NCBI RefSeq assembly: GCF_900107545.1
Contig: NZ_FNQZ01000014.1
Span: forward strand, 1 to 64,000
Reading direction: 5' to 3'
Source: Pseudobutyrivibrio sp. ACV-2
GTDB lineage: Bacteria > Bacillota > Clostridia > Lachnospirales > Lachnospiraceae
DNA length: 64,000 nt
Shown here: positions 1-64,000 of the stretch, piece by piece
How the letters are laid out: the number at the start of each line of letters is the position of its first letter
How positions within the stretch are numbered: the first letter of the stretch is position 1
Position numbers and translations under genes: made by a program
The notes under the pieces: generated by a model
What the model was told of the DNA's origin: nothing
Database searches by the model: none
The model's input: only the letters and a program-made list of their open reading frames with translations

Positions 1-15
1 CTGCAATCATCAGTA

Positions 16-87
16 ATTTCGCGCCAAAGCGCGAAATATCATATTTCAGATTCAAGATTGCAAACGAGCGTCAGCGAGTTTCGCAAT
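16..87. repeat. Two tandem hairpins at the left edge
   Basis: A perfect 9-bp hairpin (ATTTCGCGC, loop CAAA, GCGCGAAAT) at 16-37 is followed by a second, bulged hairpin at 57-87 (ATTGC-AAAC paired with GTTTCGCAAT). No T-run follows, so these are not simple terminators. They may belong to an intergenic repeat family or to the broken gene they overlap. A similar TTTCGCG hairpin occurs near 48486-48511. Function unknown. Confidence 0.35.
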
Positions 88-277
88 TACCTATTATGAC
101 TATACTCTATTTCTAGCAATAAAAACAGAACATGAAAGAGAGCAAATCTTTGAATTGACCGATTATCCACATGAAAAGATAATTAAAGAGCTTGGTACAG
201 TGATGCGTATTGATTTATTAAATAAGCGTGATCCAGAGAAGTTTGAGGAGCTCTGTAAAGAACACGGTATTAAGTAA
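17..277 (+). pseudogene. 3' fragment of an unrecognised gene
   Basis: One frame is open from 17 to the TAA at 275-277 and ends with a plausible charged helical tail (KRDPEKFEELCKEHGIK). The first third is hairpin sequence that makes poor protein, and there is no start codon with a ribosome site. A terminator follows immediately. This looks like the 3' end of a gene whose 5' part was lost or replaced. The family was not recognised. Confidence 0.3.
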
Positions 278-290
278 AGATAGTTATGAC

Positions 291-322
291 AAGGCCTTTT
301 GCATTAAGCAGAGGTCTTTTTT
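291..322 (+). terminator. Intrinsic terminator (copy 1 of a duplicated element)
   Basis: AAGGCC-TTTTGC pairs with GCAGAGGTCTT, with G-U pairs, and six Ts follow. The same block, including the preceding ATAGTTAT, recurs at 2161-2206 after the next gene. Confidence 0.7.
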
Positions 323-436
323 CATTCGACGATTGTTTGTTTACAATAATACAATACTAATATAGCTAGCGTTTGCACCACTTGAGTATTAAAATACTTT
401 GGTGGTGCATTTTTGTGGCCAGAAGGGATAATAAAT

Positions 437-2152
437 ATGAAGAACAACAAGAGAAGACAACAAAACAGAATAAGCATAATATTGATAATCGTAGCGATAG
501 TGATGATTATTGGTTGTGGGGTATATTTCCTCTGTGGAAAAATGGGCCAAGGCCTGGAGGCTACCAGCGAGGAAGAAATAACTGCAATAGATAATCCAAT
601 GACTTCATTAGACAACGAAGAAGCAGAGGAACTGGATGCAACTAAATTAAATGAACTCGAAGATCTTTTTAACACCAATGAATATAACGGCTTTTTGACA
701 TACGCATTTACGAATCCAAGCGAGATTAATTGGGAGGAAGTATTTTACAACGGAGCTGGAATTAACAAAGAGAATGTATCTCAAAAAGAGAAAGATGAGT
801 ATCTTAAGTTGATGGAAAGCGATCAACTTGATACGGATTTAATTGCAATAGATAAGAATGACCTTACTAGTTATGTGAAAGAGAAGGCAGGGGTAGATGT
901 TAAGGATGTACATCTTTTTTGGATATATAGCGATAAATATCACTGCTATTATGCTGAGCATGGAGATACAAATTTTCTACCAGTTGAATGTATAAAAGGT
1001 GTAAAGAATGGTAATAGAATTACACTGGATTTTAAGCCAAGCAATGATGAGGGCTATGGAGTTTTAGGTGTTAATCCAGATAGAATAATCACCATTGAAG
1101 AAACTGATAAAGGATATATGGTGAAGTCTATGTATATTAATTGGGAGGATGGAAATAATCCGGAGCAGACCTTTGATGTGGATTTACCTGTGTTTGATGG
1201 TCAGTGCCGATTGATTAGCTGGGATGGAAATCTTGATACCAACGAGGATGCAAAAATTCTTCTTACTGTAGATGGTAACTATGAGTGTGGACATACAATA
1301 GGAACTGACGATAACTTTGAAGACAGTCATCTTCACATCAAAACTATAAGTGCAATTGGATTATTTGACTTTAATGCTGATGGACGCAAGGATATTGAGG
1401 TAATCGGAAAAGATTGGGAAGGAAATGATGCTCTTGCATTATTAAAATGTGAGCCAAGTTATGATGGAAGTTATTATTTTTCACTGGAGCCTGCAGCCTC
1501 AAATCTTATTTTATCTCAAATAAAAGGTGAGCTTACAATTCCAAATCTTAAGGCTGAGCTGCTTGGAGATAATAAGTCTGGAACAATTGATAATTGGAAA
1601 GATGCCTTTAAACTGGTTGTTAGATTTACTTCGGACAACGAAGATTTAAGCTATAACCTTGTCTATATAGATAATGATGATATTCCAGAGCTGGTGGTTG
1701 ATAGGACTGGTTATGAAGTTAGTGTTTACAAATATTCAGATGGTGTTGCAAAACCTGTTATTGAAGGTTGTGCATATGGAGCATTTGGAAATCACGGCTA
1801 TGATTACGCCCCTAAGAAAAACTGCATGCGAAACTATAATTCAGATTTTGCAGGAGCAATTATGTACACTACCTATTTCTCAATTCATGATGATGGCGAG
1901 GCAGTTGAAGATTATGAAGTGAAAACCATGAATTTCAAAGATTTAAATGGTGATGGCTACCCATCTACTGAAGAATTGGAAGCAAGTGATGAAAGCGACT
2001 GGGAAGGAACCACAGAGTATGGCATTATGAGTGGCGAATTATTTTCTGAAGAAGAGGAAAAAGCAGAGATTGAGAATATTGAAAGTACTTATATATTTAC
2101 GGGACTTTATGGTGAATATAGCTATGAAGAGCTTGTTAGCAAATTAAAATAG
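437..2152 (+). CDS. Membrane-anchored extracellular protein with calcium-loop-like repeats
   Basis: A 571-residue hypothetical protein. The ATG at 437 follows AGAAGGG; an upstream TTG at 413 has no ribosome site and was rejected. Residues 1-14 are basic, about 15-37 form one transmembrane or uncleaved signal segment (IIGCGVYFL), and the rest is an acidic exported domain. Three Asp/Asn-rich loops resemble EF-hand or dockerin calcium loops: DFNADGRKD, DNDDIPEL and DLNGDGYPS. Proteins of this sort are common in Lachnospiraceae, but I cannot assign a family or substrate. It is a single-gene unit between two copies of the same terminator. Confidence 0.75.
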   Translation: MKNNKRRQQNRISIILIIVAIVMIIGCGVYFLCGKMGQGLEATSEEEITAIDNPMTSLDNEEAEELDATKLNELEDLFNTNEYNGFLTYAFTNPSEINWEEVFYNGAGINKENVSQKEKDEYLKLMESDQLDTDLIAIDKNDLTSYVKEKAGVDVKDVHLFWIYSDKYHCYYAEHGDTNFLPVECIKGVKNGNRITLDFKPSNDEGYGVLGVNPDRIITIEETDKGYMVKSMYINWEDGNNPEQTFDVDLPVFDGQCRLISWDGNLDTNEDAKILLTVDGNYECGHTIGTDDNFEDSHLHIKTISAIGLFDFNADGRKDIEVIGKDWEGNDALALLKCEPSYDGSYYFSLEPAASNLILSQIKGELTIPNLKAELLGDNKSGTIDNWKDAFKLVVRFTSDNEDLSYNLVYIDNDDIPELVVDRTGYEVSVYKYSDGVAKPVIEGCAYGAFGNHGYDYAPKKNCMRNYNSDFAGAIMYTTYFSIHDDGEAVEDYEVKTMNFKDLNGDGYPSTEELEASDESDWEGTTEYGIMSGELFSEEEEKAEIENIESTYIFTGLYGEYSYEELVSKLK

Positions 2153-2172
2153 GAAATAAATATAGTTATTAT

Positions 2173-2206
2173 AAGGCCTTTTGCAAGCAGCAGAGGTCTT
2201 TTTTTA
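2173..2206 (+). terminator. Intrinsic terminator (copy 2 of a duplicated element)
   Basis: AAGGCCTTTTGCAAGCAGCAGAGGTC followed by seven Ts is nearly identical to the element at 291-322. It ends the 437-2152 gene. Confidence 0.7.
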
Positions 2207-2380
2207 TATCTTGAGATTAGATATAATCAATCAAAGATAACCTATGAGAATAATCTATGCCAAAAAAGAGTAGAAAATGAAGCTTTTGCAATAGTCGGAG
2301 AGCCATATAATGAGTGGCATAAGCAAGGTATAGGATTTTTCACGTTAGATAAAATTTGCTAAGAAAGAATAGGGGGCTTT

Positions 2381-3136
2381 ATGAAGATAGCTAGAGTTAT
2401 TCTTATCACTGCATTATTTATTGTACTAACAGGTTGCGCTTATAATCAAAAGATGGATGGGGATGGTATGGTAAGAAGCTATACCCAAATCTCTCAGGAA
2501 GAAGCCATGGAAATGATGCAAAAGGATGATGGTCATGTAATATTAGATGTCAGAAGACAAGATGAGTATGACCAGGGCCATATTCCTGGCGCTATTCTGA
2601 TTCCTAATGAGACCATTGATACAGAGATGCCAGAAGAGCTTCCAGATAAGGAACAGATAATATTGATATATTGCCGTAGAGGTAATCGCTCAAAGGAAGC
2701 AGCACAAAAGCTCTTTGATATGGGCTATGATAATGTATATGAATTTGGTGGCATCAATACTTGGACAGGGGAAATAGTTACTGAGGAAGCGGAGGAAGAC
2801 GTATCCATGAAAATGATGATAGGAGAAACAGAAGTACCAGTTACATGGGAAGAAAATGATTCTGTTGAAGAATTAAAGAGTCTTCTTCCAATAACTGTTA
2901 ACATGTCTATGTACGGTGACTTTGAGCAGGTTGGCTCACTAGGACAAAGTATCGTGCGAAATGATAAGCAGACAACAACTAATCCAGGGGATATAGTTCT
3001 TTATTCTGGAGATCAGATTGTTGTATTTTATGGTTCCAATTCTTGGAGCTACACAAGACTTGGCCATGTAGATCTAGCTGATGATGAACTCGCTGAAATG
3101 CTTTCTAATGGAGATGTCACTATAAAACTATATTAG
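2381..3136 (+). CDS. Rhodanese-domain lipoprotein with C-terminal cyclophilin-like domain
   Basis: 251 residues. A type II signal peptide ends in a lipobox (LTGC, Cys19), so the protein should sit on the outer face of the membrane. Residues about 35-130 are a rhodanese domain (VILDVRRQDEYDQGHIPGA) with the active-site loop YCRRGNRS, which keeps the catalytic Cys. Residues about 140-250 (MMIGETEVPVTWEEN...GDIVLYSGDQIVVFYG) match the cyclophilin-like fold seen as a separate domain in Clostridia. Rhodaneses move sulfane sulfur; the fusion suggests an extracytoplasmic sulfur or redox role, which is inference. AGGGGG precedes the ATG. Confidence 0.85.
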   Translation: MKIARVILITALFIVLTGCAYNQKMDGDGMVRSYTQISQEEAMEMMQKDDGHVILDVRRQDEYDQGHIPGAILIPNETIDTEMPEELPDKEQIILIYCRRGNRSKEAAQKLFDMGYDNVYEFGGINTWTGEIVTEEAEEDVSMKMMIGETEVPVTWEENDSVEELKSLLPITVNMSMYGDFEQVGSLGQSIVRNDKQTTTNPGDIVLYSGDQIVVFYGSNSWSYTRLGHVDLADDELAEMLSNGDVTIKLY

Positions 3137-3150
3137 TAAACATATTGCAT

Positions 3151-3453
3151 TTATTTTTTGCCTTTCTTGGAATCACGATAATAGTCCAGGGAAGGCATTC
3201 TTTGTTCTTTAATATCATATCTAATCTGAATTTCCTCAGGAGAATAGCTCTTAAGAAGACTTTCAAAGCTGATAATGGAACCAGCCTTAGTAATTCTGCG
3301 ACGATCAATGTAGACATTATAGGTATTGAACAGTGTTCCATTCAAGATAAGGTATGCAGTACCTTTAGCATCAGAATAAAGCCCTTTTCTTACACCTTCC
3401 TCGAAAGTCTGAATATCCATAATCTTAGAGTCTTTTGGATTTAAGGCTCCCAT
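3151..3453 (-). CDS. Hypothetical protein
   Basis: About 100 residues, convergent with the rhodanese gene. The longer frame begins with an ATG at 3489, but a TATAAT box at 3497-3502 would start transcription at about that base. The internal ATG at 3453, with AAGGA seven bases upstream, is therefore the better start. The protein is charged and soluble with a Lys-rich tail. Family not recognised. Confidence 0.6.
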   Translation of the reverse strand: MGALNPKDSKIMDIQTFEEGVRKGLYSDAKGTAYLILNGTLFNTYNVYIDRRRITKAGSIISFESLLKSYSPEEIQIRYDIKEQRMPSLDYYRDSKKGKK

Positions 3454-3496
3454 ATTAGATTCCTTGTTAGCTGAAATATTATTTTCCATGGCACAT

Positions 3497-3502
3497 ATTA
3501 TA
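3497..3502 (-). promoter_or_regulatory. -10 box for the 3151-3453 gene
   Basis: TATAAT on the minus strand, about 37 bases upstream of the preferred start's ribosome site. No good -35 hexamer is visible 16-18 bases upstream, so this rests on the -10 alone. Confidence 0.4.
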
Positions 3503-3542
3503 CACGCAAATTATGGAAATACTATGTAAATATATTAATGCG

Positions 3543-3587
3543 TAGTTCTAATAGTTAATATAGTTAAAATAGTTATAATCGTTAAAA
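3543..3587. repeat. Tandem 9-bp repeat, five copies
   Basis: Five contiguous 9-mers of the form TAGTTNWAA (TAGTTCTAA, TAGTTAATA, TAGTTAAAA, TAGTTATAA, TCGTTAAAA) lie in the gap between divergent genes. The role is unknown; it could be a slippage-prone minisatellite or a direct-repeat protein site. Confidence 0.6.
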
Positions 3588-3748
3588 CCTATCATAGCTC
3601 TCAAGAAAAAATAAATAAAAAAAGTTGGTGCATCAAAACCTTGTAAATACAGGGCTTTGGCGTCTTTTTCATATATGAACCAAAAAATATTTTGATCAAA
3701 ACTCCCAAATTGGGACATTGGCTTTATGAAAGGGTTAGGAAGGAGCTG

Positions 3749-4042
3749 ATGATTTTGACCCAAGAAGAATTACTAGAAGAAGTCAAAGGGAAGGATGAAG
3801 ATGGTAAATCTAAAGCTCAGGTTACTGTAGGTATTATGGATGTCTTAAATAATGAGATGATTGACTCCATAACCTCACTGTATGGTGTTTTAGATGTAGC
3901 TATTGTTCCAGATTATAATTCAGCATTTGAGCTTGTCTATACTGATAGTGCAGATTATGAGTTTGTTCAGATGACAGGTATTGTATCATACACCACTTGG
4001 ATTGGTTGGCTAATAGCGTACCTTTCTTTGTTTATGTGTTAA
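3749..4042 (+). CDS. Hypothetical protein
   Basis: 97 residues. The ATG at 3749 follows AGGAAGGAG with ideal spacing, so I prefer it to the upstream frame opening at 3692. The first 80 residues are acidic and soluble; the C-terminus (TTWIGWLIAYLSLFMC) is a hydrophobic tail that looks like one membrane segment or the result of truncation. A strong terminator follows 18 bases after the stop. Not recognised. Confidence 0.55.
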   Translation: MILTQEELLEEVKGKDEDGKSKAQVTVGIMDVLNNEMIDSITSLYGVLDVAIVPDYNSAFELVYTDSADYEFVQMTGIVSYTTWIGWLIAYLSLFMC

Positions 4043-4059
4043 TATTTTCTAATACCAAA

Positions 4060-4098
4060 AGCTCCAGGGCTCTTTACCTCTCCCTGGGGCTATTTTTA
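4060..4098 (+). terminator. Intrinsic terminator
   Basis: AGCTCCAGGG and CCCTGGGGCT form a 10-bp stem followed by ATTTTTATTT. Confidence 0.85.
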
Positions 4099-4221
4099 TT
4101 TAAATGTCCAAAAGTGGATAAAATAATAAGATTTGGACAAAACTAGTAATTTCATAAAAAACTATTCGCGGAAAGAGGGAAAATTAGATAGATTTTGCGG
4201 CCTCATATTATTTATAGAAAG

Positions 4222-4259
4222 CAGCTCAGAGATCTGTTTTAGTCTCTGGGCTGTTTTTC
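4222..4259 (+). terminator. Intrinsic terminator with no gene directly upstream
   Basis: CAGCTCAGAGA pairs with TCTCTGGGCTG, followed by TTTTTCT. It lies in the 4099-4325 gap, where I see no coding sequence. It may terminate an unseen short RNA or act in the leader of the next gene. Confidence 0.7.
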
Positions 4260-4325
4260 TATCTTATGCCAACTAAAACTGTTAGAATTATAATAACTAT
4301 TTACGAAAAATTGGGAGATAAGATA

Positions 4326-5105
4326 ATGATTACAATGCAGCCAACTGATCATCTAGTGGGGATAAATGTACAGGGGGATTATTATGATTTTGAAGCATTT
4401 GTTGATGCAGCCCATAGACTAACTGGCATGTGGCCAGATGAAAACTATAAAGATCCATATTATTCATGCAGTAATAGACTCCTAGGTATATGCTATGACA
4501 TACGACACGCGTACCAAGGCGATAGAGAAGTAGTGGTGAAAGATAATGGCCTTAATAGGGAAGTGATGAAATACCATAATCTTGTAATGTCAGATCAGAC
4601 TGTATATTACAGTGTAAACATCCTTTTCCCAGAAGCCATTTTCATGGCAACTACATCTGAAAAGTTCTTGAGTTATGCCCAAAAGTACTATGGGAAAAAC
4701 GGGAAAAAGCTTATGGAAAAGGAAGGTTGGCCTTTATACTATGAGTATCCGCAGTACCTAAAAGACTGCGCCGTTATAAGAAGCTTTGCGTGTCTAATAT
4801 GGGGGGCAGTTGGAGATGTCATTGGTGAAGCTGCCCTTGAACGTATCTTAAATTCACAAAGTCCATATGAAGCATATATCGGTTATGCAGCACAGTATAT
4901 AGATAAATTTGATATAGAGCTGATTAATGCCAAACTAGATAAAAGAGTAGGTAAACTTAAAACCATGGCAAAGAAGATAGTAGATCCAGATAACAGTTAT
5001 TATCAGGTATATGCAGATGTTTCTGCCGCGGCCAGAGCATATGGTTGCTCTATTCATGAGGTGCATGACCCTGATTTAGATTTTCCTGAAGAAATTGAGT
5101 GGTAG
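4326..5105 (+). CDS. Hypothetical protein, possibly DUF6904-like
   Basis: 259 residues. The ATG at 4326 has GGGAG eight bases upstream; the frame is open from 4266 but lacks a ribosome site there. The sequence is soluble with many aromatic residues (NVQGDYYDFEAFVDAAHRL...CYDIRHAYQG...VYYSVNILFPEAIF). The pattern recalls the uncharacterised DUF6904 family of Firmicutes, an impression only. It heads a run of three small hypothetical genes that ends at 5637. Confidence 0.6.
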   Translation: MITMQPTDHLVGINVQGDYYDFEAFVDAAHRLTGMWPDENYKDPYYSCSNRLLGICYDIRHAYQGDREVVVKDNGLNREVMKYHNLVMSDQTVYYSVNILFPEAIFMATTSEKFLSYAQKYYGKNGKKLMEKEGWPLYYEYPQYLKDCAVIRSFACLIWGAVGDVIGEAALERILNSQSPYEAYIGYAAQYIDKFDIELINAKLDKRVGKLKTMAKKIVDPDNSYYQVYADVSAAARAYGCSIHEVHDPDLDFPEEIEW

Positions 5106-5118
5106 CGGAGATATAGAG

Positions 5119-5298
5119 ATGAACAAAAAAGACCAAATGACAGTAGAAAACTTCGTGAGTACAGGGATGGAACTAGAAACCCTCTACACTTGTTTTCCAG
5201 ACTTTTCAAAGGAAGAAATAGCTGAGATTTACAACAACTATAAAGACAATGAAATGCCAACAAGTAATTCTACAGGCATGCGTATCAATTGCTCATAA
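5119..5298 (+). CDS. Small hypothetical protein
   Basis: 59 residues, starting 13 bases after the preceding stop with GGAG upstream. The acidic sequence ends in a Ser/Thr-rich tail. The close spacing suggests co-transcription with its neighbours on both sides. No family recognised. Confidence 0.5.
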   Translation: MNKKDQMTVENFVSTGMELETLYTCFPDFSKEEIAEIYNNYKDNEMPTSNSTGMRINCS

Positions 5299-5313
5299 GG
5301 TAAGGTGGTAAAA

Positions 5314-5637
5314 ATGGATATAAGAAAGCAGGATTGGAAACTGTTTAGAGAAAAAGTTCCTGAATGGCAAGAACTATATATGGAAAAGCTATTAAAGCAA
5401 TACATAGCTCTACTATCGGATGAGAGTAGCTATGCGTCAAAGAGATTTTGGAAATTGGACGAGAAGATTAAAAAGGATAAGCGTACCCCTGGTGTACAGC
5501 TGCAGCTAGACAAGTCCGAGATGGAAATAGATACAGCTCATTTAATCATGGATGGTGCAATAACGCTTGATGACTTATCAGATTTCAGCAAGGAATTCCA
5601 GGATACTGTTAATAGTCTCATAGAAAGATTTAATTAG
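5314..5637 (+). CDS. Small conserved-looking cytosolic protein
   Basis: 107 residues, ATG at 5314 after AAGGTGG. The sequence (MDIRKQDWKLFREKVPEWQE) is highly charged and probably all helical. Similar small proteins occur in Clostridia without a known function. Last gene of the 4326-5637 group. Confidence 0.65.
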   Translation: MDIRKQDWKLFREKVPEWQELYMEKLLKQYIALLSDESSYASKRFWKLDEKIKKDKRTPGVQLQLDKSEMEIDTAHLIMDGAITLDDLSDFSKEFQDTVNSLIERFN

Positions 5638-5745
5638 AAAGATATTAAATGATATAGAAAGCACCACTAAATATAGAACTTTATAACAGCTTGAAATAAC
5701 TACAGACAAGCTGGAATATTTGATAATATCGAGGAAGAATAAGTT

Positions 5746-5916
5746 ATGTTTTTTATTATGGGAATTGAAAAGGAAGGTAGACCTCTTGCAGGTAGCATTT
5801 ATGCTATGTATAAAGCTGGTAGCATAAACATTACTGATTTTGCAAATCTACTGAGCTGCTCACGTACAACTATATATAAATACATTAGCATTAAAGAAAT
5901 TTCTGAAAGTACATAA
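5746..5916 (+). CDS. Small helix-turn-helix protein
   Basis: 56 residues, ATG at 5746 preceded by GAGGAAG. The C-terminal half (ITDFANLLSCSRTTIYKYISI) reads as a helix-turn-helix with the recognition helix near SRTTIYKYI, like the DNA-binding end of serine recombinases. It could be a free-standing small regulator or the 3' remnant of a resolvase; no catalytic domain is present upstream. Confidence 0.5.
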   Translation: MFFIMGIEKEGRPLAGSIYAMYKAGSINITDFANLLSCSRTTIYKYISIKEISEST

Positions 5917-5951
5917 ATTAAGATTATAATTGTAGAAGGAGTACTGATTTA

Positions 5952-6293
5952 ATGAACATACAGATTTTTGGAACAAAGAAATGTAATGATACAAAAAAAG
6001 CAGAGCGCTTCTTTAAGGAGCGTGGTATCAAGTACCAGTTCATCGACATGAAGGAAAAAGGCATGAGCAAGGGGGAATTCACCTCTGTTGCCCAGGTAAA
6101 CGGAAACATTGATGCCATGCTGGATCCAAACTGCAAGGATCAGGATACTCTTACCCTGATTCGATATATTGCAGAAGAGGATAAGCTTGAAAAGATTCTG
6201 AAAAATCCTCAGGTAATCAGGACACCGGTTGTCAGAAATGGGAAACAGTCCACCATCGGCTACCAGCCGGATGTGTGGAAGAAGTGGGAGTAA
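5952..6293 (+). CDS. ArsC/Spx-family thioredoxin-fold protein
   Basis: 113 residues with an N-terminal thioredoxin-like fold (MNIQIFGTKKCNDTKKAERFF). Cys11 is kept but the Spx-type second cysteine of CxxC is replaced (CNDT), so it is closer to ArsC-like reductases than to the redox switch Spx. The C-terminal RTPVVRNGKQSTIGYQPDVWK matches the family's substrate-side loop. AGAAGGAG lies 10 bases upstream. The substrate cannot be told from sequence. The Nudix gene starts 15 bases later, so the two are probably co-transcribed. Confidence 0.85.
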   Translation: MNIQIFGTKKCNDTKKAERFFKERGIKYQFIDMKEKGMSKGEFTSVAQVNGNIDAMLDPNCKDQDTLTLIRYIAEEDKLEKILKNPQVIRTPVVRNGKQSTIGYQPDVWKKWE

Positions 6294-6308
6294 ATAAGGT
6301 ATTAACTA

Positions 6309-6791
6309 ATGGCAGGTAAAGACATGACAGTTCCTTGCGAGGATGGATTAATCAACCTTCGCGTTGGAGCAATTATTCTGAAGAACAGTAAAATATTGAT
6401 GGTTGGGAATGACCGGTCGGAGTATCTTTATTCTGTCGGTGGACGCATCAAGTTTGGTGAGACATCTGAAGAAGCAATCCTACGAGAAGTGTTTGAAGAA
6501 ACAGGCATTAAGATGGAAGTCGATCGACTGGGGTTCATTCACGAAAATTATTTTTGGGGCGATGCTGAATCAAATCATGGCAAGCTTATCTATGAGGTTT
6601 CATATTTCTACTATATGAGAGTTCCGGAGAATTTCGAGCCATTATGCATGAGTATGACAGAAGACAATCATGAGGAATTTCTTCGATGGATAGATGTTAA
6701 TGATCCAATAAAGTATTACCCTGAGTTCTTCAGAACCGAGCTATTACATCCAGAAAACAGAGTAAAGCATTTTGTAACGGATGAGAGGTAA
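6309..6791 (+). CDS. Nudix hydrolase
   Basis: 160 residues with a complete Nudix box at 45-67 (G45, E51, R59-E60, E63-E64, G66), the Mg-binding signature for hydrolysis of nucleoside diphosphate-linked compounds. The flanking sequence (VGAIILKNSKILMV...FIHENYF) is typical of the MutT-like subgroup found as single genes in Firmicutes. The substrate is not predictable. Likely co-transcribed with the ArsC-like gene. Confidence 0.9.
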   Translation: MAGKDMTVPCEDGLINLRVGAIILKNSKILMVGNDRSEYLYSVGGRIKFGETSEEAILREVFEETGIKMEVDRLGFIHENYFWGDAESNHGKLIYEVSYFYYMRVPENFEPLCMSMTEDNHEEFLRWIDVNDPIKYYPEFFRTELLHPENRVKHFVTDER

Positions 6792-6842
6792 TTATCTGTA
6801 TATTTAACAAATTTGGTGTTAGATGAAACATTAACATTAATA

Positions 6843-6870
6843 TTGTTAAAGAAAATATGTCTGATATAAT
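6843..6870 (+). promoter_or_regulatory. Promoter of the holin-like toxin mRNA
   Basis: TTGTTA, 16 bases, TATAAT. It is followed by a GC-rich leader of about 80 nt with a stem (CCCTCGCCAGAGGGG) before the ribosome site AAGGGGGTG. Confidence 0.65.
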
Positions 6871-6957
6871 ATTTCACGGAGCTATCAATGATGGTAGGCG
6901 GTTAGCCCTCGCCAGAGGGGTGTTACAGCCCTCTGAGTAATCAAGGGGGTGATGCTA

Positions 6958-7044
6958 ATGGTTACATATAGTGATTTGTTCACTTATACACTAGTTTTAA
7001 TCGGCATAATAACCTTAGTTTATAATTTGACAAAAAAGAAATAG
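6958..7044 (+). CDS. Putative holin-like toxin peptide of a type I toxin-antitoxin pair
   Basis: 28 residues, MVTYSDLFTYTLVLIGIITL followed by a short tail ending KKK. A short polar start, one hydrophobic helix and a Lys tail are the signature of the holin-like toxins (TxpA/BsrG type) of Firmicutes. AAGGGGGTG lies seven bases before the ATG at 6958; an in-frame ATG at 6952 is too close to it. The mRNA has its own promoter at 6843-6870 and a long leader. An antisense RNA gene faces it from the right and overlaps its 3' end, so the toxin is probably controlled by RNA-RNA pairing. Toxicity itself is inferred. Confidence 0.75.
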   Translation: MVTYSDLFTYTLVLIGIITLVYNLTKKK

Positions 7045-7124
7045 CCGCCCATAGTCTGGTAAACTTGGCGGCTATTCTTAGCTAATATTTCACCGGGCCA
7101 CCGTCTATCGGTAGCTCTTTTGTT
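7031..7124 (-). ncRNA. Antisense antitoxin RNA of the type I module
   Basis: The minus strand carries a textbook promoter: TTGACA at 7154-7159, 17-bp spacer, TATTAT at 7131-7136. That predicts a start near 7124. Transcription would end at a perfect 10-bp hairpin (7040-7076, AATAGCCGCC/GGCGGCTATT) followed on this strand by TTTCTTTTTTG. The RNA of about 94 nt overlaps the toxin stop codon and 3' untranslated region, the arrangement of txpA/RatA. Its 5' part (GAGCTACCGATAGACGG) resembles the toxin leader (GAGCTATCAATGATGG). Confidence 0.7.
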
Positions 7125-7141
7125 ATGCTTATAATACCACC

Positions 7142-7366
7142 TTAGAAACGCCCTGTCAAAACAAAGAAAATGGTTGTGAAAATGCTGATAGTAAGGGCAT
7201 TTATCCAGCCCATTGTAAAGAAAAAGAACAGAAATATACCTAAAACCAATATAAATGAAATGAGCCTATTTTTAATAAAAGAAAATTTTGCAATTGAATT
7301 TATCAGGTAGATAGCGCCTAGAACTGCACCTAAGGCTGCGCCTACAAACATTAGTAACCAAATCAT
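7142..7366 (-). CDS. Small three-helix membrane protein, probably truncated
   Basis: 74 residues, three hydrophobic segments (about 2-22, 34-52 and 54-71). GAGG lies eight bases upstream of the ATG. The sequence resembles the N-terminal membrane part of some Firmicute membrane-anchored metallophosphoesterases, without any enzyme domain. The last codons (VLTGRF) contain the -35 box of the antitoxin RNA, so the gene probably lost its 3' end where the toxin-antitoxin module joined. That is inference. Confidence 0.5.
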   Translation of the reverse strand: MIWLLMFVGAALGAVLGAIYLINSIAKFSFIKNRLISFILVLGIFLFFFFTMGWINALTISIFTTIFFVLTGRF

Positions 7367-7494
7367 AATATAACCTCATAAAGCTAAAACTACATATGCC
7401 ATATAATACTATCAAATTGTGTTTATTTTAGAATGGACATTTTGTATACTTATGAGGCATAACAATCAGGCGAGAACTATTGGAGGTGACAGAA

Positions 7495-8841
7495 ATGATT
7501 AGAAGTCTTAGTAAAAAAACTAAAATAATACTTGGTATTATTATTTTTTTAATAGTTGTATTTTTGCTTAGATTATTGATTGGTAAATTTATCTTTAATG
7601 TGCCTTATATAGGTACAGCAAAAGAGGATTTTTGTTCAGAATCTCTTGATACAGTCCTTACCAAAAAACAGGTTAAAGAAGATTTGCAGTATGTTTATAA
7701 TAAACTTAGGAAAAAGCATCCCGCCTGGCTTGAAGATTCCAACGATAAAGTTGTAAAATTAGAGTCAAAATATCAGGAAGAGCTTGCTAGCCTTGAAAAT
7801 AATAACTCTGATACCATTACAGTGCTTGATGAGTGGAGAATCATCGGAAGTATTTTGCATGAGCTTCAGGATGGCCACACAAGAGTGACATTTTCTGATG
7901 AAAAACCTACATATATTGACGATTTCTCACAGATAAATCAGTATGGTTTGCCAGTGAAGATTAATGGTGAATCTACAAAGAATGTTTATTCACGCTTTAG
8001 TTTGTTATTTCAATATGAGACTGAAGGTTTTTTAGAATATATTTTTGAAGATAGCTTTGTTAAAAACAAAAACTATCTTGCCTATATGGGAGTGGACACA
8101 AAATCTGGGGTTACATTCACTTTTGATACTGAAGATGGAACAGTTGATTACCACTATGATTTTGTTCCTTATGAAGATATAAAGGGAGCAGAGAAAGATG
8201 ATTGGGATAATTGGGTTTACTACGAGATTTCTGCAGACAATAAGGTGGGGATTTTTACATTAAATAGCTGCGATGATAATGAGGAATATCTCAATACCTT
8301 GCAAAGTTTTTTTGATGATGTACATAAGGCAGGTGTAGAAAATATAATTGTAGACCTTCGAAGTAATGGTGGGGGAAATTCATACGTTGCAAATGAGTTT
8401 TTACGTTATATAGACGTGGATGGCTACAATACCTGGGCATGCGATGTAAGATATGGACCTTATTTAAAAAAATATAGAGATCTATATATAAAAAATGAGA
8501 GAAAAGAGCCCCTATTCAGTGGTAATATATATGTGCTTACAAGCCCAATAACTTACAGTGCGGCAATGGATTTTGCAATGCTAATAGGTGATAATAATAT
8601 TGGAAAGCTTGTTGGCGAGCCATCGGGAAATTTACCTGATTGCTATGGTGATTGCTTAGATTTTTGTATTCCAAATTCTAAGCTGGAGCTTTTTGTATCA
8701 TTTAAAAAATGGTATAGAGTTGACCAGAATAAATCTGGGGGCCCACTAAATCCGGATTATCTGTGTGATGAGAATGATGCTATGGATAAAGCTTTTGAAA
8801 TTATTAATGATAATTTACAAATACAGGGGGCACAAATGTGA
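7495..8841 (+). CDS. Membrane-anchored S41-family (tail-specific-like) peptidase
   Basis: 448 residues, ATG at 7495 after GGAGGTG. An N-terminal transmembrane helix (about 10-35) places the rest outside the cell. The C-terminal half has the S41 core: IIVDLRSNGGGNS forms the substrate cleft and TSPITYSAAMDFA carries the catalytic Ser. No clear PDZ domain is visible between them, so this is the short form with a helical N-terminal cap. It probably cleaves extracytoplasmic peptides; the target is unknown. A lone gene. Confidence 0.85.
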   Translation: MIRSLSKKTKIILGIIIFLIVVFLLRLLIGKFIFNVPYIGTAKEDFCSESLDTVLTKKQVKEDLQYVYNKLRKKHPAWLEDSNDKVVKLESKYQEELASLENNNSDTITVLDEWRIIGSILHELQDGHTRVTFSDEKPTYIDDFSQINQYGLPVKINGESTKNVYSRFSLLFQYETEGFLEYIFEDSFVKNKNYLAYMGVDTKSGVTFTFDTEDGTVDYHYDFVPYEDIKGAEKDDWDNWVYYEISADNKVGIFTLNSCDDNEEYLNTLQSFFDDVHKAGVENIIVDLRSNGGGNSYVANEFLRYIDVDGYNTWACDVRYGPYLKKYRDLYIKNERKEPLFSGNIYVLTSPITYSAAMDFAMLIGDNNIGKLVGEPSGNLPDCYGDCLDFCIPNSKLELFVSFKKWYRVDQNKSGGPLNPDYLCDENDAMDKAFEIINDNLQIQGAQM

Positions 8842-8912
8842 CTATCGTTCAACTTGAAGATGTTATGGCAGCCAAGCAGGAGCAGCTTGGCGAGTGGCTA
8901 ACAACAAAATAA
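8838..8912 (+). CDS. Possible 24-codon ORF overlapping the S41 stop
   Basis: A GTG at 8838 overlaps the ATGTGA that ends the peptidase gene and opens a 24-residue frame (VTIVQLEDVMAAKQEQLGEW...). AGGGGG lies seven bases upstream. It may be a translationally coupled micro-ORF or the 3' stub of a deleted gene. Weak. Confidence 0.25.
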   Translation: MTIVQLEDVMAAKQEQLGEWLTTK

Positions 8913-8965
8913 AAAAAGTCGGTTATGTGTTAAAAAATTTAATCCGATTGAAATCGTAAATACGA

Positions 8966-9006
8966 TATAATGGCTGTCAGGGTTGTCAATTCTGACAGCC
9001 GTTTTT
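8966..9006 (+). promoter_or_regulatory. -10 box running into a terminator hairpin before the GH43 gene
   Basis: TATAAT (8966-8971) is followed at once by a perfect 9-bp hairpin (GGCTGTCAG...CTGACAGCC, 8972-8999) and GTTTTT, and then the GH43 ribosome site GAAGGAGG. Either the hairpin ends upstream transcripts, or it lies at the extreme 5' end of the GH43 mRNA. The -35 is weak. Confidence 0.5.
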
Positions 9007-9020
9007 GAAGGAGGAATATA

Positions 9021-10505
9021 ATGGAACAGATTTTTAACCCTTATTTGCCTTTGACAGAGTATGTTCCAGATGGGGAACCGCATGTTTTTGATGGCAGAGT
9101 TTATATCTATGGTAGTCACGATAAGGCCCAGGGAAAGGTTTATTGTGAGCAGGATTATGTTACATGGTCAGCACCAGTAGATAATTTAAAAGATTGGAAG
9201 TATGAGGGCGTAATTTACAGAAAAGAGCAGGACCCTTCAAATGCTGATAAGAAAATGCAGTTATGGGCTCCAGATGTAACAAAGGGGCCAGATGGAAGAT
9301 ATTATTTATATTATTGCTATTCTTTTTATCCAGAAATTGGTGTAGCAGTAAGTGATAGTCCTGCAGGACCATTTGAATTTTACGGCCATGTGAAATACCC
9401 TAAGAGCCTTTATGAAGGAAAGACACTAGATGACCACATGCCATTTGATCCAGCAGTACTTACAGATGATGATGGAAGAGTTTATTTATACTGGGGATTT
9501 GCACCAGCCTGTGAAAAGGAAATGATTTTGCCTGACTTTTCAGATGAAGAAATAGCGCAGATGCCGCCTGAAAAGCAGGACATGATGAAAACTATTAAGA
9601 AAATTAAATTTGTTGTGGACTCTCAGGTTGCAGAATTAGAGCCTGATATGCTCACTCTTAAGGAAGAACCAAGAAAGCTAATCCCAAGCGGAAAAACATC
9701 TGAGGGAACAGGCTTTGAAGGTCATGGATTCTTTGAGGCTTCTTCTATTAGAAAAATAAATGGTAAGTATTATTTTGTATATAGTAGCCATAAGAGCCAC
9801 GAGCTTTGCTATGCAATTTCAGACAAACCAGATAGAGACTTTGTATACGGCGGAATTATTATTTCCAATGGAAATATTGGTCTCGATGGAAATGAAAAGC
9901 CTACATATACCTTGAGCAATAACCATGGTGGAATAGAAAAAATAGGTGATAACTATTATATTTTCTATCACAGATGTACAGATGGAAATGAGTTCTCTCG
10001 TCAGGGGTGTGCTGAGAAAATCACTATTGAGGATGATGGAACAATCAAGCAGGTTGAAATGACTAGCTGTGGATTAAATGGTGGAGCACTTGTAGCTTCT
10101 GGAATGTATCCAGCAGGTATTGCCTGTCATATCACTTCTGCAACCACAATGAGTTTTATTGATTTTAATAATCCTGTTATGCAAAAGCAGACTCGTATGG
10201 TTGAACGTCAAAATACAACCTACATTACTAATATCGAGGATGGTACAACTGTCGGATACAAATACTTTGATTTTGATAATGTAAAAGAGGTATTGCTGGA
10301 GGTCTGTGGCGAGTTTGGTGGAGTAATTGAGCTTTCGGGAGATTTTGATTTAAAAGAAAAATATGCTTCATCAAGAATTAATATTGATTCTGATAATTGG
10401 CAGCTTGTAAGTATTCCTGTTGAAATTAGTGCAAAAAATAAGGCATTATATATTAGCTTTACAGGTAATGGCAGTCTGGATCTCAAGAGCATCGGCTTTA
10501 GATAA
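9021..10505 (+). CDS. GH43-family glycosidase (beta-xylosidase / alpha-L-arabinofuranosidase type)
   Basis: 494 residues with no signal peptide, so it acts in the cytoplasm on imported oligosaccharides. The five-bladed propeller of GH43 spans about 1-330: PDGEPHVFDGRVYIYGSHD at the N-terminus (base region, Asp17/Glu19), FDPAVLTDDDGRVYLYWG with the pKa-setting Asp143, and FFEASSIRKINGKYYFVYS with the likely acid Glu239. Residues about 370-494 form a beta-rich module of the CBM6-like type (DFDNVKEVLLEVCGEFGGVIEL...SLDLKSIGFR). Subfamily and exact substrate cannot be read from sequence. It is a lone gene with a strong ribosome site and no transporter beside it. Confidence 0.9.
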   Translation: MEQIFNPYLPLTEYVPDGEPHVFDGRVYIYGSHDKAQGKVYCEQDYVTWSAPVDNLKDWKYEGVIYRKEQDPSNADKKMQLWAPDVTKGPDGRYYLYYCYSFYPEIGVAVSDSPAGPFEFYGHVKYPKSLYEGKTLDDHMPFDPAVLTDDDGRVYLYWGFAPACEKEMILPDFSDEEIAQMPPEKQDMMKTIKKIKFVVDSQVAELEPDMLTLKEEPRKLIPSGKTSEGTGFEGHGFFEASSIRKINGKYYFVYSSHKSHELCYAISDKPDRDFVYGGIIISNGNIGLDGNEKPTYTLSNNHGGIEKIGDNYYIFYHRCTDGNEFSRQGCAEKITIEDDGTIKQVEMTSCGLNGGALVASGMYPAGIACHITSATTMSFIDFNNPVMQKQTRMVERQNTTYITNIEDGTTVGYKYFDFDNVKEVLLEVCGEFGGVIELSGDFDLKEKYASSRINIDSDNWQLVSIPVEISAKNKALYISFTGNGSLDLKSIGFR

Positions 10506-10598
10506 AATATGTCGGATAATTAAAAATTTAGTCTTTGTAATTAATAATTCCTTGAAGTTATGCTAGATAAAAATAGCTTAACCGAAAGGAATTTTTTT

Positions 10599-10928
10599 AT
10601 GAAAGCAGTTATTTGTGATTTGAACGGGGTAATTTGTTTTACAGATAAGTATCACTATATCAAATATATGGGTCAAAAATGTGACTATCGTTTATCAGAG
10701 ACAAGCACAACAGGGTGGTGTTTCTGCTTCGGATCCAACTTCTATTGCGTATGCTGTTGCTCACGCAGGCCAGACGGTGGACTTCTAGAACTTGATAGTT
10801 CGCTTAGTTGGAAAGTTCCACAGAAATATGTTTGGTCAAATACTATAAAGATCGAATATGATTGTGATTATTGGCTGATGAACTATGAAGAACTTCTAGG
10901 TGGTGGTAGTGTTACAGTAACATATTAA
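10599..10928 (+). pseudogene. Chimeric gene debris beginning as beta-phosphoglucomutase
   Basis: AAAGGA precedes the ATG at 10599, and the first residues (MKAVICDLNGVICFTDKYHY) match the start of beta-phosphoglucomutase, a HAD enzyme. The second active-site Asp is already Asn (DLNG) and homology stops after about 25 residues. The remainder is Cys/Ser-rich, and another frame of 10710-10790 reads VSASDPTSIAYAVAHAGQTV, an unrelated protein. The C-terminus is a third unrelated piece. This is a join of at least two broken genes, not a working enzyme. Confidence 0.6.
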
Positions 10929-10940
10929 GCACATTACATT

Positions 10941-11366
10941 TTACAGTTCTTTTGTATAGTAATGTCTTTTGCCTGTATATGGATAATCAGCAAGTGTAAA
11001 AACTTCATCATACCCATGCTTTATATAAAACTCTGGTGCTTGAAATGAAAATGTATCAACAAAAACGTATTTGCATCCTCGATGCCTAGCTTCGTTCTCT
11101 GCTGCCAATAATAGTTTGCTTCCAAGCCCGTCTTTTCTCAGACGTTCATTGACAAAAAGATAATGTATACATAACCAGTTACCAAAGGTTTCTCCGGTTA
11201 GGCCAGCCAATTTTTGGCCTTTTTCGTTTTCGTAAAATATGCCAAGTGGTATATTTTTGGATTCTTCTCTATTACTAAGATTATATGCTTTTAGCATCTC
11301 AAAAATATCATTTATATCCTTTTCATCACCATCAGCTGTTATGCGAAATTTTAAATCATTTTTCAT
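10941..11366 (-). CDS. GNAT-family N-acetyltransferase
   Basis: 141 residues from the ATG at 11366; an in-frame TTG at 11375 is an alternative. The GNAT fold shows as a beta strand (LCIHYLFVNERLRKDGLGSKLL) with the acetyl-CoA loop R-K-D-G-L-G, then a motif B helix (FQAPEFYIKHGYDE). The substrate is unknown. The ribosome site is weak. It ends a minus-strand pair with the RibD-C gene 31 bases upstream, so co-transcription is likely. Confidence 0.8.
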   Translation of the reverse strand: MKNDLKFRITADGDEKDINDIFEMLKAYNLSNREESKNIPLGIFYENEKGQKLAGLTGETFGNWLCIHYLFVNERLRKDGLGSKLLLAAENEARHRGCKYVFVDTFSFQAPEFYIKHGYDEVFTLADYPYTGKRHYYTKEL

Positions 11367-11397
11367 ATGTATCAACTATCCGTTTATTTTAAATTTA

Positions 11398-12078
11398 TCA
11401 ACTTAATACTTTATATCTTAATCTAATGTATGAATCTTCTAAGACAGAACACTCATCTAATTTAAGTACCCCTAAAGATGACAACTCCTTAGTTGTAGCT
11501 AATGATTCTCCATCTATCAATGTCGATGTTTCACGCCCTCCGACCAAAACAGGAGCAACTACAATATCCACATAATCGATTAATTTTCCTCTAAGAAACA
11601 AACCATTAACTGTGCCACCAGATTGAATTGTTAACCTATCACAATTGCATTCCGTTGCTAATCGTTCTAATGCATCTTTTATTGATGGCTTTTCTTGGTA
11701 GATAATATGTAAATTTCTTTCTTTAACCTTAAATGCTGGATGTTCTGAATTTGATGTGATAATTACAGCATTCTTGGATAAAGCACAAAAATATTTAACC
11801 CCTTGCTCGGTCAAATGATGATTATCAAGAATTGCAAAAGATACCGCTGTTTTTGAAGGCTTATCTTTTGTATTTACACCCATCTTTTCCTGGACGCGAC
11901 CAGTATTAAAAGACCACAAATCTGTTGTTTGCTCAATCTCATAATATTGATGCAAACCGTCTTTTAAGCCAGTAATATTAGGAAAATCCTTATCATAATC
12001 CATCTCATCAGTTGCCCCTGTACTGATTTTTCCATCGACTGACATTAGCATAAACAATGTTGTAATTGGTCTATTCAT
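11398..12078 (-). CDS. RibD C-terminal-domain (dihydrofolate-reductase-fold) reductase
   Basis: 226 residues, ATG at 12078 after AAGGGG. The sequence (TTLFMLMSVDGKIST...LTIQSGGTVNGLFLRGKLIDYVDIVVAPVLVGGRET) is the NADPH-binding reductase domain of riboflavin-biosynthesis RibD, present here without the deaminase half. Stand-alone members of this family are often of unknown substrate. Length is normal for the single domain. The gap to the left is short, so it is likely the first gene of a two-gene minus-strand unit with the GNAT. Confidence 0.85.
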   Translation of the reverse strand: MNRPITTLFMLMSVDGKISTGATDEMDYDKDFPNITGLKDGLHQYYEIEQTTDLWSFNTGRVQEKMGVNTKDKPSKTAVSFAILDNHHLTEQGVKYFCALSKNAVIITSNSEHPAFKVKERNLHIIYQEKPSIKDALERLATECNCDRLTIQSGGTVNGLFLRGKLIDYVDIVVAPVLVGGRETSTLIDGESLATTKELSSLGVLKLDECSVLEDSYIRLRYKVLS

Positions 12079-12417
12079 AATTTCCCCTTGCATATTTATT
12101 GATTCATCACTACAACAGAATACAACAATATACTCAAAAATCCAATTATGACCTTTATTTAAGTGAATTATATATTCAAAAAAGAGATCATCTCATAATG
12201 AGTGCTCTCTAACAAACTAAATCAATATACTTTTAGAAAATAATAAACGCTCAAAGTGGAGAAAATATATCAATTCTATAAAATTTCTCCAAGTTATGGG
12301 TTAAATTTGTTTTTAAAGCATGGCTCTGAGCATATCGGTATAAGCAGCATTAATACAGTCCTGATACAGTCCTGAAGAAGTTAACTAGACTTTTTGAACC
12401 TATTGGAAATGATGGGG
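12079..12417. other. Intergenic stretch without a recognised gene
   Basis: About 340 AT-rich bases between the divergent RibD-C gene and the promoter of the Lsa-type gene. A weak stem (GGAGAAA...TTTCTCC, near 12258-12291) and a short direct duplication (ATACAGTCCTG twice near 12354-12374) are visible. I see no coding frame or promoter of note. Confidence 0.5.
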
Positions 12418-12446
12418 TTGTAACAAGACAACAATCGTGGTATATT
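12418..12446 (+). promoter_or_regulatory. Promoter of the Lsa-type ABC-F gene
   Basis: TTGTAA, exactly 17 bases, TATATT. The predicted start near 12453 gives a leader of about 365 nt before the ABC-F start codon, far longer than a normal 5' untranslated region. Confidence 0.6.
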
Positions 12447-12477
12447 GTAGAAAATTAGAGAAAGAACACACTGGTTG

Positions 12478-12510
12478 ATGTGTGTGGGTGAGGAAATGAG
12501 AACAAGATAG
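12478..12510 (+). CDS. Possible leader peptide MCVGEEMRTR upstream of the ABC-F gene
   Basis: A 10-codon frame lies 25 nt into the predicted transcript. Its last codons (ATG AGA ACA AGA TAG) form the 5' arm of the first terminator hairpin, so a ribosome held on it would prevent that hairpin. This is the usual logic of ribosome-mediated attenuation ahead of antibiotic-resistance genes. The ribosome site is not strong, so translation is uncertain. Confidence 0.4.
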   Translation: MCVGEEMRTR

Positions 12511-12546
12511 TTTAATTTAAGTAATCACATAGGCTCTTGTTTTTTG
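12499..12546 (+). terminator. First attenuator terminator in the ABC-F leader
   Basis: AACAAGA (12501-12507) pairs with TCTTGTT (12535-12541), with a T-run extending through 12545. The 5' arm is inside the leader-peptide frame. The stem is short and weak alone. Confidence 0.45.
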
Positions 12547-12681
12547 TCGGAAGACAAGAAACGGACAATAGCAGCATTTATCTGAAAGAGAAATGCTGTC
12601 CTGTAAAGCAGGATTATTGTGGGTTATTTTTTAAGTTAGCCCACAATAACTAAAATGATTTTTGCCTGATGAACAGGCTAG

Positions 12682-12797
12682 TTTGTGTACGCTTAAATTA
12701 GATTATCGCTTTTGTATCCTTATCTGCACCAATAGGTGATTATATAGGATTTTTTAGCGAGTCTGTTTTTGCGTACGCAAAAGCAGGCTCGTTTTTT
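12682..12797 (+). promoter_or_regulatory. Terminator/antiterminator pair directly before the ABC-F gene
   Basis: A 16-bp stem (CGAGTCTGTTTTTGCG with CGCAAAAGCAGGCTCG, two G-U pairs) followed by six Ts ends 23 bases before the start codon. Upstream, TTTGTGTACGC (12682-12692) can pair with GCGTACGCAAA (12771-12781), which is part of the terminator, so the two structures exclude one another. More hairpins lie between (CAGCATTT/AAATGCTG; TTATTGTGGG/CCCACAATAA; GCCTG/CAGGC). This is a likely antibiotic-sensing attenuator. Confidence 0.65.
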
Positions 12798-12820
12798 ATG
12801 TCAGGGGACTGGAGGTTTTT

Positions 12821-14344
12821 ATGGCACAAATAAATATTACTAATCTTACCTTTGCATATGAAGGAAGCTTTGACAATATTTTTGAAAATGTTTCCTTTTC
12901 TATAGATACCAATTGGAAACTGGGATTTATTGGCAGAAATGGTAAAGGTAAAACAACTTTTTTGAATTTGTTATTGGGAAGATATGACTACGAGGGACGC
13001 ATATCTACAAATATGGTTTTTGATTATTTTCCATACAAGGTTAGCGACGCTGATATGGAAAAGACTGCGGACGAGCTTATGGAAAAATGGAAGCCATCGG
13101 TGGAAAGCTGGAGAGTTATGTGTGAATTGCCTCAGCTCTCCATAGATGCTGAGCTGCTTTACAGACCCTTTAAGACCTTGAGCTTTGGGGAGAGAACCAA
13201 GGTCATGCTTGCAGTTTTATTTTCTGGAGAAAATGATTTCCTGTTAATTGATGAGCCCACAAATCATCTGGATATGGAGGCTCGTGAAATTATAAAGAAT
13301 TATTTGGCTTCCAAGAAAGGCTTTATCCTTGTGTCCCATGACAGAGATTTATTGGATGTCTGTGTTGACCATGTGTTGGTTTTAAATAGGGCAACAATAG
13401 AGGTTCAAGCGGGAAACTTTTCTAGCTGGTGGGAGAACAAAGCAAAAGCAGATGCATTTTCAAAGCATGAGAATGAAAAGCATTTAAAGGAAATTGGAAA
13501 GCTTAAGGCTACTGCAGACAGATCTTCCAGATGGGCAGACAAGGGAGAGGCTAGAAAGATTGGCTTCGATCCAATTAAAGAAAATGACAGAAGCATAGCT
13601 ACCAGATCTTACATTGGCGCTAAGACCAAGAAGATGCAGGCAAGAGTGAAATCCTACGAAAAGCGAATGGACCGTGAGATAGCAGAGAAAGAGGGATTAC
13701 TTCAGGATTTGGAGGAACCCATCGACCTTAAGGTAATGCCTATGGAGCACTACAAGAAAGTGCTTATAGATTGCAAAGATTTAACCCTTAGATATACTGA
13801 TGGAACAAAGCCTGTAGTAAATGATTTATCTTTTGATTTGCTTCAAGGAGAGAGAGTATTTTTTAGCGGTGAAAATGGCAGTGGAAAATCTACCTTGATT
13901 AAATCGATTTTGGCTACAGCTGGTGTGGTTACTATGTCAAACCTTGTAACAGAAGGGACACTTAATGTGGCTCCCAATCTTGTCATCTCCTATATCAATC
14001 AGGATACTTCCTGGCTTAGAGGAAGCCTGAGGGATTATGCATTAAAGAATGGGCTGGATTACAGTTTATTTCTTTCAATACTGAGTCAACTTGATATGAG
14101 CCGAGTTCAGTTTGAAAAGAATATAGAGGACTATTCTGAGGGGCAAAAGAAGAAGGTGCTCATAGCGGGAAGTTTGCTTACATCAGCACATTTATACATT
14201 TGGGATGAGCCACTAAATTACATTGACGTTTTTTCGCGAATGCAGATTGAAAAATTGATTGAGGAGTATAAGCCAACTATGCTTTTGGTGGAGCATGATG
14301 TGAGATTTAGAGAGAAGTTGGCAACAAAGGAAATAACACTTTAG
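12821..14344 (+). CDS. Lsa-type ABC-F ribosomal protection protein
   Basis: 507 residues, two ATP-binding cassettes and no membrane segments. Domain 1 has GRNGKGKTT, an LSFGERTK signature and LLIDEPTNHLD; domain 2 has GENGSGKST, DYSEGQKKK and IWDEP. The linker between them (about 190-300) is a long charged helical hairpin, the part that reaches the ribosome P site. The start (INITNLTFAYEGSFDNIFENVSFSI) closely follows the Lsa group, whose members protect ribosomes from lincosamides, streptogramin A and pleuromutilins. Resistance range is not proven here. Expression is probably induced through the leader described above. Confidence 0.88.
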   Translation: MAQINITNLTFAYEGSFDNIFENVSFSIDTNWKLGFIGRNGKGKTTFLNLLLGRYDYEGRISTNMVFDYFPYKVSDADMEKTADELMEKWKPSVESWRVMCELPQLSIDAELLYRPFKTLSFGERTKVMLAVLFSGENDFLLIDEPTNHLDMEAREIIKNYLASKKGFILVSHDRDLLDVCVDHVLVLNRATIEVQAGNFSSWWENKAKADAFSKHENEKHLKEIGKLKATADRSSRWADKGEARKIGFDPIKENDRSIATRSYIGAKTKKMQARVKSYEKRMDREIAEKEGLLQDLEEPIDLKVMPMEHYKKVLIDCKDLTLRYTDGTKPVVNDLSFDLLQGERVFFSGENGSGKSTLIKSILATAGVVTMSNLVTEGTLNVAPNLVISYINQDTSWLRGSLRDYALKNGLDYSLFLSILSQLDMSRVQFEKNIEDYSEGQKKKVLIAGSLLTSAHLYIWDEPLNYIDVFSRMQIEKLIEEYKPTMLLVEHDVRFREKLATKEITL

Positions 14345-14492
14345 GAAAGCTATGTCCTTAGAGAAAGCGGTGTAAAAGTGGTATAAATCCGTGCAACTAA
14401 ATTGAGGGCAGATGTTTTGATGATAATCTATCATTTAGTAGGGCATGGCAGAGGAGTTTAAACTAGTTTTTTATTATTATGGAGTAAGAAAA

Positions 14493-15941
14493 ATGAGACA
14501 GAAAAATAAGATAATAGGAAACAGAAAATTTTATATGAAGGCACTGACAATTGCAGTGCCAATTATGCTTCAGCAGTTAATCCAGAGCATGGTTTCGCTT
14601 ATAGATAACTTTATGGTATCAGGCTTAGGTGATATTTCAATGTCTGGTGTAAATGTTGCTGGACAGGTTATGTTTGTGTTTATGATTTTTACTAATACTA
14701 TCTGCATGTCTGGCGGCATATTCCTTACGCAGTTTTATGGTGCACAGGATAAAAAGGGAATGCAACAGGCATTCATGTTTAAGCTGTTAATTGGACTATT
14801 GGCATTTGTACCATACTTGCTTGTGTGTGTTGTATTCCCAAGATCAGTACTATCACTTATGCTGATAGGAAATACCCAGGCGGGATTAATCCTGGATGAG
14901 GCTGTACGCTACATTAAAATCATGGCTATAATAGGTGTTCCATTCACCTGTTCAGTATGTATTGCCAGCTCATTGCGAGATATGGGAGAGGTAAGGATAC
15001 CACTTTATGTAACAATCGTAGCAACACTTATCAATACAATCTTTAATTACTTGTTAATCTATGGACACTTTGGTTTCCCAGCACTTGGAGTAAGGGGAGC
15101 AGCCTACGCGACAGTTATAGCAAGAACAGTGGAGTTTGTAATCTTTGCAGTTGTCTATGTGTTAAAGAATCCGGACTTTGCAGTTCGTTTTGGCAGTAAA
15201 TACAGAATTGATACTACTCTATTCAAAGAGATTATTAAGAAGGGTTCATTAATGCTGTTCTGCGAAATGACCTGGGTTCTTTCAGAGACAGTTACAACAG
15301 CCATTTACAATGGTCGTGGTGGTGCAGATGTTGTATCGGGTATGGCATCAAGCTTTGCCATTGCCAATCTTTTCTTTGTTGCCTTTGGTGGAATCTATTC
15401 TGCAACAAGCGTAATTATTGGAAGAACGCTTGGCGAAGGAAATCTGGAGGAAGCCCGAAGACAGAAGAACTGGCTTTTATCAGGAGCGGTTACTTTTGGA
15501 GTGGCCATGACATTTGTAGGATTTGGCACAACAGCTATTATTCCTATTGTTTTTGGTAAGCTAAGTGTAAACGCAATAGCAATCTGTCGTAGCATGGTTA
15601 TTATGATGTCATTCTTTATGCCAGCATGGGTACTTATTAATGCACAACAGGCCGTTGCAAGAGCTGGTGGCGACACAAAGATGGGAGCCTATGCAGACGC
15701 CAGCATCACCATAGTAATTATGCTTCCAATGCTTTTCGCACTGGCTAAGTTTACAAATATCGGCCCTGTACAGATGTATCTGAGCGTAAAGCTTTTGGAC
15801 GTGATAAAGATTACAATCTTCCATTTCTGGTTAAAGAAAGAGCGATGGCTCAATAATCTAACAGAGATAGGGAACGAGCAGGATAGCGTGAATGCCAATG
15901 ATGAGGTTGTTGAAAGTGGTATAGCTGTCAAATCAGTGTAA
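14493..15941 (+). CDS. MATE-family efflux transporter
   Basis: 482 residues from the ATG at 14493, with GGAG eight bases upstream. Twelve hydrophobic segments in two similar halves, starting FYMKALTIAVPIMLQQLIQSMV and SLIDNFMVSGLGDISMSGV, identify a MatE transporter that exports drugs or metabolites using an Na+ or H+ gradient. The position after an ABC-F protection gene suggests a drug-related role, but they are separated by 148 bases with a separate ribosome site. Substrate unknown. Confidence 0.9.
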   Translation: MRQKNKIIGNRKFYMKALTIAVPIMLQQLIQSMVSLIDNFMVSGLGDISMSGVNVAGQVMFVFMIFTNTICMSGGIFLTQFYGAQDKKGMQQAFMFKLLIGLLAFVPYLLVCVVFPRSVLSLMLIGNTQAGLILDEAVRYIKIMAIIGVPFTCSVCIASSLRDMGEVRIPLYVTIVATLINTIFNYLLIYGHFGFPALGVRGAAYATVIARTVEFVIFAVVYVLKNPDFAVRFGSKYRIDTTLFKEIIKKGSLMLFCEMTWVLSETVTTAIYNGRGGADVVSGMASSFAIANLFFVAFGGIYSATSVIIGRTLGEGNLEEARRQKNWLLSGAVTFGVAMTFVGFGTTAIIPIVFGKLSVNAIAICRSMVIMMSFFMPAWVLINAQQAVARAGGDTKMGAYADASITIVIMLPMLFALAKFTNIGPVQMYLSVKLLDVIKITIFHFWLKKERWLNNLTEIGNEQDSVNANDEVVESGIAVKSV

Positions 15942-15976
15942 ATCTAGACTATATCAGTGCAAATTGCATAACATAA

Positions 15977-16005
15977 TTGAAAGTGTGGTATATAATTGCT
16001 ATACT
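15977..16005 (+). promoter_or_regulatory. Promoter of a short transcript
   Basis: TTGAAA, 17 bases, TATACT. The predicted transcript runs to the terminator at 16136-16165, about 150 nt, and contains only the 22-codon ORF. Confidence 0.6.
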
Positions 16006-16046
16006 TCAATATGTAGTAAATATAATAGAAAGCGAGGTAATCATTT

Positions 16047-16115
16047 ATGAGAAGAAGAGTAGTAGATATGACAATTGAATATGGATGGATGACCTCGGAT
16101 ACTGATTTAAGATAG
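16047..16115 (+). CDS. 22-residue peptide in its own transcription unit
   Basis: GCGAGG lies about nine bases before the ATG. The peptide (MRRRVVDMTIEYGWMTSDTD plus LR) has a basic start and acidic end and no hydrophobic helix. It has its own promoter and terminator, which argues for a real small transcript, either a micro-protein or a regulatory RNA. No family recognised. Confidence 0.45.
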   Translation: MRRRVVDMTIEYGWMTSDTDLR

Positions 16116-16135
16116 ATTTATTTTGTGATTGTAAT

Positions 16136-16165
16136 GACCGTGGCATTTTTGTCGCGGTCTTTTTT
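16136..16165 (+). terminator. Intrinsic terminator
   Basis: GACCGTGGC pairs with GTCGCGGTC across ATTTTT, followed by six Ts. Confidence 0.75.
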
Positions 16166-16242
16166 ACTTCAAAAACTTTAGATTGTCCTGAGGTCTCCAA
16201 AAATTTAAAAACTGAACACAAATAATGAATGGAGAAATCAAG

Positions 16243-17220
16243 ATGACAAATAAGAATATTAATAAAGAATCATGTAGACGTATTTCTGAGGTACAAAAGA
16301 ACAGTTATACCATTTTGTTTGAAGGACAGGATATTCCTGCAAAGTTAAAAGGAAACTTTTATGAGCTGGAGGGATGCGAGCTTCCGGTAGTTGGAGATTA
16401 TGTTAGGTTCGACTACAATCCGATTGGTGATTCAATTATCAGTAAGGTATGTGAAAGAACCAGTTTCCTCCAAAGGCCAGATCAGGCGAAGACAGGTGTG
16501 ATGCAGTATATGGTTGCAAATGTTGATTACACATTTATCATCACATCTCTTAATGAGGATTATAGCTACAATCGAATTGTAAGATATGTAAGCGTGGTAC
16601 TGCAGGGAAATTCCACCCCAGTTGTTGTGCTTACTAAGTCAGACTTATGTAATAATCCAGGTAGATATGTTCGTGAGGTGGAAGGAATCTCAGATAAGGT
16701 GAAGGTCCATGCTATAAGTGCCATTTATAATATTGGATTGGATGAAATAAACGAATATCTTCAGCCAGGAAAAACAATTTGTCTAATGGGATCTTCAGGA
16801 GCAGGAAAATCCACTCTTTTGAATGCCCTTGCAAAAGAAGATTTAATGAAGACCTCTGCAATTAGAGAGTCAGATTCTACCGGCAGACATACAACCACCC
16901 ATAGACAACTGATAGAGCTGGAAAGTGGAGTTTGCGTAATCGACACGCCTGGCATGCGAGAAATTGGTATGGCTAGTGTAGAAGATGGAATAGATGGAAT
17001 CTTTTCAGATATTATCGAGCTGAAGCAATGTTGTAAATTTAGTGATTGTAAACACGATACTGAGCCAGGCTGTGCAATAAAGGCGGCTATTGAAAGCGGT
17101 GAACTTTCAGCTGAAAGATTCAATCTATTCAAATCGCTTAGTGAAGAAAACTCCCGCAACTATTCCAAGAAAAAACAAATTGCCAAGTGGGTAAAGAATG
17201 CCAAAAATCTTGTTCGTTGA
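16243..17220 (+). CDS. rsgA: RsgA-type circularly permuted GTPase
   Basis: 325 residues, ATG at 16243 with GGAG eight bases upstream. An OB-fold domain (about 1-75) is followed by a GTPase with permuted motif order: TKSD (G4) comes before GSSGAGKST (P-loop, residues 183-191) and DTPG (G3). A zinc knuckle follows, with CKFSDCKHDTEPGC supplying Cys, Cys, His and Cys ligands. RsgA checks 30S subunit assembly. The context among drug-type genes suggests this could be an extra paralogue instead of the housekeeping copy, which cannot be tested in this window. Confidence 0.9.
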   Translation: MTNKNINKESCRRISEVQKNSYTILFEGQDIPAKLKGNFYELEGCELPVVGDYVRFDYNPIGDSIISKVCERTSFLQRPDQAKTGVMQYMVANVDYTFIITSLNEDYSYNRIVRYVSVVLQGNSTPVVVLTKSDLCNNPGRYVREVEGISDKVKVHAISAIYNIGLDEINEYLQPGKTICLMGSSGAGKSTLLNALAKEDLMKTSAIRESDSTGRHTTTHRQLIELESGVCVIDTPGMREIGMASVEDGIDGIFSDIIELKQCCKFSDCKHDTEPGCAIKAAIESGELSAERFNLFKSLSEENSRNYSKKKQIAKWVKNAKNLVR

Positions 17221-17233
17221 TTAATAAAGTGTA

Positions 17234-17271
17234 AAACAGACTCTTTTCAGTGCAGTAGAGGGTCTGTTTTT
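17234..17271 (+). terminator. Intrinsic terminator
   Basis: AAACAGACTCTT pairs with AGAGGGTCTGTTT and a short T-run follows. It overlaps the upstream end of the next gene's leader. Confidence 0.75.
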
Positions 17272-17314
17272 GATATCTGTTATGCTTTTGATAGTAAAGA
17301 TGGAGGTGGTTCAG

Positions 17315-18382
17315 GTGCGAAGGTATTATCTTGATAACATTAGATGGTTTACTCAGATTTTAGTTGTTATCTATCATGTTTTATATATGTATAACGGAGA
17401 GGGAATACTTGGAGGTCTTGGAAAGATAACCAGTCTTAAGACCCAGCACTATGATGTATTCCTGTACTTGGTTTATCCCTGGTTCATGTCACTTTTATTT
17501 ATTGTGGCAGGTATAAGTAGCAGGTTGTATATGGATACTCACTCTGAAAAAGAGTTTATAAAATCCAGAACAACTAAATTGTTAGTGCCTTCGACTGTAA
17601 GCTTATTTGTATTCTGGTTTATTCAGGGTTATTTGAGCATGTCAATGAGTGATGCTTTTCAAAATTTGCAAGGAGTTCCGAGCATAGTAGTATACATGAT
17701 AATGGCACTTAGTGGATCAGGACCTCTTTGGTTTTTACAGTTACTATGGATTTTCTCGATAATGCTGGTTCCAATCAGAAGGATTGATGGTGACCGTTTG
17801 TGGAAATTAGGCGAGAAAGCTAATATCCCTGTAATCTTTGCCATGACTATTTTAGTCTGGGGCGCAGCTCAAATTTTGAACACACCTGTCGTAATTGTTT
17901 ATAGATTTGGATTATATGGCGTGATGTTTTTTGCAGGTTATTTCATTTTTTCACATGAGGAAGTAATGGTGAGAATGCAAAAAGCCTTTCCGATTATTTT
18001 AGTTATCGGGTTGGGACTTGCATCGGCATTTGTTATTTCCTACTTCGGGCAGAATTATGCAGATGCTCCAATTAATAGAGGGTTGCTTGATAATGCTTTT
18101 GCATGGTTTGGCTCACTTGCTATGCTTAGTGGATTTGCCAGATTCGTTGATTTTGAAACGGGCTTTACAAGGTGGATGAGCTCAAAAAGCTTTGGGTTAT
18201 ACGTATTTCATTATATTGGAATAGCTGCTGTTGCTTTATTTATTGCAAAACCTGCACTTCTTCCAGCACCAGTGATTTATATTCTCAGTACTATGGCAGG
18301 TTTCGGTGGTGGCATTCTGCTTAGTTTTGTATTTTCAAAGCTTCCGTTTTTCAGATGGGCTTTGCTTGGTATAAAAAAATAA
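17315..18382 (+). CDS. Membrane acyltransferase, family 3 (OatA/MdoC-like)
   Basis: About 355 residues. The likely start is the GTG at 17315, eight bases after GGAGG, giving the standard N-terminus RRYYLDNIRWFTQILVVIYH. About ten hydrophobic segments and the early conserved His in VVIYHVLYMYNG identify an acyltransferase-3 protein, which O-acetylates cell-envelope sugars or similar compounds. No extracellular SGNH domain is attached. Substrate unknown. Confidence 0.85.
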   Translation: MRRYYLDNIRWFTQILVVIYHVLYMYNGEGILGGLGKITSLKTQHYDVFLYLVYPWFMSLLFIVAGISSRLYMDTHSEKEFIKSRTTKLLVPSTVSLFVFWFIQGYLSMSMSDAFQNLQGVPSIVVYMIMALSGSGPLWFLQLLWIFSIMLVPIRRIDGDRLWKLGEKANIPVIFAMTILVWGAAQILNTPVVIVYRFGLYGVMFFAGYFIFSHEEVMVRMQKAFPIILVIGLGLASAFVISYFGQNYADAPINRGLLDNAFAWFGSLAMLSGFARFVDFETGFTRWMSSKSFGLYVFHYIGIAAVALFIAKPALLPAPVIYILSTMAGFGGGILLSFVFSKLPFFRWALLGIKK

Positions 18383-18442
18383 AAGGGAATATTGGAATGA
18401 CGACTTTATTAGCCATAATAGGTATTTTAGGAGGTTTTTAGC

Positions 18443-18535
18443 ATGAGTGAGTTTATTGCATATTGCAGATGCTACGGCGGCAGCAAACCTAGCACTTCAG
18501 GAACATGGAATGCGTGCGATTTTACTAAAGAGTGA
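18443..18535 (+). pseudogene. Remnant ORF with a strong ribosome site
   Basis: AGGAGG lies eight bases before the ATG of a 30-residue frame. From about 18465 another frame reads DATAAANLALQEHGMRAILL, which is far more protein-like, so a frameshift joins a start region to a piece of a different gene. The original family is not identifiable. Together with 18383-18442 it fills the gap before the next gene. Confidence 0.35.
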
Positions 18536-18631
18536 GCAGAAAATTACCTCTTTGTAGCATTTGTTGTTTTAAGTGCCGCAATCGAGTATAATTCACCATA
18601 ACTTTTAAATGGATTTTAGATGGGGTGAGCA

Positions 18632-18943
18632 ATGAAAATTACAGTAATCAATGGCACAGAGAAGAAAGGTGTTACTTATAGGCTCAAGGAAATTTTCCTT
18701 GAGTCATTTCGAAATAGTGCTAAGATAACAGAATTCTATCTTCCAAAGGATGGACCAGGATTTTGTACTGGCTGTACTTCATGTTTTTTGACTAAACAAG
18801 AGCTCTGTAAGGACTACGTGACAGTGCAGAAGATAGAGAAGGCAATGCTGGAGGCAGGCTTAGGTAAAGACAATCCTGAGTACACAGATTTCAAATATTG
18901 GAAAGAACAGGGCTGGATTGATGGAGTCAGACCATGGAAATAA
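18632..18943 (+). pseudogene. Flavodoxin/NADPH-dependent FMN reductase with internal deletion
   Basis: 103 residues. The N-terminus (MKITVINGTEKKGVTYRLKE...FCTGCTSCFLT) is that of an NAD(P)H-dependent FMN reductase or iron-sulfur flavoprotein, including the CxxC region. After KIEKAMLEA it jumps to a C-terminal tail (GLGKDNPEYTDFKYWKEQGW), losing roughly 100 central residues including the FMN-binding YWWSLPG-type loop. The reading frame is intact, so this is an in-frame internal deletion. Probably non-functional. Confidence 0.6.
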
Positions 18944-18956
18944 TTTAGGGGTGCAT

Positions 18957-19742
18957 ATGATTATCAAAGATATTGACAACGGAAAAGCCTTTGATTGGGG
19001 AAACACTTCCGAGGATTATGCAAAATATAGAGATATCTATCCAAATGAGTTCTATCAGACCATTTTGGATTTAGGACTTTGTAAGGATGGGCAGCGTGTT
19101 TTAGATATTGGAACGGGCACAGGGGTGCTTCCAAGAAATATGTATTCCTACGGTGCAAAATGGACTGGAACTGATATTGCAGAAAACCAGATTATTCAGG
19201 CAAAAAAACTTGCTTCTGAAGCTGGCATGGATATTGATTTCTTTGCATGCCCTGCAGAGGATGTAGAGTTTTCGGATGGAACCTTTGATGTGATTACTGC
19301 TTGCCAGTGTATATGGTATTTGAATGCTGAGGTAATAGCACCTAAGTTTGCCAGGATGTTAAAACCAGGTGGAGAATTTTTAATTTTGTATATGGGTTGG
19401 TTACCTTATGAAGATGCCATTGCTGGAAAGAGTGAAGAGATAATTTTAAAGCACAATCCAAACTGGTCAAGTTACGGAGATACAGTGAAGCCTGTGTATG
19501 TTCCGGATGAACTGCTATCATATTTTAATCTCATAAAGCGCATGGAATATCATGTTGATGTTCCTTTTACAAGAGAAAGCTGGCATGGCCGTATGCGCGC
19601 GTGCCGAGGCGTTGGAGCTGCAATGAATGAGACACAGCTTGCAGCATGGAATGAGGAACACATGAAGATGCTTAAGGATAATGCTCCGGAAGAATTCATG
19701 GTGAAGCATTATATTTCGCTGGCAGAACTAAGTCTGAAGTAA
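18957..19742 (+). CDS. Class I SAM-dependent methyltransferase
   Basis: 261 residues, ATG at 18957 after AGGGG; the longer frame overlapping the previous gene is unlikely. The Rossmann methyltransferase motif I VLDIGTGTGVLPRNM lies at about 46-60, followed by the acidic motif II GTDIAENQI and post-motif TACQCIWYLNAE. The family methylates small molecules; the substrate is not predictable. The HD-domain gene follows 31 bases later, suggesting one transcript. Confidence 0.88.
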   Translation: MIIKDIDNGKAFDWGNTSEDYAKYRDIYPNEFYQTILDLGLCKDGQRVLDIGTGTGVLPRNMYSYGAKWTGTDIAENQIIQAKKLASEAGMDIDFFACPAEDVEFSDGTFDVITACQCIWYLNAEVIAPKFARMLKPGGEFLILYMGWLPYEDAIAGKSEEIILKHNPNWSSYGDTVKPVYVPDELLSYFNLIKRMEYHVDVPFTRESWHGRMRACRGVGAAMNETQLAAWNEEHMKMLKDNAPEEFMVKHYISLAELSLK

Positions 19743-19773
19743 ATGTAACAAATTGTTTTGGGAGGATATACAC

Positions 19774-20235
19774 TTGAGTAGATTAAAAGAACTTAGAGAA
19801 TACGTAGATGAAGAGCTTAATCAATTGCCCGAGGACAAGAGAGTGAGTGCAACTGCACATCTCTATGGGGTTTCCCTGGCTGCAACTATCCTTGCAAAAA
19901 AGAGAGACCTTGATGAAGAACTGGCTGCAATGGCAGGAATGCTTCATGACTTGCACGCTTATAAAAGTGGCTCCTATGATGACCATGCCCATTTAGGTGC
20001 TGGCCTGGCCAGAAATATTCTTGAGAAACTTGATTTAACAACCATGGAAGAAACAGATACTATCTGCTCTGCAATTTACCATCATGACGACAAATTAGTG
20101 ACTGATTCACCTATGGATGAATTACTAAAAGACGCAGATGTAATCGACCACTGCTTCAAAGACTCATCCAAAGCGGTAAAGGAAAAAGAGCAGGTAAGGT
20201 ATGAGAAGCTTTGTGAGGAATTAGGGCTCAATTAG
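19774..20235 (+). CDS. HD-domain phosphohydrolase-like protein
   Basis: 153 residues starting at a TTG at 19774, eight bases after GGGAGG; the frame is open further left without a ribosome site. The metal-binding HD motif is MLHDLHAYK, with further ligands at HLGAGLAR and IYHHDD. Such proteins hydrolyse phosphate esters of nucleotides or are metal-dependent hydrolases of unknown substrate. Probably co-transcribed with the methyltransferase. Confidence 0.8.
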   Translation: MSRLKELREYVDEELNQLPEDKRVSATAHLYGVSLAATILAKKRDLDEELAAMAGMLHDLHAYKSGSYDDHAHLGAGLARNILEKLDLTTMEETDTICSAIYHHDDKLVTDSPMDELLKDADVIDHCFKDSSKAVKEKEQVRYEKLCEELGLN

Positions 20236-20245
20236 TACACATGAT

Positions 20246-20433
20246 TTTCAATATAAGAGGAAATTGCTTCCTCAGTGAAAAAAATAGGACCTAATATTTT
20301 CACTATATCAACTTAATCTATCCAGGGTGAAAAAATGCCTATTTTATTTTCACTATAGAAAACTAATATGATCTATAGTGAAAATCTAGAGTGATATTTT
20401 TCACTATAATTAACTTATAGTCATATAGTGAAA
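20246..20433. repeat. Array 1: alternating TTTCAC / GTGAAA sites, period about 51 bp
   Basis: Eight sites fill the 20236-20459 gap. TTTCAC starts at 20246 (degenerate, TTTCAA), 20298, 20348 and 20399; GTGAAA at 20275, 20327, 20378 and 20428. Distances are 29-30 from TTTCAC to the next GTGAAA and 21-23 onward, giving repeats of 50-52 bp. The best copies extend to TTTTCACTATA and its complement. The sequence between sites is not repeated. The last site ends 26 bases before the next GNAT start. It is not a CRISPR array: the motif is too short and inverted each time. Confidence 0.8.
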
Positions 20434-20459
20434 AATATTGAGTCATAGGAGATGTTTGT

Positions 20460-20960
20460 ATGCTACTTAGAGATTATAAAAAAGAAGATGGAACAATAAT
20501 TGCAAGTTGGCTTCAGAAAGAGGATGAATTATATAAATGGTCTGCAGATATATATAATAAGTTTCCTCTTTTAGGAGATGATATCTATGAAAACTATTTA
20601 CCACAGCTTGGAACAGGGAAGTTCTATCCCATTACTGCCGTTGATGAAAATGAGAATGTTATTGGGCATTTCATTATTAGGTATCCAAAGGCTGATGATG
20701 AAAGTTCTATACGATTTGGTTTTGTCATAGTTACTCCTACACTAAGAGGAAAAGGATACGGCAAAGAAATGCTTAGGCTTGGAATCGAATATGTAAAGAG
20801 CAATCTTTCAGCTTCAAGGATTGATCTTGGAGTGTTCGCAAACAATGAGAAGGCAAAGCATTGTTATGAATCTGTAGGTTTTAAGGAATATGGCAGTAGA
20901 GAATGTGCGCTTCCTATAGGTACTTGGAATTGTATAGATATGGAGATGTTCTTAGAGTAA
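20460..20960 (+). CDS. GNAT-family N-acetyltransferase
   Basis: 166 residues, AGGAGA eight bases upstream. The acetyl-CoA binding segment is FVIVTPTLRGKGYGKEML (Q/RxxGxG/A form), and the C-terminal motif B is NEKAKHCYESVGFKEYG. Substrate unknown. It directly follows repeat array 1, whose sites could influence its transcription. Confidence 0.88.
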   Translation: MLLRDYKKEDGTIIASWLQKEDELYKWSADIYNKFPLLGDDIYENYLPQLGTGKFYPITAVDENENVIGHFIIRYPKADDESSIRFGFVIVTPTLRGKGYGKEMLRLGIEYVKSNLSASRIDLGVFANNEKAKHCYESVGFKEYGSRECALPIGTWNCIDMEMFLE

Positions 20961-20985
20961 GTCGAAGCGTATAAGGGAATTCATA

Positions 20986-22038
20986 ATGATACGAAGAATA
21001 AAAAAGATTTTAAAAGTAACGGGAATAGTTATTATTTCCTTCATAGCAATTATTTTAGTGGCGCATTTCACAGGCAGAATAATCAATAACAGAACACCAG
21101 ATGGTGGGATAAATGAATCAATGTATGTAGATATAAATGGAACAAAGCAATGGATAAATATCTACGGACAAGATAAGGATAATCCAGTTTTACTCTATCT
21201 TCATGGTGGGCCTGGCTCATCAACCAGCATATTCGATTACGCCGTTACAAGAAAGTGGAGTGATGTATATACGGTAGTCACTTGGGATCAGCGAGGCTGC
21301 GGAAAAAGTTATGACACCTCAAAGACAGATAATATAACCGCAAGCATCATGATGCAGGATGGCAAGGAAATGACTGAATTCTTACTTGATCATACGGGCA
21401 AAGATAAGATTACTCTTTTAGGACATTCATGGGGTTCGATGTATGGTGCAAACTTAGCTTTGGAATATCCGGAATATTATGAAGCATTTATTGGCGCAGG
21501 ACAATTTATCGATCCTAAGGAGAATGAACAAAGACTTTACGATGCGGCACAGGAATGGAGTGTTGGAGACGAAGAAGGTAGAGCACTCCTTGAAAAATGG
21601 TCTCCAGAAAACGAAGATTCCATAGAAGCTATACAGGCAAGAAATGCTACTATGGAAAGATATGGTTATGGAATGATGAAAGATGGCTCGGACTATAATC
21701 TTTATACCACGGTGCTGTTCAATCCAAACTATACAATAAAGGATTATGTTGGATATCTATCACACGGGAGTAAGGAGTTTGAACCATATTTGACTTTCTG
21801 GGCAAGTGATGAATTGTCAAAGCTGTCGCTACTTCGTAAATACGAATACAAAGTAGCCTACTACAATATAGATGGAGATATGGATTATCAAACAAACTAC
21901 CAGCTTGCCTGTGAATACTTTGATGATGTGAACGCTCCATATAAAGAAATGTTTGTGATGAAAGATGCAACTCACGGTCTGCTTGAATCACGCTCAGAAG
22001 AATTCTCGGAGATAGTACATAAGATAGCAGGGAAATAA
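20986..22038 (+). CDS. Membrane-anchored alpha/beta hydrolase (proline iminopeptidase-like)
   Basis: 350 residues. One N-terminal transmembrane helix (about 10-32) leads to an alpha/beta-hydrolase domain: HGGPGSS oxyanion loop, WDQRGCGKS, nucleophile elbow GHSWGSMYG and catalytic His in DATHGLLES. HGGPG with DQRG is typical of the S33 proline iminopeptidase group. Because of the anchor it probably works outside the membrane, unlike classic cytosolic members. The next gene is 36 bases away. Confidence 0.88.
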   Translation: MIRRIKKILKVTGIVIISFIAIILVAHFTGRIINNRTPDGGINESMYVDINGTKQWINIYGQDKDNPVLLYLHGGPGSSTSIFDYAVTRKWSDVYTVVTWDQRGCGKSYDTSKTDNITASIMMQDGKEMTEFLLDHTGKDKITLLGHSWGSMYGANLALEYPEYYEAFIGAGQFIDPKENEQRLYDAAQEWSVGDEEGRALLEKWSPENEDSIEAIQARNATMERYGYGMMKDGSDYNLYTTVLFNPNYTIKDYVGYLSHGSKEFEPYLTFWASDELSKLSLLRKYEYKVAYYNIDGDMDYQTNYQLACEYFDDVNAPYKEMFVMKDATHGLLESRSEEFSEIVHKIAGK

Positions 22039-22074
22039 ATTATATATTAGGATACGCTAGATATGGGAGATACG

Positions 22075-22908
22075 ATGAACGAACAAATTAGAAAAAATAC
22101 AGTATTATCCTGCTGGATAATATTTGTAATCCTAATATTAGTACATGGATTCGAAGCTATCGTCCTTAGGATGGATGAAACCTTTTTTGGAGAGAACTTC
22201 ATCAATAAGGTGTTTGGAATCCTAGTGATTTTTCTGGTGCTGCGATGCCTTAAATGGAAATGGTCTGATATAGGGTTTGCACGAACCGGATTTGTGAAAA
22301 GTATTGGCATAGGATTGCTGCTTGCTCTGTGCTCCTTCGTCATTTCTTATGGTGTGGAAATCCTAATCCTGAAAAGCCAGGGGCACGATATCGGATTTGG
22401 AATTTTTACAACAGGCTTTTCCCTGACTGGTGAAGCGGATATACATACAGGTATTGGATTTATATTAATGTGCATTTTTTTCAACCTGATAAATGTGATT
22501 ATGGAGGAAGGCACCTTTAGGGGGCTTTTCTATCAAATTGCAGATATTGATCATTCAATGAAATATGCTCTGTTCTTCCAGGCCTTCTTGTTTGGAGTTT
22601 GGCATATTGTGACTCCACTCCATAATCTGATTGATGGTGATATTAACATTGGGGCATTCATCGGACTTGGCGTGGGATACATTATCCTCGCCGGTATGAT
22701 GGGCATTAAGTGGGAATTGCTTTATCGGATGACGGGAAGTCTTTATGCTGGAATGGCTGATCATTTCTTCAACAATTGCATTGCCACAAATCTACTTCAT
22801 GTAGTTACTGAGACGGGGACAGATGAAATGATGATTGTTCGCGTGGCAATAGCGCAATTATTGTCATTTGCAGGGGTTTTAGTAGTGTGGAAGAAAAAGG
22901 GGATATAA
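22075..22908 (+). CDS. CPBP-family intramembrane metalloprotease
   Basis: 277 residues, ATG at 22075 after GGGAG. Eight or so hydrophobic segments hold the Abi/CPBP motifs: EEGTFRG (motif 1, EExxxR), FGVWH (motif 2) and ADHFFNN (motif 3). The family cleaves substrates inside the membrane and includes bacteriocin self-immunity proteins. No bacteriocin gene was seen nearby. It follows the hydrolase closely and precedes a small basic ORF. Confidence 0.88.
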   Translation: MNEQIRKNTVLSCWIIFVILILVHGFEAIVLRMDETFFGENFINKVFGILVIFLVLRCLKWKWSDIGFARTGFVKSIGIGLLLALCSFVISYGVEILILKSQGHDIGFGIFTTGFSLTGEADIHTGIGFILMCIFFNLINVIMEEGTFRGLFYQIADIDHSMKYALFFQAFLFGVWHIVTPLHNLIDGDINIGAFIGLGVGYIILAGMMGIKWELLYRMTGSLYAGMADHFFNNCIATNLLHVVTETGTDEMMIVRVAIAQLLSFAGVLVVWKKKGI

Positions 22909-22918
22909 GAGGTGTTTA

Positions 22919-23044
22919 ATGGGGAAAAAGAAAGTGGAACATGTTGTTTTTGATGGTATGAGAAAAATAAAAAAGAATTACAATATCAGTGAATACAACA
23001 GGAAAACTTATAAGAAAAAATCGAATAGGGTAAAAGAACAGTAA
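22919..23044 (+). CDS. Small Lys-rich protein
   Basis: 41 residues, starting 11 bases after the CPBP stop with AGAGGTG upstream. It is strongly basic (MGKKKVEHVVFDGMRKIKKN) with no membrane helix. The ribosome site and tight spacing support a real gene in the CPBP operon. Function unknown; a nucleic-acid-binding role is possible but unproven. Confidence 0.5.
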   Translation: MGKKKVEHVVFDGMRKIKKNYNISEYNRKTYKKKSNRVKEQ

Positions 23045-23172
23045 GAATCGGAGCTTGTAGCGCTCTTTCTATGAGAAAGGACATCGATAATTCAAATTTG
23101 TTGAATAATTAATATTCCAGTGTAACAGTCTATTGTATAAAAATGCTTTTGACAGAGGAAGAGGTGTTGGAC

Positions 23173-23619
23173 ATGGGGTTGGAATTATTACAGGCATCTA
23201 CAGCGGATGCATTAACTATAACTGGGATCTCTAGACGAGCCTTTCACAGTGATGTGGAAGTTGGTTCCAAGGAAAAAGTGGGACCACCAGGATATATGTC
23301 AGTTCCGTATTATACGAAGATGGCCAAGTCAAATCATCTTTTTAAATTGATAGATAATGGCTTAATCATTGGCGGAGCGGTACTTTTTTTGGATAATGAA
23401 AAACTTAATATTGGCAGGATTTTTATAGGACCGGAAAATCATCGAAAAGGTTATGGAATATTTTTGATGCAGAAAATAGAAGCGTTATATCCTGCGGTAA
23501 AGGAATTTACACTTGATACACCAATCTGGAATACCAGAACTAACTCATTCTATTTAAAAATTGGGTATACGGAAGTAAGGCGTGATAATGAGTTTATTTA
23601 TTACGCCAAACAACAATAA
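23173..23619 (+). CDS. GNAT-family N-acetyltransferase
   Basis: 148 residues from the ATG at 23173, with AGAGGTG upstream; an ATG at 23143 in the same frame is the alternative. The core is IGRIFIGPENHRKGYGIFLM (acetyl-CoA loop RKGYG) and the C-terminus TRTNSFYLKIGYTEVRR. Substrate unknown. Confidence 0.85.
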   Translation: MGLELLQASTADALTITGISRRAFHSDVEVGSKEKVGPPGYMSVPYYTKMAKSNHLFKLIDNGLIIGGAVLFLDNEKLNIGRIFIGPENHRKGYGIFLMQKIEALYPAVKEFTLDTPIWNTRTNSFYLKIGYTEVRRDNEFIYYAKQQ

Positions 23620-23649
23620 ATAATTTAAAGTTATATAAGGAGAACACAT

Positions 23650-23706
23650 ATGAAATCATTGATTATCTATTTCAGCAGAGCTGATGAAAATTATGCAGTC
23701 GGTTAA
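23650..23706 (+). pseudogene. N-terminal stub of a flavodoxin
   Basis: AAGGAG precedes an 18-residue frame reading MKSLIIYFSRADENYAVG, the first beta strand and FMN-phosphate loop region of a flavodoxin. It stops inside the start of the next gene. The rest of the protein is missing, so this is a truncated remnant. A C-terminal flavodoxin remnant lies at 46901-47233, but the two need not be from the same gene. Confidence 0.65.
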
Positions 23707-24574
23707 AAAGTTCGTTTATAAAAATGAAAACAGCATGAAAAAGATGCATGAGTTTTATGATAAGACTCTTGCATCCCTTGACGTTCCTTATTCGGAAGCC
23801 TGTTTTGATACTTCTTTCGGTCAGACACATTGTCTTCTCGTTGGAGATCCGGAAAAGCCAAGGATATGTACAATACATGGAGGAAATGGGATCACAACAT
23901 TGAATCTGAAACTGTTTCTTCCGTTGTTGGAAGAATACAGTATCATTGCTCCGGATGTGATCGGTATGCCCGGGAAAAGTGATCCATACAGGATTATAAG
24001 CAGCAAGAAGGATGAATACGGACTATGGATCAAGGAAGTATTGAGTCATTATAAGGAAGAAAGAATATCCTTTGTTGTGTCTTCTTACAGTTCTGCCATG
24101 TTTCTTTCATTTGCCAAGAACTATCCGGAGATGATTCAAAGCGCCTTGCTTCTGGTTCCGTCAGGGATAGTGCATGGACCAATCCTGCCTATGCTGGGCA
24201 AGATGGTCGTTCCGTTTATGAAATACTATTTTAGTCCTTCTGAGAAAACACTTGATGTGGTGATTGAATCTATGGGCGGAAAAGGTGATCCGGTATGGAG
24301 AGAATTCTATGATATTATGATGTCATCTTATAAGATGGAGATGAGGCCGCCCAGGGAATATAAAAAGAAAGAACTGATATCGTTTACGTCTCCGCTTCTC
24401 ATAATCGCATCGGAAAATGACATATTCTTTCCGGCAAGCAGAGTATTCCGTAAAGCAAGAGAAATTTTTGCCGGATCTGTAACTACGGTAGAAATAGACA
24501 GTAAACATTTACCATCTGATGAAACGATGATTGATGTATGTAAACGGACGAAAGAGTTCTTTAAGAATGCGTAA
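23684..24574 (+). CDS. Alpha/beta hydrolase
   Basis: 296 residues with no signal peptide. The HGGNG loop at about 66-70 and IAPDVIGMPGKSD define the fold. The nucleophile elbow is unusual (VVSSYSSAMF, lacking the flanking glycines), while the acid (ASENDIFFP) and His (DSKHLPSDE) are in place. It starts inside the flavodoxin stub, at ATGs at 23684 or 23693 with weak ribosome sites, so its own upstream region may have been lost. Its substrate is unknown. Confidence 0.8.
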   Translation: MKIMQSVKKFVYKNENSMKKMHEFYDKTLASLDVPYSEACFDTSFGQTHCLLVGDPEKPRICTIHGGNGITTLNLKLFLPLLEEYSIIAPDVIGMPGKSDPYRIISSKKDEYGLWIKEVLSHYKEERISFVVSSYSSAMFLSFAKNYPEMIQSALLLVPSGIVHGPILPMLGKMVVPFMKYYFSPSEKTLDVVIESMGGKGDPVWREFYDIMMSSYKMEMRPPREYKKKELISFTSPLLIIASENDIFFPASRVFRKAREIFAGSVTTVEIDSKHLPSDETMIDVCKRTKEFFKNA

Positions 24575-24642
24575 CTGGAATATCTTACAGAATAATAGAC
24601 TAGGAATAAGAGGTATACAATAATAACGTAGAGGGATGAAAA

Positions 24643-25098
24643 ATGGTTGAAATAAAAATTGCAAGACAAGATGATATTGAGAGTTTAATGAGCATTCGCC
24701 TTGAAATGCTTAAGGTTGTGAATAGTCTTCCAGAAAATTATGAGTATTCAGATGAAATTATAAATGAAAGTCGAGATTACTTTTTGAATGGAGACCAGAT
24801 GACTGTTCTTGCTTGTGATGGAGATGCTGTCGTTGGTTGTGCATCCATGAGCTTTATAAGGATAATGCCAACATTTGATCACCCGACCGGAAAACGAGCC
24901 CATCTTATGAATGTATATACAAAAAATGAATATCGTCGACAGGGTATTGCTCAAAAGATGGTCGAATTGCTAATAGAGAAAACTTGTGAAAAAGGTGCCA
25001 CAGAAATCAGTCTTGATGCAACATCTTTAGGAAGACCACTCTATGAAAAATTGGGATTTACTGATTCAACAGAATGTATGGTTCTAACAAATTTTTAG
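24643..25098 (+). CDS. GNAT-family N-acetyltransferase
   Basis: 151 residues. The core reads AHLMNVYTKNEYRRQGIAQKM (RRQGIA acetyl-CoA loop) and the tail EISLDATSLGRPLYEKLGF. The tail is closely repeated in a fragment at 52410-52538, so a paralogue once existed there. The next GNAT gene starts 10 bases after the stop, so both are probably on one transcript. Confidence 0.88.
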   Translation: MVEIKIARQDDIESLMSIRLEMLKVVNSLPENYEYSDEIINESRDYFLNGDQMTVLACDGDAVVGCASMSFIRIMPTFDHPTGKRAHLMNVYTKNEYRRQGIAQKMVELLIEKTCEKGATEISLDATSLGRPLYEKLGFTDSTECMVLTNF

Positions 25099-25108
25099 GA
25101 GAAAGACC

Positions 25109-25546
25109 ATGAGGGAAATAACGCCCAGCGAGGTAAACCAACTGTACGATTGTATTCGTGAGTTATCAGAATATCACAATGCGACCTCTGAGAATTTTAA
25201 AGGATGTTATCCTATAAATCCATATGAAAAGACGCTGGAATCTTTTGAAGCGGCATTAAGAAAAAAAGAATCTTACATAGCTGTCTCTGAATTTGAAAAT
25301 CAGATCATAGGATTTTGCAAAGTAGATATAAGTGGGGAAAACGGTAAACTGGACTATTTGCTGGTGAAGGAAGAATTCAGAGGAAAAGGTTTTGGAAAAG
25401 AACTCATGGACTGGGCAATGCTTATGTTTGCCCAAAATACTGTTAGGCACATTGAAGTAAAAGTGGTTGATGGTAACCCTACGATTCATTTGTATGAAAA
25501 ATATGGATTCAAAATGAAATCGCACATATTAGGGATTGAGCGTTAA
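25109..25546 (+). CDS. GNAT-family N-acetyltransferase
   Basis: 145 residues, AGGAGA upstream. It has LDYLLVKEEFRGKGFGKEL (RGKGFG loop) and motif B GNPTIHLYEKYGFKMK. The second of two adjacent GNAT genes. Substrate unknown. Confidence 0.88.
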   Translation: MREITPSEVNQLYDCIRELSEYHNATSENFKGCYPINPYEKTLESFEAALRKKESYIAVSEFENQIIGFCKVDISGENGKLDYLLVKEEFRGKGFGKELMDWAMLMFAQNTVRHIEVKVVDGNPTIHLYEKYGFKMKSHILGIER

Positions 25547-25618
25547 ATCCGTGTCAGGTATATGTGATGTCCCTGAAGTGAGTAAGAGGGGCTGGAAGCT
25601 GTAATTTGGGGGAGTTGC

Positions 25619-26401
25619 ATGAAACATTCTAAACTGAAAAAAGCGCTTATATGCATTGCTGCATTGCTCGTAATAGTATTTGCGATAGCAACGGTTATCT
25701 ATATCAATATTAAAAGTTTTACGGTTAAGAGAATACAAAGTTCAGATGGCCAGGAAGTATATATTATGGGTACGTTTCACACCAATCATTTTGACTCTAT
25801 ATCAAATTATTCTTTTGAAGAAATGCTTAATGCAATACAGAGCATAGATCCTGATGTGGTTTTCATTGAGGCAAGAGAAGAAAACTACGAACAGTATGGA
25901 GTAGTGGATGGTCCTGTTGATATGTGTATTACATATTGCTATTGTCGGGATAATGATATTCCTGTAGAGATGATAGATTACTGGAAAGTAGATAATAACA
26001 ATTACAAACGAAACACCACCACCGAAGATAGAGATGATCATATACATCAAAATATAATGGAGAAACTGAACCTCTATGCTAATAAAAAAGTTTTAATAGT
26101 ATGTGGATTTGGACATTTATATCCGCAGTTGGATCGACTGGTGGATGAAGGGATGGTAAAGGAACGTATTCCGCATATTTCAAGCTTGTTTAAGAGCGAT
26201 GGAAAAGAGTTTGAATATCCTTCTTCTATATGTGAGGTGTGGGAGCAAAGAGCATACTTTTATGCTTACACATATCCAGAATCAATTCAGGCAGATGAAA
26301 CAATAAACGATGAAGTGAAAGCCCAATGGCCGATTGATGAAAATCATAATTTCTATGATTCGCAGATAAAGTATTGTGAGCTGTTTAGAGCAAATCAGTA
26401 A
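25619..26401 (+). CDS. Membrane-anchored TraB/Tiki-like protein
   Basis: 260 residues. An N-terminal transmembrane segment (about 8-28) is followed by a domain starting VYIMGTFHTNHFDS and DPDVVFIEAREENYEQ, with a later LIVCGFGHLYPQLDRL. The early G-T-x-H and paired acidic residues are like the TraB/Tiki/EreA-type metal-dependent fold, some of which are proteases. The match is at motif level only. GGGGGAG lies before the ATG. Confidence 0.6.
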   Translation: MKHSKLKKALICIAALLVIVFAIATVIYINIKSFTVKRIQSSDGQEVYIMGTFHTNHFDSISNYSFEEMLNAIQSIDPDVVFIEAREENYEQYGVVDGPVDMCITYCYCRDNDIPVEMIDYWKVDNNNYKRNTTTEDRDDHIHQNIMEKLNLYANKKVLIVCGFGHLYPQLDRLVDEGMVKERIPHISSLFKSDGKEFEYPSSICEVWEQRAYFYAYTYPESIQADETINDEVKAQWPIDENHNFYDSQIKYCELFRANQ

Positions 26402-26482
26402 TATAGGTGATATATAAATGGAATGGAGCACCATGATATGAGCAAAAGGATACATTTAATCGGAATAAAAGGGAGATAAATT

Positions 26483-26893
26483 ATGGTACAGAAAATAATT
26501 AGAAATCAAATGTTTTTGGCTCAGAAATGTGAGCCTGCTACAAAGGCGGATGCACAGATAGCTCAGGATTTGCTTGATACATTAAGAGCAAACATAGACC
26601 ATTGTGTTGGGATGTGTGCCAATATGATTGGACAGAAGAAGACTATTATTGCTGTTGCGGCGGGACCATTTCAGTTTGTAATGATAAATCCAAAGATTAC
26701 TCAAAAGAAGGGCAAATACGAGACAGAGGAAGGTTGTCTTTCTTTGGATGGAGTAAGACCTTGTACCAGATATGAGGAGATTGAGGTTGAGTTTCTTAAT
26801 CAAAACTTCGAGCCACAACATGCAAAATACACTGGCCTTACAGCTGAATCCATCCAGCACCAGATTGACCATTGTAACGGGGTGGTAATATAG
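26483..26893 (+). CDS. Peptide deformylase-like protein with altered catalytic motif
   Basis: 136 residues with the three deformylase motifs: VGMCANMIG in place of GxGLAAxQ, EEGCLSLDG (motif 2, metal Cys) and QHQIDHCNG (motif 3). Motif 3 is normally HExxH; here the catalytic Glu is Gln (CAC CAG ATT GAC CAT), while both metal His remain. Deformylases remove the N-formyl group from new proteins, and the lost Glu should reduce that. This may be a paralogue with another role or a decayed enzyme. Confidence 0.8.
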   Translation: MVQKIIRNQMFLAQKCEPATKADAQIAQDLLDTLRANIDHCVGMCANMIGQKKTIIAVAAGPFQFVMINPKITQKKGKYETEEGCLSLDGVRPCTRYEEIEVEFLNQNFEPQHAKYTGLTAESIQHQIDHCNGVVI

Positions 26894-26908
26894 ATAATCT
26901 GTAGACGA

Positions 26909-27175
26909 GTGGGGATTGGAGAAGTCGAAAACCCAGATTATACAGATGATAAAACTCAAAAGACGTTGCAATCTAGGCGTTTAAACTTCTATCTTCGCAA
27001 CGGCTGTAGAGACACGGGACTTCGTGTAAATTGTTTTGGGGTTAACTACATAATTTTAGAAGCTGGAAAGACTCAATTTAAAGATAAAGATGAAGTATGG
27101 AATCTTTATGAAAGATTCTATAAAAGCTTTTTACCTGAAGATAAATTTAAGAAAAATATACGAAGAACAAATTAG
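26909..27175 (+). pseudogene. C-terminal fragment of a GNAT acetyltransferase
   Basis: About 88 residues (IGEVENPDYTDDKTQKTLQSRRLNFYLRNGCRDTG...). This matches the C-terminal portion of a GNAT subgroup common in Lachnospiraceae, while the acetyl-CoA binding half is absent. The frame opens with a GTG without a ribosome site. It is 5' truncated and probably non-functional. Confidence 0.6.
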
Positions 27176-27236
27176 AGAAGGTACACCAGAGTACTTGATT
27201 AAGATGGTAAGATAAATCACATTTGGGGGGAACAAT

Positions 27237-27986
27237 ATGCTAAAAGACTTTTATGATATCGACACAGAACCAATAGTAGATCTTGCAGCATTTTACGGTA
27301 AGCCAAAGGAGATTACTGAAAAATGCTTAGTCATCTTTTCAAAAGAAATACATGATTATTTGCTAGAAAAATATACATGTGAAAACATAGGTACTATAAC
27401 TGCCTGCAATGGAAATACGCCTATATATTTAATTGAATATAAAGGCGAAAAAATAGCATTCTATTTGACTGGTATCGGAGCAGCAATCGCATCTGCAACC
27501 TGCTATGAAATTCATTGGCAGACAGGTGCCACAAAGTTTATTATGTTTGGTTCATGTGGAAGCTTAGATGCTGATGCAACTACAGGAAAGTTTATTGTGC
27601 CTACTAAAAGTTATAGAGGAGAAGGCACTTCCTTCTACTATGCTCCAGCGAATGATTATATAGATATAAAAACAGCTGATAGACTTGCAGAAATTTTCCA
27701 GGAACTAAATGTTCCACATGTCAAAGGCTCTGTGTGGACCACAGACTCAATGCTCAGGGAGACAAAAGGGTTAGTTGCAAAAAGAAAATCAGAAGGCTGC
27801 ATTGCAGTTGAAATGGAGTTGTCAGGCGTTCAGGCATTATGTGATTTTTATGGCCTGACTTTATATGATTTCCTTGAAGCAGGTGATGTGCTCTCTGACA
27901 GTGGATATGAAATTGAAGGATTAAAAGATGCTAATCACAGCTTGGGTAAACTGTTTATAGCCCTTGAGATAGCTCTTAGAATATGA
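27237..27986 (+). CDS. Nucleoside phosphorylase (uridine phosphorylase-like)
   Basis: 249 residues of the PNP/UDP family. It shows FYLTGIGAAIASATCYE, the phosphate-binding FGSCGSLDADATTG, and the nucleoside-site AVEMELSGVQALCDFYG with the Glu-Met-Glu triad. It splits a nucleoside with phosphate into base and ribose-1-phosphate in salvage. The uridine type is the best guess from overall layout. GGGGGG precedes the ATG. Confidence 0.85.
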   Translation: MLKDFYDIDTEPIVDLAAFYGKPKEITEKCLVIFSKEIHDYLLEKYTCENIGTITACNGNTPIYLIEYKGEKIAFYLTGIGAAIASATCYEIHWQTGATKFIMFGSCGSLDADATTGKFIVPTKSYRGEGTSFYYAPANDYIDIKTADRLAEIFQELNVPHVKGSVWTTDSMLRETKGLVAKRKSEGCIAVEMELSGVQALCDFYGLTLYDFLEAGDVLSDSGYEIEGLKDANHSLGKLFIALEIALRI

Positions 27987-28103
27987 TTTGCAGTGAACTG
28001 TAGTGAATATATTAATTGATTTTATAAATCGAATGGTATAGTATACATATAAAGATTGCAAGCAATCGGATAGTATAAAATGTATATAACAAGGAGGTGC
28101 GTC

Positions 28104-28394
28104 ATGCTTAAGGTAGTAGCAAAACTTACAGTAAAGAAGGATAAAATAGAAGAGTTCAAGAAGACTGCAGAGGAACTTATTAAAAAGTCCAATGCGGAGG
28201 AGCAGAATATCTTTTACACATTGAACCAGAGCGTGGAGGATGAGCAGAAATTTGCGTTTATTGAGTGTTGGAAAGATAGTGATGCACTTAAGGCACACGA
28301 GGCATCAGAGCACTTCACAAAGATATTCCCAATGCTTGGTGAATTAGCAGAAATTTCTGCTCCAGTAGAGCTTTACAACGAGGTTGAGTACTAA
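28104..28394 (+). CDS. Antibiotic biosynthesis monooxygenase (ABM) domain protein
   Basis: 96 residues from the ATG at 28104, five bases after AAGGAGGTG. A single ABM/YgiN-like ferredoxin-fold domain: MLKVVAKLTVKKDKIEEFKK, FYTLNQSVEDEQKFAFIECW and HEASEHFTKIF. Such proteins act on quinones or similar small compounds as dimers. It is followed by a nitroreductase gene 50 bases later, fitting a small redox unit. Confidence 0.85.
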   Translation: MLKVVAKLTVKKDKIEEFKKTAEELIKKSNAEEQNIFYTLNQSVEDEQKFAFIECWKDSDALKAHEASEHFTKIFPMLGELAEISAPVELYNEVEY

Positions 28395-28444
28395 GCTATG
28401 TTATTCTCAGGGACAATATTGTTTTATTTGGCATGGAGGAAAAA

Positions 28445-28957
28445 ATGGAATTTAAAGAAGTAGTAAAAAATCGCTATTCATGTAAGAAATATGATACAAA
28501 AAAAGTTGAGAGAGAAAAGCTAGAGGCTATTTTAGAGGCAGGCAGGCTTGCACCTACAGCAAAAAATCTTCAGGAACAGCACATTTATGTTGTAGAGTCT
28601 GAAGAGGTTCTAGCTAAAATTGATAAGATGACACCTTGCAGATATGGAGCACCTACTGTACTGGTTGTTGCATTTGATAAAAATAATGTATTTACTTATC
28701 CAGGAGACAAGAGAGATTCAGGTGTTGAGGATGCATCTATCGTAGCTACACATCTTGTTCTTGCAGCTTATGATGAAGGTGTTGATAGCTGTTGGATTAA
28801 TTATTTTGATCCAGATCAGATGGCAAAAGAACTTGGTCTTCCAGAAAATGAGGAGATTTTAATGCTTCTTGATCTTGGTTATGCATCAGAGGGCGCAGGT
28901 CCACTCGCTAATCACGACAGCAGGAAGCCATTATCAGAGACAGTTAGCTATTTATAA
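28445..28957 (+). CDS. Nitroreductase-family flavoprotein
   Basis: 170 residues from the ATG at 28445, after GGAGG. N-terminal MEFKEVVKNRYSCKKYDTKK and LEAGRLAPTAKNLQEQH are the FMN-binding start of the family; WINYFDPDQMAKELGLPENE and LMLLDLGYASEGAG are the usual C-terminal elements. It uses NAD(P)H to reduce nitro or quinone compounds. A broken LysR gene lies just downstream. Confidence 0.9.
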   Translation: MEFKEVVKNRYSCKKYDTKKVEREKLEAILEAGRLAPTAKNLQEQHIYVVESEEVLAKIDKMTPCRYGAPTVLVVAFDKNNVFTYPGDKRDSGVEDASIVATHLVLAAYDEGVDSCWINYFDPDQMAKELGLPENEEILMLLDLGYASEGAGPLANHDSRKPLSETVSYL

Positions 28958-28973
28958 AAAAGGAGATGTATAT

Positions 28974-29355
28974 GTATCAGTTATGACAATCGTCAATTCT
29001 GCCCGTCCTTTGAGAGGGAAAGCCTAAAAATTGCTGATTTAAAGGGACAACCACTGATAAGTCTAAATGAAAAATACAATCCTACGCGAATTTGCTAAAT
29101 TCCTGCGAGCGTGAAGGCTTCTATCCAGATGTTCGAATTAAAACCATGGAAGCTGCCATGATATATGAGTTTGTCAGGGAAGGCTTAGGAATTGGAATAG
29201 ATGTAGATATTCACAACAAGGAAGTTTTTTCTAAGGACATCAAATTGATTCCTATTGAGGATGGCATTTCTTGGAATGTGTACGTGGCTTACGAGAAATC
29301 CAAGGAAGATGATAAGAAACTGCAGCAGTTTGCAACTATATTGACATCAAAATAA
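28974..29355 (+). pseudogene. LysR-type regulator, substrate-binding domain remnant
   Basis: One frame reads SFERESLKIADLKGQPLISL, then stops at about 29096. The next frame continues from about 29092 with FYPDVRIKTMEAAMIYEFVREGLGIGIDVD to the stop at 29355. Together these are the effector-binding half of a LysR regulator with a frameshift between. The DNA-binding half is gone. It may once have controlled the nitroreductase genes. Confidence 0.65.
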
Positions 29356-29375
29356 TTAGAAATAGAAAATACGCC

Positions 29376-29410
29376 TTGCGCAATCGACAATCGATTGCGC
29401 AATTTTTTTA
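29376..29410 (+). terminator. Strong intrinsic terminator
   Basis: A perfect 12-bp stem (TTGCGCAATCGA, loop CAA, TCGATTGCGCAA) followed by seven Ts. It closes the LysR remnant. Confidence 0.9.
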
Positions 29411-29549
29411 TCATTTTTTGGTTTATTCGTATACTGATTGCACAATTATCTTATGGATTTCGTTAATTGTTTAGTAAATAAAATACTACTAATATATAGA
29501 TATAAGGTCAGTTCACGGAATATTCACAAATATTTAGTGAAGCTGAAAT

Positions 29550-29563
29550 GCGCAAGTTTGCGC
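29550..29563. promoter_or_regulatory. Palindromic operator candidate before the sugar-permease remnant
   Basis: GCGCAA-GT-TTGCGC, a perfect inverted repeat with the CG-centred half sites typical of LacI-family operators. It lies about 20 bases before the permease start, and a LacI-family regulator gene follows at 30636. Binding is inferred. Confidence 0.45.
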
Positions 29564-29581
29564 AAGTGATTGGGAGGTAAT

Positions 29582-30085
29582 ATGGGAAAGAAAATACTAA
29601 AAAACAAGGTTTTACTATTGATGCTTGTTCCAGCTGTGGCATATGTTGTTATATTCAGTTATTTGCCAATGGGCGGCATAGTTCTAGCATTTAAAAACTA
29701 TAAATATGCAGATGGCATATTGGGGAGTCCATGGGTGGGGCTTGATAATTTCAAATTTCTTTTTGTCTCAGATAAAATCTGGCAGCTTACAAGAAACACT
29801 CTACTTTACAATATAGCTTTTATTATTTTTGGAATGATATTTGAGGTAGGATTTGCAATTATCTTAAGCGAATTAACCAACAAGGTTTTTAAAAAGATTG
29901 CTTAAGGATTTATGTTTCTTCCGTACTTTATTTCGTGGGTTGTTGTAGCGACAATCATGATGAATATTTTCGGAGATCACAGTGTACTTAATTCTATAGT
30001 TACAGCAGCAGGTGGGGAAAAGATAAGCATCTATAGCAATACAGCACTTTGGCCAGTAACAGAGTTACATTGGACAAGGCTGTAG
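29582..30085 (+). pseudogene. Broken sugar ABC-transporter permease (LplB/UgpA-like)
   Basis: The first 107 codons, after GGGAGG, encode LLMLVPAVAYVVIFSYLPMG, GIVLAFKNYKYADGILGSPW and further membrane segments of a polysaccharide-type importer permease. A TAA at 29903-29905 interrupts it; the same frame continues with GFMFLPYFISWVVVATIMMN to about 30055. The homology then ends abruptly. Both a nonsense codon (likely CAA to TAA) and a 3' deletion are present. The importer for this galactan locus is therefore lost here. Confidence 0.75.
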
Positions 30086-30097
30086 ATTATACCTGGA

Positions 30098-30622
30098 ATG
30101 GATGGGCATGGGCTATCAACAGACAGGATGAGCCAGAGGAGGCAGGCTAGGGAAATGTACAATGCAATTGACTATGCAGATGATTCTCAGGTTGAAATTG
30201 AAGGTGAAAATATTCTAACTGACGCGCAATTTGATAGACTTATGACAGGCTGGAATTATGATAAACCAGAGAATGTTACAGCATCAATTGTCGAAGATGA
30301 AGGAATCCCTACCTTTAAATTTAGTAGTGTTGGTAATGTAAAATTTGATTTATCTCATAATATAACTATTGAAAAAAGCGGTAAGTATTCTATGGTTGTT
30401 GAATATAAGGGGGATAATACAACTGGTGTGTGCATAAAGCCTTTTACCAAACTCAATGGTTACATCAGAGAGACAAATATCTATCCATCTGATACCCGTT
30501 GGACCAGAGGCACAATTGATTTAGAGTTGGATGCTGGCACGGATATTGTTGTTGGAATTGAAATTGATTCACCACAAATTACAGGTGAAATTAGAAATTT
30601 TGGAGTGTATCTAAAGGAATAA
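30098..30622 (+). pseudogene. 3' remnant of a carbohydrate-active protein with galactose-binding-like domain
   Basis: The last 145 residues (ENILTDAQFDRLMTGWNYDK...TRWTRGTIDLELDAGTDIVV) form a beta-sandwich resembling a carbohydrate-binding module. Upstream, a different frame reads AVDYTWNGWAWAINRQDEPE and ends at 30149, so a frameshift separates the pieces. No ribosome site precedes 30098. It is joined directly to the broken permease, probably through a deletion between two genes of the original locus. Confidence 0.5.
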
Positions 30623-30635
30623 AGTAGGTAAGCTG

Positions 30636-31649
30636 ATGCAGGAAATTGAATTAAAGAAAATAGCAGAGGAACTTAATATTTCCCAGACCACGGTGTCTAG
30701 GGCTTTATCTGGGAACGGAAGAGTTTCTGATAAGACTAAGCAGAGAATTGAAAAGTTTTTGCTGGATAACAATTATACTTTAAAGAATCGTTCTGTTGAC
30801 TATGGTAGCAAGCATACTGGAAATATATGCGTGACTATACCAGGTGAAGATAAATTTGCAGAGACCCCTTTCTTTCATGCTTCTTTAATGAGTATTTTAG
30901 ATTATTACTCTACAAGAAATTACAACGTAATTCCGGTTAAAACAAAGGCAAATGATATTCGTCAGCTTGAAAAGATTATTAAGCAGCATAAAGTAGACGG
31001 GGTTATTCTCACCCGCACGATTAAAAAAGGAATTGACATAGAGTTTTTAAAGAGCCGTAATATTCCATTTGTTGTTATAGGGTCTTATGAAGATGATCAG
31101 GTCTATCAGGTAGATGTGGATCAGGAAAATGGCTGCAAGGAGCTTACATCAGTTCTTTTGAAAATGGGTTATCGTAGGCTTGCCTTACTATGCGCAGATA
31201 TGACTCATGTTGTAACTCAAAGCAGATATGCAGGTTTCCTTAAAGCTCATGTGGAAAATGACTTGGGAATCAACACTCAGTTTGTGTTTAATGAGACAGG
31301 ATATGCTCAACAGACTGCCCAAGCGGTAGACGATTGCTTGAAAAATCAAATTGAATGTATCATTTGCATGGATGATAACATCTGTATCAACGTATTGAAT
31401 CGATTGAAGGCAGAAAATGTTGTAGTTCCTAGAGATATCAAGGACGCATCATTTTTCAATAGTTCAGTTTTAGAGATGCATTACCCTCCAATAACAGCAT
31501 TGGAGTTTAATACGGGAGATTTGTCATGGACTGCGGCAAAAATGTTGTATGAATTACTCCAAGGCAATGAAGTTCCCCACAGACAAATGTTGGGACATCA
31601 GCTCTTTTTGAGGGATTCGACACAGAAGGATATAGTTAAGGCGTTTTAA
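30636..31649 (+). CDS. LacI-family transcriptional regulator of the galactan locus
   Basis: 337 residues. The N-terminal helix-turn-helix (ELKKIAEELNISQTTVSRAL) and hinge (SDKTKQRIEKFLLDNNY) are followed by a periplasmic-binding-like effector domain (KVDGVILTRTIKKGIDIEFL, EIECIICMDDNICI-type segment, and ITALEFNTGDLSWTAAKML). It should bind operators such as GCGCAAGTTTGCGC at 29550 and respond to a galactan-derived sugar. Gene order, with GH53 starting 25 bases later, supports control of the two glycosidases. Confidence 0.88.
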   Translation: MQEIELKKIAEELNISQTTVSRALSGNGRVSDKTKQRIEKFLLDNNYTLKNRSVDYGSKHTGNICVTIPGEDKFAETPFFHASLMSILDYYSTRNYNVIPVKTKANDIRQLEKIIKQHKVDGVILTRTIKKGIDIEFLKSRNIPFVVIGSYEDDQVYQVDVDQENGCKELTSVLLKMGYRRLALLCADMTHVVTQSRYAGFLKAHVENDLGINTQFVFNETGYAQQTAQAVDDCLKNQIECIICMDDNICINVLNRLKAENVVVPRDIKDASFFNSSVLEMHYPPITALEFNTGDLSWTAAKMLYELLQGNEVPHRQMLGHQLFLRDSTQKDIVKAF

Positions 31650-31674
31650 TAATAAATAAAATTGGGAGGATAAT

Positions 31675-34545
31675 ATGTTAAGAAGAAGGTCTAGAAGTGG
31701 AGCTAGAATTATTAGCCTTATGTCGGCTATTGCAATGCTGGGAGGTCAGGTGTATTTCCCATTTGAGGCAAAAGCAGAGGAAAGTGAAAGTTGGAAGGCT
31801 ACTGACTTAATTAAAAACGGAGATTTTGAGACTGGTGATTTAAGTGGCTGGACTGTAGATATGCCAGATAGTGATGGAGATGCTGTCGGTTATAAGATTA
31901 AAGTTGATGAATGGGCGAGCAATAACAAAACTAATATCTTAAATTACTGGAACAATAATGAAAGTGCGTCTTTTGAGTTTTCTCAGGACATTAAGGATGT
32001 TAAAGCTGGAACTTACAAGCTTTCCTTTGAAGCTGATGGCGCAGAAGATGAATCTGGCTTAAAGCTAAGTTTAAATGGTGAGTCAGTATCAATAAAAACT
32101 TCAGGTTGGGATAACTGGTCCACATTCTCTACTGAAAGCTTTACAGTTGAGGAGAAGACTGATTTAAATTTTAAGATTAGTGGAGAAATCTCTTCCGGTT
32201 ATTGGGGGGATTTAGACAACTTTGTTTTATACAAATTAGAGTCTAATGAAAACTCTGATGATGAGAAAAAAGATGAGGATTCAGAGTCGGAAGAAGATAA
32301 GGATAAAGACAAGGACAAAGATAAAGAGCAGGAAGCTGAGGAAGCAGATATTATTGTTAAACCTGTAGATGGCTGTGATGAAGATTTTATCACTGGTGTT
32401 GATGTAAGCTCATATCTTGCACTTAAAGACAGTGGTGTAAAGTATTATGACTATGATGGAAATGAACTTAGCAATAGCGAATACTTTGTTTTCCTTAAGG
32501 AGTGTGGCGTTAACTACGTCCGTATCAGAGTATGGAATGACCCTAAGGATTCTGAGGGAAATGGCTACGGCGGTGGAAACTGTGATTTGAACAGAGCTAT
32601 AAAGATTGGCAAGTGGGTCACAGATGCTGGAATGAAGGTTCTTATTGATTTCCATTATTCTGATTTCTGGGCTGATCCTGGTAAGCAGACTGCACCTAAG
32701 GCATGGCAGTCTATGACAATTGATGAGAAGGAAGAGGCTCTTGAGAAATTCACAGTGGATAGTCTCCAGAAGCTTATCGATGCAGGTGTCGATGTTGGAA
32801 TGGTCCAGGTTGGAAATGAAACTAACAATGGCATCGCTGGTGAAAAAAGCTGGGAAAACATGGCAAAGCTTTTTTCTGCTGGTAGTAAGGGTGTGAGAAA
32901 AGTTGCTAAGGACAATGACAAAGATATTCTGGCAGCTATTCATTTTACAAATCCTGAAACAAGTGGTAGATATGAGGGCTATGCTAAGAATCTCAAGGAA
33001 TACGATGTAGACTATGATGTATTTGCTTCATCTTACTATCCATATTGGCACGGAACACTGAGCAACCTTAAGAGTGTGCTGTCAAACATTGCTGATAATT
33101 ACAACAAGAAAGTAATGGTGGCAGAAACTTCTTATGTCTACACTCTTGAAGACGGCGATGGATGTGAAAACACAGAGCGTGAAGGCAAAAATGATCCGTT
33201 GAATTTTGATGTTTCAACTCAGGGACAAGCGGATTCTGTTAGAAGTGTTGTTGAAACTGTGGTTTCAGTAAAGGGCGGAATTGGTGTATTTTACTGGGAA
33301 CCAGCATGGCTTCCAGTACAGGTTTATGACAAGGATGCAGATGACGCTGAGGAAGTGCTTGCTTCAAATAAAGAAAAGTGGGAAAAGTACGGAAGTGGCT
33401 GGGCTGCTTCTTATGCGAAGGAATTTGACAAAGATGTAAGAGATTGGGGCGCTGGCGGTGCTGTAGTTGAAAATGAGGCTTGGTTCGATTTTGAAGGACA
33501 TCCACTTTCTTCTGCAAAGATTTATAAATATATTCGTACTGGCGTGAAGGCAAAGGTAAAGATTCTTCGAGTAGAGGTTTCTGATGTAGAGTTTGAGCTT
33601 GGAGATGAAATCAAGCTTCCTGAAACAGCAACTGCTATTTATAACGACGGAACTAAAATTGATAAGGAAGTTCTTTGGAATGAAACAGAATTGGCTGATG
33701 CAAAGGAAAAAGGCGTTGGGGAATTCGAAATCTCTGGTACTGTTGAAACAGCAGAGGAAACATTCGATGTTGTTTGTAAGGTAACCGTAAAGCCAAAAAA
33801 TTATCTAGTGAATGCTGGTTTTGAAGATGGAGATAAGGCTTGGACAATAGACGATAAAGGAAACACCAATGGAAACAATGGTGTAGGAGTTCAGGCTGAT
33901 GCTTCAAATGTAAAATCAGGTAGCATGTGTCTGAAGTTCTGGGACAATGAGGCGATTGATTATATTGTTGAGCAGAAAATCACTTTGGACAAGGGTATTT
34001 ACAAGCTGGGAGCTTTTGTTGAAGGCGGTGACTGTGGTGAAAGCGCAGAGTTCAAGCTTTATGCAAAAGTGAAGGATGAGATTCTTTCAGCTGATACAGG
34101 TGTTACCGGTTGGCAAAACTGGGCAAATCCAGAGATTGATTCTATTACTGTGAAAGCTGACGGCACAGAGGTAACAGTTGGTGTAAGTGTAAAGGCTGCT
34201 TCTGGTGGTTGGGGTGCCTGGGATGATTTCTACCTTTATAGAACAGGCGATTTCACAGGAGCCGATTCGTCTGACGATGTTATTGATGATGATAACAAAG
34301 ATGACAACCCTGATATAGATAATCCAGGTGATAATGGTAATTCTGGAAATGATGGTGGAAATACAGGCAATAATGGTAATCAGGATAATAATCCAACAGA
34401 TGATAACAAGGACAACAAAACTGATAATGCAAAGGTGATAATTGAGCAAGTTCATCAGGCTGTTAAAGTCTTTGTTGAAAAGGTGGTTGTGCCAGTTGTA
34501 AAAGAAGTCTGTAGAGTATTTAAGAGAATATTCGGATGGTTTTAA
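31675..34545 (+). CDS. Secreted GH53 endo-beta-1,4-galactanase with carbohydrate-binding modules
   Basis: 956 residues. A signal peptide with cleavage near AKA (about 34) is followed by a CBM-like domain (38-190, LIKNGDFETGDLSGWTVD), an Asp/Lys linker (195-228) and the GH53 TIM barrel from about 236 (FITGVDVSSYL). The acid is Glu382 (QVGNET) and the nucleophile about Glu484 (MVAETSY); FYWEPAW closes the barrel. Then come a bacterial Ig-like domain (about 627-703), a second CBM-like domain (710-858), an Asn/Asp-rich linker and a C-terminal amphipathic helix that may attach it to the surface. It cuts beta-1,4-galactan of pectin outside the cell. Confidence 0.92.
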   Translation: MLRRRSRSGARIISLMSAIAMLGGQVYFPFEAKAEESESWKATDLIKNGDFETGDLSGWTVDMPDSDGDAVGYKIKVDEWASNNKTNILNYWNNNESASFEFSQDIKDVKAGTYKLSFEADGAEDESGLKLSLNGESVSIKTSGWDNWSTFSTESFTVEEKTDLNFKISGEISSGYWGDLDNFVLYKLESNENSDDEKKDEDSESEEDKDKDKDKDKEQEAEEADIIVKPVDGCDEDFITGVDVSSYLALKDSGVKYYDYDGNELSNSEYFVFLKECGVNYVRIRVWNDPKDSEGNGYGGGNCDLNRAIKIGKWVTDAGMKVLIDFHYSDFWADPGKQTAPKAWQSMTIDEKEEALEKFTVDSLQKLIDAGVDVGMVQVGNETNNGIAGEKSWENMAKLFSAGSKGVRKVAKDNDKDILAAIHFTNPETSGRYEGYAKNLKEYDVDYDVFASSYYPYWHGTLSNLKSVLSNIADNYNKKVMVAETSYVYTLEDGDGCENTEREGKNDPLNFDVSTQGQADSVRSVVETVVSVKGGIGVFYWEPAWLPVQVYDKDADDAEEVLASNKEKWEKYGSGWAASYAKEFDKDVRDWGAGGAVVENEAWFDFEGHPLSSAKIYKYIRTGVKAKVKILRVEVSDVEFELGDEIKLPETATAIYNDGTKIDKEVLWNETELADAKEKGVGEFEISGTVETAEETFDVVCKVTVKPKNYLVNAGFEDGDKAWTIDDKGNTNGNNGVGVQADASNVKSGSMCLKFWDNEAIDYIVEQKITLDKGIYKLGAFVEGGDCGESAEFKLYAKVKDEILSADTGVTGWQNWANPEIDSITVKADGTEVTVGVSVKAASGGWGAWDDFYLYRTGDFTGADSSDDVIDDDNKDDNPDIDNPGDNGNSGNDGGNTGNNGNQDNNPTDDNKDNKTDNAKVIIEQVHQAVKVFVEKVVVPVVKEVCRVFKRIFGWF

Positions 34546-34555
34546 GAGGTGAATA

Positions 34556-36712
34556 ATGGAGCATAAGTTAGATTTTACTAGAGCAAGGCAACAGGAAATT
34601 CACAGTTTATCGGAAAAGTTTTTTGGTGTGAACCCAGCGGGGAAAGAACTGGGTTTCACCAATTATTACATGACTATTGATGGAAAGCCTTTCTTTGGGA
34701 TTAGTGGTGAGTGCCATTTTTCGAGAGTGTCGGAAAGTCAGTGGGAGGACACAATTCTTAAAATGAAGGTTGGAGGAATTAATGTCATCTCTACCTATAT
34801 TTTCTGGAATCATCATGAAGAAATTGAAGGGACATTCAGATTTGACGGAAGACGTAATCTTAGAAAATTTATAGAATTATGTGACAAGCATGGTATGTTT
34901 GTGATAATTCGTATGGGGCCCTTTGATCATGGTGAAATGCGAAATGGTGGGCTTCCAGATTGGTTATATGGAAAGCCTTTTGAGGTTCGTAGTTTAAATG
35001 ATGGATTTCTTCATCATGTGAGACTTCTTTACAGAGCTATCAGTGAGCGGATTGACGGATTATTGTACAAGGACGGAGGTCCAATTATTGGCGCTCAGCT
35101 TGATAATGAGTACATGCATTCAGCAGCACCTTGGGAGATGACTACTGGAGTATCTAATGAATGGACCAATGGTGGAACCGATGGGGAAGAATATATGCTC
35201 GCCTTGAAAAAGATTGCTGTAGAAGAGGGAATTATAACACCTTTCTATACCTGTACAGGATGGGGCGGTGCTGCTACTCCATCGGAAGAAATGCTTCCAC
35301 TATGGGGTGGTTATGCGTTTTGGCCATGGATGTTTTATGGCAAGCCAGACTACAGTCATCCTGCCACACCAGAGTATTTGTATAGAGATAATCATAATAA
35401 TCAGGTGCCAGATACCTATAATTTTGAACCAAATTATAAGCCTGAAGATTTGCCCTATGCATGCTGTGAAATGGGTGGAGGAATGATTAATTTCTATAAT
35501 TACAGATTTCAGCTCCCTTATGAATCAGTGGATGCAATGGCAAATATCAAAATTGCCAGCGGCTGTAATTTCCTAGGCTACTATATGTATCGAGGGGGAA
35601 GCAATCCAAAGGATTCCTTGGGCAATTATCTGAACGAGCATCAGTGTCCAAAGATTTCTTATGAATATCAGTCGCCGATTGGGGAGTTTGGACAGATTCG
35701 CCCTAGTTACCATAGATTACGAAGGATGCATTTGTTCGTAAAGCATTTTGGAACAAAACTAGCTGAAATGGTTACTATGCTGGCCGAGGATAATCAAAAT
35801 CTTCATCCAACGAACACTGATACCCTTAGATATGCTACCAGGACAAATGGCAAAGAGGGGTTCCTGTTTATAAATAATTATCAGGATCATGTGATTTTAA
35901 GTAATAAGTCTAAAGAGAGAATAGCCGTTAAACTACCTGATAAAGAGATTGTTATTAATGATTTTGGAATTGCTTCAGGTGAAAATACAATTCTTCCAAT
36001 CAACATGAATCTGGATGGACTTCTTTTAAGCTATGCTACGGTACAGCCTCTTTCACGAGTAGAGAAAGATAACGTAATTACGTATTATTTCTATGAAGTT
36101 CCTGGAATGAAACCAATGTATGCTTTTGCCGGTGAAGAAATAATTGAAGCTAAGCTAGGGGCAGATAAGTATTTTAGTAAGAAAGTTAATGATTCAGAAA
36201 TAAGATTTATTACTTTGTCAGTTGAGGATAGTCTAAATTATTATGAGTTTGACACTGAAGCTGGAATAAAGGTTATCTTTTCTGAAAGTCCTGTTCTATT
36301 TGATGGGGAGAATTACACAGTAGAAAAGACTGATTTAAATCCTAGGGAAATAACAACAACTCAGTGTGGTCCTTCCCGATTTACCTTTATGGTTCCAAGT
36401 CTTAATGAGCAAGCTAAGGATTCGCTATTGAAGATTGAGTATAGTGGCGATATAGGGTCCCTCTTTAACGAAAAGGGAGAACTGCTTGCTGATAATTTCT
36501 CCAACGAAGCCATATGGGAAATCGGATTAAATGAAATAGGTGTTAAACCAGGCGAAATAATTACGCTGCTCATTACACCAAGAAAAGATGATGTTCTTGT
36601 AGATGTATCTTCCACTATGGCAGGTCGACTCGAAAAAACGGATGGGGTTCACTTTGAACTTCGGGGTATTACATTGGTGGAGACCATAGAAGAACGCTTA
36701 GTCACAATTTAA
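34556..36712 (+). CDS. GH35 beta-galactosidase, cytoplasmic
   Basis: 718 residues with no signal peptide. The GH35 barrel starts FGISGECHFSRVSESQWEDT; the acid/base is Glu185 (AQLDNEY) and the nucleophile Glu305 (CCEMGGG). It should release galactose from the non-reducing end of galacto-oligosaccharides. The gene begins 11 bases after the GH53 stop, so both are on one transcript: galactanase works outside, this enzyme inside. The importer needed between them is broken in this locus. Confidence 0.9.
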   Translation: MEHKLDFTRARQQEIHSLSEKFFGVNPAGKELGFTNYYMTIDGKPFFGISGECHFSRVSESQWEDTILKMKVGGINVISTYIFWNHHEEIEGTFRFDGRRNLRKFIELCDKHGMFVIIRMGPFDHGEMRNGGLPDWLYGKPFEVRSLNDGFLHHVRLLYRAISERIDGLLYKDGGPIIGAQLDNEYMHSAAPWEMTTGVSNEWTNGGTDGEEYMLALKKIAVEEGIITPFYTCTGWGGAATPSEEMLPLWGGYAFWPWMFYGKPDYSHPATPEYLYRDNHNNQVPDTYNFEPNYKPEDLPYACCEMGGGMINFYNYRFQLPYESVDAMANIKIASGCNFLGYYMYRGGSNPKDSLGNYLNEHQCPKISYEYQSPIGEFGQIRPSYHRLRRMHLFVKHFGTKLAEMVTMLAEDNQNLHPTNTDTLRYATRTNGKEGFLFINNYQDHVILSNKSKERIAVKLPDKEIVINDFGIASGENTILPINMNLDGLLLSYATVQPLSRVEKDNVITYYFYEVPGMKPMYAFAGEEIIEAKLGADKYFSKKVNDSEIRFITLSVEDSLNYYEFDTEAGIKVIFSESPVLFDGENYTVEKTDLNPREITTTQCGPSRFTFMVPSLNEQAKDSLLKIEYSGDIGSLFNEKGELLADNFSNEAIWEIGLNEIGVKPGEIITLLITPRKDDVLVDVSSTMAGRLEKTDGVHFELRGITLVETIEERLVTI

Positions 36713-36884
36713 TAACCAGCTTTACAATGAGATACTCGAATGGGGCTGTTAAAAAACTCCCCTAGATAGTGCCTGAAATCAAAACTTGGATTAGTGACAC
36801 TTCTGTGATAAATAAGCTGCTATTATTAAATCAAACAAAAGAATATAACTTAATTAATCAGCAGTTTAGGAAAGGAGGCTCACT

Positions 36885-38984
36885 ATGAGAAAAGGAAATT
36901 TCAAAGTTAGGGTACTATCGACAGGTATGGTTGTCATGATGATCATGACAACATTCACCCCACTTTTGTCACAGGCAGCTGGGCTTCCTGATGAAGAAAC
37001 GACATTTACAGAACCGGCTGCTGAAGAAAAAACAACCGAAGAAAATCCAATCGATGAAGATTCACTCAAAGAAACAACAGAAGAAGTCATCGAAGAAACC
37101 AAATCAGAAGACATGCTTTTAGAAGAAACTCCAGCAGAAAATCCATCGGATGATGAAAACTCTTCAGAAACGGATGAAGTTAAGGACGACGATAAAAAAG
37201 CTGATGAAGAAAAATCTGAAGATGTGAAGCCAGAAGAAAAGAAGGTCGATGAAGAGAAGGCTGGAGAAGAGAAAAACGAAGAAAATAAAAAAGATAAAAC
37301 TGATAAAGAGCTGGAAGAGGAATTAGAAAAAAAGAGATTAGAAGAGGATGAGTTAGAGAAAAAGAGATTAGAAGAAGAGGAGCTGAAGAAGAAGGAGTTA
37401 GAAAAAAAGAAGCAGCCTCCAAGACATGAAAGAATCTTCGCAGAAGTGAATGGAGAATACAGGGAGTTTATCATAGAAAGTCAGGCCGAAGACCTTGATA
37501 CTCCTTGGAAGGATGAAAGCGGAAATGAATATACATGGGATTCCGACAATCTCTGCTGGAGAGATGGCAATGGTCACCTGTTTATGGTGGATAAGAATTA
37601 TGTAGATCCACATTACGGAGAAATGTGCTACGGTGATTCAACCGACAGTATGGTTAGCACCAGCAAAAAAATAGCTCAGAACTCCATGAATTCTATGGTT
37701 GATATTATTTGTAAGCAGTGCCCTGAACTCGCTTTCATAGCTGGTCCGTTAAAGGCGATAATTGGAGAAATTTTTGGATTGGGTGGTTCTAAGGATGCGA
37801 ATCAGGAAATAGTTGACAGATTAAAGGAAATTGACACTGAACTAAAACGCATCGAAAACGATCATAAATTTCATGTTGAGGATGCAACGGCAATGACCTC
37901 TATAGGCAAGCAATTCCAAAGCTTAAGAGATTCAATTGGTCCTTTAAAAGATAAATTAGGCGACAAACTAGATGATTATGAATCTGGAAGAATAACAAAG
38001 GAAGAATACAACAGACAAGTTGCTGCACTTTATGATTCTACTGAATATGGAGCAGTTAAGTTGGCATTAGCGGGAGCAACAAACGCATTTTTCCAAGAGA
38101 CCGATTATACAATAGACAAAATTTCAATTTTCGACGCAGCCTATAATCTACAGTGTAATCACGTAATGTTTTCCGGTGAGTCAATCGACAAAGTGACGCC
38201 ATATCTTATTCGCCAGCTTTCTACATATTTTCAAGCATACGGTTTGGTAAATACAGTTTTGGATTGCTGCGAAGCCACAACAGTAGTAGGCTCAGTGAAA
38301 CAAAGTCGTAAAACGATGCTGGAAAATACTGGAGGAGTTTTTGATGGAGCTTTCGACTCCAGCAGACCAGGTGTCTTTGGTGAGTATGAAAAGTTTTTCA
38401 ACAGAAACAGGTATGTATTTGTAGACCAGACGTCAGATACAAGCAGACATGTGGCTTTATCACAAGAGATATACGTCATAATGGATTATGAAACCTATAG
38501 CAGCAATGGAAAAATGAGGTTAAATGATGCAGTACCACAGCAAAAAAACTTTCCATTAAGTGAAGAACAAATGAAGAGATTAGCTAACTATGCTAATGCT
38601 AGAAATACAACAATATACAGTATACTTCTTGATGATGTTCATTTTAAGCTTAGCATTCTACCAAATAGTTCTTTGTGGAAAAGACTTAGCAATGGTGCAA
38701 GTGGAAAAATAGATGAAAACTTTACAACACATCATTTACATCGCGGCGATGTAACAATGAAAGAACAATTTAGAAATAGTGAAGTAGTGTACATGCCGTA
38801 TGGTCCTCAGGATTTCATTTATAAAACCTATTACAGCAGCGGATATTGCGCACCACCTTATGATTACACAATGCAGGCTATAAGAATTAACAAAACAGGT
38901 ACATCAGGTGAAACCATTAAACTGGTAGGTACACATGGAACCGGATTCATCAATCCTCATATGTTCTTCTTCCAAAAACAATAA
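36885..38984 (+). CDS. Large secreted protein with Glu/Lys-rich N-terminal region
   Basis: 699 residues, AAAGGAGG upstream. The signal peptide ends near SQAAG (about 31). Residues 32-180 are low-complexity, first acidic (EETTE repeats), then KEKE-type charged helix likely to be a coiled coil. From about 185 a folded domain begins (RIFAEVNGEYREFIIESQAE, SGNEYTWDSDNLCWRDGNGH), leading to a helical section and a beta-rich C-terminus ending ETIKLVGTHGTGFINPHMFF. I recognise no catalytic domain. A perfect terminator follows. Role unknown; surface attachment or an extracellular factor is possible. Confidence 0.75.
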   Translation: MRKGNFKVRVLSTGMVVMMIMTTFTPLLSQAAGLPDEETTFTEPAAEEKTTEENPIDEDSLKETTEEVIEETKSEDMLLEETPAENPSDDENSSETDEVKDDDKKADEEKSEDVKPEEKKVDEEKAGEEKNEENKKDKTDKELEEELEKKRLEEDELEKKRLEEEELKKKELEKKKQPPRHERIFAEVNGEYREFIIESQAEDLDTPWKDESGNEYTWDSDNLCWRDGNGHLFMVDKNYVDPHYGEMCYGDSTDSMVSTSKKIAQNSMNSMVDIICKQCPELAFIAGPLKAIIGEIFGLGGSKDANQEIVDRLKEIDTELKRIENDHKFHVEDATAMTSIGKQFQSLRDSIGPLKDKLGDKLDDYESGRITKEEYNRQVAALYDSTEYGAVKLALAGATNAFFQETDYTIDKISIFDAAYNLQCNHVMFSGESIDKVTPYLIRQLSTYFQAYGLVNTVLDCCEATTVVGSVKQSRKTMLENTGGVFDGAFDSSRPGVFGEYEKFFNRNRYVFVDQTSDTSRHVALSQEIYVIMDYETYSSNGKMRLNDAVPQQKNFPLSEEQMKRLANYANARNTTIYSILLDDVHFKLSILPNSSLWKRLSNGASGKIDENFTTHHLHRGDVTMKEQFRNSEVVYMPYGPQDFIYKTYYSSGYCAPPYDYTMQAIRINKTGTSGETIKLVGTHGTGFINPHMFFFQKQ

Positions 38985-39003
38985 GCGTAGCAAAGTCTAA
39001 AAC

Positions 39004-39043
39004 AAAAAGGAGGCTCACCATAACTGGCCGAGCCTCCTTTTTG
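39004..39043 (+). terminator. Strong intrinsic terminator
   Basis: AAAAAGGAGGCTC pairs perfectly with GAGCCTCCTTTTT. The loop is about 13 nt. Confidence 0.92.
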
Positions 39044-39053
39044 TTGGAAAAAG

Positions 39054-39104
39054 TTGACAAAGAATAGGTAATATATTACATTATTCATATAGGTAACATA
39101 TTAC
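39054..39104 (+). promoter_or_regulatory. Promoter with two MarR-type operators
   Basis: TTGACA (39054-39059), 17 bases, TACATT (39077-39082). Two copies of a palindromic box, TAGGTAATATATTAC at 39065-39079 and TAGGTAACATATTAC at 39090-39104, are 25 bp apart. The first covers the spacer and start of the -10, the second the early transcript. This is a classic autorepression layout for the MarR gene that follows. Confidence 0.75.
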
Positions 39105-39125
39105 TTAATTTGAAGAGGGACGAAT

Positions 39126-39605
39126 ATGAATTACGATGAAGTGATGAATATCGATAAGGTGCAGTTTGGGGATATGCCTCCACAGCCTTTTCTGCTGGGA
39201 CTACTCAGTGCATTTGATAACAGATACCAGGCTGCGGCTGATGCATATTTCAAGGAAATCACCTGGAAGCAGTTTTTTGCCATAATCTGCATCAACTTAT
39301 GTAAGGAGCCACCCACACTCAATGAACTATCAGATGTTATGGGCAGCTCCCATCAGAATGTGAAGCAGATTTTACTGAAGCTGGAGAAAAAGGGTTTTGT
39401 CTCCACCAGCCCTGATGAAAAGGACAAGCGAAAGCAGCGAATATTCGTCACAGATAAATGCAACGAGTTCTTGGAGAAAAACGATAATAACGGTCAGCAA
39501 AGTCTCTACATCATCGGACGCATCTTTGACGGAATCGATGATAAGAGTCTACAAACAACCATACAAACAATCATGAAAATGGAAAGGAATCTAAGTGAGT
39601 TATGA
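39126..39605 (+). CDS. MarR-family transcriptional regulator
   Basis: 159 residues with the winged helix-turn-helix (TLNELSDVMGSSHQNVKQILLKLEKKGFVS, wing TSPDEKDKRKQRIFVTDK). It overlaps the flavodoxin gene by four bases (ATGA), so the two are translationally coupled. The paired GTAAYATATTAC boxes in its promoter are its likely binding sites. The signal is unknown; redox or an aromatic compound would fit a flavodoxin target. Confidence 0.9.
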   Translation: MNYDEVMNIDKVQFGDMPPQPFLLGLLSAFDNRYQAAADAYFKEITWKQFFAIICINLCKEPPTLNELSDVMGSSHQNVKQILLKLEKKGFVSTSPDEKDKRKQRIFVTDKCNEFLEKNDNNGQQSLYIIGRIFDGIDDKSLQTTIQTIMKMERNLSEL

Positions 39606-40135
39606 AAACATTAATTATTTACACATCACAGACAGGTTTTACGAGGAGATATGCACAGTGGCTTGCAGACAGGATGAATGGTGATCTTCTTGAATTTAAG
39701 GATGCTCAGAAGAAAAGCGACGATTTCTTTGCAGGCTATGATGCCATCTGCTATGGTGGTTGGGCTATGGCGGGTAATATCGTTAAGGGGAAATGGTTCC
39801 TAGGGAAGGCGGCTAATTGGAAGAATAAGCGCCTTGCCATGTTTTGCGTAGGCGGCAGCCCAAATGACAACCCAGATATTGCAGTTTTTCTTCAAAACAC
39901 CCTTACAGAAGAGCAGAAGAAATACCTGAAATTATTCTACTGCCAGGGTGGCTTTAATTACGAAAAGATGAAGGCTCCATCAAGGCTTGCAATGAAGATG
40001 TTTGTCTCTGCCCTTAGAAAGAAAAAGGATGCCACTGAAGAAGAAAAGATGGCGATTGAGAAGATGTCTTCTTCCTATGATATTTCTGATATAAAGTATA
40101 TAGAACCGATTGTTGAGTACCTTGAAGCAAATTAG
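39602..40135 (+). CDS. Flavodoxin-domain protein
   Basis: 177 residues. The FMN-phosphate loop is MKTLIIYTSQTGFTRRYAQW, followed by YDAICYGGWAMAGNIVKGKW and LAMFCVGGSPNDN; this is the flavodoxin_5/protoporphyrinogen-oxidase-like (HemG) group. It likely carries electrons or reduces small compounds under control of the MarR protein encoded just before it. Confidence 0.85.
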   Translation: MKTLIIYTSQTGFTRRYAQWLADRMNGDLLEFKDAQKKSDDFFAGYDAICYGGWAMAGNIVKGKWFLGKAANWKNKRLAMFCVGGSPNDNPDIAVFLQNTLTEEQKKYLKLFYCQGGFNYEKMKAPSRLAMKMFVSALRKKKDATEEEKMAIEKMSSSYDISDIKYIEPIVEYLEAN

Positions 40136-40150
40136 ATATTGTTTAGTATG

Positions 40151-40190
40151 AACCAGACCCAAATCTATTGGATGAGGGCCTGGTTTTGTT
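40151..40190 (+). terminator. Intrinsic terminator
   Basis: ACCAGACCC pairs with GGGCCTGGT, then TTTGTT, 16 bases after the flavodoxin stop. Confidence 0.8.
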
Positions 40191-40211
40191 CTATATAAGA
40201 AAGGCCTAGGG

Positions 40212-40240
40212 TTGAATTACTTCTTCACAATATATATAAT
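40212..40240 (+). promoter_or_regulatory. Promoter upstream of the cytidine deaminase
   Basis: TTGAAT, 17 bases, TATAAT. The leader is about 140 nt. It contains a nine-codon frame (MNMKLRGAK, 40293-40322) that could be a leader peptide, though its ribosome site is poor. Confidence 0.6.
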
Positions 40241-40386
40241 GTGTAGCATATTGGATAGAACTTGCACTGTGAGAAAGGGCGGAATTTAGTTTATGAATAT
40301 GAAACTAAGAGGTGCTAAATAGTGTGCAGACCTTAATTTTTTAGTTACATGATGTAGAGCAAACTATTTAATTAAGGAGATTCACA

Positions 40387-40821
40387 ATGAGAAATATAAT
40401 CGTAGAACAGGAAATGTACCGTTTGGCAGTTGAGTTGATTGAGAAAAGATACCCAGAGGGATGGGGTGGCGCTGGAGTCGTCCATACTTCTGAAAATCAC
40501 TATTACACCAGTGTGTCAAATGATACGGCTAATTCAGCAGCGTGCTTATGTATTGAGACTGGGGCGATGCTTGAAGCTCATAAATATAATGAGAAAGTGA
40601 CACATTGTATGTGTGTTGTCAGGGATGATGAAGACTCGGAGTTCAGAGTTTTATCACCATGCGGCATTTGCCAGGAGAGACTTAGATATTGGGGCACTGA
40701 TGTCCAGGTCGCAGTTACAACCAGGGATAATCAACTTAAGTTTGTGGAATTAGCAAAACTACAACCATTTCATTGGACGGATGCTTATCCGGCCGACGAG
40801 TTAGAGCATTGGGAAGAATAA
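40387..40821 (+). CDS. Cytidine deaminase-family protein
   Basis: 144 residues. The zinc site is CIETGAML, with the catalytic Glu and a Cys in the usual His/Cys position, plus PCGICQERL (PCxxC). The fold is the small tetrameric cytidine deaminase or blasticidin-S deaminase type. The Trp/His-rich C-terminus (FHWTDAYPADELEHW) is not that of housekeeping cytidine deaminase, so the substrate may be a nucleoside analogue. AAGGAG upstream. Confidence 0.85.
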   Translation: MRNIIVEQEMYRLAVELIEKRYPEGWGGAGVVHTSENHYYTSVSNDTANSAACLCIETGAMLEAHKYNEKVTHCMCVVRDDEDSEFRVLSPCGICQERLRYWGTDVQVAVTTRDNQLKFVELAKLQPFHWTDAYPADELEHWEE

Positions 40822-40918
40822 AATGCAATTATAAAGCTGATGGTTTTTGCAAGAACATAAATGCAGAAGCTGTCAGCTTTTGTGTTAGAAAGATAAGAAG
40901 TAACTTTATGGGGGACTT

Positions 40919-41701
40919 ATGAATTATCTTGAGGAATACTACAACAATTATGATGAAGAAGGTCGCCTCCTCTCCAAGCATGGGCAGGTGGAATATCTGA
41001 CCACGATGAAATATATAAAAGAATGTCTGGAAGGTATTTCCGAGCCAAACATTCTTGAAGTGGGAGCGGGTACAGGACGTTATAGTGTAACACTGGCAAA
41101 GCAGGGACTTAAAGTAACAGCGGTTGAATTGATTAAGCATAATCTGGATATTCTGAAGTCCAAATTGGACGGCACAGAACCAATCAATGCCATTCAGGGG
41201 AATGCGCTTGATTTGTCTATGTTCGAAGATGATACATTTGACATGACGATGCTGCTTGGTCCAATGTATCACCTATTTACCCGTGAAGATAAACTGAAAG
41301 CCCTTGGTGAGGCGGTAAGAGTTACAAAGCCAGGCGGATTTATTCTGGTTGCGTATTGTATGAATGAGCCAACGGTCGTTCAGTTTTGTTTTGGAGCGGA
41401 CAATCTACAGAGGGTTTTAGAAGAGAATCTGCTTACCAGCGATTGGCACTGTAAAAGTGAACCAAAGGAAAGATTTGAATTGGTAAGAATTGAGGATATC
41501 GAATCTTACAATGCGGAGTTTCCAATCAAAAGAGTAAAGCTTGTTGCAAGTGATGGTGCCACCAATTACATGCGCCCAAAGATTGATTCAATGGATGATG
41601 ATACATTTGCGAAGTGGGTGGACTATCATTTCACAATATGTGAGCGACAGGATTTGATTGGTGCGTCCCACCATACGCTGGATATATTGAGGAAAGAGTG
41701 A
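40919..41701 (+). CDS. Class I SAM-dependent methyltransferase
   Basis: 260 residues. Motif I is ILEVGAGTGRYSVTLAKQG at about 45-63, then AVELIKHN and the post-motif DMTMLLGPMYHLFTREDKLK. Methylation of a small compound is likely. GGGGG precedes the ATG. The deaminase stop is 97 bases upstream, with a stem (AAGCTGA/TCAGCTT) in between that may be a weak terminator. Confidence 0.88.
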   Translation: MNYLEEYYNNYDEEGRLLSKHGQVEYLTTMKYIKECLEGISEPNILEVGAGTGRYSVTLAKQGLKVTAVELIKHNLDILKSKLDGTEPINAIQGNALDLSMFEDDTFDMTMLLGPMYHLFTREDKLKALGEAVRVTKPGGFILVAYCMNEPTVVQFCFGADNLQRVLEENLLTSDWHCKSEPKERFELVRIEDIESYNAEFPIKRVKLVASDGATNYMRPKIDSMDDDTFAKWVDYHFTICERQDLIGASHHTLDILRKE

Positions 41702-41732
41702 CCAATTCAAGAGAAGAATAATGGAGGCATAA

Positions 41733-42257
41733 ATGGTTTTACTAGTCATTGATGTACAAAAAGGTATTACAGACAGTAGATTATATAATTTTGAAGGCTT
41801 TTTGAGAGATGCCAGGAAAATTATTGACGCTGTAAGAACAAATAATGTTGAGGTTATATATGTTCAACATGATGATGGACCTGGAACAGGTTTTTCTGTA
41901 GGTGATGTTGATTTTGAAATAGCAGACCAGGTGGCACCAGCAGAGTCTGACAAGATTTATTATAAGACTATCAACAGCTGCTTTGGGAATAAGGCATTGG
42001 CTCAATACTTACAGGCACAGGAAGATAAGCGATTAATGATAGTTGGCTTACAAACTAATTTCTGTATTGATGCATCAGTAAAATCTGCATTTGAAAGAGG
42101 CTTCCAGGTGATTATTCCAGTAGGAACAAATTCTACCTTTGACAATGATTACATGGATGGCGAGACGACATACAGATACTACAACGAAATGATGTGGCCT
42201 GAAAGATTTGCGCAGTGTGTGTCTGTTGAAGAGGCCATAGCTATAATGGAGAATTGA
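41733..42257 (+). CDS. Isochorismatase-family cysteine hydrolase
   Basis: 174 residues. The catalytic triad is visible as Asp7 (LLVIDVQKG), Lys of DKIYYKTINSCF and Cys of LQTNFCIDASV. The family hydrolyses isochorismate, nicotinamide or related amides; which one cannot be told. GGAGG before the ATG; 31 bases after the methyltransferase. Confidence 0.9.
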   Translation: MVLLVIDVQKGITDSRLYNFEGFLRDARKIIDAVRTNNVEVIYVQHDDGPGTGFSVGDVDFEIADQVAPAESDKIYYKTINSCFGNKALAQYLQAQEDKRLMIVGLQTNFCIDASVKSAFERGFQVIIPVGTNSTFDNDYMDGETTYRYYNEMMWPERFAQCVSVEEAIAIMEN

Positions 42258-42303
42258 GTATAATTCGCTGATAGTTTTAAATAATTATATTTTAGAGGAC
42301 ATA

Positions 42304-42351
42304 ATGGAACGGTATTTACAAGAATCTTGGAAGACATTTAATGAATCATAA
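42304..42351 (+). pseudogene. 15-codon gene stub in the isochorismatase-DJ-1 gap
   Basis: AGAGG lies just before an ATG opening MERYLQESWKTFNES and a stop. It reads like the start of a deleted gene. Very short; weak support. Confidence 0.2.
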
Positions 42352-42415
42352 TGTGAAAAAAATTAGAAATAGGTAATTAGAGGTTAATATTTTTTCAACT
42401 TGAAGGGACCATATT

Positions 42416-42928
42416 ATGAAAACAGTTGTATTGTTATATGAAACTTGTTGTATATATGAAATCGTTATCACCAATTATTTTCTTCAGTACTGCGGACATG
42501 AATTGGTCTTTGCTACTATAGATGGTAAGCCAGTTACTGCTCAGGAGAAATTCTCTTTGAATGCAACTTGTGCTTTAAAAGATATTGATCCCAAAGAGGT
42601 AGAACTGCTTCTAGTACCAGGCGGAGATATTTCATCAATTGCAAATGAAGAAGTATATTCATTTATCCGAGCTGTAGCGGCTAATATGCAGTTGGTTGCT
42701 GGAATATGTAACGGTGTGGATGAATTGGATAATGCTGGAATTCTTGAAGGTATAGATTCTACCCATTCACTTAAGGATGACCTTGTTGTAGGAGAGCACG
42801 TAATCACTGCAAGAGCCAACATGTACGTGGACATGGCGATAGCTATTGGAAAGAAAATGAATCTTTTTGTAGATGAAGCTGATTTGCAGGAAACAATTGA
42901 TTTTTGGAAGTTTTATAAGGGTTTTTAG
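42416..42928 (+). CDS. DJ-1/PfpI-family protein
   Basis: 170 residues. The fold shows in VELLLVPGGDISSI and the nucleophile elbow VAGICNGVDEL with the conserved Cys, and in AHVITARANMYVDM-like C-terminal strand sequence (EHVITARANMYVDMAIAI). Members include glyoxalase III, deglycase-like and regulatory proteins. Repeat array 2 begins 10 bases after the stop codon. Confidence 0.88.
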   Translation: MKTVVLLYETCCIYEIVITNYFLQYCGHELVFATIDGKPVTAQEKFSLNATCALKDIDPKEVELLLVPGGDISSIANEEVYSFIRAVAANMQLVAGICNGVDELDNAGILEGIDSTHSLKDDLVVGEHVITARANMYVDMAIAIGKKMNLFVDEADLQETIDFWKFYKGF

Positions 42929-42937
42929 TGATGCGAG

Positions 42938-43361
42938 CACGCGGATTTGAAGTTCTTTTGGAATCGCGTGCCGGTTATGAGTGGCCCATACACGCGGATT
43001 TCAATTTAGTACAAAGGCGCGTGTAGGGAAAATGTGGATTTGACACGCGAATTTTAAGTTTGTCAGAATGCGCGTGTAGGCTTTAGCGGCTGTGAGCACG
43101 CGATTTTAACATTTTGAATTAATGGCGTGTCAGATATCAGGAAAAAAATAGAAATTTAAGGAAATCTATACACGCGGAATGGGCAATCTTTCATTAACGC
43201 GTGTCTTACAAAGCAAAAGTAAGCACGCGGAAACAGGAAAAGACTAATAACGCGTGTCAATTCAGGAAAACCTTACACGCGGAATTTGGAAAAAGTCAAT
43301 GCCGCGTGTCTAATGGTGGAAAACGCGACACGCGGATTGCTGCAAATCGTGAATACGCGTG
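42938..43361. repeat. Array 2: sixteen alternating CACGCG / CGCGTG sites, period 53 bp
   Basis: CACGCG starts at 42938, 42991, 43044, 43097, 43171, 43224, 43276 and 43329; CGCGTG starts 27 bases after each of them (the fourth is GGCGTG). Repeat distances are 53, 53, 53, 74, 53, 52 and 53, so the only irregular step, 21 bp longer, lies exactly between units 4 and 5. The conserved core is about ACACGCGG on one side and CGCGTGT on the other. The 20-21 bases between sites are unrelated to each other. No long coding frame covers the array. Confidence 0.9.
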
Positions 43362-43411
43362 TAAGTCTGAATTTGTTGAATAGTTTAGCTACAATAGGAG
43401 GGACATAAAAA

Positions 43412-43555
43412 ATGAATAAAGTAAAAACAGTAAAGGTTGCACTATATATAAGCGCTATACTTTTTTTAATAGCGGCTATTAGATCTGGGTATAGTGGAAA
43501 TGCAGCTATAGCTTGCGGATGTCTTGTTCTGGCTGTTCTTCAAAAAGAAAAATAG
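43412..43555 (+). CDS. Small membrane protein
   Basis: 47 residues, AGGAGG ten bases upstream. Two hydrophobic segments (9-23 and 30-43) around a short polar turn (AAIRSGYSGNAAIACG). The strong ribosome site supports a real gene. It stands between array 2 and a GNAT gene 40 bases downstream. No family recognised. Confidence 0.6.
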   Translation: MNKVKTVKVALYISAILFLIAAIRSGYSGNAAIACGCLVLAVLQKEK

Positions 43556-43595
43556 AAAATTTTAGTGTTAATTCAAATTAGCATGGTGGAAACCT

Positions 43596-44120
43596 ATGAC
43601 AATAAAAGAGCTAGATTATAAGGAATTTAAAAACAAGAAATATCATGCGGATATCAAAACATACAGGGTGCTATCCATAGAGCCATCAGAGCAAGGTTTT
43701 TCTCTGAAATGGACCCAACTGGATGAAGAAATAGTGATGCCATTAGATGATGATATCTTTTCTGACTGGCTTGAAAATCCAAAGGCTTTTGGAGCATATG
43801 AAGGCAATAGTCTCGTTGGCCTTGTGGAGGGATTTTTGGAGCAGTGGAATAACAGATATCGTATAACCAATATTTGTGTTTTTGATGACTCTAATCGCAG
43901 AGCGGGTGTGGGAACAGCATTACTAGAGCATATTTTACAAGAAGCCAAGACCAGTGGTGCAAGAATGGCTGTATTAGAAACTCAGAGTTTTAATCATACG
44001 GCAATTGAGTTTTACAAAAAGCATGGTTTTGAAATTATTGGCTTTGATAGATATGCATACTCAAATAAAGGCCCTGAAGAAAATAATATGAGAATCGAGA
44101 TGGGCGCAAAATTGGTGTAG
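43596..44120 (+). CDS. GNAT-family N-acetyltransferase (streptothricin acetyltransferase-like)
   Basis: 174 residues. The N-terminal extension (MTIKELDYKEF...YRVLSIEPSEQGFSLKWTQL) and core (ITNICVFDDSNRRAGVGTALLEHIL, motif B TAIEFYKKHGFEIIGFD) recall the Sat group that acetylates streptothricin. The resemblance is by pattern only. GGTGG precedes the ATG. Confidence 0.8.
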   Translation: MTIKELDYKEFKNKKYHADIKTYRVLSIEPSEQGFSLKWTQLDEEIVMPLDDDIFSDWLENPKAFGAYEGNSLVGLVEGFLEQWNNRYRITNICVFDDSNRRAGVGTALLEHILQEAKTSGARMAVLETQSFNHTAIEFYKKHGFEIIGFDRYAYSNKGPEENNMRIEMGAKLV

Positions 44121-44202
44121 AACAGGGGTAAATTAGTGTATTTGAACCGGCTTCTGCATAAGTGATATAGAATGATTCAATAACTAGTTAGGGACATACA
44201 AT

Positions 44203-44644
44203 ATGATAAGAAAAGCAGAGAAAAAAAGATTTATCCAGGATTGCGGAGATTCTGGTTTTTGTAAAAAGAGTAAAGTACAGAGCGATATTTCAAAATGATG
44301 CAGTCTCATTTGGTGATTTACAGGTAATCAAAGTTGTAGAGGAATATGATAAACCCGAAATTCTTGATAACATTTGGGTAGATGATGATGGCATCGTTAA
44401 GGGGATGATTCACATAGAAGGCAATCAGATTGCAGAACTTTATGTGGATTACTTTTTCTGGAATCAGGGGATTGGTGCAAAACTAATTGAGTTCGCTAAG
44501 GATGAATATGATGTTTCTTTTCTGTGGACCTTGGAAAAGATCACTGATGCAATAAGGTTTTATGAGTCCCATGGATTTACATTAAATGGGCAAAGAAAAT
44601 TTGAGGAAGGTACTACTGAATATCTGGTTATGTTGGAGAGATAA
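44203..44644 (+). pseudogene. GNAT acetyltransferase with a single-base frameshift in a poly-A run
   Basis: The frame from the ATG at 44203 (MIRKAEK) breaks at a run of seven As, 44221-44227. Removing one A restores DLSRIAEILVFVKRVKYRAI and continues without interruption through IHIEGNQIAELYVDYFFWNQ to the stop at 44644. The rest of the protein is intact. It may be a true frameshift, a slippage-prone phase-variable gene or a sequencing error. Confidence 0.75.
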
Positions 44645-44664
44645 CTTCAGATTTTGACGCAGTT

Positions 44665-44911
44665 TACGGAATTTTTAGTGATTATGAGCCGATATTACGT
44701 AGTTGTATTTCTTATTTTGTAATTGATTACGGAATAGTCAACAGATAGTGGCCTTTGTTCCGTAGGATTTTAGTTATTGCCTTGATTTGGAATGAGCGAA
44801 TGTAGGAATTCCTACGGTAATTAGCGAGAAAACATGCATTATTCCGTAACTGATTCATAATTTAGAAATTTGGCTACGGAAAAATAAGAGAAAAAACTAC
44901 GATGTTCCGTA
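44665..44911. repeat. Array 3: eight alternating TACGGA / TCCGTA sites, period 63 bp
   Basis: TACGGA starts at 44665, 44728, 44813 (TACGGT) and 44875; TCCGTA at 44696 (degenerate, TACGTA), 44759, 44843 and 44906. Each pair is 30-31 apart and repeats are 63, 85 and 62 bp apart. The long step, 22 bp extra, is between units 2 and 3, the midpoint. The wider core is TTACGGAA and its complement. The centre also holds a 14-bp palindrome GTAGGAATTCCTAC (44802-44815). The sequence between sites is unique. Confidence 0.8.
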
Positions 44912-45013
44912 AATCAAAGATTTATAGTCAGTAAAGATAATTTCTTGACATAAGTAGATATGACATATTTTAAAGCAGTAAATAAGAAAATCGAGATTTT
45001 GAGGAGCTAGCAT

Positions 45014-45124
45014 ATGATAAATTTAAGTTTTGTAAATATACTATGGACGATTTTTAATATTGCACTATGGATTATAATTATAGCGCTGATTGTTAGATTT
45101 GTTATTAAGCAAATAAAGAAATAA
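45014..45124 (+). CDS. Single-helix membrane peptide
   Basis: 36 residues, with GAGGAG about eight bases before the ATG. One long hydrophobic helix (about 8-29) and a basic end KQIKK. A TTGACA hexamer at 44945-44950 lies upstream, but the -10 is poor. The form resembles small membrane toxins or stress peptides; no sequence family was recognised. It follows array 3. Confidence 0.5.
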   Translation: MINLSFVNILWTIFNIALWIIIIALIVRFVIKQIKK

Positions 45125-45170
45125 TCAACTTCAGATTTGCAAAAAATTAAATTGCGGGATTAGGGATTAA

Positions 45171-45692
45171 ATGGAACAGAGAATAATATTGGAAACAGAA
45201 AGATTGTTTCTTAGAGAAATGACTATGGATGATTTTGATGCATTATATAAAGTCCTTGCGGATAGGGATATCATGCAATATTATCCATATACTTTTGACG
45301 AGAAGAGAGTCAGAGATTGGATTGAAAGAAATATGAACCGGTACCAGGAAAATGGCTTTGGGCTATGGGCTGTATGCTTGAAAGATACCTGTGAAATGAT
45401 TGGAGATTGCGGATTAACACTTCAGAATATTGAGGGGGAGATGCTCCCTGAGATTGGTTATCACATTCGCGCTGATTATCAGCGTAAGGGTTATGCCAAG
45501 GAAGCGGCAGCTGCTGTTAGAGACTGGGCATTTGCTAACACGGATTACCCAGCACTTTATTCATATTGCAAATATACCAATGTGGGTTCCTATAAGACGG
45601 CAGAATCCATAGGCATGCATTTTGAGAAGGAATATCCCGACCCTGATAATAAAATAACTCATGTGTCGGTAATCTTTCGCGATGGTCGCTAA
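45171..45692 (+). CDS. GNAT-family N-acetyltransferase (RimJ/RimL-like)
   Basis: 173 residues, with ILETERLFLREMTMDDFDAL at the start and the core PEIGYHIRADYQRKGYAKEA, then NVGSYKTAESIGMHFEKEY. This is the subgroup that includes ribosomal-protein acetyltransferases, though many members act on other substrates. The CPBP protease gene follows 26 bases later. Confidence 0.9.
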   Translation: MEQRIILETERLFLREMTMDDFDALYKVLADRDIMQYYPYTFDEKRVRDWIERNMNRYQENGFGLWAVCLKDTCEMIGDCGLTLQNIEGEMLPEIGYHIRADYQRKGYAKEAAAAVRDWAFANTDYPALYSYCKYTNVGSYKTAESIGMHFEKEYPDPDNKITHVSVIFRDGR

Positions 45693-45718
45693 TATAAATA
45701 GATAGGTGAGGATTTAGA

Positions 45719-46468
45719 TTGAGCAAGGTAAGTAAACAATTTTTAATATATACATTTATGATAATGGGTATATGCTGGGGAACCTGTATGATTTGCAGTT
45801 TAAATGGTCTTTCCTTAAAAAGGGACTATTTCTTGTATATTCCATATATGCTTGGTGGTTGGTCGCCCACCATCGCGTCGTACATTGTCTTAAAGAAAAA
45901 TGGCAGAGTGAATAATTTCAAGGAATGGCTGAAAAATGTGTTTGATTTCAACCATGGATTAAAGGCATATTTGCTGGTGGTACTTTTGGCAGTTTTATAT
46001 GTATTGCCCCAGTGTATTGTTTCAGGCTATGAGAAAGGTGAACCAATTTACATAATGTTTCTTGCGATACCACTGATGCTATTGGGTGGAGGTCTGGAAG
46101 AAGCTGGATGGCGCTATATTCTTCAACCTGAACTGGAAGAAAAATGTCATTATCTTGTGGCAACAATTATAGTCGCGCTAATATGGTGGCTATGGCATTT
46201 CCCTTTGTTCCACATAAGTGGTGTGGGACAGGAAGGCCAGAACTACCTCGCCTTTGGATTTGGCGTCTTTGGAATGTCATTTGCATTGGCCTGCGTCAGA
46301 AAATGTACTAAGAGCGTGGGGCTATGTGTTTTGTTGCATTGTTTGGTTAATGCTTCAGGAGCAAGCTTCAAAATCAATGATACTATTGTAGGTAATGCTG
46401 TGATGGCTGCAGTTATGATTATTATCACATTGCCTATCGTATATACGAATAAGGAGAAACAATGTTAG
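45719..46468 (+). CDS. CPBP-family intramembrane metalloprotease
   Basis: 249 residues starting at a TTG at 45719 after GAGG. Seven or eight hydrophobic segments with GGLEEAGWRYIL (EExxxR-type motif), WWLWHFPLFH and LLHCLVNASG. A second CPBP protein of the window, distinct from that at 22075. It overlaps the next GNAT gene by seven bases, so the two are translationally coupled. Confidence 0.85.
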   Translation: MSKVSKQFLIYTFMIMGICWGTCMICSLNGLSLKRDYFLYIPYMLGGWSPTIASYIVLKKNGRVNNFKEWLKNVFDFNHGLKAYLLVVLLAVLYVLPQCIVSGYEKGEPIYIMFLAIPLMLLGGGLEEAGWRYILQPELEEKCHYLVATIIVALIWWLWHFPLFHISGVGQEGQNYLAFGFGVFGMSFALACVRKCTKSVGLCVLLHCLVNASGASFKINDTIVGNAVMAAVMIIITLPIVYTNKEKQC

Positions 46469-46899
46469 AAGTAAAATGTTCAGAGGATTATGCTGTAATT
46501 AAAGATTTGTTCACTGAGTATTCGCAGATAAAAGGTGCGGAGGGATGCTTTGTTTCTTTTGATAAAGAGTTAACAGATTTAAAAGGGTTTTACAAAGATG
46601 GAGCAATTCTTGTTGGATATGAAGATGGTGAACCTGTAGGCTGTATAGCGATTAGGAAAATAGATGTAAAGACATGCGAAGGTAAGAGACTATTTATAAA
46701 ACCAGAATATCGTGGTAAAGGCTATGCAAGGATTCTACTTAATTCAATGCTGGAACAGGCGCGCAGTCTGGGTTACGAACTATTCACATTTACTACTAAG
46801 CCAGATGTAATGAAAACAGCCTATGAATTATATAAACGAATGAATTTTGAAGAAACAGGATTTAATGATGGAGTTGTCTCAATGAGAATGTCATTGTAG
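46462..46899 (+). CDS. GNAT-family N-acetyltransferase
   Basis: 145 residues; AAGGAG inside the CPBP gene precedes the ATG. The core is KRLFIKPEYRGKGYARILL and motif B KTAYELYKRMNFEETGF. Coupled translation with the CPBP protease suggests one functional unit with it. Substrate unknown. Confidence 0.88.
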   Translation: MLEVKCSEDYAVIKDLFTEYSQIKGAEGCFVSFDKELTDLKGFYKDGAILVGYEDGEPVGCIAIRKIDVKTCEGKRLFIKPEYRGKGYARILLNSMLEQARSLGYELFTFTTKPDVMKTAYELYKRMNFEETGFNDGVVSMRMSL

Positions 46900-46900
46900 T

Positions 46901-47233
46901 AAGCAAGAAGAAATTAGAGCTCAGGCAAGACCTGGTATTGAACCAATAGACGTTTCCAACTACGATTCAATAATTCTTATTTATTCATTATGGTGGGGCT
47001 CTATCCCAATGCCTGTGGCAACTTTTTTGGAGAACAATGACTTCGACGGAAAGACAATCTATCTAATCATAACCCATGGAAATAGTGGATACGGAAATAC
47101 GATATCAGAGATAGAGGAGCTTTGCCCAACTGCAGAAGTTGTACCAGGAGCTAGCATCTATTGCGAGGATATCCCTGATGCAGGAGACCAGCTGGCAGAG
47201 TTGATAAATAGTTGGAATATGGGAAATAAATAG
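46901..47233 (+). pseudogene. Flavodoxin lacking its N-terminus
   Basis: The frame is open directly after the GNAT stop: IEPIDVSNYDSIILIYSLWW, then DGKTIYLIITHGNSGYGNTI and a normal C-terminus. This is the second half of a flavodoxin, with the FMN-contacting WWG loop and the SGYGNT loop, but strand 1 and the phosphate loop are missing. A deletion has fused it to the GNAT gene's end. Confidence 0.7.
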
Positions 47234-47247
47234 TTTGGAGGATAATA

Positions 47248-48087
47248 ATGAAATTTAGCGATAGCTGTGCAAAGTGTATGTATGACAGACAGATGGCGAA
47301 GACGGACAACGAGGCATACTTGTCAGAAGTGAAGGCTGTTCTTGATAATAGAACGGAAGATGTGACCAGCCCACAACTTGTGGCAGAGTTTAACAAGATA
47401 CATGAGAAGTATCTAGGTCCTCTTCCAGACTTCAAGGAAGAAAAGAAAAAATACAATGATCTGGTTCTTTCAATGGAAGCAGATTTGCGTAAAGAAATTG
47501 AGGAGAACTCAGATCCGCTTGCAACAGCTATTGTAATGTCGAGGATTGGAAACTACATTGACTTTGCTGCCTTGGATAAAGTTGATACAGAAACTTTTCT
47601 TAAACTCTTTGAAGATAAAAAAATGCGTCCAGAGGAAGAGGAGACCTATAAATCTTTTTGCAGCCAGTGTTCAAAAGCAAAATCCTTTTTATTGTTAACA
47701 GATAACTGTGGAGAGATTGTTTTAGACAAGCTTCTCTTGGAGCAGCTAAAGAAAAGCTACCCAAACATAAATGTTACTGTCATGGTCAGAGGCGGAGATG
47801 TATCTAATGATGCTACGCTTGATGATGCAAGATATGTTGGCATAGAAAATGTAGCAAGAGTCATAACCAATGGCGACAAAATCGCGGGTACAGTTTATTC
47901 TATGTTGTCAGAAGAAGCAAAGCAGGCTGTGGACACAGCTGATGTGATTTTCTCGAAGGGCCAGGCAAATTATGAATCCTTTGCTGGAGAAGGAAGACAC
48001 GCCTTTTTTATATTTCTATGTAAATGCAATCTCTTTATAAATCGATTCAATGTTCCTAAGTTAACAGGGATGTTCATAGAAGAGTGA
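47248..48087 (+). CDS. DUF89/ARMT1-like damage-control phosphatase
   Basis: 279 residues. FLLLTDNCGEIVLDKLLLEQL holds the metal-binding Asp-Asn and following Glu; ADVIFSKGQANYESF is the other conserved block with the catalytic Lys. An N-terminal CAKCMYDRQ is typical of the bacterial members. These enzymes remove phosphate from damaged or overflow sugar phosphates. The C-terminus (FIFLCKCNLFINRFNVP) is normal for the family. TTGGAGG precedes the ATG. Confidence 0.85.
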   Translation: MKFSDSCAKCMYDRQMAKTDNEAYLSEVKAVLDNRTEDVTSPQLVAEFNKIHEKYLGPLPDFKEEKKKYNDLVLSMEADLRKEIEENSDPLATAIVMSRIGNYIDFAALDKVDTETFLKLFEDKKMRPEEEETYKSFCSQCSKAKSFLLLTDNCGEIVLDKLLLEQLKKSYPNINVTVMVRGGDVSNDATLDDARYVGIENVARVITNGDKIAGTVYSMLSEEAKQAVDTADVIFSKGQANYESFAGEGRHAFFIFLCKCNLFINRFNVPKLTGMFIEE

Positions 48088-48095
48088 ATCAGTGC

Positions 48096-48136
48096 AAAAC
48101 AGACCTGATTCTGTGAAGATGAGGGTCTGTTTTTTA
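48096..48136 (+). terminator. Intrinsic terminator
   Basis: AAAACAGACCT pairs with GGTCTGTTTT, followed by more Ts. Confidence 0.8.
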
Positions 48137-48343
48137 TTTGGTGATAATATCATAACAGATAGTAGAAGAAACAGCTTTAACGATATCTTTTGCATCTTTA
48201 CCAGAGGCTGCTAATTCTGCAGCATAGAGTACTTGTAGTCCAATACCAGTCGATAGATTAGCAGAGTCTATTACATGCACTCGATTTTCCATCTCTAAGT
48301 CTTCAGCAGCAAGTCGCATATTATTGTAGCACACAGACACCAC
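48134..48343 (-). pseudogene. DegV-family protein fragment
   Basis: About 69 residues, of which RVHVIDSANLSTGIGLQVLY and AAELAASGKDAKDIVKAV are the central block of DegV lipid-binding proteins. A full DegV protein has about 280 residues, so both ends are missing. It sits opposite to its neighbours. Confidence 0.65.
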
Positions 48344-48591
48344 CTGTCCTTGTCATCCTTCAAATCACGACAACGGATGCACTCCCTGCATAGCAAAAAA
48401 TCTAGCACAACGAGAAATTCCAAGCTGCTTTTTTAAGAAAGTTGGTGGCGAAAAGCCAACCAAAGACTGGTATTTTGAAGATTTTGCGAAATCCCAAGGT
48501 ACGGATTTCGCGAAGGCTCTTGATGGGCCGTTTTAGTTTAAAACATATTTTTGCTCAAGCTAATATGTTTTATTTTTTTATTAAATATCAG
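48344..48591. other. Intergenic stretch with two hairpins, no gene seen
   Basis: Apart from the DegV remnant's edge, I see no coding frame. Hairpins: GTTGGTGGC/GCCAAC at 48441-48460, and GCGAAATCC (48486-48494) with GGATTTCGC (48503-48511). The latter resembles the hairpins at the left edge of the window. Confidence 0.4.
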
Positions 48592-48646
48592 TTGACACAG
48601 TGTCAAGATGGTGATATGATGCAATCATCAATTGACACGATGTCAA
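48592..48646 (+). promoter_or_regulatory. Promoter of the aldo/keto reductase with two TetR operators
   Basis: TTGACA (48592-48597), 17 bases, TATGAT (48615-48620). TTGACACAGTGTCAA at 48592-48606 contains the -35; TTGACACGATGTCAA at 48632-48646 covers the early transcript, 40 bp away. A third copy stands before the tetR gene. The repressor would block RNA polymerase at both sites. Confidence 0.8.
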
Positions 48647-48665
48647 CAGAAAGGAGTACAGAAAA

Positions 48666-49604
48666 ATGACAAAAGCATTACCTAAGATCGCACTTGGTGC
48701 ATGGGCATGGGGCAATGATGGAACATTTGGTGGAAGCTTAACAGCTGATTCTCTTAAACCTATATTTGATGCTGCTATGAATAAGGGACTGAATCTCTGG
48801 GATACAGCATATGTATATGGTATGGGAACATCGGAAAAGACTTTGGGAAGCTTTCTAAAAGGTCTTCCAAGAGATTCATATATCATATCAGACAAATTAA
48901 CCCCTCAGTGTATGGATTATTCTTCTAAAACACCAGTTGAGGATATGCTGGATATTGAATATAAGATGCTTGGCATTGATAGTATGGATATATACTGGGT
49001 GCATAATCCTGTAGACGCACCAAAGTGGATTACAGAAGTAGCGAAGCACTTTGAGGGTAAGAATAACGTTCCTGTAATAGGTGTTTCAAATCATAATCTT
49101 GCTGAGATAAAAGAAGCTGACAGAATCTTAAAAGAGTATGGTCTTAGACTTGGTGCAGTACAGAATCACTACAGCTTACTAAATAGATCATCAGAGGATT
49201 CTGGTATCGTTGATTATTGCAAAGAGAATGGCATTCAGTTCTGGGCATACATGGTTCTTGAGCAGGGAGCTCTTTCAGGAAAATATGATACTAAGCATCC
49301 GATGCCTGCAGGCTCAGGAAGGGCAGAGACTTATAATCCTGTACTTGATAAACTTGAGATCATGAACGCAAAGCTTAAGGAAGTGGCAGATAAGTACAAT
49401 GTAGCTCCGGCACAGATTCCCGTTGCATGGGCGATTGCAAAAGGGGCATTACCTATTATCGGTGTTACAAAGGTCAGCCATGTTGAGGATGCTGTGAAAG
49501 CCTGCAATGTAGAGCTTACCCAGGATGAAATAAAGGTACTTGAGAATACAGCAGATAGTCTGGAGTTGAATCTTATCCGTATGTGGGAAAAGAAGATGGA
49601 ATAA
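48666..49604 (+). CDS. Aldo/keto reductase
   Basis: 312 residues, NAD(P)H-dependent TIM-barrel oxidoreductase. The catalytic tetrad is visible: Asp and Tyr in LNLWDTAYVYG, Lys in IISDKL and His in IYWVHNP. The C-terminal VTKVSHVEDAVKACNVELT is the cofactor-side loop. AAAGGAG precedes the ATG, and the promoter is controlled by the TetR protein encoded next. Confidence 0.92.
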   Translation: MTKALPKIALGAWAWGNDGTFGGSLTADSLKPIFDAAMNKGLNLWDTAYVYGMGTSEKTLGSFLKGLPRDSYIISDKLTPQCMDYSSKTPVEDMLDIEYKMLGIDSMDIYWVHNPVDAPKWITEVAKHFEGKNNVPVIGVSNHNLAEIKEADRILKEYGLRLGAVQNHYSLLNRSSEDSGIVDYCKENGIQFWAYMVLEQGALSGKYDTKHPMPAGSGRAETYNPVLDKLEIMNAKLKEVADKYNVAPAQIPVAWAIAKGALPIIGVTKVSHVEDAVKACNVELTQDEIKVLENTADSLELNLIRMWEKKME

Positions 49605-49620
49605 TTTTTTTACCCTGCGA

Positions 49621-49649
49621 TTGACTGCGTGTCAACCAGACGATAATAT
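49621..49649 (+). promoter_or_regulatory. tetR promoter with overlapping operator
   Basis: TTGACT, 17 bases, TAATAT. The -35 is within TTGACTGCGTGTCAA (49621-49635), the third copy of the operator seen at 48592 and 48632, giving autoregulation. Confidence 0.75.
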
Positions 49650-49683
49650 AAAAGTATTGATACACAGTTTAAGGAGAAAAAAC

Positions 49684-50298
49684 ATGGCAGTAGAAAATAA
49701 AGAGACAATTGATAAAAGAAGAGAGGAAATAATGGATGCCTGTGAGAAGCTTTATGAAACAATGGGCTTTCAGAGCATTAACATAAAGGTTATTAGCACA
49801 GAGACCAGCTTTTCCAGACCTTCCATATACAATTATTTCCAGACTAAGGAAGAAATCTTTTTAGGACTTTTGACCCGTGAATATATGAAGTGGAATGAAG
49901 CTCTTAAAAACATTATCGGAAGAAACGCTGATATGGATAAAGATTCCTTGGCGCAAGCAATAGCAAAATCTATGGAAGAACGTAAGACACTTCTGAAAAT
50001 TTCTGCCATGAATCTGTATGAGATAGAGGAAAATAGTAGGGAAGAACTTCTTGTTGACTACAAGAGAACTTTCAAGAATTCGATAGAACTTTTTGATGAA
50101 TGCTTAAAAAAACACCTTAAGGTGTCTGATCAAAAGAGCGAACAGATACGATATGCATTCTTCCCATATATGTATGGAATCTATCCATACTCATATCCTA
50201 CAGATAAACAGATATCTGCAATGGATGAGGTAAAGCTCTCTCATATGGATACGACAATTTATGAAATGACGTATCAGTTTTTGACGCTGATTTTATGA
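49684..50298 (+). CDS. TetR-family transcriptional regulator
   Basis: 204 residues from the ATG at 49684, with AAGGAG upstream. The N-terminal helix-turn-helix spans about 10-55 (EIMDACEKLYETMGFQSINI, SRPSIYNYFQTKEEIFL). The C-terminal domain is all-helical and binds the inducer. The palindromes TTGACACNRTGTCAA at both promoters are its probable sites. Targets: the aldo/keto reductase and itself, and likely the following oxidoreductase genes. Confidence 0.9.
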   Translation: MAVENKETIDKRREEIMDACEKLYETMGFQSINIKVISTETSFSRPSIYNYFQTKEEIFLGLLTREYMKWNEALKNIIGRNADMDKDSLAQAIAKSMEERKTLLKISAMNLYEIEENSREELLVDYKRTFKNSIELFDECLKKHLKVSDQKSEQIRYAFFPYMYGIYPYSYPTDKQISAMDEVKLSHMDTTIYEMTYQFLTLIL

Positions 50299-50320
50299 TT
50301 TAAGAAAGAAGGAATTTAAA

Positions 50321-50863
50321 ATGAAGAAAAATATTGGAGCAACACTTGCATTATATCCATCACCTGTAATTGTAGTAGGAGCAATGGTTGATGGCAAACC
50401 TAATTGGACACTTGTAGCACATGCTGGAACAGTGGCACATAGTCACCTTATGGTTTCCATGGTTCAAGCACACTACACAAATAAGGGTATCCGTGAAAAC
50501 AAAATGTTTTCAGTAAATGTGGTAGACGAATCTTGGCTTAAGGAAGCTGACAGAATGGGTGTCATCTCAGGAAATAAGGAAGATAAGTCGGATGCATTTA
50601 AATATACCGTTGGAGAAAACGGTGCTCCACTTATTGATGATGCAAAGGTATCCATTGAGTGTGAGATGGATTATAACTACGAGCTTGAGAATTTTGATAA
50701 TTTCATCGGAAAGATTCTTGCTACTTACGCAGATGAAACTGTCTTAAACGAGGCAGGTAAGATTGATTATCACGTATTTAAGCCTGTGCTCTTTGAGTTC
50801 CCTACGTATGAATATTTTGTAACAGGTGAAAAAGTTGGTAACTGTGCAAAGATGAATCAGTAA
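50321..50863 (+). CDS. Flavin reductase-like FMN-binding protein
   Basis: 180 residues of the flavin reductase-like family. The sequence ALYPSPVIVVGAMVDGKPNW (substrate strand), AHAGTVAHSHLMVSM and IRENKMFSVNVVDES is characteristic. It binds FMN and probably supplies reduced flavin. It starts 22 bases after tetR and shares its transcript. Confidence 0.87.
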   Translation: MKKNIGATLALYPSPVIVVGAMVDGKPNWTLVAHAGTVAHSHLMVSMVQAHYTNKGIRENKMFSVNVVDESWLKEADRMGVISGNKEDKSDAFKYTVGENGAPLIDDAKVSIECEMDYNYELENFDNFIGKILATYADETVLNEAGKIDYHVFKPVLFEFPTYEYFVTGEKVGNCAKMNQ

Positions 50864-50963
50864 TTATAAAGCAGAAGCTGTTATCATCGGATATGGTGGT
50901 ATTTGCTACATTATGATGAGCATTACAGTCAATTTACGTATAAGAAAATAAGAGAGGTGCCAA

Positions 50964-51632
50964 ATGAAGAAAATAATTTCAATGTTACTTATCTCAGTAT
51001 TTACTGTATTAGGACTTGTTGGATGTGGTGAGGGATCATCGAATAATGAAACTGTGTCTACTACAGAGATAAGTGACGCAGAGACCTCTACTGTCACCGA
51101 TGAAGTAGAAACAAGTGATATAAAGGATACAGTAGATGAAAGCGCTGATGAAAAAATGCTTGTAATATATTTTTCTGCTACAGGAACAACTAAGGGTATA
51201 GCTGAAAAGATTGCTTCAGTTACAGGAGCAGATTTATATGAGATTGTGCCTAAAGAACCATATACTGATGAGGACTTAAAATATAGTGACGATAGCAGTC
51301 GTGCTACAGTAGAGCAAAATGACCCAGATGTAAGACCTGAATATGAAGATATACAGGTGGATATTGAGAATGATTATTCTACCATTTTCATTGGCTATCC
51401 AATATGGTGGGGTCAGGAACCACGAATTATGGATACCTTTGTTGAAAGCTATAATTTTGAAGGAAAAACTATCATACCATTCTGTACTTCAGGAAGTAGT
51501 GGTATCGAGAGTAGTAGCGCAAACCTGGTAGAAAAAGCCGGAACAGGAAACTGGCTATCTGGAAACAGATTTAGTGGAAGTGCCACAGAAGATGAGATAA
51601 AAAATTGGATATCAGGATTAGAACTTGATTAG
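50964..51632 (+). CDS. Flavodoxin-domain lipoprotein
   Basis: 222 residues. A lipobox (LVGC, Cys21) and a Thr/Ser/Glu-rich linker (22-62) are followed by a flavodoxin domain (MLVIYFSATGTTKGIAEKIA, IGYPIWWGQEPRIMDTF, CTSGSSGIESS). The flavodoxin is therefore attached outside the membrane, which suggests extracytoplasmic electron transfer. AGAGAGGTG precedes the ATG. Confidence 0.9.
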   Translation: MKKIISMLLISVFTVLGLVGCGEGSSNNETVSTTEISDAETSTVTDEVETSDIKDTVDESADEKMLVIYFSATGTTKGIAEKIASVTGADLYEIVPKEPYTDEDLKYSDDSSRATVEQNDPDVRPEYEDIQVDIENDYSTIFIGYPIWWGQEPRIMDTFVESYNFEGKTIIPFCTSGSSGIESSSANLVEKAGTGNWLSGNRFSGSATEDEIKNWISGLELD

Positions 51633-51646
51633 AAGGAGTGAGAAAC

Positions 51647-52405
51647 ATGAGTGAAAAGATTGTACAGACAGCAGGAAGAGAACAGCTTGGAGAATTCGCT
51701 CCAGACTTTGCGCATTTTAATGACGATGTTTTATTTGGAGAGAACTGGAATAATCGGGATATTGATGTTAAGACACGCAGTATTATTACAGTTGTGGCAT
51801 TAATGTCTCAGGGAATCACTGACAGCAGTCTGAAATATCACATTATGAATGCAAAAAATCATGGTGTATCACAAAAGGAGATGGCTGCTATTATCACACA
51901 TGTGGCTTTCTACGCGGGATGGCCAAAGGCGTGGGCTGTATTTAACCTGGCAAAAGAAGTATATAATGAGCCTGTTGCTGAGATTACCGATAAAGATCGT
52001 TATCAGAATACTATATTTTTTCCTATTGGAAATCCAAATGATGCTTATGCTCAGTACTTTGATGGACAGAGCTATCTTGCACCGGTTTCTACAGAACAGA
52101 TTCCGATTTACAATGTAACTTTTGAGCCTGGATGTAGAAATCATTGGCATATACATCATTCAAAGAGTGGTGGAGGACAGATGCTTATCTGTATCGGAGG
52201 CAGAGGATTTTACCAGGAAGAGGGAAAGGAAGCCAGAGAACTTCACCCTGGAGATGTAGTCAATATTCCAGCTAATGTAAAACATTGGCATGGAGCAGCT
52301 GCTGACTCATGGTTCTCACATCTTGCTATTGAGATAGAAGGTGAGGAGACAAGTAATGAGTGGTGTGAGTCTGTAGCAGAAGCGGATTATCTTAAAATCC
52401 AGTAA
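51647..52405 (+). CDS. Carboxymuconolactone decarboxylase-cupin fusion
   Basis: 252 residues, ATG at 51647 after AAGGAG. Residues about 10-110 are a carboxymuconolactone decarboxylase/AhpD-like domain (RSIITVVALMSQGITDSSLK, AIITHVAFYAGWPKAWAVF) without the CxxC of AhpD. Residues about 130-250 are a cupin with metal ligands in NHWHIHHS and HWHGAAADS. The two domains occur fused in many Firmicutes near flavodoxin and aldo/keto reductase genes. The substrate is unknown. It follows the flavodoxin gene by 14 bases. Confidence 0.9.
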   Translation: MSEKIVQTAGREQLGEFAPDFAHFNDDVLFGENWNNRDIDVKTRSIITVVALMSQGITDSSLKYHIMNAKNHGVSQKEMAAIITHVAFYAGWPKAWAVFNLAKEVYNEPVAEITDKDRYQNTIFFPIGNPNDAYAQYFDGQSYLAPVSTEQIPIYNVTFEPGCRNHWHIHHSKSGGGQMLICIGGRGFYQEEGKEARELHPGDVVNIPANVKHWHGAAADSWFSHLAIEIEGEETSNEWCESVAEADYLKIQ

Positions 52406-52409
52406 TTGG

Positions 52410-52538
52410 CGTGAAGGTGATGCTAAAGAAAAGCCTGCCACAGAAATAAGTCTAGATGCCACAGACGAAGGTAGACCATTGTATGAAAAACTTGGTTTCA
52501 AGGCATCTGATGAATGTATGGTAATGAGTAATACTTAA
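52410..52538 (+). pseudogene. C-terminal fragment of a GNAT acetyltransferase
   Basis: EISLDATDEGRPLYEKLGFK and the final DECMVMSNT closely match the end of the GNAT encoded at 24643-25098 (EISLDATSLGRPLYEKLGF). The acetyl-CoA domain is absent. It is the leftover of a paralogue, deleted between the cupin gene and the PhzF gene. Confidence 0.7.
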
Positions 52539-52586
52539 TATCGGAGCAGAAGACTAACTTGAATGAATAGAAGGGGGAACCATATT

Positions 52587-53369
52587 ATGAAGCAATATAT
52601 AGTAGATGCATTTACCAACACACCATTTGCAGGTAATCCAGCTGCAGTATGTGTTATGGATTGCTGGCCATCAGAAGAATCAATGATGAAGCTGGCAATG
52701 GAAAATAATCTGTCTGAAACAGCGTTTATTGTAAAAGAGGAACAGGGCTATCACTTACGTTGGTTTACACCAGGTTCAGAGGTAGAACTATGTGGACATG
52801 CAACCCTTGCATCTTCATTTGTAATACTAAATTACATAGAAAAGGATTTAGACCTAGTTGAATTCAACACTCTCAGCGGAAAACTTACAGTAAGGAGAAA
52901 TGGAAATCTCTTGGAAATGAATTTCCCTACATATGAACAGCCTGAAATTCCTGTTACAGATGAAATGGAAGAAGCTTACGGCGTTCGTCCTATAAAGGCT
53001 CTTCTTGGTCCAGACCTTCTCTGTATATTTGAATCAGAAGAGCAGATAAGAAATATGAATCCTGATCAGATGAAGCTCTCACAGCTTCCAGGCAGAGGAC
53101 AGGATGCTACAGCAAGAGGAAAAGATGTAGATTGTGTCTCAAGAACTTTCTTTCCAAAACTTCTTGTTGCAGAAGACCCAGTATGTGGTTCAGCGCACTG
53201 TCAGATAGCATCATATTGGTCTGACGTGCTTAACAAGAAAGAAATAAAAGCTTACCAGGCTTCAAAGCGTGGTGGATACGTACATTGTAGATTAGAGGAT
53301 AATAATCGAATTACTATCAGCGGTGAAGCTACACTAGTTGCTATATCAGAGATTGTGGCTGAATTATAA
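52587..53369 (+). CDS. PhzF-family isomerase/epimerase
   Basis: 260 residues, ATG at 52587 after AAGGGGG. The family's N-terminal motif IVDAFTNTPFAGNPAAVCV, the catalytic Glu in NNLSETAFIV, and ELCGHATLAS and EDPVCGSAHC in the second half are all present. PhzF proteins isomerise small metabolites; the phenazine enzyme is one member. A part of the middle may be shortened (SRTFFPKLLVAEDP). Probably in the TetR regulon by position. Confidence 0.88.
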   Translation: MKQYIVDAFTNTPFAGNPAAVCVMDCWPSEESMMKLAMENNLSETAFIVKEEQGYHLRWFTPGSEVELCGHATLASSFVILNYIEKDLDLVEFNTLSGKLTVRRNGNLLEMNFPTYEQPEIPVTDEMEEAYGVRPIKALLGPDLLCIFESEEQIRNMNPDQMKLSQLPGRGQDATARGKDVDCVSRTFFPKLLVAEDPVCGSAHCQIASYWSDVLNKKEIKAYQASKRGGYVHCRLEDNNRITISGEATLVAISEIVAEL

Positions 53370-53387
53370 CTTACTGAGGGGCGACTT

Positions 53388-53544
53388 ATGAAAAGAACTA
53401 AAGCTATAAAATATTCTTTTTAGATTCATGGTAGCATTATGCCTTACCATTTTTGTCATTTGCCAAGGATGTATCCTTACTCAGTTCTTTTCAAAAGGTG
53501 AAAGTGGAGCTGAATATATTATTGTTTTAGGCGCTCAAATTTAA
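53388..53544 (+). pseudogene. YdcF-family protein, N-terminal remnant
   Basis: The ATG at 53388 follows GAGGGG and opens MKRTKAIKYSF, then a stop. Another frame continues MVALCLTIFVICQGCIL, then GAEYIIVLGAQI, the membrane anchor and first strand of YdcF/ElyC-like proteins. It ends at 53544. The conserved catalytic part is missing. Confidence 0.55.
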
Positions 53545-53598
53545 AAAGAAATCAATCGCTGGAAAAATGTAAGAGATACATATCTAAAAAGGAAAAAC

Positions 53599-53730
53599 AT
53601 GTATCTTAGTAGGCAGGATAACTGGCACCCATCATTTAATTGTTATATTGAAGCTGTGAATGAAGTCTTTTCAAAAACTCCTAATAGCTTGAATGAGAGA
53701 AATGTATCTGTGTGGCATACGTTATGGTAG
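53599..53730 (+). CDS. Possible 43-residue ORF
   Basis: AAAGGA lies six bases before an ATG; the product (MYLSRQDNWHPSFNCYIEAV...) contains several aromatic residues and is not recognised. A terminator follows 17 bases after the stop. It could be a remnant of a nearby broken gene. Confidence 0.3.
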   Translation: MYLSRQDNWHPSFNCYIEAVNEVFSKTPNSLNERNVSVWHTLW

Positions 53731-53746
53731 ATAGTAATAACTATTC

Positions 53747-53776
53747 AGGGAGCCTAGTCTAATAGGCTCCCTTGTT
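53747..53776 (+). terminator. Intrinsic terminator
   Basis: AGGGAGCCTA pairs perfectly with TAGGCTCCCT, then TGTTAATTT. Confidence 0.8.
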
Positions 53777-53907
53777 AATTTAAGTGATTTACAAAGATAA
53801 ATTGCCCATTTATCCGGGTGGTGGAAATTTCTTTGAACTTTCTGCGCCAAAGTGTGAACGAGGTATCCGGAAAAATCAAAATTAAAATATGGATAACGTA
53901 AGAATTC

Positions 53908-53947
53908 ACAATGCTTTGAGGACTACTTGAAGCATTGTATTTTTTTG
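53908..53947 (+). terminator. Intrinsic terminator in a gene-free stretch
   Basis: ACAATGCTT pairs with AAGCATTGT, followed by ATTTTTTTG. No gene is visible just upstream (53777-53907), so an unannotated short RNA may end here. Confidence 0.75.
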
Positions 53948-53978
53948 TATGGAAACCTGATAAAAAGAAAGTGGTTCC

Positions 53979-54017
53979 AGTGACAAAACTTTCACGAATT
54001 TGACGTATGATTAAATT
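53979..54017 (+). repeat. Direct repeat, left copy, flanking the nuclease cluster
   Basis: AGTGACAAAACTTTCACGAA and the following TTTGACGTATGATTA match the segment at 57851-57890 in about four of five positions. The two copies lie in the same orientation just outside the GIY-YIG/HNH/Mrr group. Confidence 0.5.
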
Positions 54018-54093
54018 GGTGGGGTGTAGGGAATCTTGTAAGAATTTGGTAAAATTAAAGTGTCTTATTTATGGATTTAGCAAGGTGATGAGT

Positions 54094-54993
54094 ATGAGTA
54101 GATATCTAGATTATTACTTTATGACATATAAGGAAAACTATAAAGATTATAAACTCCCTTTAAAAAGGTACTATTATGATGATTTACTTTCCGAAAATTT
54201 CTACGGAACATTTAAAGAGATTTGTGAAAGAGTTAAAGGATCTGAAGATAGGGGATATTTTCGTTTTGCTGGTCTTAGCCAAAATACAATTAAAGGCAGT
54301 GAGAAATATGATTTTTTTAATGTTCATGGAAGAGCAAAAGGTGGATGTTATTTTGACCTTGATGAATTAATGAACAGATACTTAAATAAGGTAATGGATG
54401 TATATATGTATGGAAATCCGTTGATATATAGAATTGACCCGTATAATTTTTATCATTTTATATTTACTTATGCTTACCAAACAGCATTTATCAATCGACT
54501 TCTTTCTAATGATGCCGCAGAATTTGATAACGCAATTGATAAACTACAAATAAAATATAAAAAAATTCAAAAAATAAGTAACTTGGATGAAGTTAAAGGA
54601 AAAAAGGGCATTTATATCTTAATATTGAAGAAATACAAGGTTTGTTATGTAGGGCAAACGACTAATGATTTTAGAAGGCGAATCATGGAGCACTGGTCTG
54701 CCGATAGGGCTTTTGATATTCAAGGAATTGATACTTTTAAAGTAGGTGACACTAGTGATATTTTGATCTATGAATGTCCTGTTTCAAAGTTGAATGACAT
54801 GGAACAAAAAATAATAGCTAGTCTTCCAGCACAGTTTACTTTAAATTGGGTAAAGGGTGGAGAGTTTACCATTCAAAAAGAAACATTATTTCCATTTAAA
54901 GAAGGTGGTATGGAAGATATTCTAATTAATGATATAAAAACTGCAGCGGGGCTATTATCATATGCAGAAAAGAAATTTGGTGCCAGTATATAG
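54094..54993 (+). CDS. GIY-YIG nuclease-domain protein
   Basis: About 299 residues from the ATG at 54094, with AAGG eight bases upstream; the frame extends left to 54007 without a good ribosome site. The N-terminal 170 residues are an unrecognised aromatic-rich domain. The GIY-YIG domain starts near 172 (KGIYILILKKYKVCYVGQTT) with the catalytic Arg in DFRRRIMEHW and Glu in LNDMEQKIIASL. Probably an endonuclease of a mobile or defence unit. The HNH gene starts 15 bases later. Confidence 0.8.
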   Translation: MSRYLDYYFMTYKENYKDYKLPLKRYYYDDLLSENFYGTFKEICERVKGSEDRGYFRFAGLSQNTIKGSEKYDFFNVHGRAKGGCYFDLDELMNRYLNKVMDVYMYGNPLIYRIDPYNFYHFIFTYAYQTAFINRLLSNDAAEFDNAIDKLQIKYKKIQKISNLDEVKGKKGIYILILKKYKVCYVGQTTNDFRRRIMEHWSADRAFDIQGIDTFKVGDTSDILIYECPVSKLNDMEQKIIASLPAQFTLNWVKGGEFTIQKETLFPFKEGGMEDILINDIKTAAGLLSYAEKKFGASI

Positions 54994-55008
54994 CAAGAAA
55001 GGATTGAT

Positions 55009-55695
55009 ATGGAAAAACATATTGAAGCTGAAAAAATCTGCAATATAACTGACGAAGTCACAAAAATACGCTATAAGATTGTACATAAAAAGACTCCTAA
55101 TAGATATGAAATCTATACTCAATATACGGATGATAACGGCGTGTTCCGGCGTAATAGAATTCTATTTAAAGAGGCTAAGGCAGTAGAAGCAGATTTACAA
55201 AAAACAATAGCATATGTCAATGATTATCTTGTGGCAAAACATATAAACATATATGAAGATGAAAACTATATGGGTAACCGGGATTTAACGAGAGCTAAAC
55301 GTACAAAACCTTTATCAGATGATCATACACCAGAAGAAATTTGTAAGCATGCTAGAGAATTAGATTTAGAAGATTTGAAAATAGTAGCAGAACAGTGTGC
55401 TAATTGTAAGGAAATAAAAATAGAGGCTAGAACAGAAAGATATCGAAATATATATATTGCCGAATATGCAAAAAGAAAAGCTAATGGAATTTGCCTATTA
55501 TGTAATAAGCCCGCGCCATTTAAAGGCAAAGATGGGACTCCCTACTTAGAATCGCATCATATATTATGGCTGTCTAAAGGTGGCGAAGATGCAATTGATA
55601 ATGTTGTAGCATTATGTCCTAATTGCCACAAGAAAATGCATATAATTAATGATGCTGCAGAGGTGGAATTTTTAATTAATAAGGCTAAGGAGTGA
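55009..55695 (+). CDS. HNH endonuclease
   Basis: 228 residues. The C-terminal zinc-knuckle HNH module is complete: GICLLCNKPAPF, YLESHHILWLSKGG (catalytic His pair), AIDNVVALCPNCHKKMH. The N-terminal 150 residues form a charged domain of unknown role, perhaps for target recognition. It resembles HNH restriction endonucleases. AAAGGA upstream; six bases to the next gene. Confidence 0.88.
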   Translation: MEKHIEAEKICNITDEVTKIRYKIVHKKTPNRYEIYTQYTDDNGVFRRNRILFKEAKAVEADLQKTIAYVNDYLVAKHINIYEDENYMGNRDLTRAKRTKPLSDDHTPEEICKHARELDLEDLKIVAEQCANCKEIKIEARTERYRNIYIAEYAKRKANGICLLCNKPAPFKGKDGTPYLESHHILWLSKGGEDAIDNVVALCPNCHKKMHIINDAAEVEFLINKAKE

Positions 55696-55701
55696 TTTTT
55701 C

Positions 55702-56562
55702 ATGATAAATGCTGAAGAAGCATGGAATAATCTTTTAAAACACGAGGGCGAACTATTTTATAAGGTTAGAGGTGGAAGTTTTACATATAAGGTTTGTCCT
55801 GATCAGAAGGGTTTTGTAGTTGATTGTGCTAGTTTCTTTCTAACAAAAGGAAATTTTATAAAAGCATTTGATTTGCTACCGGTGGATGCACCGTCGAAAC
55901 TGAACAATAATGGAGTTATGGGAAGTTCATACCTTTTTGCGCTACTTTCGGACAAACGTATTGTAGATAGTATAGATATTGTTCGTGAAACCAAAGTAAA
56001 TATAGAACCAAGAACATCTACGAAACTTGTTAATAATAAAATAAAACAACTAGGGACAAACAATACTATAGAGCGAGCAACTGCAAACGTAGATAAGCCT
56101 GCGCTTAATGTCTGTGGCTATGATTTTTCTTTTTTACAAATGATTGAACCTCAGTGCAATGAGTCCGGAAGAGTAATAGAATATTCGCCTCAGTCAGGAT
56201 ATGATAATAAATCTAATCTGCAGCTTCATGCATACGGTTCTGGAAGTTTTTGTAAATTTAAAATTGACGCAGGAGAATGGCCAGGCGTTTATTTATGGAT
56301 ACTAGATGATGAAATAATCTATATTGGTGAAACAGATAATTTGAAGAGAAGATTCAATACTGGATATGGAACAATCTCAGCACGTAATTGTTTTGAAGGT
56401 GGCCAAACAACGAATTGCAAAATGAATAAAGTTGTTTTGCAATATGCAAAACAAAATAGCTTTATTAGCTTGTATTTTTATAAGACTAATGAATATAAAA
56501 AAGTAGAATTGGAATTATTAAAGTCAATAAACACCAAGTACAATGTTAAAGATAACAAGTAA
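55702..56562 (+). CDS. GIY-YIG nuclease-domain protein (second)
   Basis: 286 residues. The GIY-YIG domain is at the C-terminus, from about 193: GVYLWILDDEIIYIGETDNL, KRRFNTGYG, and EYKKVELELLKS with the metal Glu. The N-terminal 180 residues are of a different type from the first GIY-YIG protein, so this is not a tandem duplication. GGAG precedes the ATG. Same transcript as the HNH gene. Confidence 0.85.
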   Translation: MINAEEAWNNLLKHEGELFYKVRGGSFTYKVCPDQKGFVVDCASFFLTKGNFIKAFDLLPVDAPSKLNNNGVMGSSYLFALLSDKRIVDSIDIVRETKVNIEPRTSTKLVNNKIKQLGTNNTIERATANVDKPALNVCGYDFSFLQMIEPQCNESGRVIEYSPQSGYDNKSNLQLHAYGSGSFCKFKIDAGEWPGVYLWILDDEIIYIGETDNLKRRFNTGYGTISARNCFEGGQTTNCKMNKVVLQYAKQNSFISLYFYKTNEYKKVELELLKSINTKYNVKDNK

Positions 56563-56583
56563 ACACATGGAATGGGGTATTAT

Positions 56584-56766
56584 ATGGTCGATTGGAATAA
56601 TGATGGACATATTGGCGCAGATGATTTACTTTTGACAGACATTATTTTAGAAGAAGAAAAAAATAATGGTAGCGGTAATAAACCCAGGGGTAGTTGCCTG
56701 ACGACTCTGGTATTTATGATTTCCATTCCTTTACTTTTACTTATAGTATTTACTGGTATAATTTAA
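56584..56766 (+). CDS. Small membrane protein with an EF-hand-like loop
   Basis: About 60 residues from the ATG at 56584, with GGAATGGGG upstream; an ATG at 56572 is an alternative. The N-terminal DWNNDGHIGADDLLLTDIIL is a single calcium-loop-like (dockerin/EF-hand) motif. After a Gly/Asn linker, one C-terminal transmembrane segment follows (LTTLVFMISIPLLLLIVFTG). Its place inside the nuclease cluster hints at a role there. Unknown. Confidence 0.6.
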   Translation: MVDWNNDGHIGADDLLLTDIILEEEKNNGSGNKPRGSCLTTLVFMISIPLLLLIVFTGII

Positions 56767-56794
56767 TGAAAACATGATGATTACGGAGGGGCAT

Positions 56795-57778
56795 ATGTCA
56801 ATCGATGATAAAAAGATATGGGGAATCCACACAAAAAATGATAGTCTATTTATTAATGAAAATCTCATAGGTATTGGATGGGATGATTATGGAAATGCGA
56901 GTACCATTCAGCCTTCAAGAGAGGCTTTTAAGGAGAGATATTCACAAGTTTATAAAGATGCTAAGCCAATGTCTATAGCTAATTCTGCAGGAATGATATA
57001 TAGATTTGTTCATGAAATTGAAATCGGTGATTATGTTATATTCCCAGCAAAGATAGATCGACAAATTTATATTGGTGAGATTGTCAGTGACTATAACTAT
57101 GAAGCCGATGCTCCAATTTATCGTAATCGAAGAAAAGTAAAATGGTTAAAGGTGGTCCCACGTACATCTTTTTCACAGGCTGCTTTGTATGAAATAGGCT
57201 CGTTCTTAACATTGTTTACTGTTAAGAATAATGCGGACGAATTTATGGCAGTTCTTCAGGGAAAGACATATAACGCATATGAGGAAGATGATACCATAGG
57301 TGTTACAGCTGAAGACATTATTGAGAATACTAAAGACTTTATTCTTAAGGAACTTAGCAGACAATTAAAAGGTTATGATTTAGAGGATTTTGTTGCAAAT
57401 CTTTTGCAAGCTATGGGTTATAGAACAAAGGTGTCAGCTAATGGAGGAGATAGTGGAATAGATATTATTGCATACAAAGACGAATTGCCACCAAGAATAT
57501 TAGTTCAGGTAAAGAGTGTTGATGGAGATATTAAAGAATCTGTATTGCAGTCTCTTAAAGGTGCAATGAGAGAGGGCGATTATGGTCTGTTTGTAACATT
57601 ATCAAACTATACAAAGAATGCATTAAATTATCTTGATAATACCCCTATTATCCGTGGTATTAATGGAACTGAATTAGTGGAATTGGTATTAAAATATTAT
57701 GATCAGTTGGATGATAGATATCAGGATATGATTCCATTGAAGAAGGTATATATTCCTGTTTTAAAAACAGAAGAGTAA
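56795..57778 (+). CDS. Mrr-like restriction endonuclease
   Basis: 327 residues, ATG at 56795 after GGAGGGG. The N-terminal domain (KKIWGIHTKNDSLFINENLI, YVIFPAKIDRQIYIGEIVSD) looks like a modified-base reader or EVE/PUA-like fold. The C-terminal Mrr_cat domain is clear: LEDFVANLLQAMGYRTKVSA, catalytic Asp223 (SGIDIIAY) and Q-V-K (Lys240). Mrr-type enzymes cut methylated or otherwise modified DNA. It ends the nuclease cluster. Confidence 0.85.
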   Translation: MSIDDKKIWGIHTKNDSLFINENLIGIGWDDYGNASTIQPSREAFKERYSQVYKDAKPMSIANSAGMIYRFVHEIEIGDYVIFPAKIDRQIYIGEIVSDYNYEADAPIYRNRRKVKWLKVVPRTSFSQAALYEIGSFLTLFTVKNNADEFMAVLQGKTYNAYEEDDTIGVTAEDIIENTKDFILKELSRQLKGYDLEDFVANLLQAMGYRTKVSANGGDSGIDIIAYKDELPPRILVQVKSVDGDIKESVLQSLKGAMREGDYGLFVTLSNYTKNALNYLDNTPIIRGINGTELVELVLKYYDQLDDRYQDMIPLKKVYIPVLKTEE

Positions 57779-57850
57779 ATATCTATTTTATATTCGTACA
57801 GTTAGATTGATTTTAGAGTGCCACCAAAGGTTAACAAAGATTTAAGTTTT

Positions 57851-57890
57851 AGTGACAAAAACATCACCAATCTGACGTTTGATTACAATT
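57851..57890 (+). repeat. Direct repeat, right copy, flanking the nuclease cluster
   Basis: AGTGACAAAAACATCACCAA and TCTGACGTTTGATTACAATT match the copy at 53979-54017 with a few substitutions and two one-base gaps. Shared bases include AGTGACAAAA, TCAC, AAT, TGACGT and TGATTA. Confidence 0.5.
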
Positions 57891-57944
57891 AAGTGTGTGG
57901 GTTCGCTTTTTATAGATTAAAAATTATAGGTGTTTTTTTATACC

Positions 57945-58050
57945 GTAAGCGCCTAATAAAAAGGCATTTCTACTAAAACTTCTTGCACCCAAGCGAGGAT
58001 TGCGATGATGCAGGAGATATTAAAGAGGACCCCTTTTATTAGGCGCTTAC
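57945..58050. repeat. 106-bp element with 17-bp terminal inverted repeats
   Basis: GTAAGCGCCTAATAAAA(AGG) at 57945-57964 is matched by its exact reverse complement, CCTTTTATTAGGCGCTTAC, at 58032-58050, with one A fewer. The 67 bases between contain a second weak pairing (CTTCTTGCA with TGCAGGAG). No T-run follows on either strand, so it is not a simple terminator. It could be a structured RNA or a MITE. Clear target duplications are not seen. Confidence 0.6.
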
Positions 58051-58101
58051 AGTTGATATTTCTGAATGATAATTTTGGGCACATTAGAAATTTGGGATAA
58101 T

Positions 58102-58875
58102 CTAAGGTGCTATATTTTTATTTAGAGATATAACCGTAATATTTTTATCTATAGGCTTTTTTATTATGCCAGCATAGTCATAGTCATCTTCCGAAGTCCC
58201 CCAGATTAACTGTGTTAGGATACGTATTAGAAGATAGTGTACCAACTTGTGAAATTTTGAATCATCGGTGATATTTGCTACAAAATCAACCCTGATAGGT
58301 GTACCATTTGATATAAGTAAATGCCATAAATCAGTGTCACTTTCTAAGCAGGCTCCTAGCTCTCCACCAATATTTGTAGTGAATTTTTTAATATCATCGC
58401 TGTTTATTGCAGTTGTGTAATTAATATCGTTGGCTGAATCAGGATATTTATCTGTGTAGAAGTTATGTAAATTATTTGTCGCAGCTTTTATGCTCTGTTC
58501 ATCAAGTCCAACCATTGTAAGTGTTTTTAACATTTGGGAATAAATATTCTTCCAATTATTAGGCCTAAGACCATTAGCTTCAATGTCATTAGGATCAAGA
58601 ACTCTGGTGTAATGATGGCAGACGATTTTATGCTTGCAGGTTTCTTTATAGAATTTGTAAAACAAGTCATCTGGGTGCGAACTATGCTTAGAAAAAGATT
58701 CAAAACAATCTACAGAGCAAATATAATTTTTCAATATAACTTCTGCCTTATATTCAGCACTATTAATATCAGGATACTGTTTTTTTATATTTTGTACTGG
58801 GATAAGAGGTAAAATATTTTGTGCAATGTTTATTAATTCCAGTGGAAAATTATTTTCTGAATCATTAATTATCAT
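58102..58875 (-). CDS. Hypothetical protein in the defence island
   Basis: 257 residues on the minus strand, GGGAGA before the ATG at 58875, divergent from hsdM. No signal peptide or membrane segment. The centre holds CKHKIVCHHYTRVLDPNDIE and ANGL, a His-x-Thr-Arg...Gly-Leu pattern that recalls the N-terminal NAD-binding strand of some ADP-ribosyltransferase-like proteins; this is an impression only. The position beside a type I restriction-modification operon suggests a defence or phage-related role. Confidence 0.65.
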   Translation of the reverse strand: MIINDSENNFPLELINIAQNILPLIPVQNIKKQYPDINSAEYKAEVILKNYICSVDCFESFSKHSSHPDDLFYKFYKETCKHKIVCHHYTRVLDPNDIEANGLRPNNWKNIYSQMLKTLTMVGLDEQSIKAATNNLHNFYTDKYPDSANDINYTTAINSDDIKKFTTNIGGELGACLESDTDLWHLLISNGTPIRVDFVANITDDSKFHKLVHYLLIRILTQLIWGTSEDDYDYAGIIKKPIDKNITVISLNKNIAP

Positions 58876-59026
58876 ATAGTTTGTCTCCCTATAATTTCTG
58901 GTTGAGTATATTACTGATTATAACATTGATTTATAGCATATAGTTAATCACCACTTTCTTTTTATAAATCAGCGTATGTGATACAATTTTATATAGTTTT
59001 GATACGTTTACGGGAGGATAATTAAT

Positions 59027-60757
59027 ATGGCAACAAGAAGTGCAAAGATAGATCAAAAAGCAGACCTTATTTGGGCTATAGCAGATAAATTAACAGGTGT
59101 TTATAAACCACACGAATATGGTGAGGTTATTTTACCTATCACCGTAATGAGAAGATTTGACTGCATACTTTCAGATACGAAAGATGCAGTTCTTTCTAAG
59201 TATGATGAAGTAAAAGATTTACCAATGAAGGATGTACTTTTACGTAAAGCATCTGGATATGAGTTTTATAACACAAGTAAGTATACATTTGAACGTCTCA
59301 TGGATGATCCAGATCATATTGAAGAAAACTTTAGAGATTATTTGAATGGTTTCTCTGATAATGTTCAGGATATTCTAGAAAAGTTTAAGTTTGATGGTCA
59401 TATTACAACTATGGCTAACAAAGGAATTCTTTACATCGTATTAAAAGAGTTCACAACAGAAAAAGGTAACTTACATCCAGATGAGATTTCAAATCTTGAA
59501 ATGGGTTATATATTCGAAGAGATTATCCGTCGTTTCTCAGAAGCTCATAACGAAGATGCAGGACAGCATTACACACCTAGAGAAGTAATTCAGCTTATGG
59601 TCAATATACTTTTCTATGATGATAATGATGTTCTGTCTGGAAACAATGTAGCAAAAACTATCTATGACCCTGCATGTGGAACAGGTGGTATGTTATCAGT
59701 AGCTGAAGAGTATCTTCATGCATTAAATGCTTCTACAGAACTAATCCCATTTGGTCAGGAAATTAATGACCAGACTTTTGCAATTTGTAAAGCAGATATG
59801 CTTATCAAAGGTAATAACTCAGATTTCATCAAAGATGGTAATACTCTTTCTGATGACCAGTTCAAAGGACAGACATTTGACTATATCCTTTCTAATCCAC
59901 CTTTTGGACGTGAATGGAAAAATGAAAAGGCAAAGGTCGAAGAAGAAGCAAAACTTGGTTTTGGTGGTCGTTTTGGAGCTGGACTTCCTGCTTCAAGTGA
60001 CGGGCAGATGCTTTTCTTAATGACAGCTATGTCAAAAATGAAGGATATTAACCAAGGTGGCAGTCGTATAGCTATCATTCATAATGGTTCACCATTATTT
60101 ACTGGTGATGCAGGCTCTGGTCCATCAGATATTCGTAAATATATCTTAGAAAACGATTTGCTTGAAGCTATTATTGCTCTTCCAAATGACATATTCTACA
60201 ACACAGGTATTGCAACATATATCTGGGTTCTTTCAAACAAGAAAGCTGGAACTATCCGTGAAGGAAAGGTGCAGCTTATTAATGCTAACGAATTATATGT
60301 TAAGAGAAGGAAAGCCCTTGGCAATAAGCGTAACGATATCTCTGAGGAGGATATTGCTAAAATTACTCAGATTTATGGTGATTTCAAAGAGTCAGAGAAT
60401 AGTAGGATTTATGATAATGCAGATTTTGGTTATACAAAGATAACAGTGGAAAGACCATTGTGTGATGAGAAAGGTAAGCCTGTATTAAAGAAGGGAAAGC
60501 CACAGCCCGATACATCATTACGTGATACAGAAAATGTACCTTTGAAGGAAGATATTAAGGCTTACTTTGAGCGTGAAGTACTTCCATTTGCACCAGATGC
60601 ATGGATCGATGAAAAGAAATCTAAAGTAGGATATGAGATTCCATTTACAAGATATTTCTACAAATATGAAGCACCAAGACCATCTGATGAGATTATGGCA
60701 GAAATAAGAGAGCTTGAAAAAGAGCTGGCTGGAAGTCTTGAGGAGGTATTTGCTTAA
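59027..60757 (+). CDS. hsdM: Type I restriction-modification methyltransferase subunit HsdM
   Basis: 576 residues. The helical N-terminal domain (KADLIWAIADKLTGVYKPHE) is followed by the N6-adenine methylase core: IYDPACGTGGMLSVAEEYL (motif I, about 214) and LSNPPFGREW (NPPF catalytic motif, about 290). It forms the M2S enzyme with HsdS and protects host DNA by methylating adenine. GGGAGG precedes the ATG. Its last base overlaps hsdS (TAATGA). Confidence 0.95.
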   Translation: MATRSAKIDQKADLIWAIADKLTGVYKPHEYGEVILPITVMRRFDCILSDTKDAVLSKYDEVKDLPMKDVLLRKASGYEFYNTSKYTFERLMDDPDHIEENFRDYLNGFSDNVQDILEKFKFDGHITTMANKGILYIVLKEFTTEKGNLHPDEISNLEMGYIFEEIIRRFSEAHNEDAGQHYTPREVIQLMVNILFYDDNDVLSGNNVAKTIYDPACGTGGMLSVAEEYLHALNASTELIPFGQEINDQTFAICKADMLIKGNNSDFIKDGNTLSDDQFKGQTFDYILSNPPFGREWKNEKAKVEEEAKLGFGGRFGAGLPASSDGQMLFLMTAMSKMKDINQGGSRIAIIHNGSPLFTGDAGSGPSDIRKYILENDLLEAIIALPNDIFYNTGIATYIWVLSNKKAGTIREGKVQLINANELYVKRRKALGNKRNDISEEDIAKITQIYGDFKESENSRIYDNADFGYTKITVERPLCDEKGKPVLKKGKPQPDTSLRDTENVPLKEDIKAYFEREVLPFAPDAWIDEKKSKVGYEIPFTRYFYKYEAPRPSDEIMAEIRELEKELAGSLEEVFA

Positions 60758-62094
60758 TGAGAGAAATGAGGGATAGTGGAGTAGAATGGATAGGTAAGAT
60801 TCCAGAAAATTGGATTAAAACATCTTTATTAAATATGCTCAAAACAAAAATATGCGATGGTCCACATGAGACTCCCGAACTCACAGAAGATGGAATACCC
60901 TTTATATCTGTAGACAGTTTGAATGATTCAAAAACAGTGAATTTGGATAGCGCAAAGAAGTGTATATCCAATGAGTTATATGAAGAGTATTATAAAAAAG
61001 CTCCACTTGAGGAAGGAGATATTCTTTTTTCTAAAGCAGCAACGATAGGAAAAACGGCTATTGTTGATAATCGAAAATTTATGGTTTGGTCTCCTTTGGC
61101 TATTATAAAGGTAGACGCAAATAAGTGTGATAATACTTATCTTTACTATGTTTTAAACTGCGAAGATTTGATAAAATATGTCAGTTTACTTGGTGGATAT
61201 AATACGCAAATTAATGTAGGAATGAGGACATTGGAGAAAGCACAAATTCCTGTACCGCCTATTGATGAGCAAAAAAGAATTGTAGAGTATCTAGATTCAA
61301 AATGTTCGAAGATTGATGTAATTTTATCAAAGCAAGAAGCTATTATTGAAAAGCTCAAAGAATATAAGCTATCTGTTATAACCGAAGCTGTTACAAAGGG
61401 CTTAAATCCTGATGTTGAGATGAAAGATTGTGGAGACCTTAGGATAGGTTATATTCCGATAACATGGGACAAGGTTAAAATTACAAGATTATTAGATTAC
61501 ACAAATTCATATCCTATTGGTGACGGCGATCATGGATTAATTAAAACTGAGGATTATAAAGATGAAGGTGTTCCATATATAAGAGTACAAAATTTAGGTT
61601 GGGGAACAGAATTAAATCTTGATAATGTAATTTATATTTCAGAAGAAGATAATGAACGAATAAAGAATAGTGAATTACATCCTAATGATGTTCTGTTCTG
61701 TAAAACAGGTGCAACTATCGGTAAAACAGGAATTGTACCAAAGGATTTACCACGAGCAAATACAACTTCGCACGTGGGCAAGATTACAATAGATGATAAA
61801 TATAATGCACGTTTTGTATTCTATTATTTAAGTTCAGAAGTTGGATATGAGCAATTTTGGGATATTGCTTGTATGAAGAGCACAAGGCCTGAATTATCAA
61901 TAGAGGAGACTAAGGCGATTAATATATGTATTCCAAGAGATAGAAAAGATCAAGATGAAATCGTGGAATATTTGGATTTAATTATACCAGAAATCGACTT
62001 GCGAATAAGAAAAGCCGAAGCAATAACAGAAAAAATATCAGAGTACAAAAAATCTTTAATATATGAAGTGGTAACTGGTAAAAGGGAGGTATAG
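60757..62094 (+). CDS. hsdS: Type I restriction-modification specificity subunit HsdS
   Basis: 445 residues with the two-part HsdS layout. Target-recognition domain 1 covers about 1-150, followed by a conserved helical spacer (PPIDEQKRIVEYLDSKCSKI, EAIIEKLKEYKLSVITEAVT). Domain 2 and a second helix follow (DEIVEYLDLIIPEIDLRIRK). Each domain reads one half of a bipartite site. No partial second hsdS or recombinase is visible in this window, so shuffling is not evident here. Confidence 0.93.
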   Translation: MREMRDSGVEWIGKIPENWIKTSLLNMLKTKICDGPHETPELTEDGIPFISVDSLNDSKTVNLDSAKKCISNELYEEYYKKAPLEEGDILFSKAATIGKTAIVDNRKFMVWSPLAIIKVDANKCDNTYLYYVLNCEDLIKYVSLLGGYNTQINVGMRTLEKAQIPVPPIDEQKRIVEYLDSKCSKIDVILSKQEAIIEKLKEYKLSVITEAVTKGLNPDVEMKDCGDLRIGYIPITWDKVKITRLLDYTNSYPIGDGDHGLIKTEDYKDEGVPYIRVQNLGWGTELNLDNVIYISEEDNERIKNSELHPNDVLFCKTGATIGKTGIVPKDLPRANTTSHVGKITIDDKYNARFVFYYLSSEVGYEQFWDIACMKSTRPELSIEETKAINICIPRDRKDQDEIVEYLDLIIPEIDLRIRKAEAITEKISEYKKSLIYEVVTGKREV

Positions 62095-62099
62095 TGTAA

Positions 62100-62654
62100 T
62101 TGGCTACATTTTCTGAAGTAATAAAAGTTTTATTAGAGAAAAGAGTGGTGCCAACGGTATTGGGATTAGTTTGTGGTACGCTAATTTACGCCTTTAGCAG
62201 TGATAATAATTGGTTGCTTAAACGACTGGGTAGTCTGGGATATGGACTATTGTGGGCAGGTATTATTTTTTTAGGCGCAACATTTATTCAATGGCTGATA
62301 AAATATATAAAGGTTTGGGTAGCCACATATAAGGAGTTTGTTGAAGATAAGAGATATGAAGAAAGGGAGATGAAAGAAAGGATTGAAGATTTATGGTCGT
62401 TCACAGATCAGTTGTCTCCTGAAAAAATAGATTTTATCAGAGAGCTGATAAGAAATGAGAATCACACGATAGAAAAGTCAGTTGATTTCATTCCAGGGTA
62501 TACGATGGATTATTTTCATTGTTCACCAATATTAATAATGAGGCAGGTAGAACGAGGAGAACAAATTGCGATGCAGTATCAATTGGAAGAATCGTTCTAC
62601 AAACTGATTTTATATTCGCTTAAAACATATAAAAAGATTAATCATTTTGAGTAG
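62100..62654 (+). CDS. Membrane protein between hsdS and hsdR (first)
   Basis: About 184 residues starting at a TTG at 62100; GGGAGG lies 11 bases upstream within the end of hsdS. Two transmembrane segments (about 16-32 and 44-67) are followed by a cytoplasmic, charged helical domain (VEDKRYEEREMKERIEDLWS) that continues to the end. It is clearly within the restriction operon. No family was recognised. Confidence 0.7.
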   Translation: MATFSEVIKVLLEKRVVPTVLGLVCGTLIYAFSSDNNWLLKRLGSLGYGLLWAGIIFLGATFIQWLIKYIKVWVATYKEFVEDKRYEEREMKERIEDLWSFTDQLSPEKIDFIRELIRNENHTIEKSVDFIPGYTMDYFHCSPILIMRQVERGEQIAMQYQLEESFYKLILYSLKTYKKINHFE

Positions 62655-62669
62655 GAGACTAATAACATA

Positions 62670-63326
62670 ATGAACCTAAAAAAGTATATAATGATTGATT
62701 TATTAAAATATGCGATTATTCCATTTGTTATTTATTTAGTCATTGATTATATAAACATACCATCTCTTATAGGCATAAGAATGGTTAATGTTAGTTATGA
62801 CTTGTTAAATACCTTATTGAACATGCTACTAGTTGTTATTCTTTACATTATATCCTATAGAGTTATTGATAAACGACAAATAGATAAGGATGATAATGCC
62901 AAACAAACAACCAATATTTTGTTGCAATCTTCGTATAAAAAGTGTGTTCGAAATTTAAATATCATTGATGATCAACAACTATTAGAACAATATGTTATTC
63001 CAAAAATTGACTTCGATAAGGCACATAAGGATTGCCCTATAGTAGTTAGTTTTCAGGATAGTCCTTTTTCAGAGTATGAGTATATTCTTAGTTTGGCTGA
63101 AAATGGGGCAGTTGAAAAAAAAGATTTATTGACATATTTGGAAATTGAAGATTTATATAAGGGATATATTTCCAACAGAATTACATTTTTTGATATTGAT
63201 AAAAATGCTCGAACGAATGACCAAATGGAATTAAGAGCAATAATTGCAAGAAATAGAGAAGATTTACGTAATAAACTAGATGAGGAAATACAAAGGCTAG
63301 ATAGAATTATTGGAGGGGATAAGTAA
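62670..63326 (+). CDS. Membrane protein between hsdS and hsdR (second)
   Basis: 218 residues, starting 16 bases after the first. Two transmembrane segments (about 9-30 and 45-64) are followed by a cytoplasmic domain with a coiled-coil-like end (ARNREDLRNKLDEEIQRLDR). The stop touches the hsdR start (TAAATG). The form is similar to the preceding protein, two helices plus a helical cytosolic domain, so they could form a complex. Unknown family. Confidence 0.7.
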   Translation: MNLKKYIMIDLLKYAIIPFVIYLVIDYINIPSLIGIRMVNVSYDLLNTLLNMLLVVILYIISYRVIDKRQIDKDDNAKQTTNILLQSSYKKCVRNLNIIDDQQLLEQYVIPKIDFDKAHKDCPIVVSFQDSPFSEYEYILSLAENGAVEKKDLLTYLEIEDLYKGYISNRITFFDIDKNARTNDQMELRAIIARNREDLRNKLDEEIQRLDRIIGGDK

Positions 63327-64000
63327 ATGTCAGACTTTGATGTAAAAGAAAGACGTTTTGAAGAAGATATAGAAAGTTATCTTATCAATAGCGGGGGATA
63401 TAGAAAAGGCAATCCATCTTCATTCAACCGTTATTCAGGGCTGGATGAGGCTGTTTTGGTTGAGTTCATAAAGAACAGTCAGCCTAAACAATGGCAACGT
63501 TTTGAAGCAATATATGGAGACTCTTCTGAGCAGCAGATAATTGATAGATTCAGCCGTGAAGTTAAGCAGACAAGTCTTTTGAATGTACTACGTCATGGTT
63601 TTACTGATCGTGGAATAAAGTTTAGAGCTGTTTTTTGGAAACCAGAAACATCTCTAAACGAAACTAGTCGCATTCAGTATGAAGCAAATATTTTTCACTG
63701 TACTAGACAGCTTCATTACTCAGTCAAGAATGAAAACAGTATTGATATTGTGTTGTTTGTAAATGGTATTCCTATTGTTTCAATGGAATTAAAATGCCAG
63801 TTTACAGGACAAAATACAAGTAACGCAATCAATCAATATAAGTTTGATAGGGCAAGTAAAGATGCAATATTTGCATTTAAAGAACGAGTATTGGTTCATT
63901 TTGCTGTAGATCTTACTAACGTATACATGACAACTAGATTACAAGGTCCTGCTACATATTTCTTGCCATTTAACCAAGGTAGCAATGGCGCAGGTAATGT
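63327..64000 (+). CDS. hsdR: Type I restriction endonuclease subunit HsdR, N-terminal part
   Basis: The first 224 residues of HsdR, cut by the window end. GGAGGGG lies nine bases before the ATG. The nuclease domain begins DFDVKERRFEEDIESYLINS and carries the PD-(D/E)xK site: IDIVLFVNGIPIVSMELKCQ, with the catalytic Glu154-Leu-Lys and Asp about residue 141. The ATP-driven DNA translocase motor would follow outside the window. It completes the hsdM-hsdS-hsdR operon. Confidence 0.93.
   Translation, partial: MSDFDVKERRFEEDIESYLINSGGYRKGNPSSFNRYSGLDEAVLVEFIKNSQPKQWQRFEAIYGDSSEQQIIDRFSREVKQTSLLNVLRHGFTDRGIKFRAVFWKPETSLNETSRIQYEANIFHCTRQLHYSVKNENSIDIVLFVNGIPIVSMELKCQFTGQNTSNAINQYKFDRASKDAIFAFKERVLVHFAVDLTNVYMTTRLQGPATYFLPFNQGSNGAGN

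Follow-up and report, generated by a model that had tools for sequence, protein, structure and literature searches.

The window analysed here, the whole 64-kb stretch of DNA from Pseudobutyrivibrio sp. ACV-2, carries between a DJ-1/PfpI family gene and a short open reading frame an array of alternating inverted half-sites with the core CACGCG / CGCGTG (Table 1). Seven of the eight units have exactly the form CACGCG-N21-CGCGTG, and successive sites are 27 and 26 bp apart in alternation, with a single step of 25 bp. An initial sequence-only reading had described sixteen alternating sites; the array is real and lies far above chance, save that the right half-site of unit 4 is degenerate and 15 of the 16 hexamers are exact. 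The 74-bp step noticed at its centre was found there, from 43097 to 43171. Counted on both strands, the window has 18 copies of CACGCG where 3.0 would be expected, and 15 of them belong to the array. The spaced CACGCG/CGCGTG pair occurs 7 times in the window versus never in 100 dinucleotide shuffles, and the longest alternating chain, counted as 8 sites with the array cut at the 74-bp step, compares with at most 1 in 100 second-order Markov simulations. Two further arrays lie in the window, one flanked by an HD-domain gene and an acetyltransferase gene, the other, with the core TACGGA, 1.3 kb from the CACGCG array. The TACGGA array is absent in the close relative G018, which is without parts of that stretch and of the next acetyltransferase gene.

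Table 1. Arrays of the window and the neighbours of the CACGCG array (positions in the 64-kb stretch).
Feature	Position	Strand	Remarks
DJ-1/PfpI family gene	42416..42928	+	left neighbour
CACGCG array	42938..43361	.	16 alternating inverted half-sites, core CACGCG / CGCGTG, 8 dyad units
Unit 1	42938..42970	.	CACGCG-N21-CGCGTG
Unit 2	42991..43023	.	
Unit 3	43044..43076	.	
Unit 4	43097..43129	.	degenerate right half-site GGCGTG
Unit 5	43171..43203	.	follows 74-bp step (53 + 21)
Unit 6	43224..43256	.	preceding 17 bp replaced at equal length in the orthologous array of G018
Unit 7	43276..43308	.	
Unit 8	43329..43361	.	
47-aa open reading frame	43412..43555	+	right neighbour
Second array	44665..44911	.	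core TACGGA / TCCGTA, 7 half-sites, degenerate
Third array	20275..20432	.	core about CTATAGTGAAAA / TTTTCACTATAG, 7 half-sites, period ~52 bp

A pattern search of the 3.66-Mb genome, suggested by the same reading, found CACGCG-N17..24-CGCGTG confined to the window array. Among 84,980 named genomes scanned, two successive units of the window type occur in five stretches, all from Lachnospiraceae (Butyrivibrio sp. NC2002, Agathobacter ruminis and two MAGs, one of them twice), and viral contigs gave 0 matches to the array pattern. The remark that no named element has this design agrees with the literature and library searches made here: no description of such arrays was found in PMC full text under open licence, and an Rfam scan of the window gave 0 matches. 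In two of the five stretches (L026, L027) the array is adjoined by a gene of one protein family; no gene of this family was found in the 3.8-8 kb examined of the other three, nor was a gene or remnant of it found among open pieces of at least 20 aa near the window array.

This multi-copy family of ~265-aa proteins is found across Lachnospiraceae: 28 of the 29 genomes from the window's genus have it, with up to 12 matches per genome, as do 108 of 299 genomes sampled across the Lachnospiraceae. A Pfam scan of 10 and an NCBIfam scan of 5 of its proteins assigned no family. The C-terminal part of the proteins is similar to the nuclease portion of PADLOC PDC-S68 (E values as low as 5e-30) and shows a weak likeness to phage endonuclease and Holliday-resolvase PHROGs; together with fold comparison, this likeness suggests a PD-(D/E)XK-like nuclease in the C-terminal half. 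Its predicted fold and putative catalytic E/D/E pattern appear to be shared with Tn7 TnsA, Bax1, Hjc and the C-terminus of PDC-S68, whereas the N-terminal half lies outside these matches. The predicted N-terminal model matched no known DNA-binding fold in fold searches; an AP2/Arm-type identity of the N-terminal sheet was a guess, and the lack of such a match in these searches does not speak against it. Among similar family proteins, the array core tracks the N-terminal half and not the nuclease half, but in the full set of 3308 protein pairs the similarity of motifs correlates no more than weakly with that of the sheets (Spearman 0.161). A viral origin was rejected; for the protein, viral contigs gave 0 confirmed of 7 stretches. 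Phage records held one short faecal contig (31% identity over 85%) and two nuclease-part matches, and plasmids gave 7 records, none reaching 80% protein coverage, most of them matching the nuclease part as it occurs in AAA ATPases or a helicase. In a divergent branch of the family (L105, L123, L124, L125 and L063), the arrays, where seen, have A/T-rich cores and 72-75-bp periods and lie downstream of the gene in three of five cases.

Within the genus, 54 of the 89 family genes that had sufficient upstream sequence have a chain of at least five strictly alternating inverted hexamers in the 900 bp upstream, the longest chain in 89 shuffled upstream regions being 3; downstream, chains were found for 6 of 90 genes. 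In an enlarged set of different proteins, 76 of 127 intact genes have an upstream chain of at least five and 88 one of at least four, and for 51 no chain of five was found. Short or partial genes have such chains in 2 of 8 cases versus the 76 of 127 (p 0.07), where intactness was judged by length and L060 and L073, with an internal stop, were counted as intact. The largest arrays reach 32 sites, in other genera (L172), and the cores vary between lineages (CACGCA, GACACG, AGATAGTA, AGGTAGTA, GCAGTA, ATGCATCC, ACTGTA, CACGTA, ACTTAA, GATAAA and more). Some genes are flanked by homologous arrays, either as direct copies (L042 with 390 bp at 85%, L045, L098, L123) or inverted (L146). Recurrent upstream neighbours, named by Pfam from one example per cluster, are a ComEC-type competence protein (15 loci, 14 of them different since L127 and L129 repeat L055 and L039), GMP synthase (14) and a SAM methyltransferase (11); judged by eye, the 14 largest clusters of neighbour ORFs include none that resembles cas. 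Free-standing homing endonucleases are likewise encoded beside conserved genes (here comEC-like and guaA), but in the present case a many-site cognate array, one that a homing enzyme should cleave, sits at the gene itself.

Arrays placed directly upstream of the family gene, with conserved sites that come within about 10 bp of the start codon (L068/L069), are what ordinary transcription regulators with a retired nuclease fold might produce, the arrays being oversized operators and the gene-less ones regulating their neighbours. However, the putative catalytic residues are invariant in 131 family proteins, and 19 gene-less arrays (of 20 loci, one of which, L233, has a span that includes a stray site) lie between convergent genes in 5 cases, divergent genes in 2 and tandem genes in 12. 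Promoter control in general is a poor fit to these orientations, and we regard the regulator explanation as unlikely. No family gene was found in the stretches around the 19 arrays.

At the level of genomes, gene-less arrays tend to accompany the cognate genes. The core AGATAGTA forms arrays at multiple loci of genomes that have the cognate gene; across the genus it does so in 9 of 29 genomes, and CACG-class arrays are present in 11 of 29, two being single matches. For each of these two cores, arrays are present in 6 of 6 genomes with a cognate gene (the gene-linked array included) versus 3 of 23 others, where a cognate gene means a sampled homolog under non-exhaustive sampling and the single CACG matches in G010 and G027 were counted as absent. 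With the gene-linked array excluded, the figures are 5 of 6 for AGATAGTA (G016 having none) and at least 5 of 6 for CACG (G024 counted as absent) versus 3 of 23 others, with p 0.0025. The p values for periods, pairs and co-occurrence treat related arrays, pairs or genomes as independent.

Dispersal is also seen within the window's genome, which has CACG-class arrays on C41 (the window) and on C32, C33 (about 880 bp), C11, C23, C26 and C39. The last four are near-identical copies including spacers and flanks (92-99%), and C11 and C23 may be neighbours as the C11 end overlaps the C23 start. Near-identical copies with their spacers and flanks on several contigs show that one array type has spread recently, a single case of arrays being copied together with their spacers. 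At three places in this genome (L237 5745-6575, L236 2374-2953 and L238 7044-7675), the array is inside a non-coding repeat of ~420-830 bp with the common boundary sequence GTGGTCAA...AAGGCTTTGCAGC, which recurs on the other side. The phased clusters of sites, dense and dispersed within one genome, indifferent to gene orientation and in some cases vertically kept (L218/L232), could also be read as chromosome-organising or partition anchors, with several systems per genome. Against this stand the spread of near-identical copies inside one genome, the conserved nuclease, and the change of cores and sites at the same location between species. The last point is illustrated on the 3' side of PfpI: among ten genomes with a PfpI match, two have a CACGCG array, three other genomes of the genus have short TACGGA arrays (exact chains of only 3-4), one has a one-unit remnant and in four none was seen, one of these being a partial gene hit. 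We consider anchors quite improbable.

Comparison of orthologous arrays separates the half-sites from the sequence between them. Across 8 gene-linked ortholog pairs, 2 of 432 positions are changed in the half-site hexamers compared with 142 of 1326 in the spacers; these pairs were picked from 34 by a spacer divergence below 0.2 with one per locus group, and the best hexamer had to be common to both arrays of a pair, a condition that could bias the sample towards conserved arrays. The full 34 pairs, non-independent and partly paralogous, differ at 26 of 1636 half-site versus 1016 of 4756 spacer positions. For gene-less arrays, five trans pairs hand-chosen from the list (cognate gene verified except for G026 and G006) gave 6 of 304 versus 76 of 857. 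In the ortholog pairs the spacers are inherited and drifting, and in L218/L232 they drift like the flanks (9 differences in 190 positions against 9 in 268). By these alignments, half-sites are evidently held under selection while spacers drift, and each site seems to be selected individually, given that cores are homogenised and spacers mostly are not.

The periods of the arrays are equally regular. In 65 distinct combinations of core and period, the period is 50-54 bp in 39, 61-65 bp in 16 and 71-75 bp in 10, with none between; this statement leaves out four of the 81 measured arrays, whose modal periods (28, 31, 31 and 37 bp) come from overlapping hexamers. The best-fitting repeat is 10.50 bp (R 0.85, Rayleigh p about 5e-21 with related arrays treated as independent), which strongly supports array periods at 5, 6 or 7 turns of B-DNA. 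The helical phasing proposed from the window array is thereby borne out in its relatives, and the 74-bp step fits it too. Adjacent spacings lie within 1 bp of their own array's mode in 705 of 775 cases, and the 70 others are off by 9-12 bp (21), 19-21 bp (8), a whole period (10) or other amounts (31, some of which stem from overlapping hexamers). In several arrays one spacing class is fixed and the other jumps by about a turn, as would be expected of a dimer plus a variable gap between dimers.

Constant-length spacers between inverted repeats beside a nuclease gene might suggest that the array is transcribed as a hairpin or guide RNA with two spacers per unit, comparable to CRISPR or TIGR. Pairing within a unit had been considered possible on account of the G...C flank change in unit 1 of the window array; the change is present, but of 100 deviating dyad pairs across arrays 87 changed on one side only and 2 were compensated, and a hairpin is therefore unsupported. 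This near absence of paired changes, spacers that drift like flanks, a period locked to 10.5 bp, the position of certain arrays between convergent genes and the empty Rfam scan make an RNA highly improbable. TIGR-Tas (PMC12045711) has a comparable layout, the array adjoining a nuclease gene, with two spacers per unit and a repeat that differs between loci. Its spacers are 9 nt long, its repeats are of the box C/D type and its protein has a Nop domain, whereas the present arrays have longer, drifting spacers in helical phase and the Pfam matches of 10 family proteins included no Nop-domain family, so the likeness is only one of look.

We consider it likely, from sequence comparison, that the window array is a trans member of a set of dispersed binding arrays for the ~265-aa PD-(D/E)XK nuclease-like proteins of Lachnospiraceae. 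Each protein lineage would pair with its own half-site core, a protein dimer would sit on each inverted half-site pair, and a period of 5, 6 or 7 turns would keep neighbouring dimers on one helix face and let them coat the array cooperatively. Next to the gene of the protein itself, the array spans the stretch that must contain promoter and leader and for that reason probably represses the gene. The conserved nuclease domain would probably cut or nick at arrays, and repair of the breaks could make arrays grow, shrink and spread, on the model of RAYTs, which are thought to act on REPs. The 51 intact genes without a chain of five and the arrays in 3 of 23 genomes without a sampled cognate gene count against this reading, as do the weak correlation over all protein pairs and the N-terminal model that matched no known DNA-binding fold.

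By search, the window's genome has two family genes, neither in the TACGGA branch and one (C32:25149-25928, minus strand) in a CACG clade of ten members, all with CACG-type cores. The window array is a gene-less array, and its partner is likely this gene, G000:C32:25149-25928(-). Two points count against the link: the array of the C32 gene has CACGAA and CACGTA half-sites and not the window core CACGCG, and CACGTA cores and 62-64-bp periods occur outside the CACG clade as well (L066, L087, L112, L133, L174). The window array, which may still be bound, shows no excess conservation against its G018 ortholog, half-sites differing at 3 of 96 positions and spacers at 10 of 311, or 20 of 328 including the replaced 17-bp block, and it may be a decaying relic. 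Each of the three half-site differences (42996, 43175, 43303) is a CpG transition; cytosine methylation of CGCG might be the cause, though these are three events only.

Alternating orientation, repeats on both sides of some genes, insertion of an IS into the repeats (cf. PMC1525189) and co-evolution with a repeat abundance that tracks the gene, the latter described for REPs in PMC2817692, would speak for the REP/BIME-RAYT family, yet a PD-(D/E)XK-like nuclease half sets the protein apart from the IS200/IS605-type tyrosine transposase, the repeats do not pair as hairpins, and membership has next to no chance of being correct. REP/RAYT is nonetheless the nearest working analogy. Both have alternately inverted intergenic repeats, some beside the cognate gene and others elsewhere in its genome; in both, the core co-varies with the protein, repeat abundance goes with the gene, and insertion sequences target the repeats. 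The protein here is unrelated, with no HUH family found in the Pfam scans of 10 and the NCBIfam scan of 5 family proteins, and in place of hairpin palindromes there are half-sites of ~6-10 bp, spaced by about 20-45 bp in helical register, with compensation in the 2 of 100 deviating pairs mentioned above. We tentatively propose, at slightly less than even odds, a second, independent invention of the REP/RAYT kind, in which phased arrays would serve a nuclease both as operator of its own gene and as mobile substrate, several specificities would coexist per genome, and specificity would shift by exchange or fast evolution of the N-terminal half with the half-sites following.

The system is apparently undescribed and widespread in gut and rumen bacteria, and it possibly represents a novel type of DNA that spreads itself or shapes genomes. 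The intergenic DNA of a gut and rumen family would then carry several parallel protein-array pairs per genome, unnamed in the libraries searched. The dozens of pairs would form a natural code from protein half to DNA core, useful for learning or engineering DNA recognition, and would offer a clean test of helical phasing in evolution as well as a new case of how bacterial repeats and their proteins persist.

In G012, all three copies found of an insertion sequence with an integrase-core transposase sit in CACG arrays, each inside an inner spacer between two half-sites. By our reading it is IS3-type, and in G020, which gave no match to this transposase, an array similar in sequence is uninterrupted. 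A member of the IS3 family, IS1397, has E. coli REPs as insertion targets (PMC1525189). Along the G012 arrays (L032 7309-10765, L033 8526-10481) the core shifts from CACGCG through CACGCA to CACGAA. A structured element bounds them on both sides (L032 7140-7300 and 10790-10930; L033 8361-8510 and 10500-10650), with ends like GTTTCAACCTGC / GCAGGTTTGAAAC inverted between the sides, and looks like a separate repeat family.
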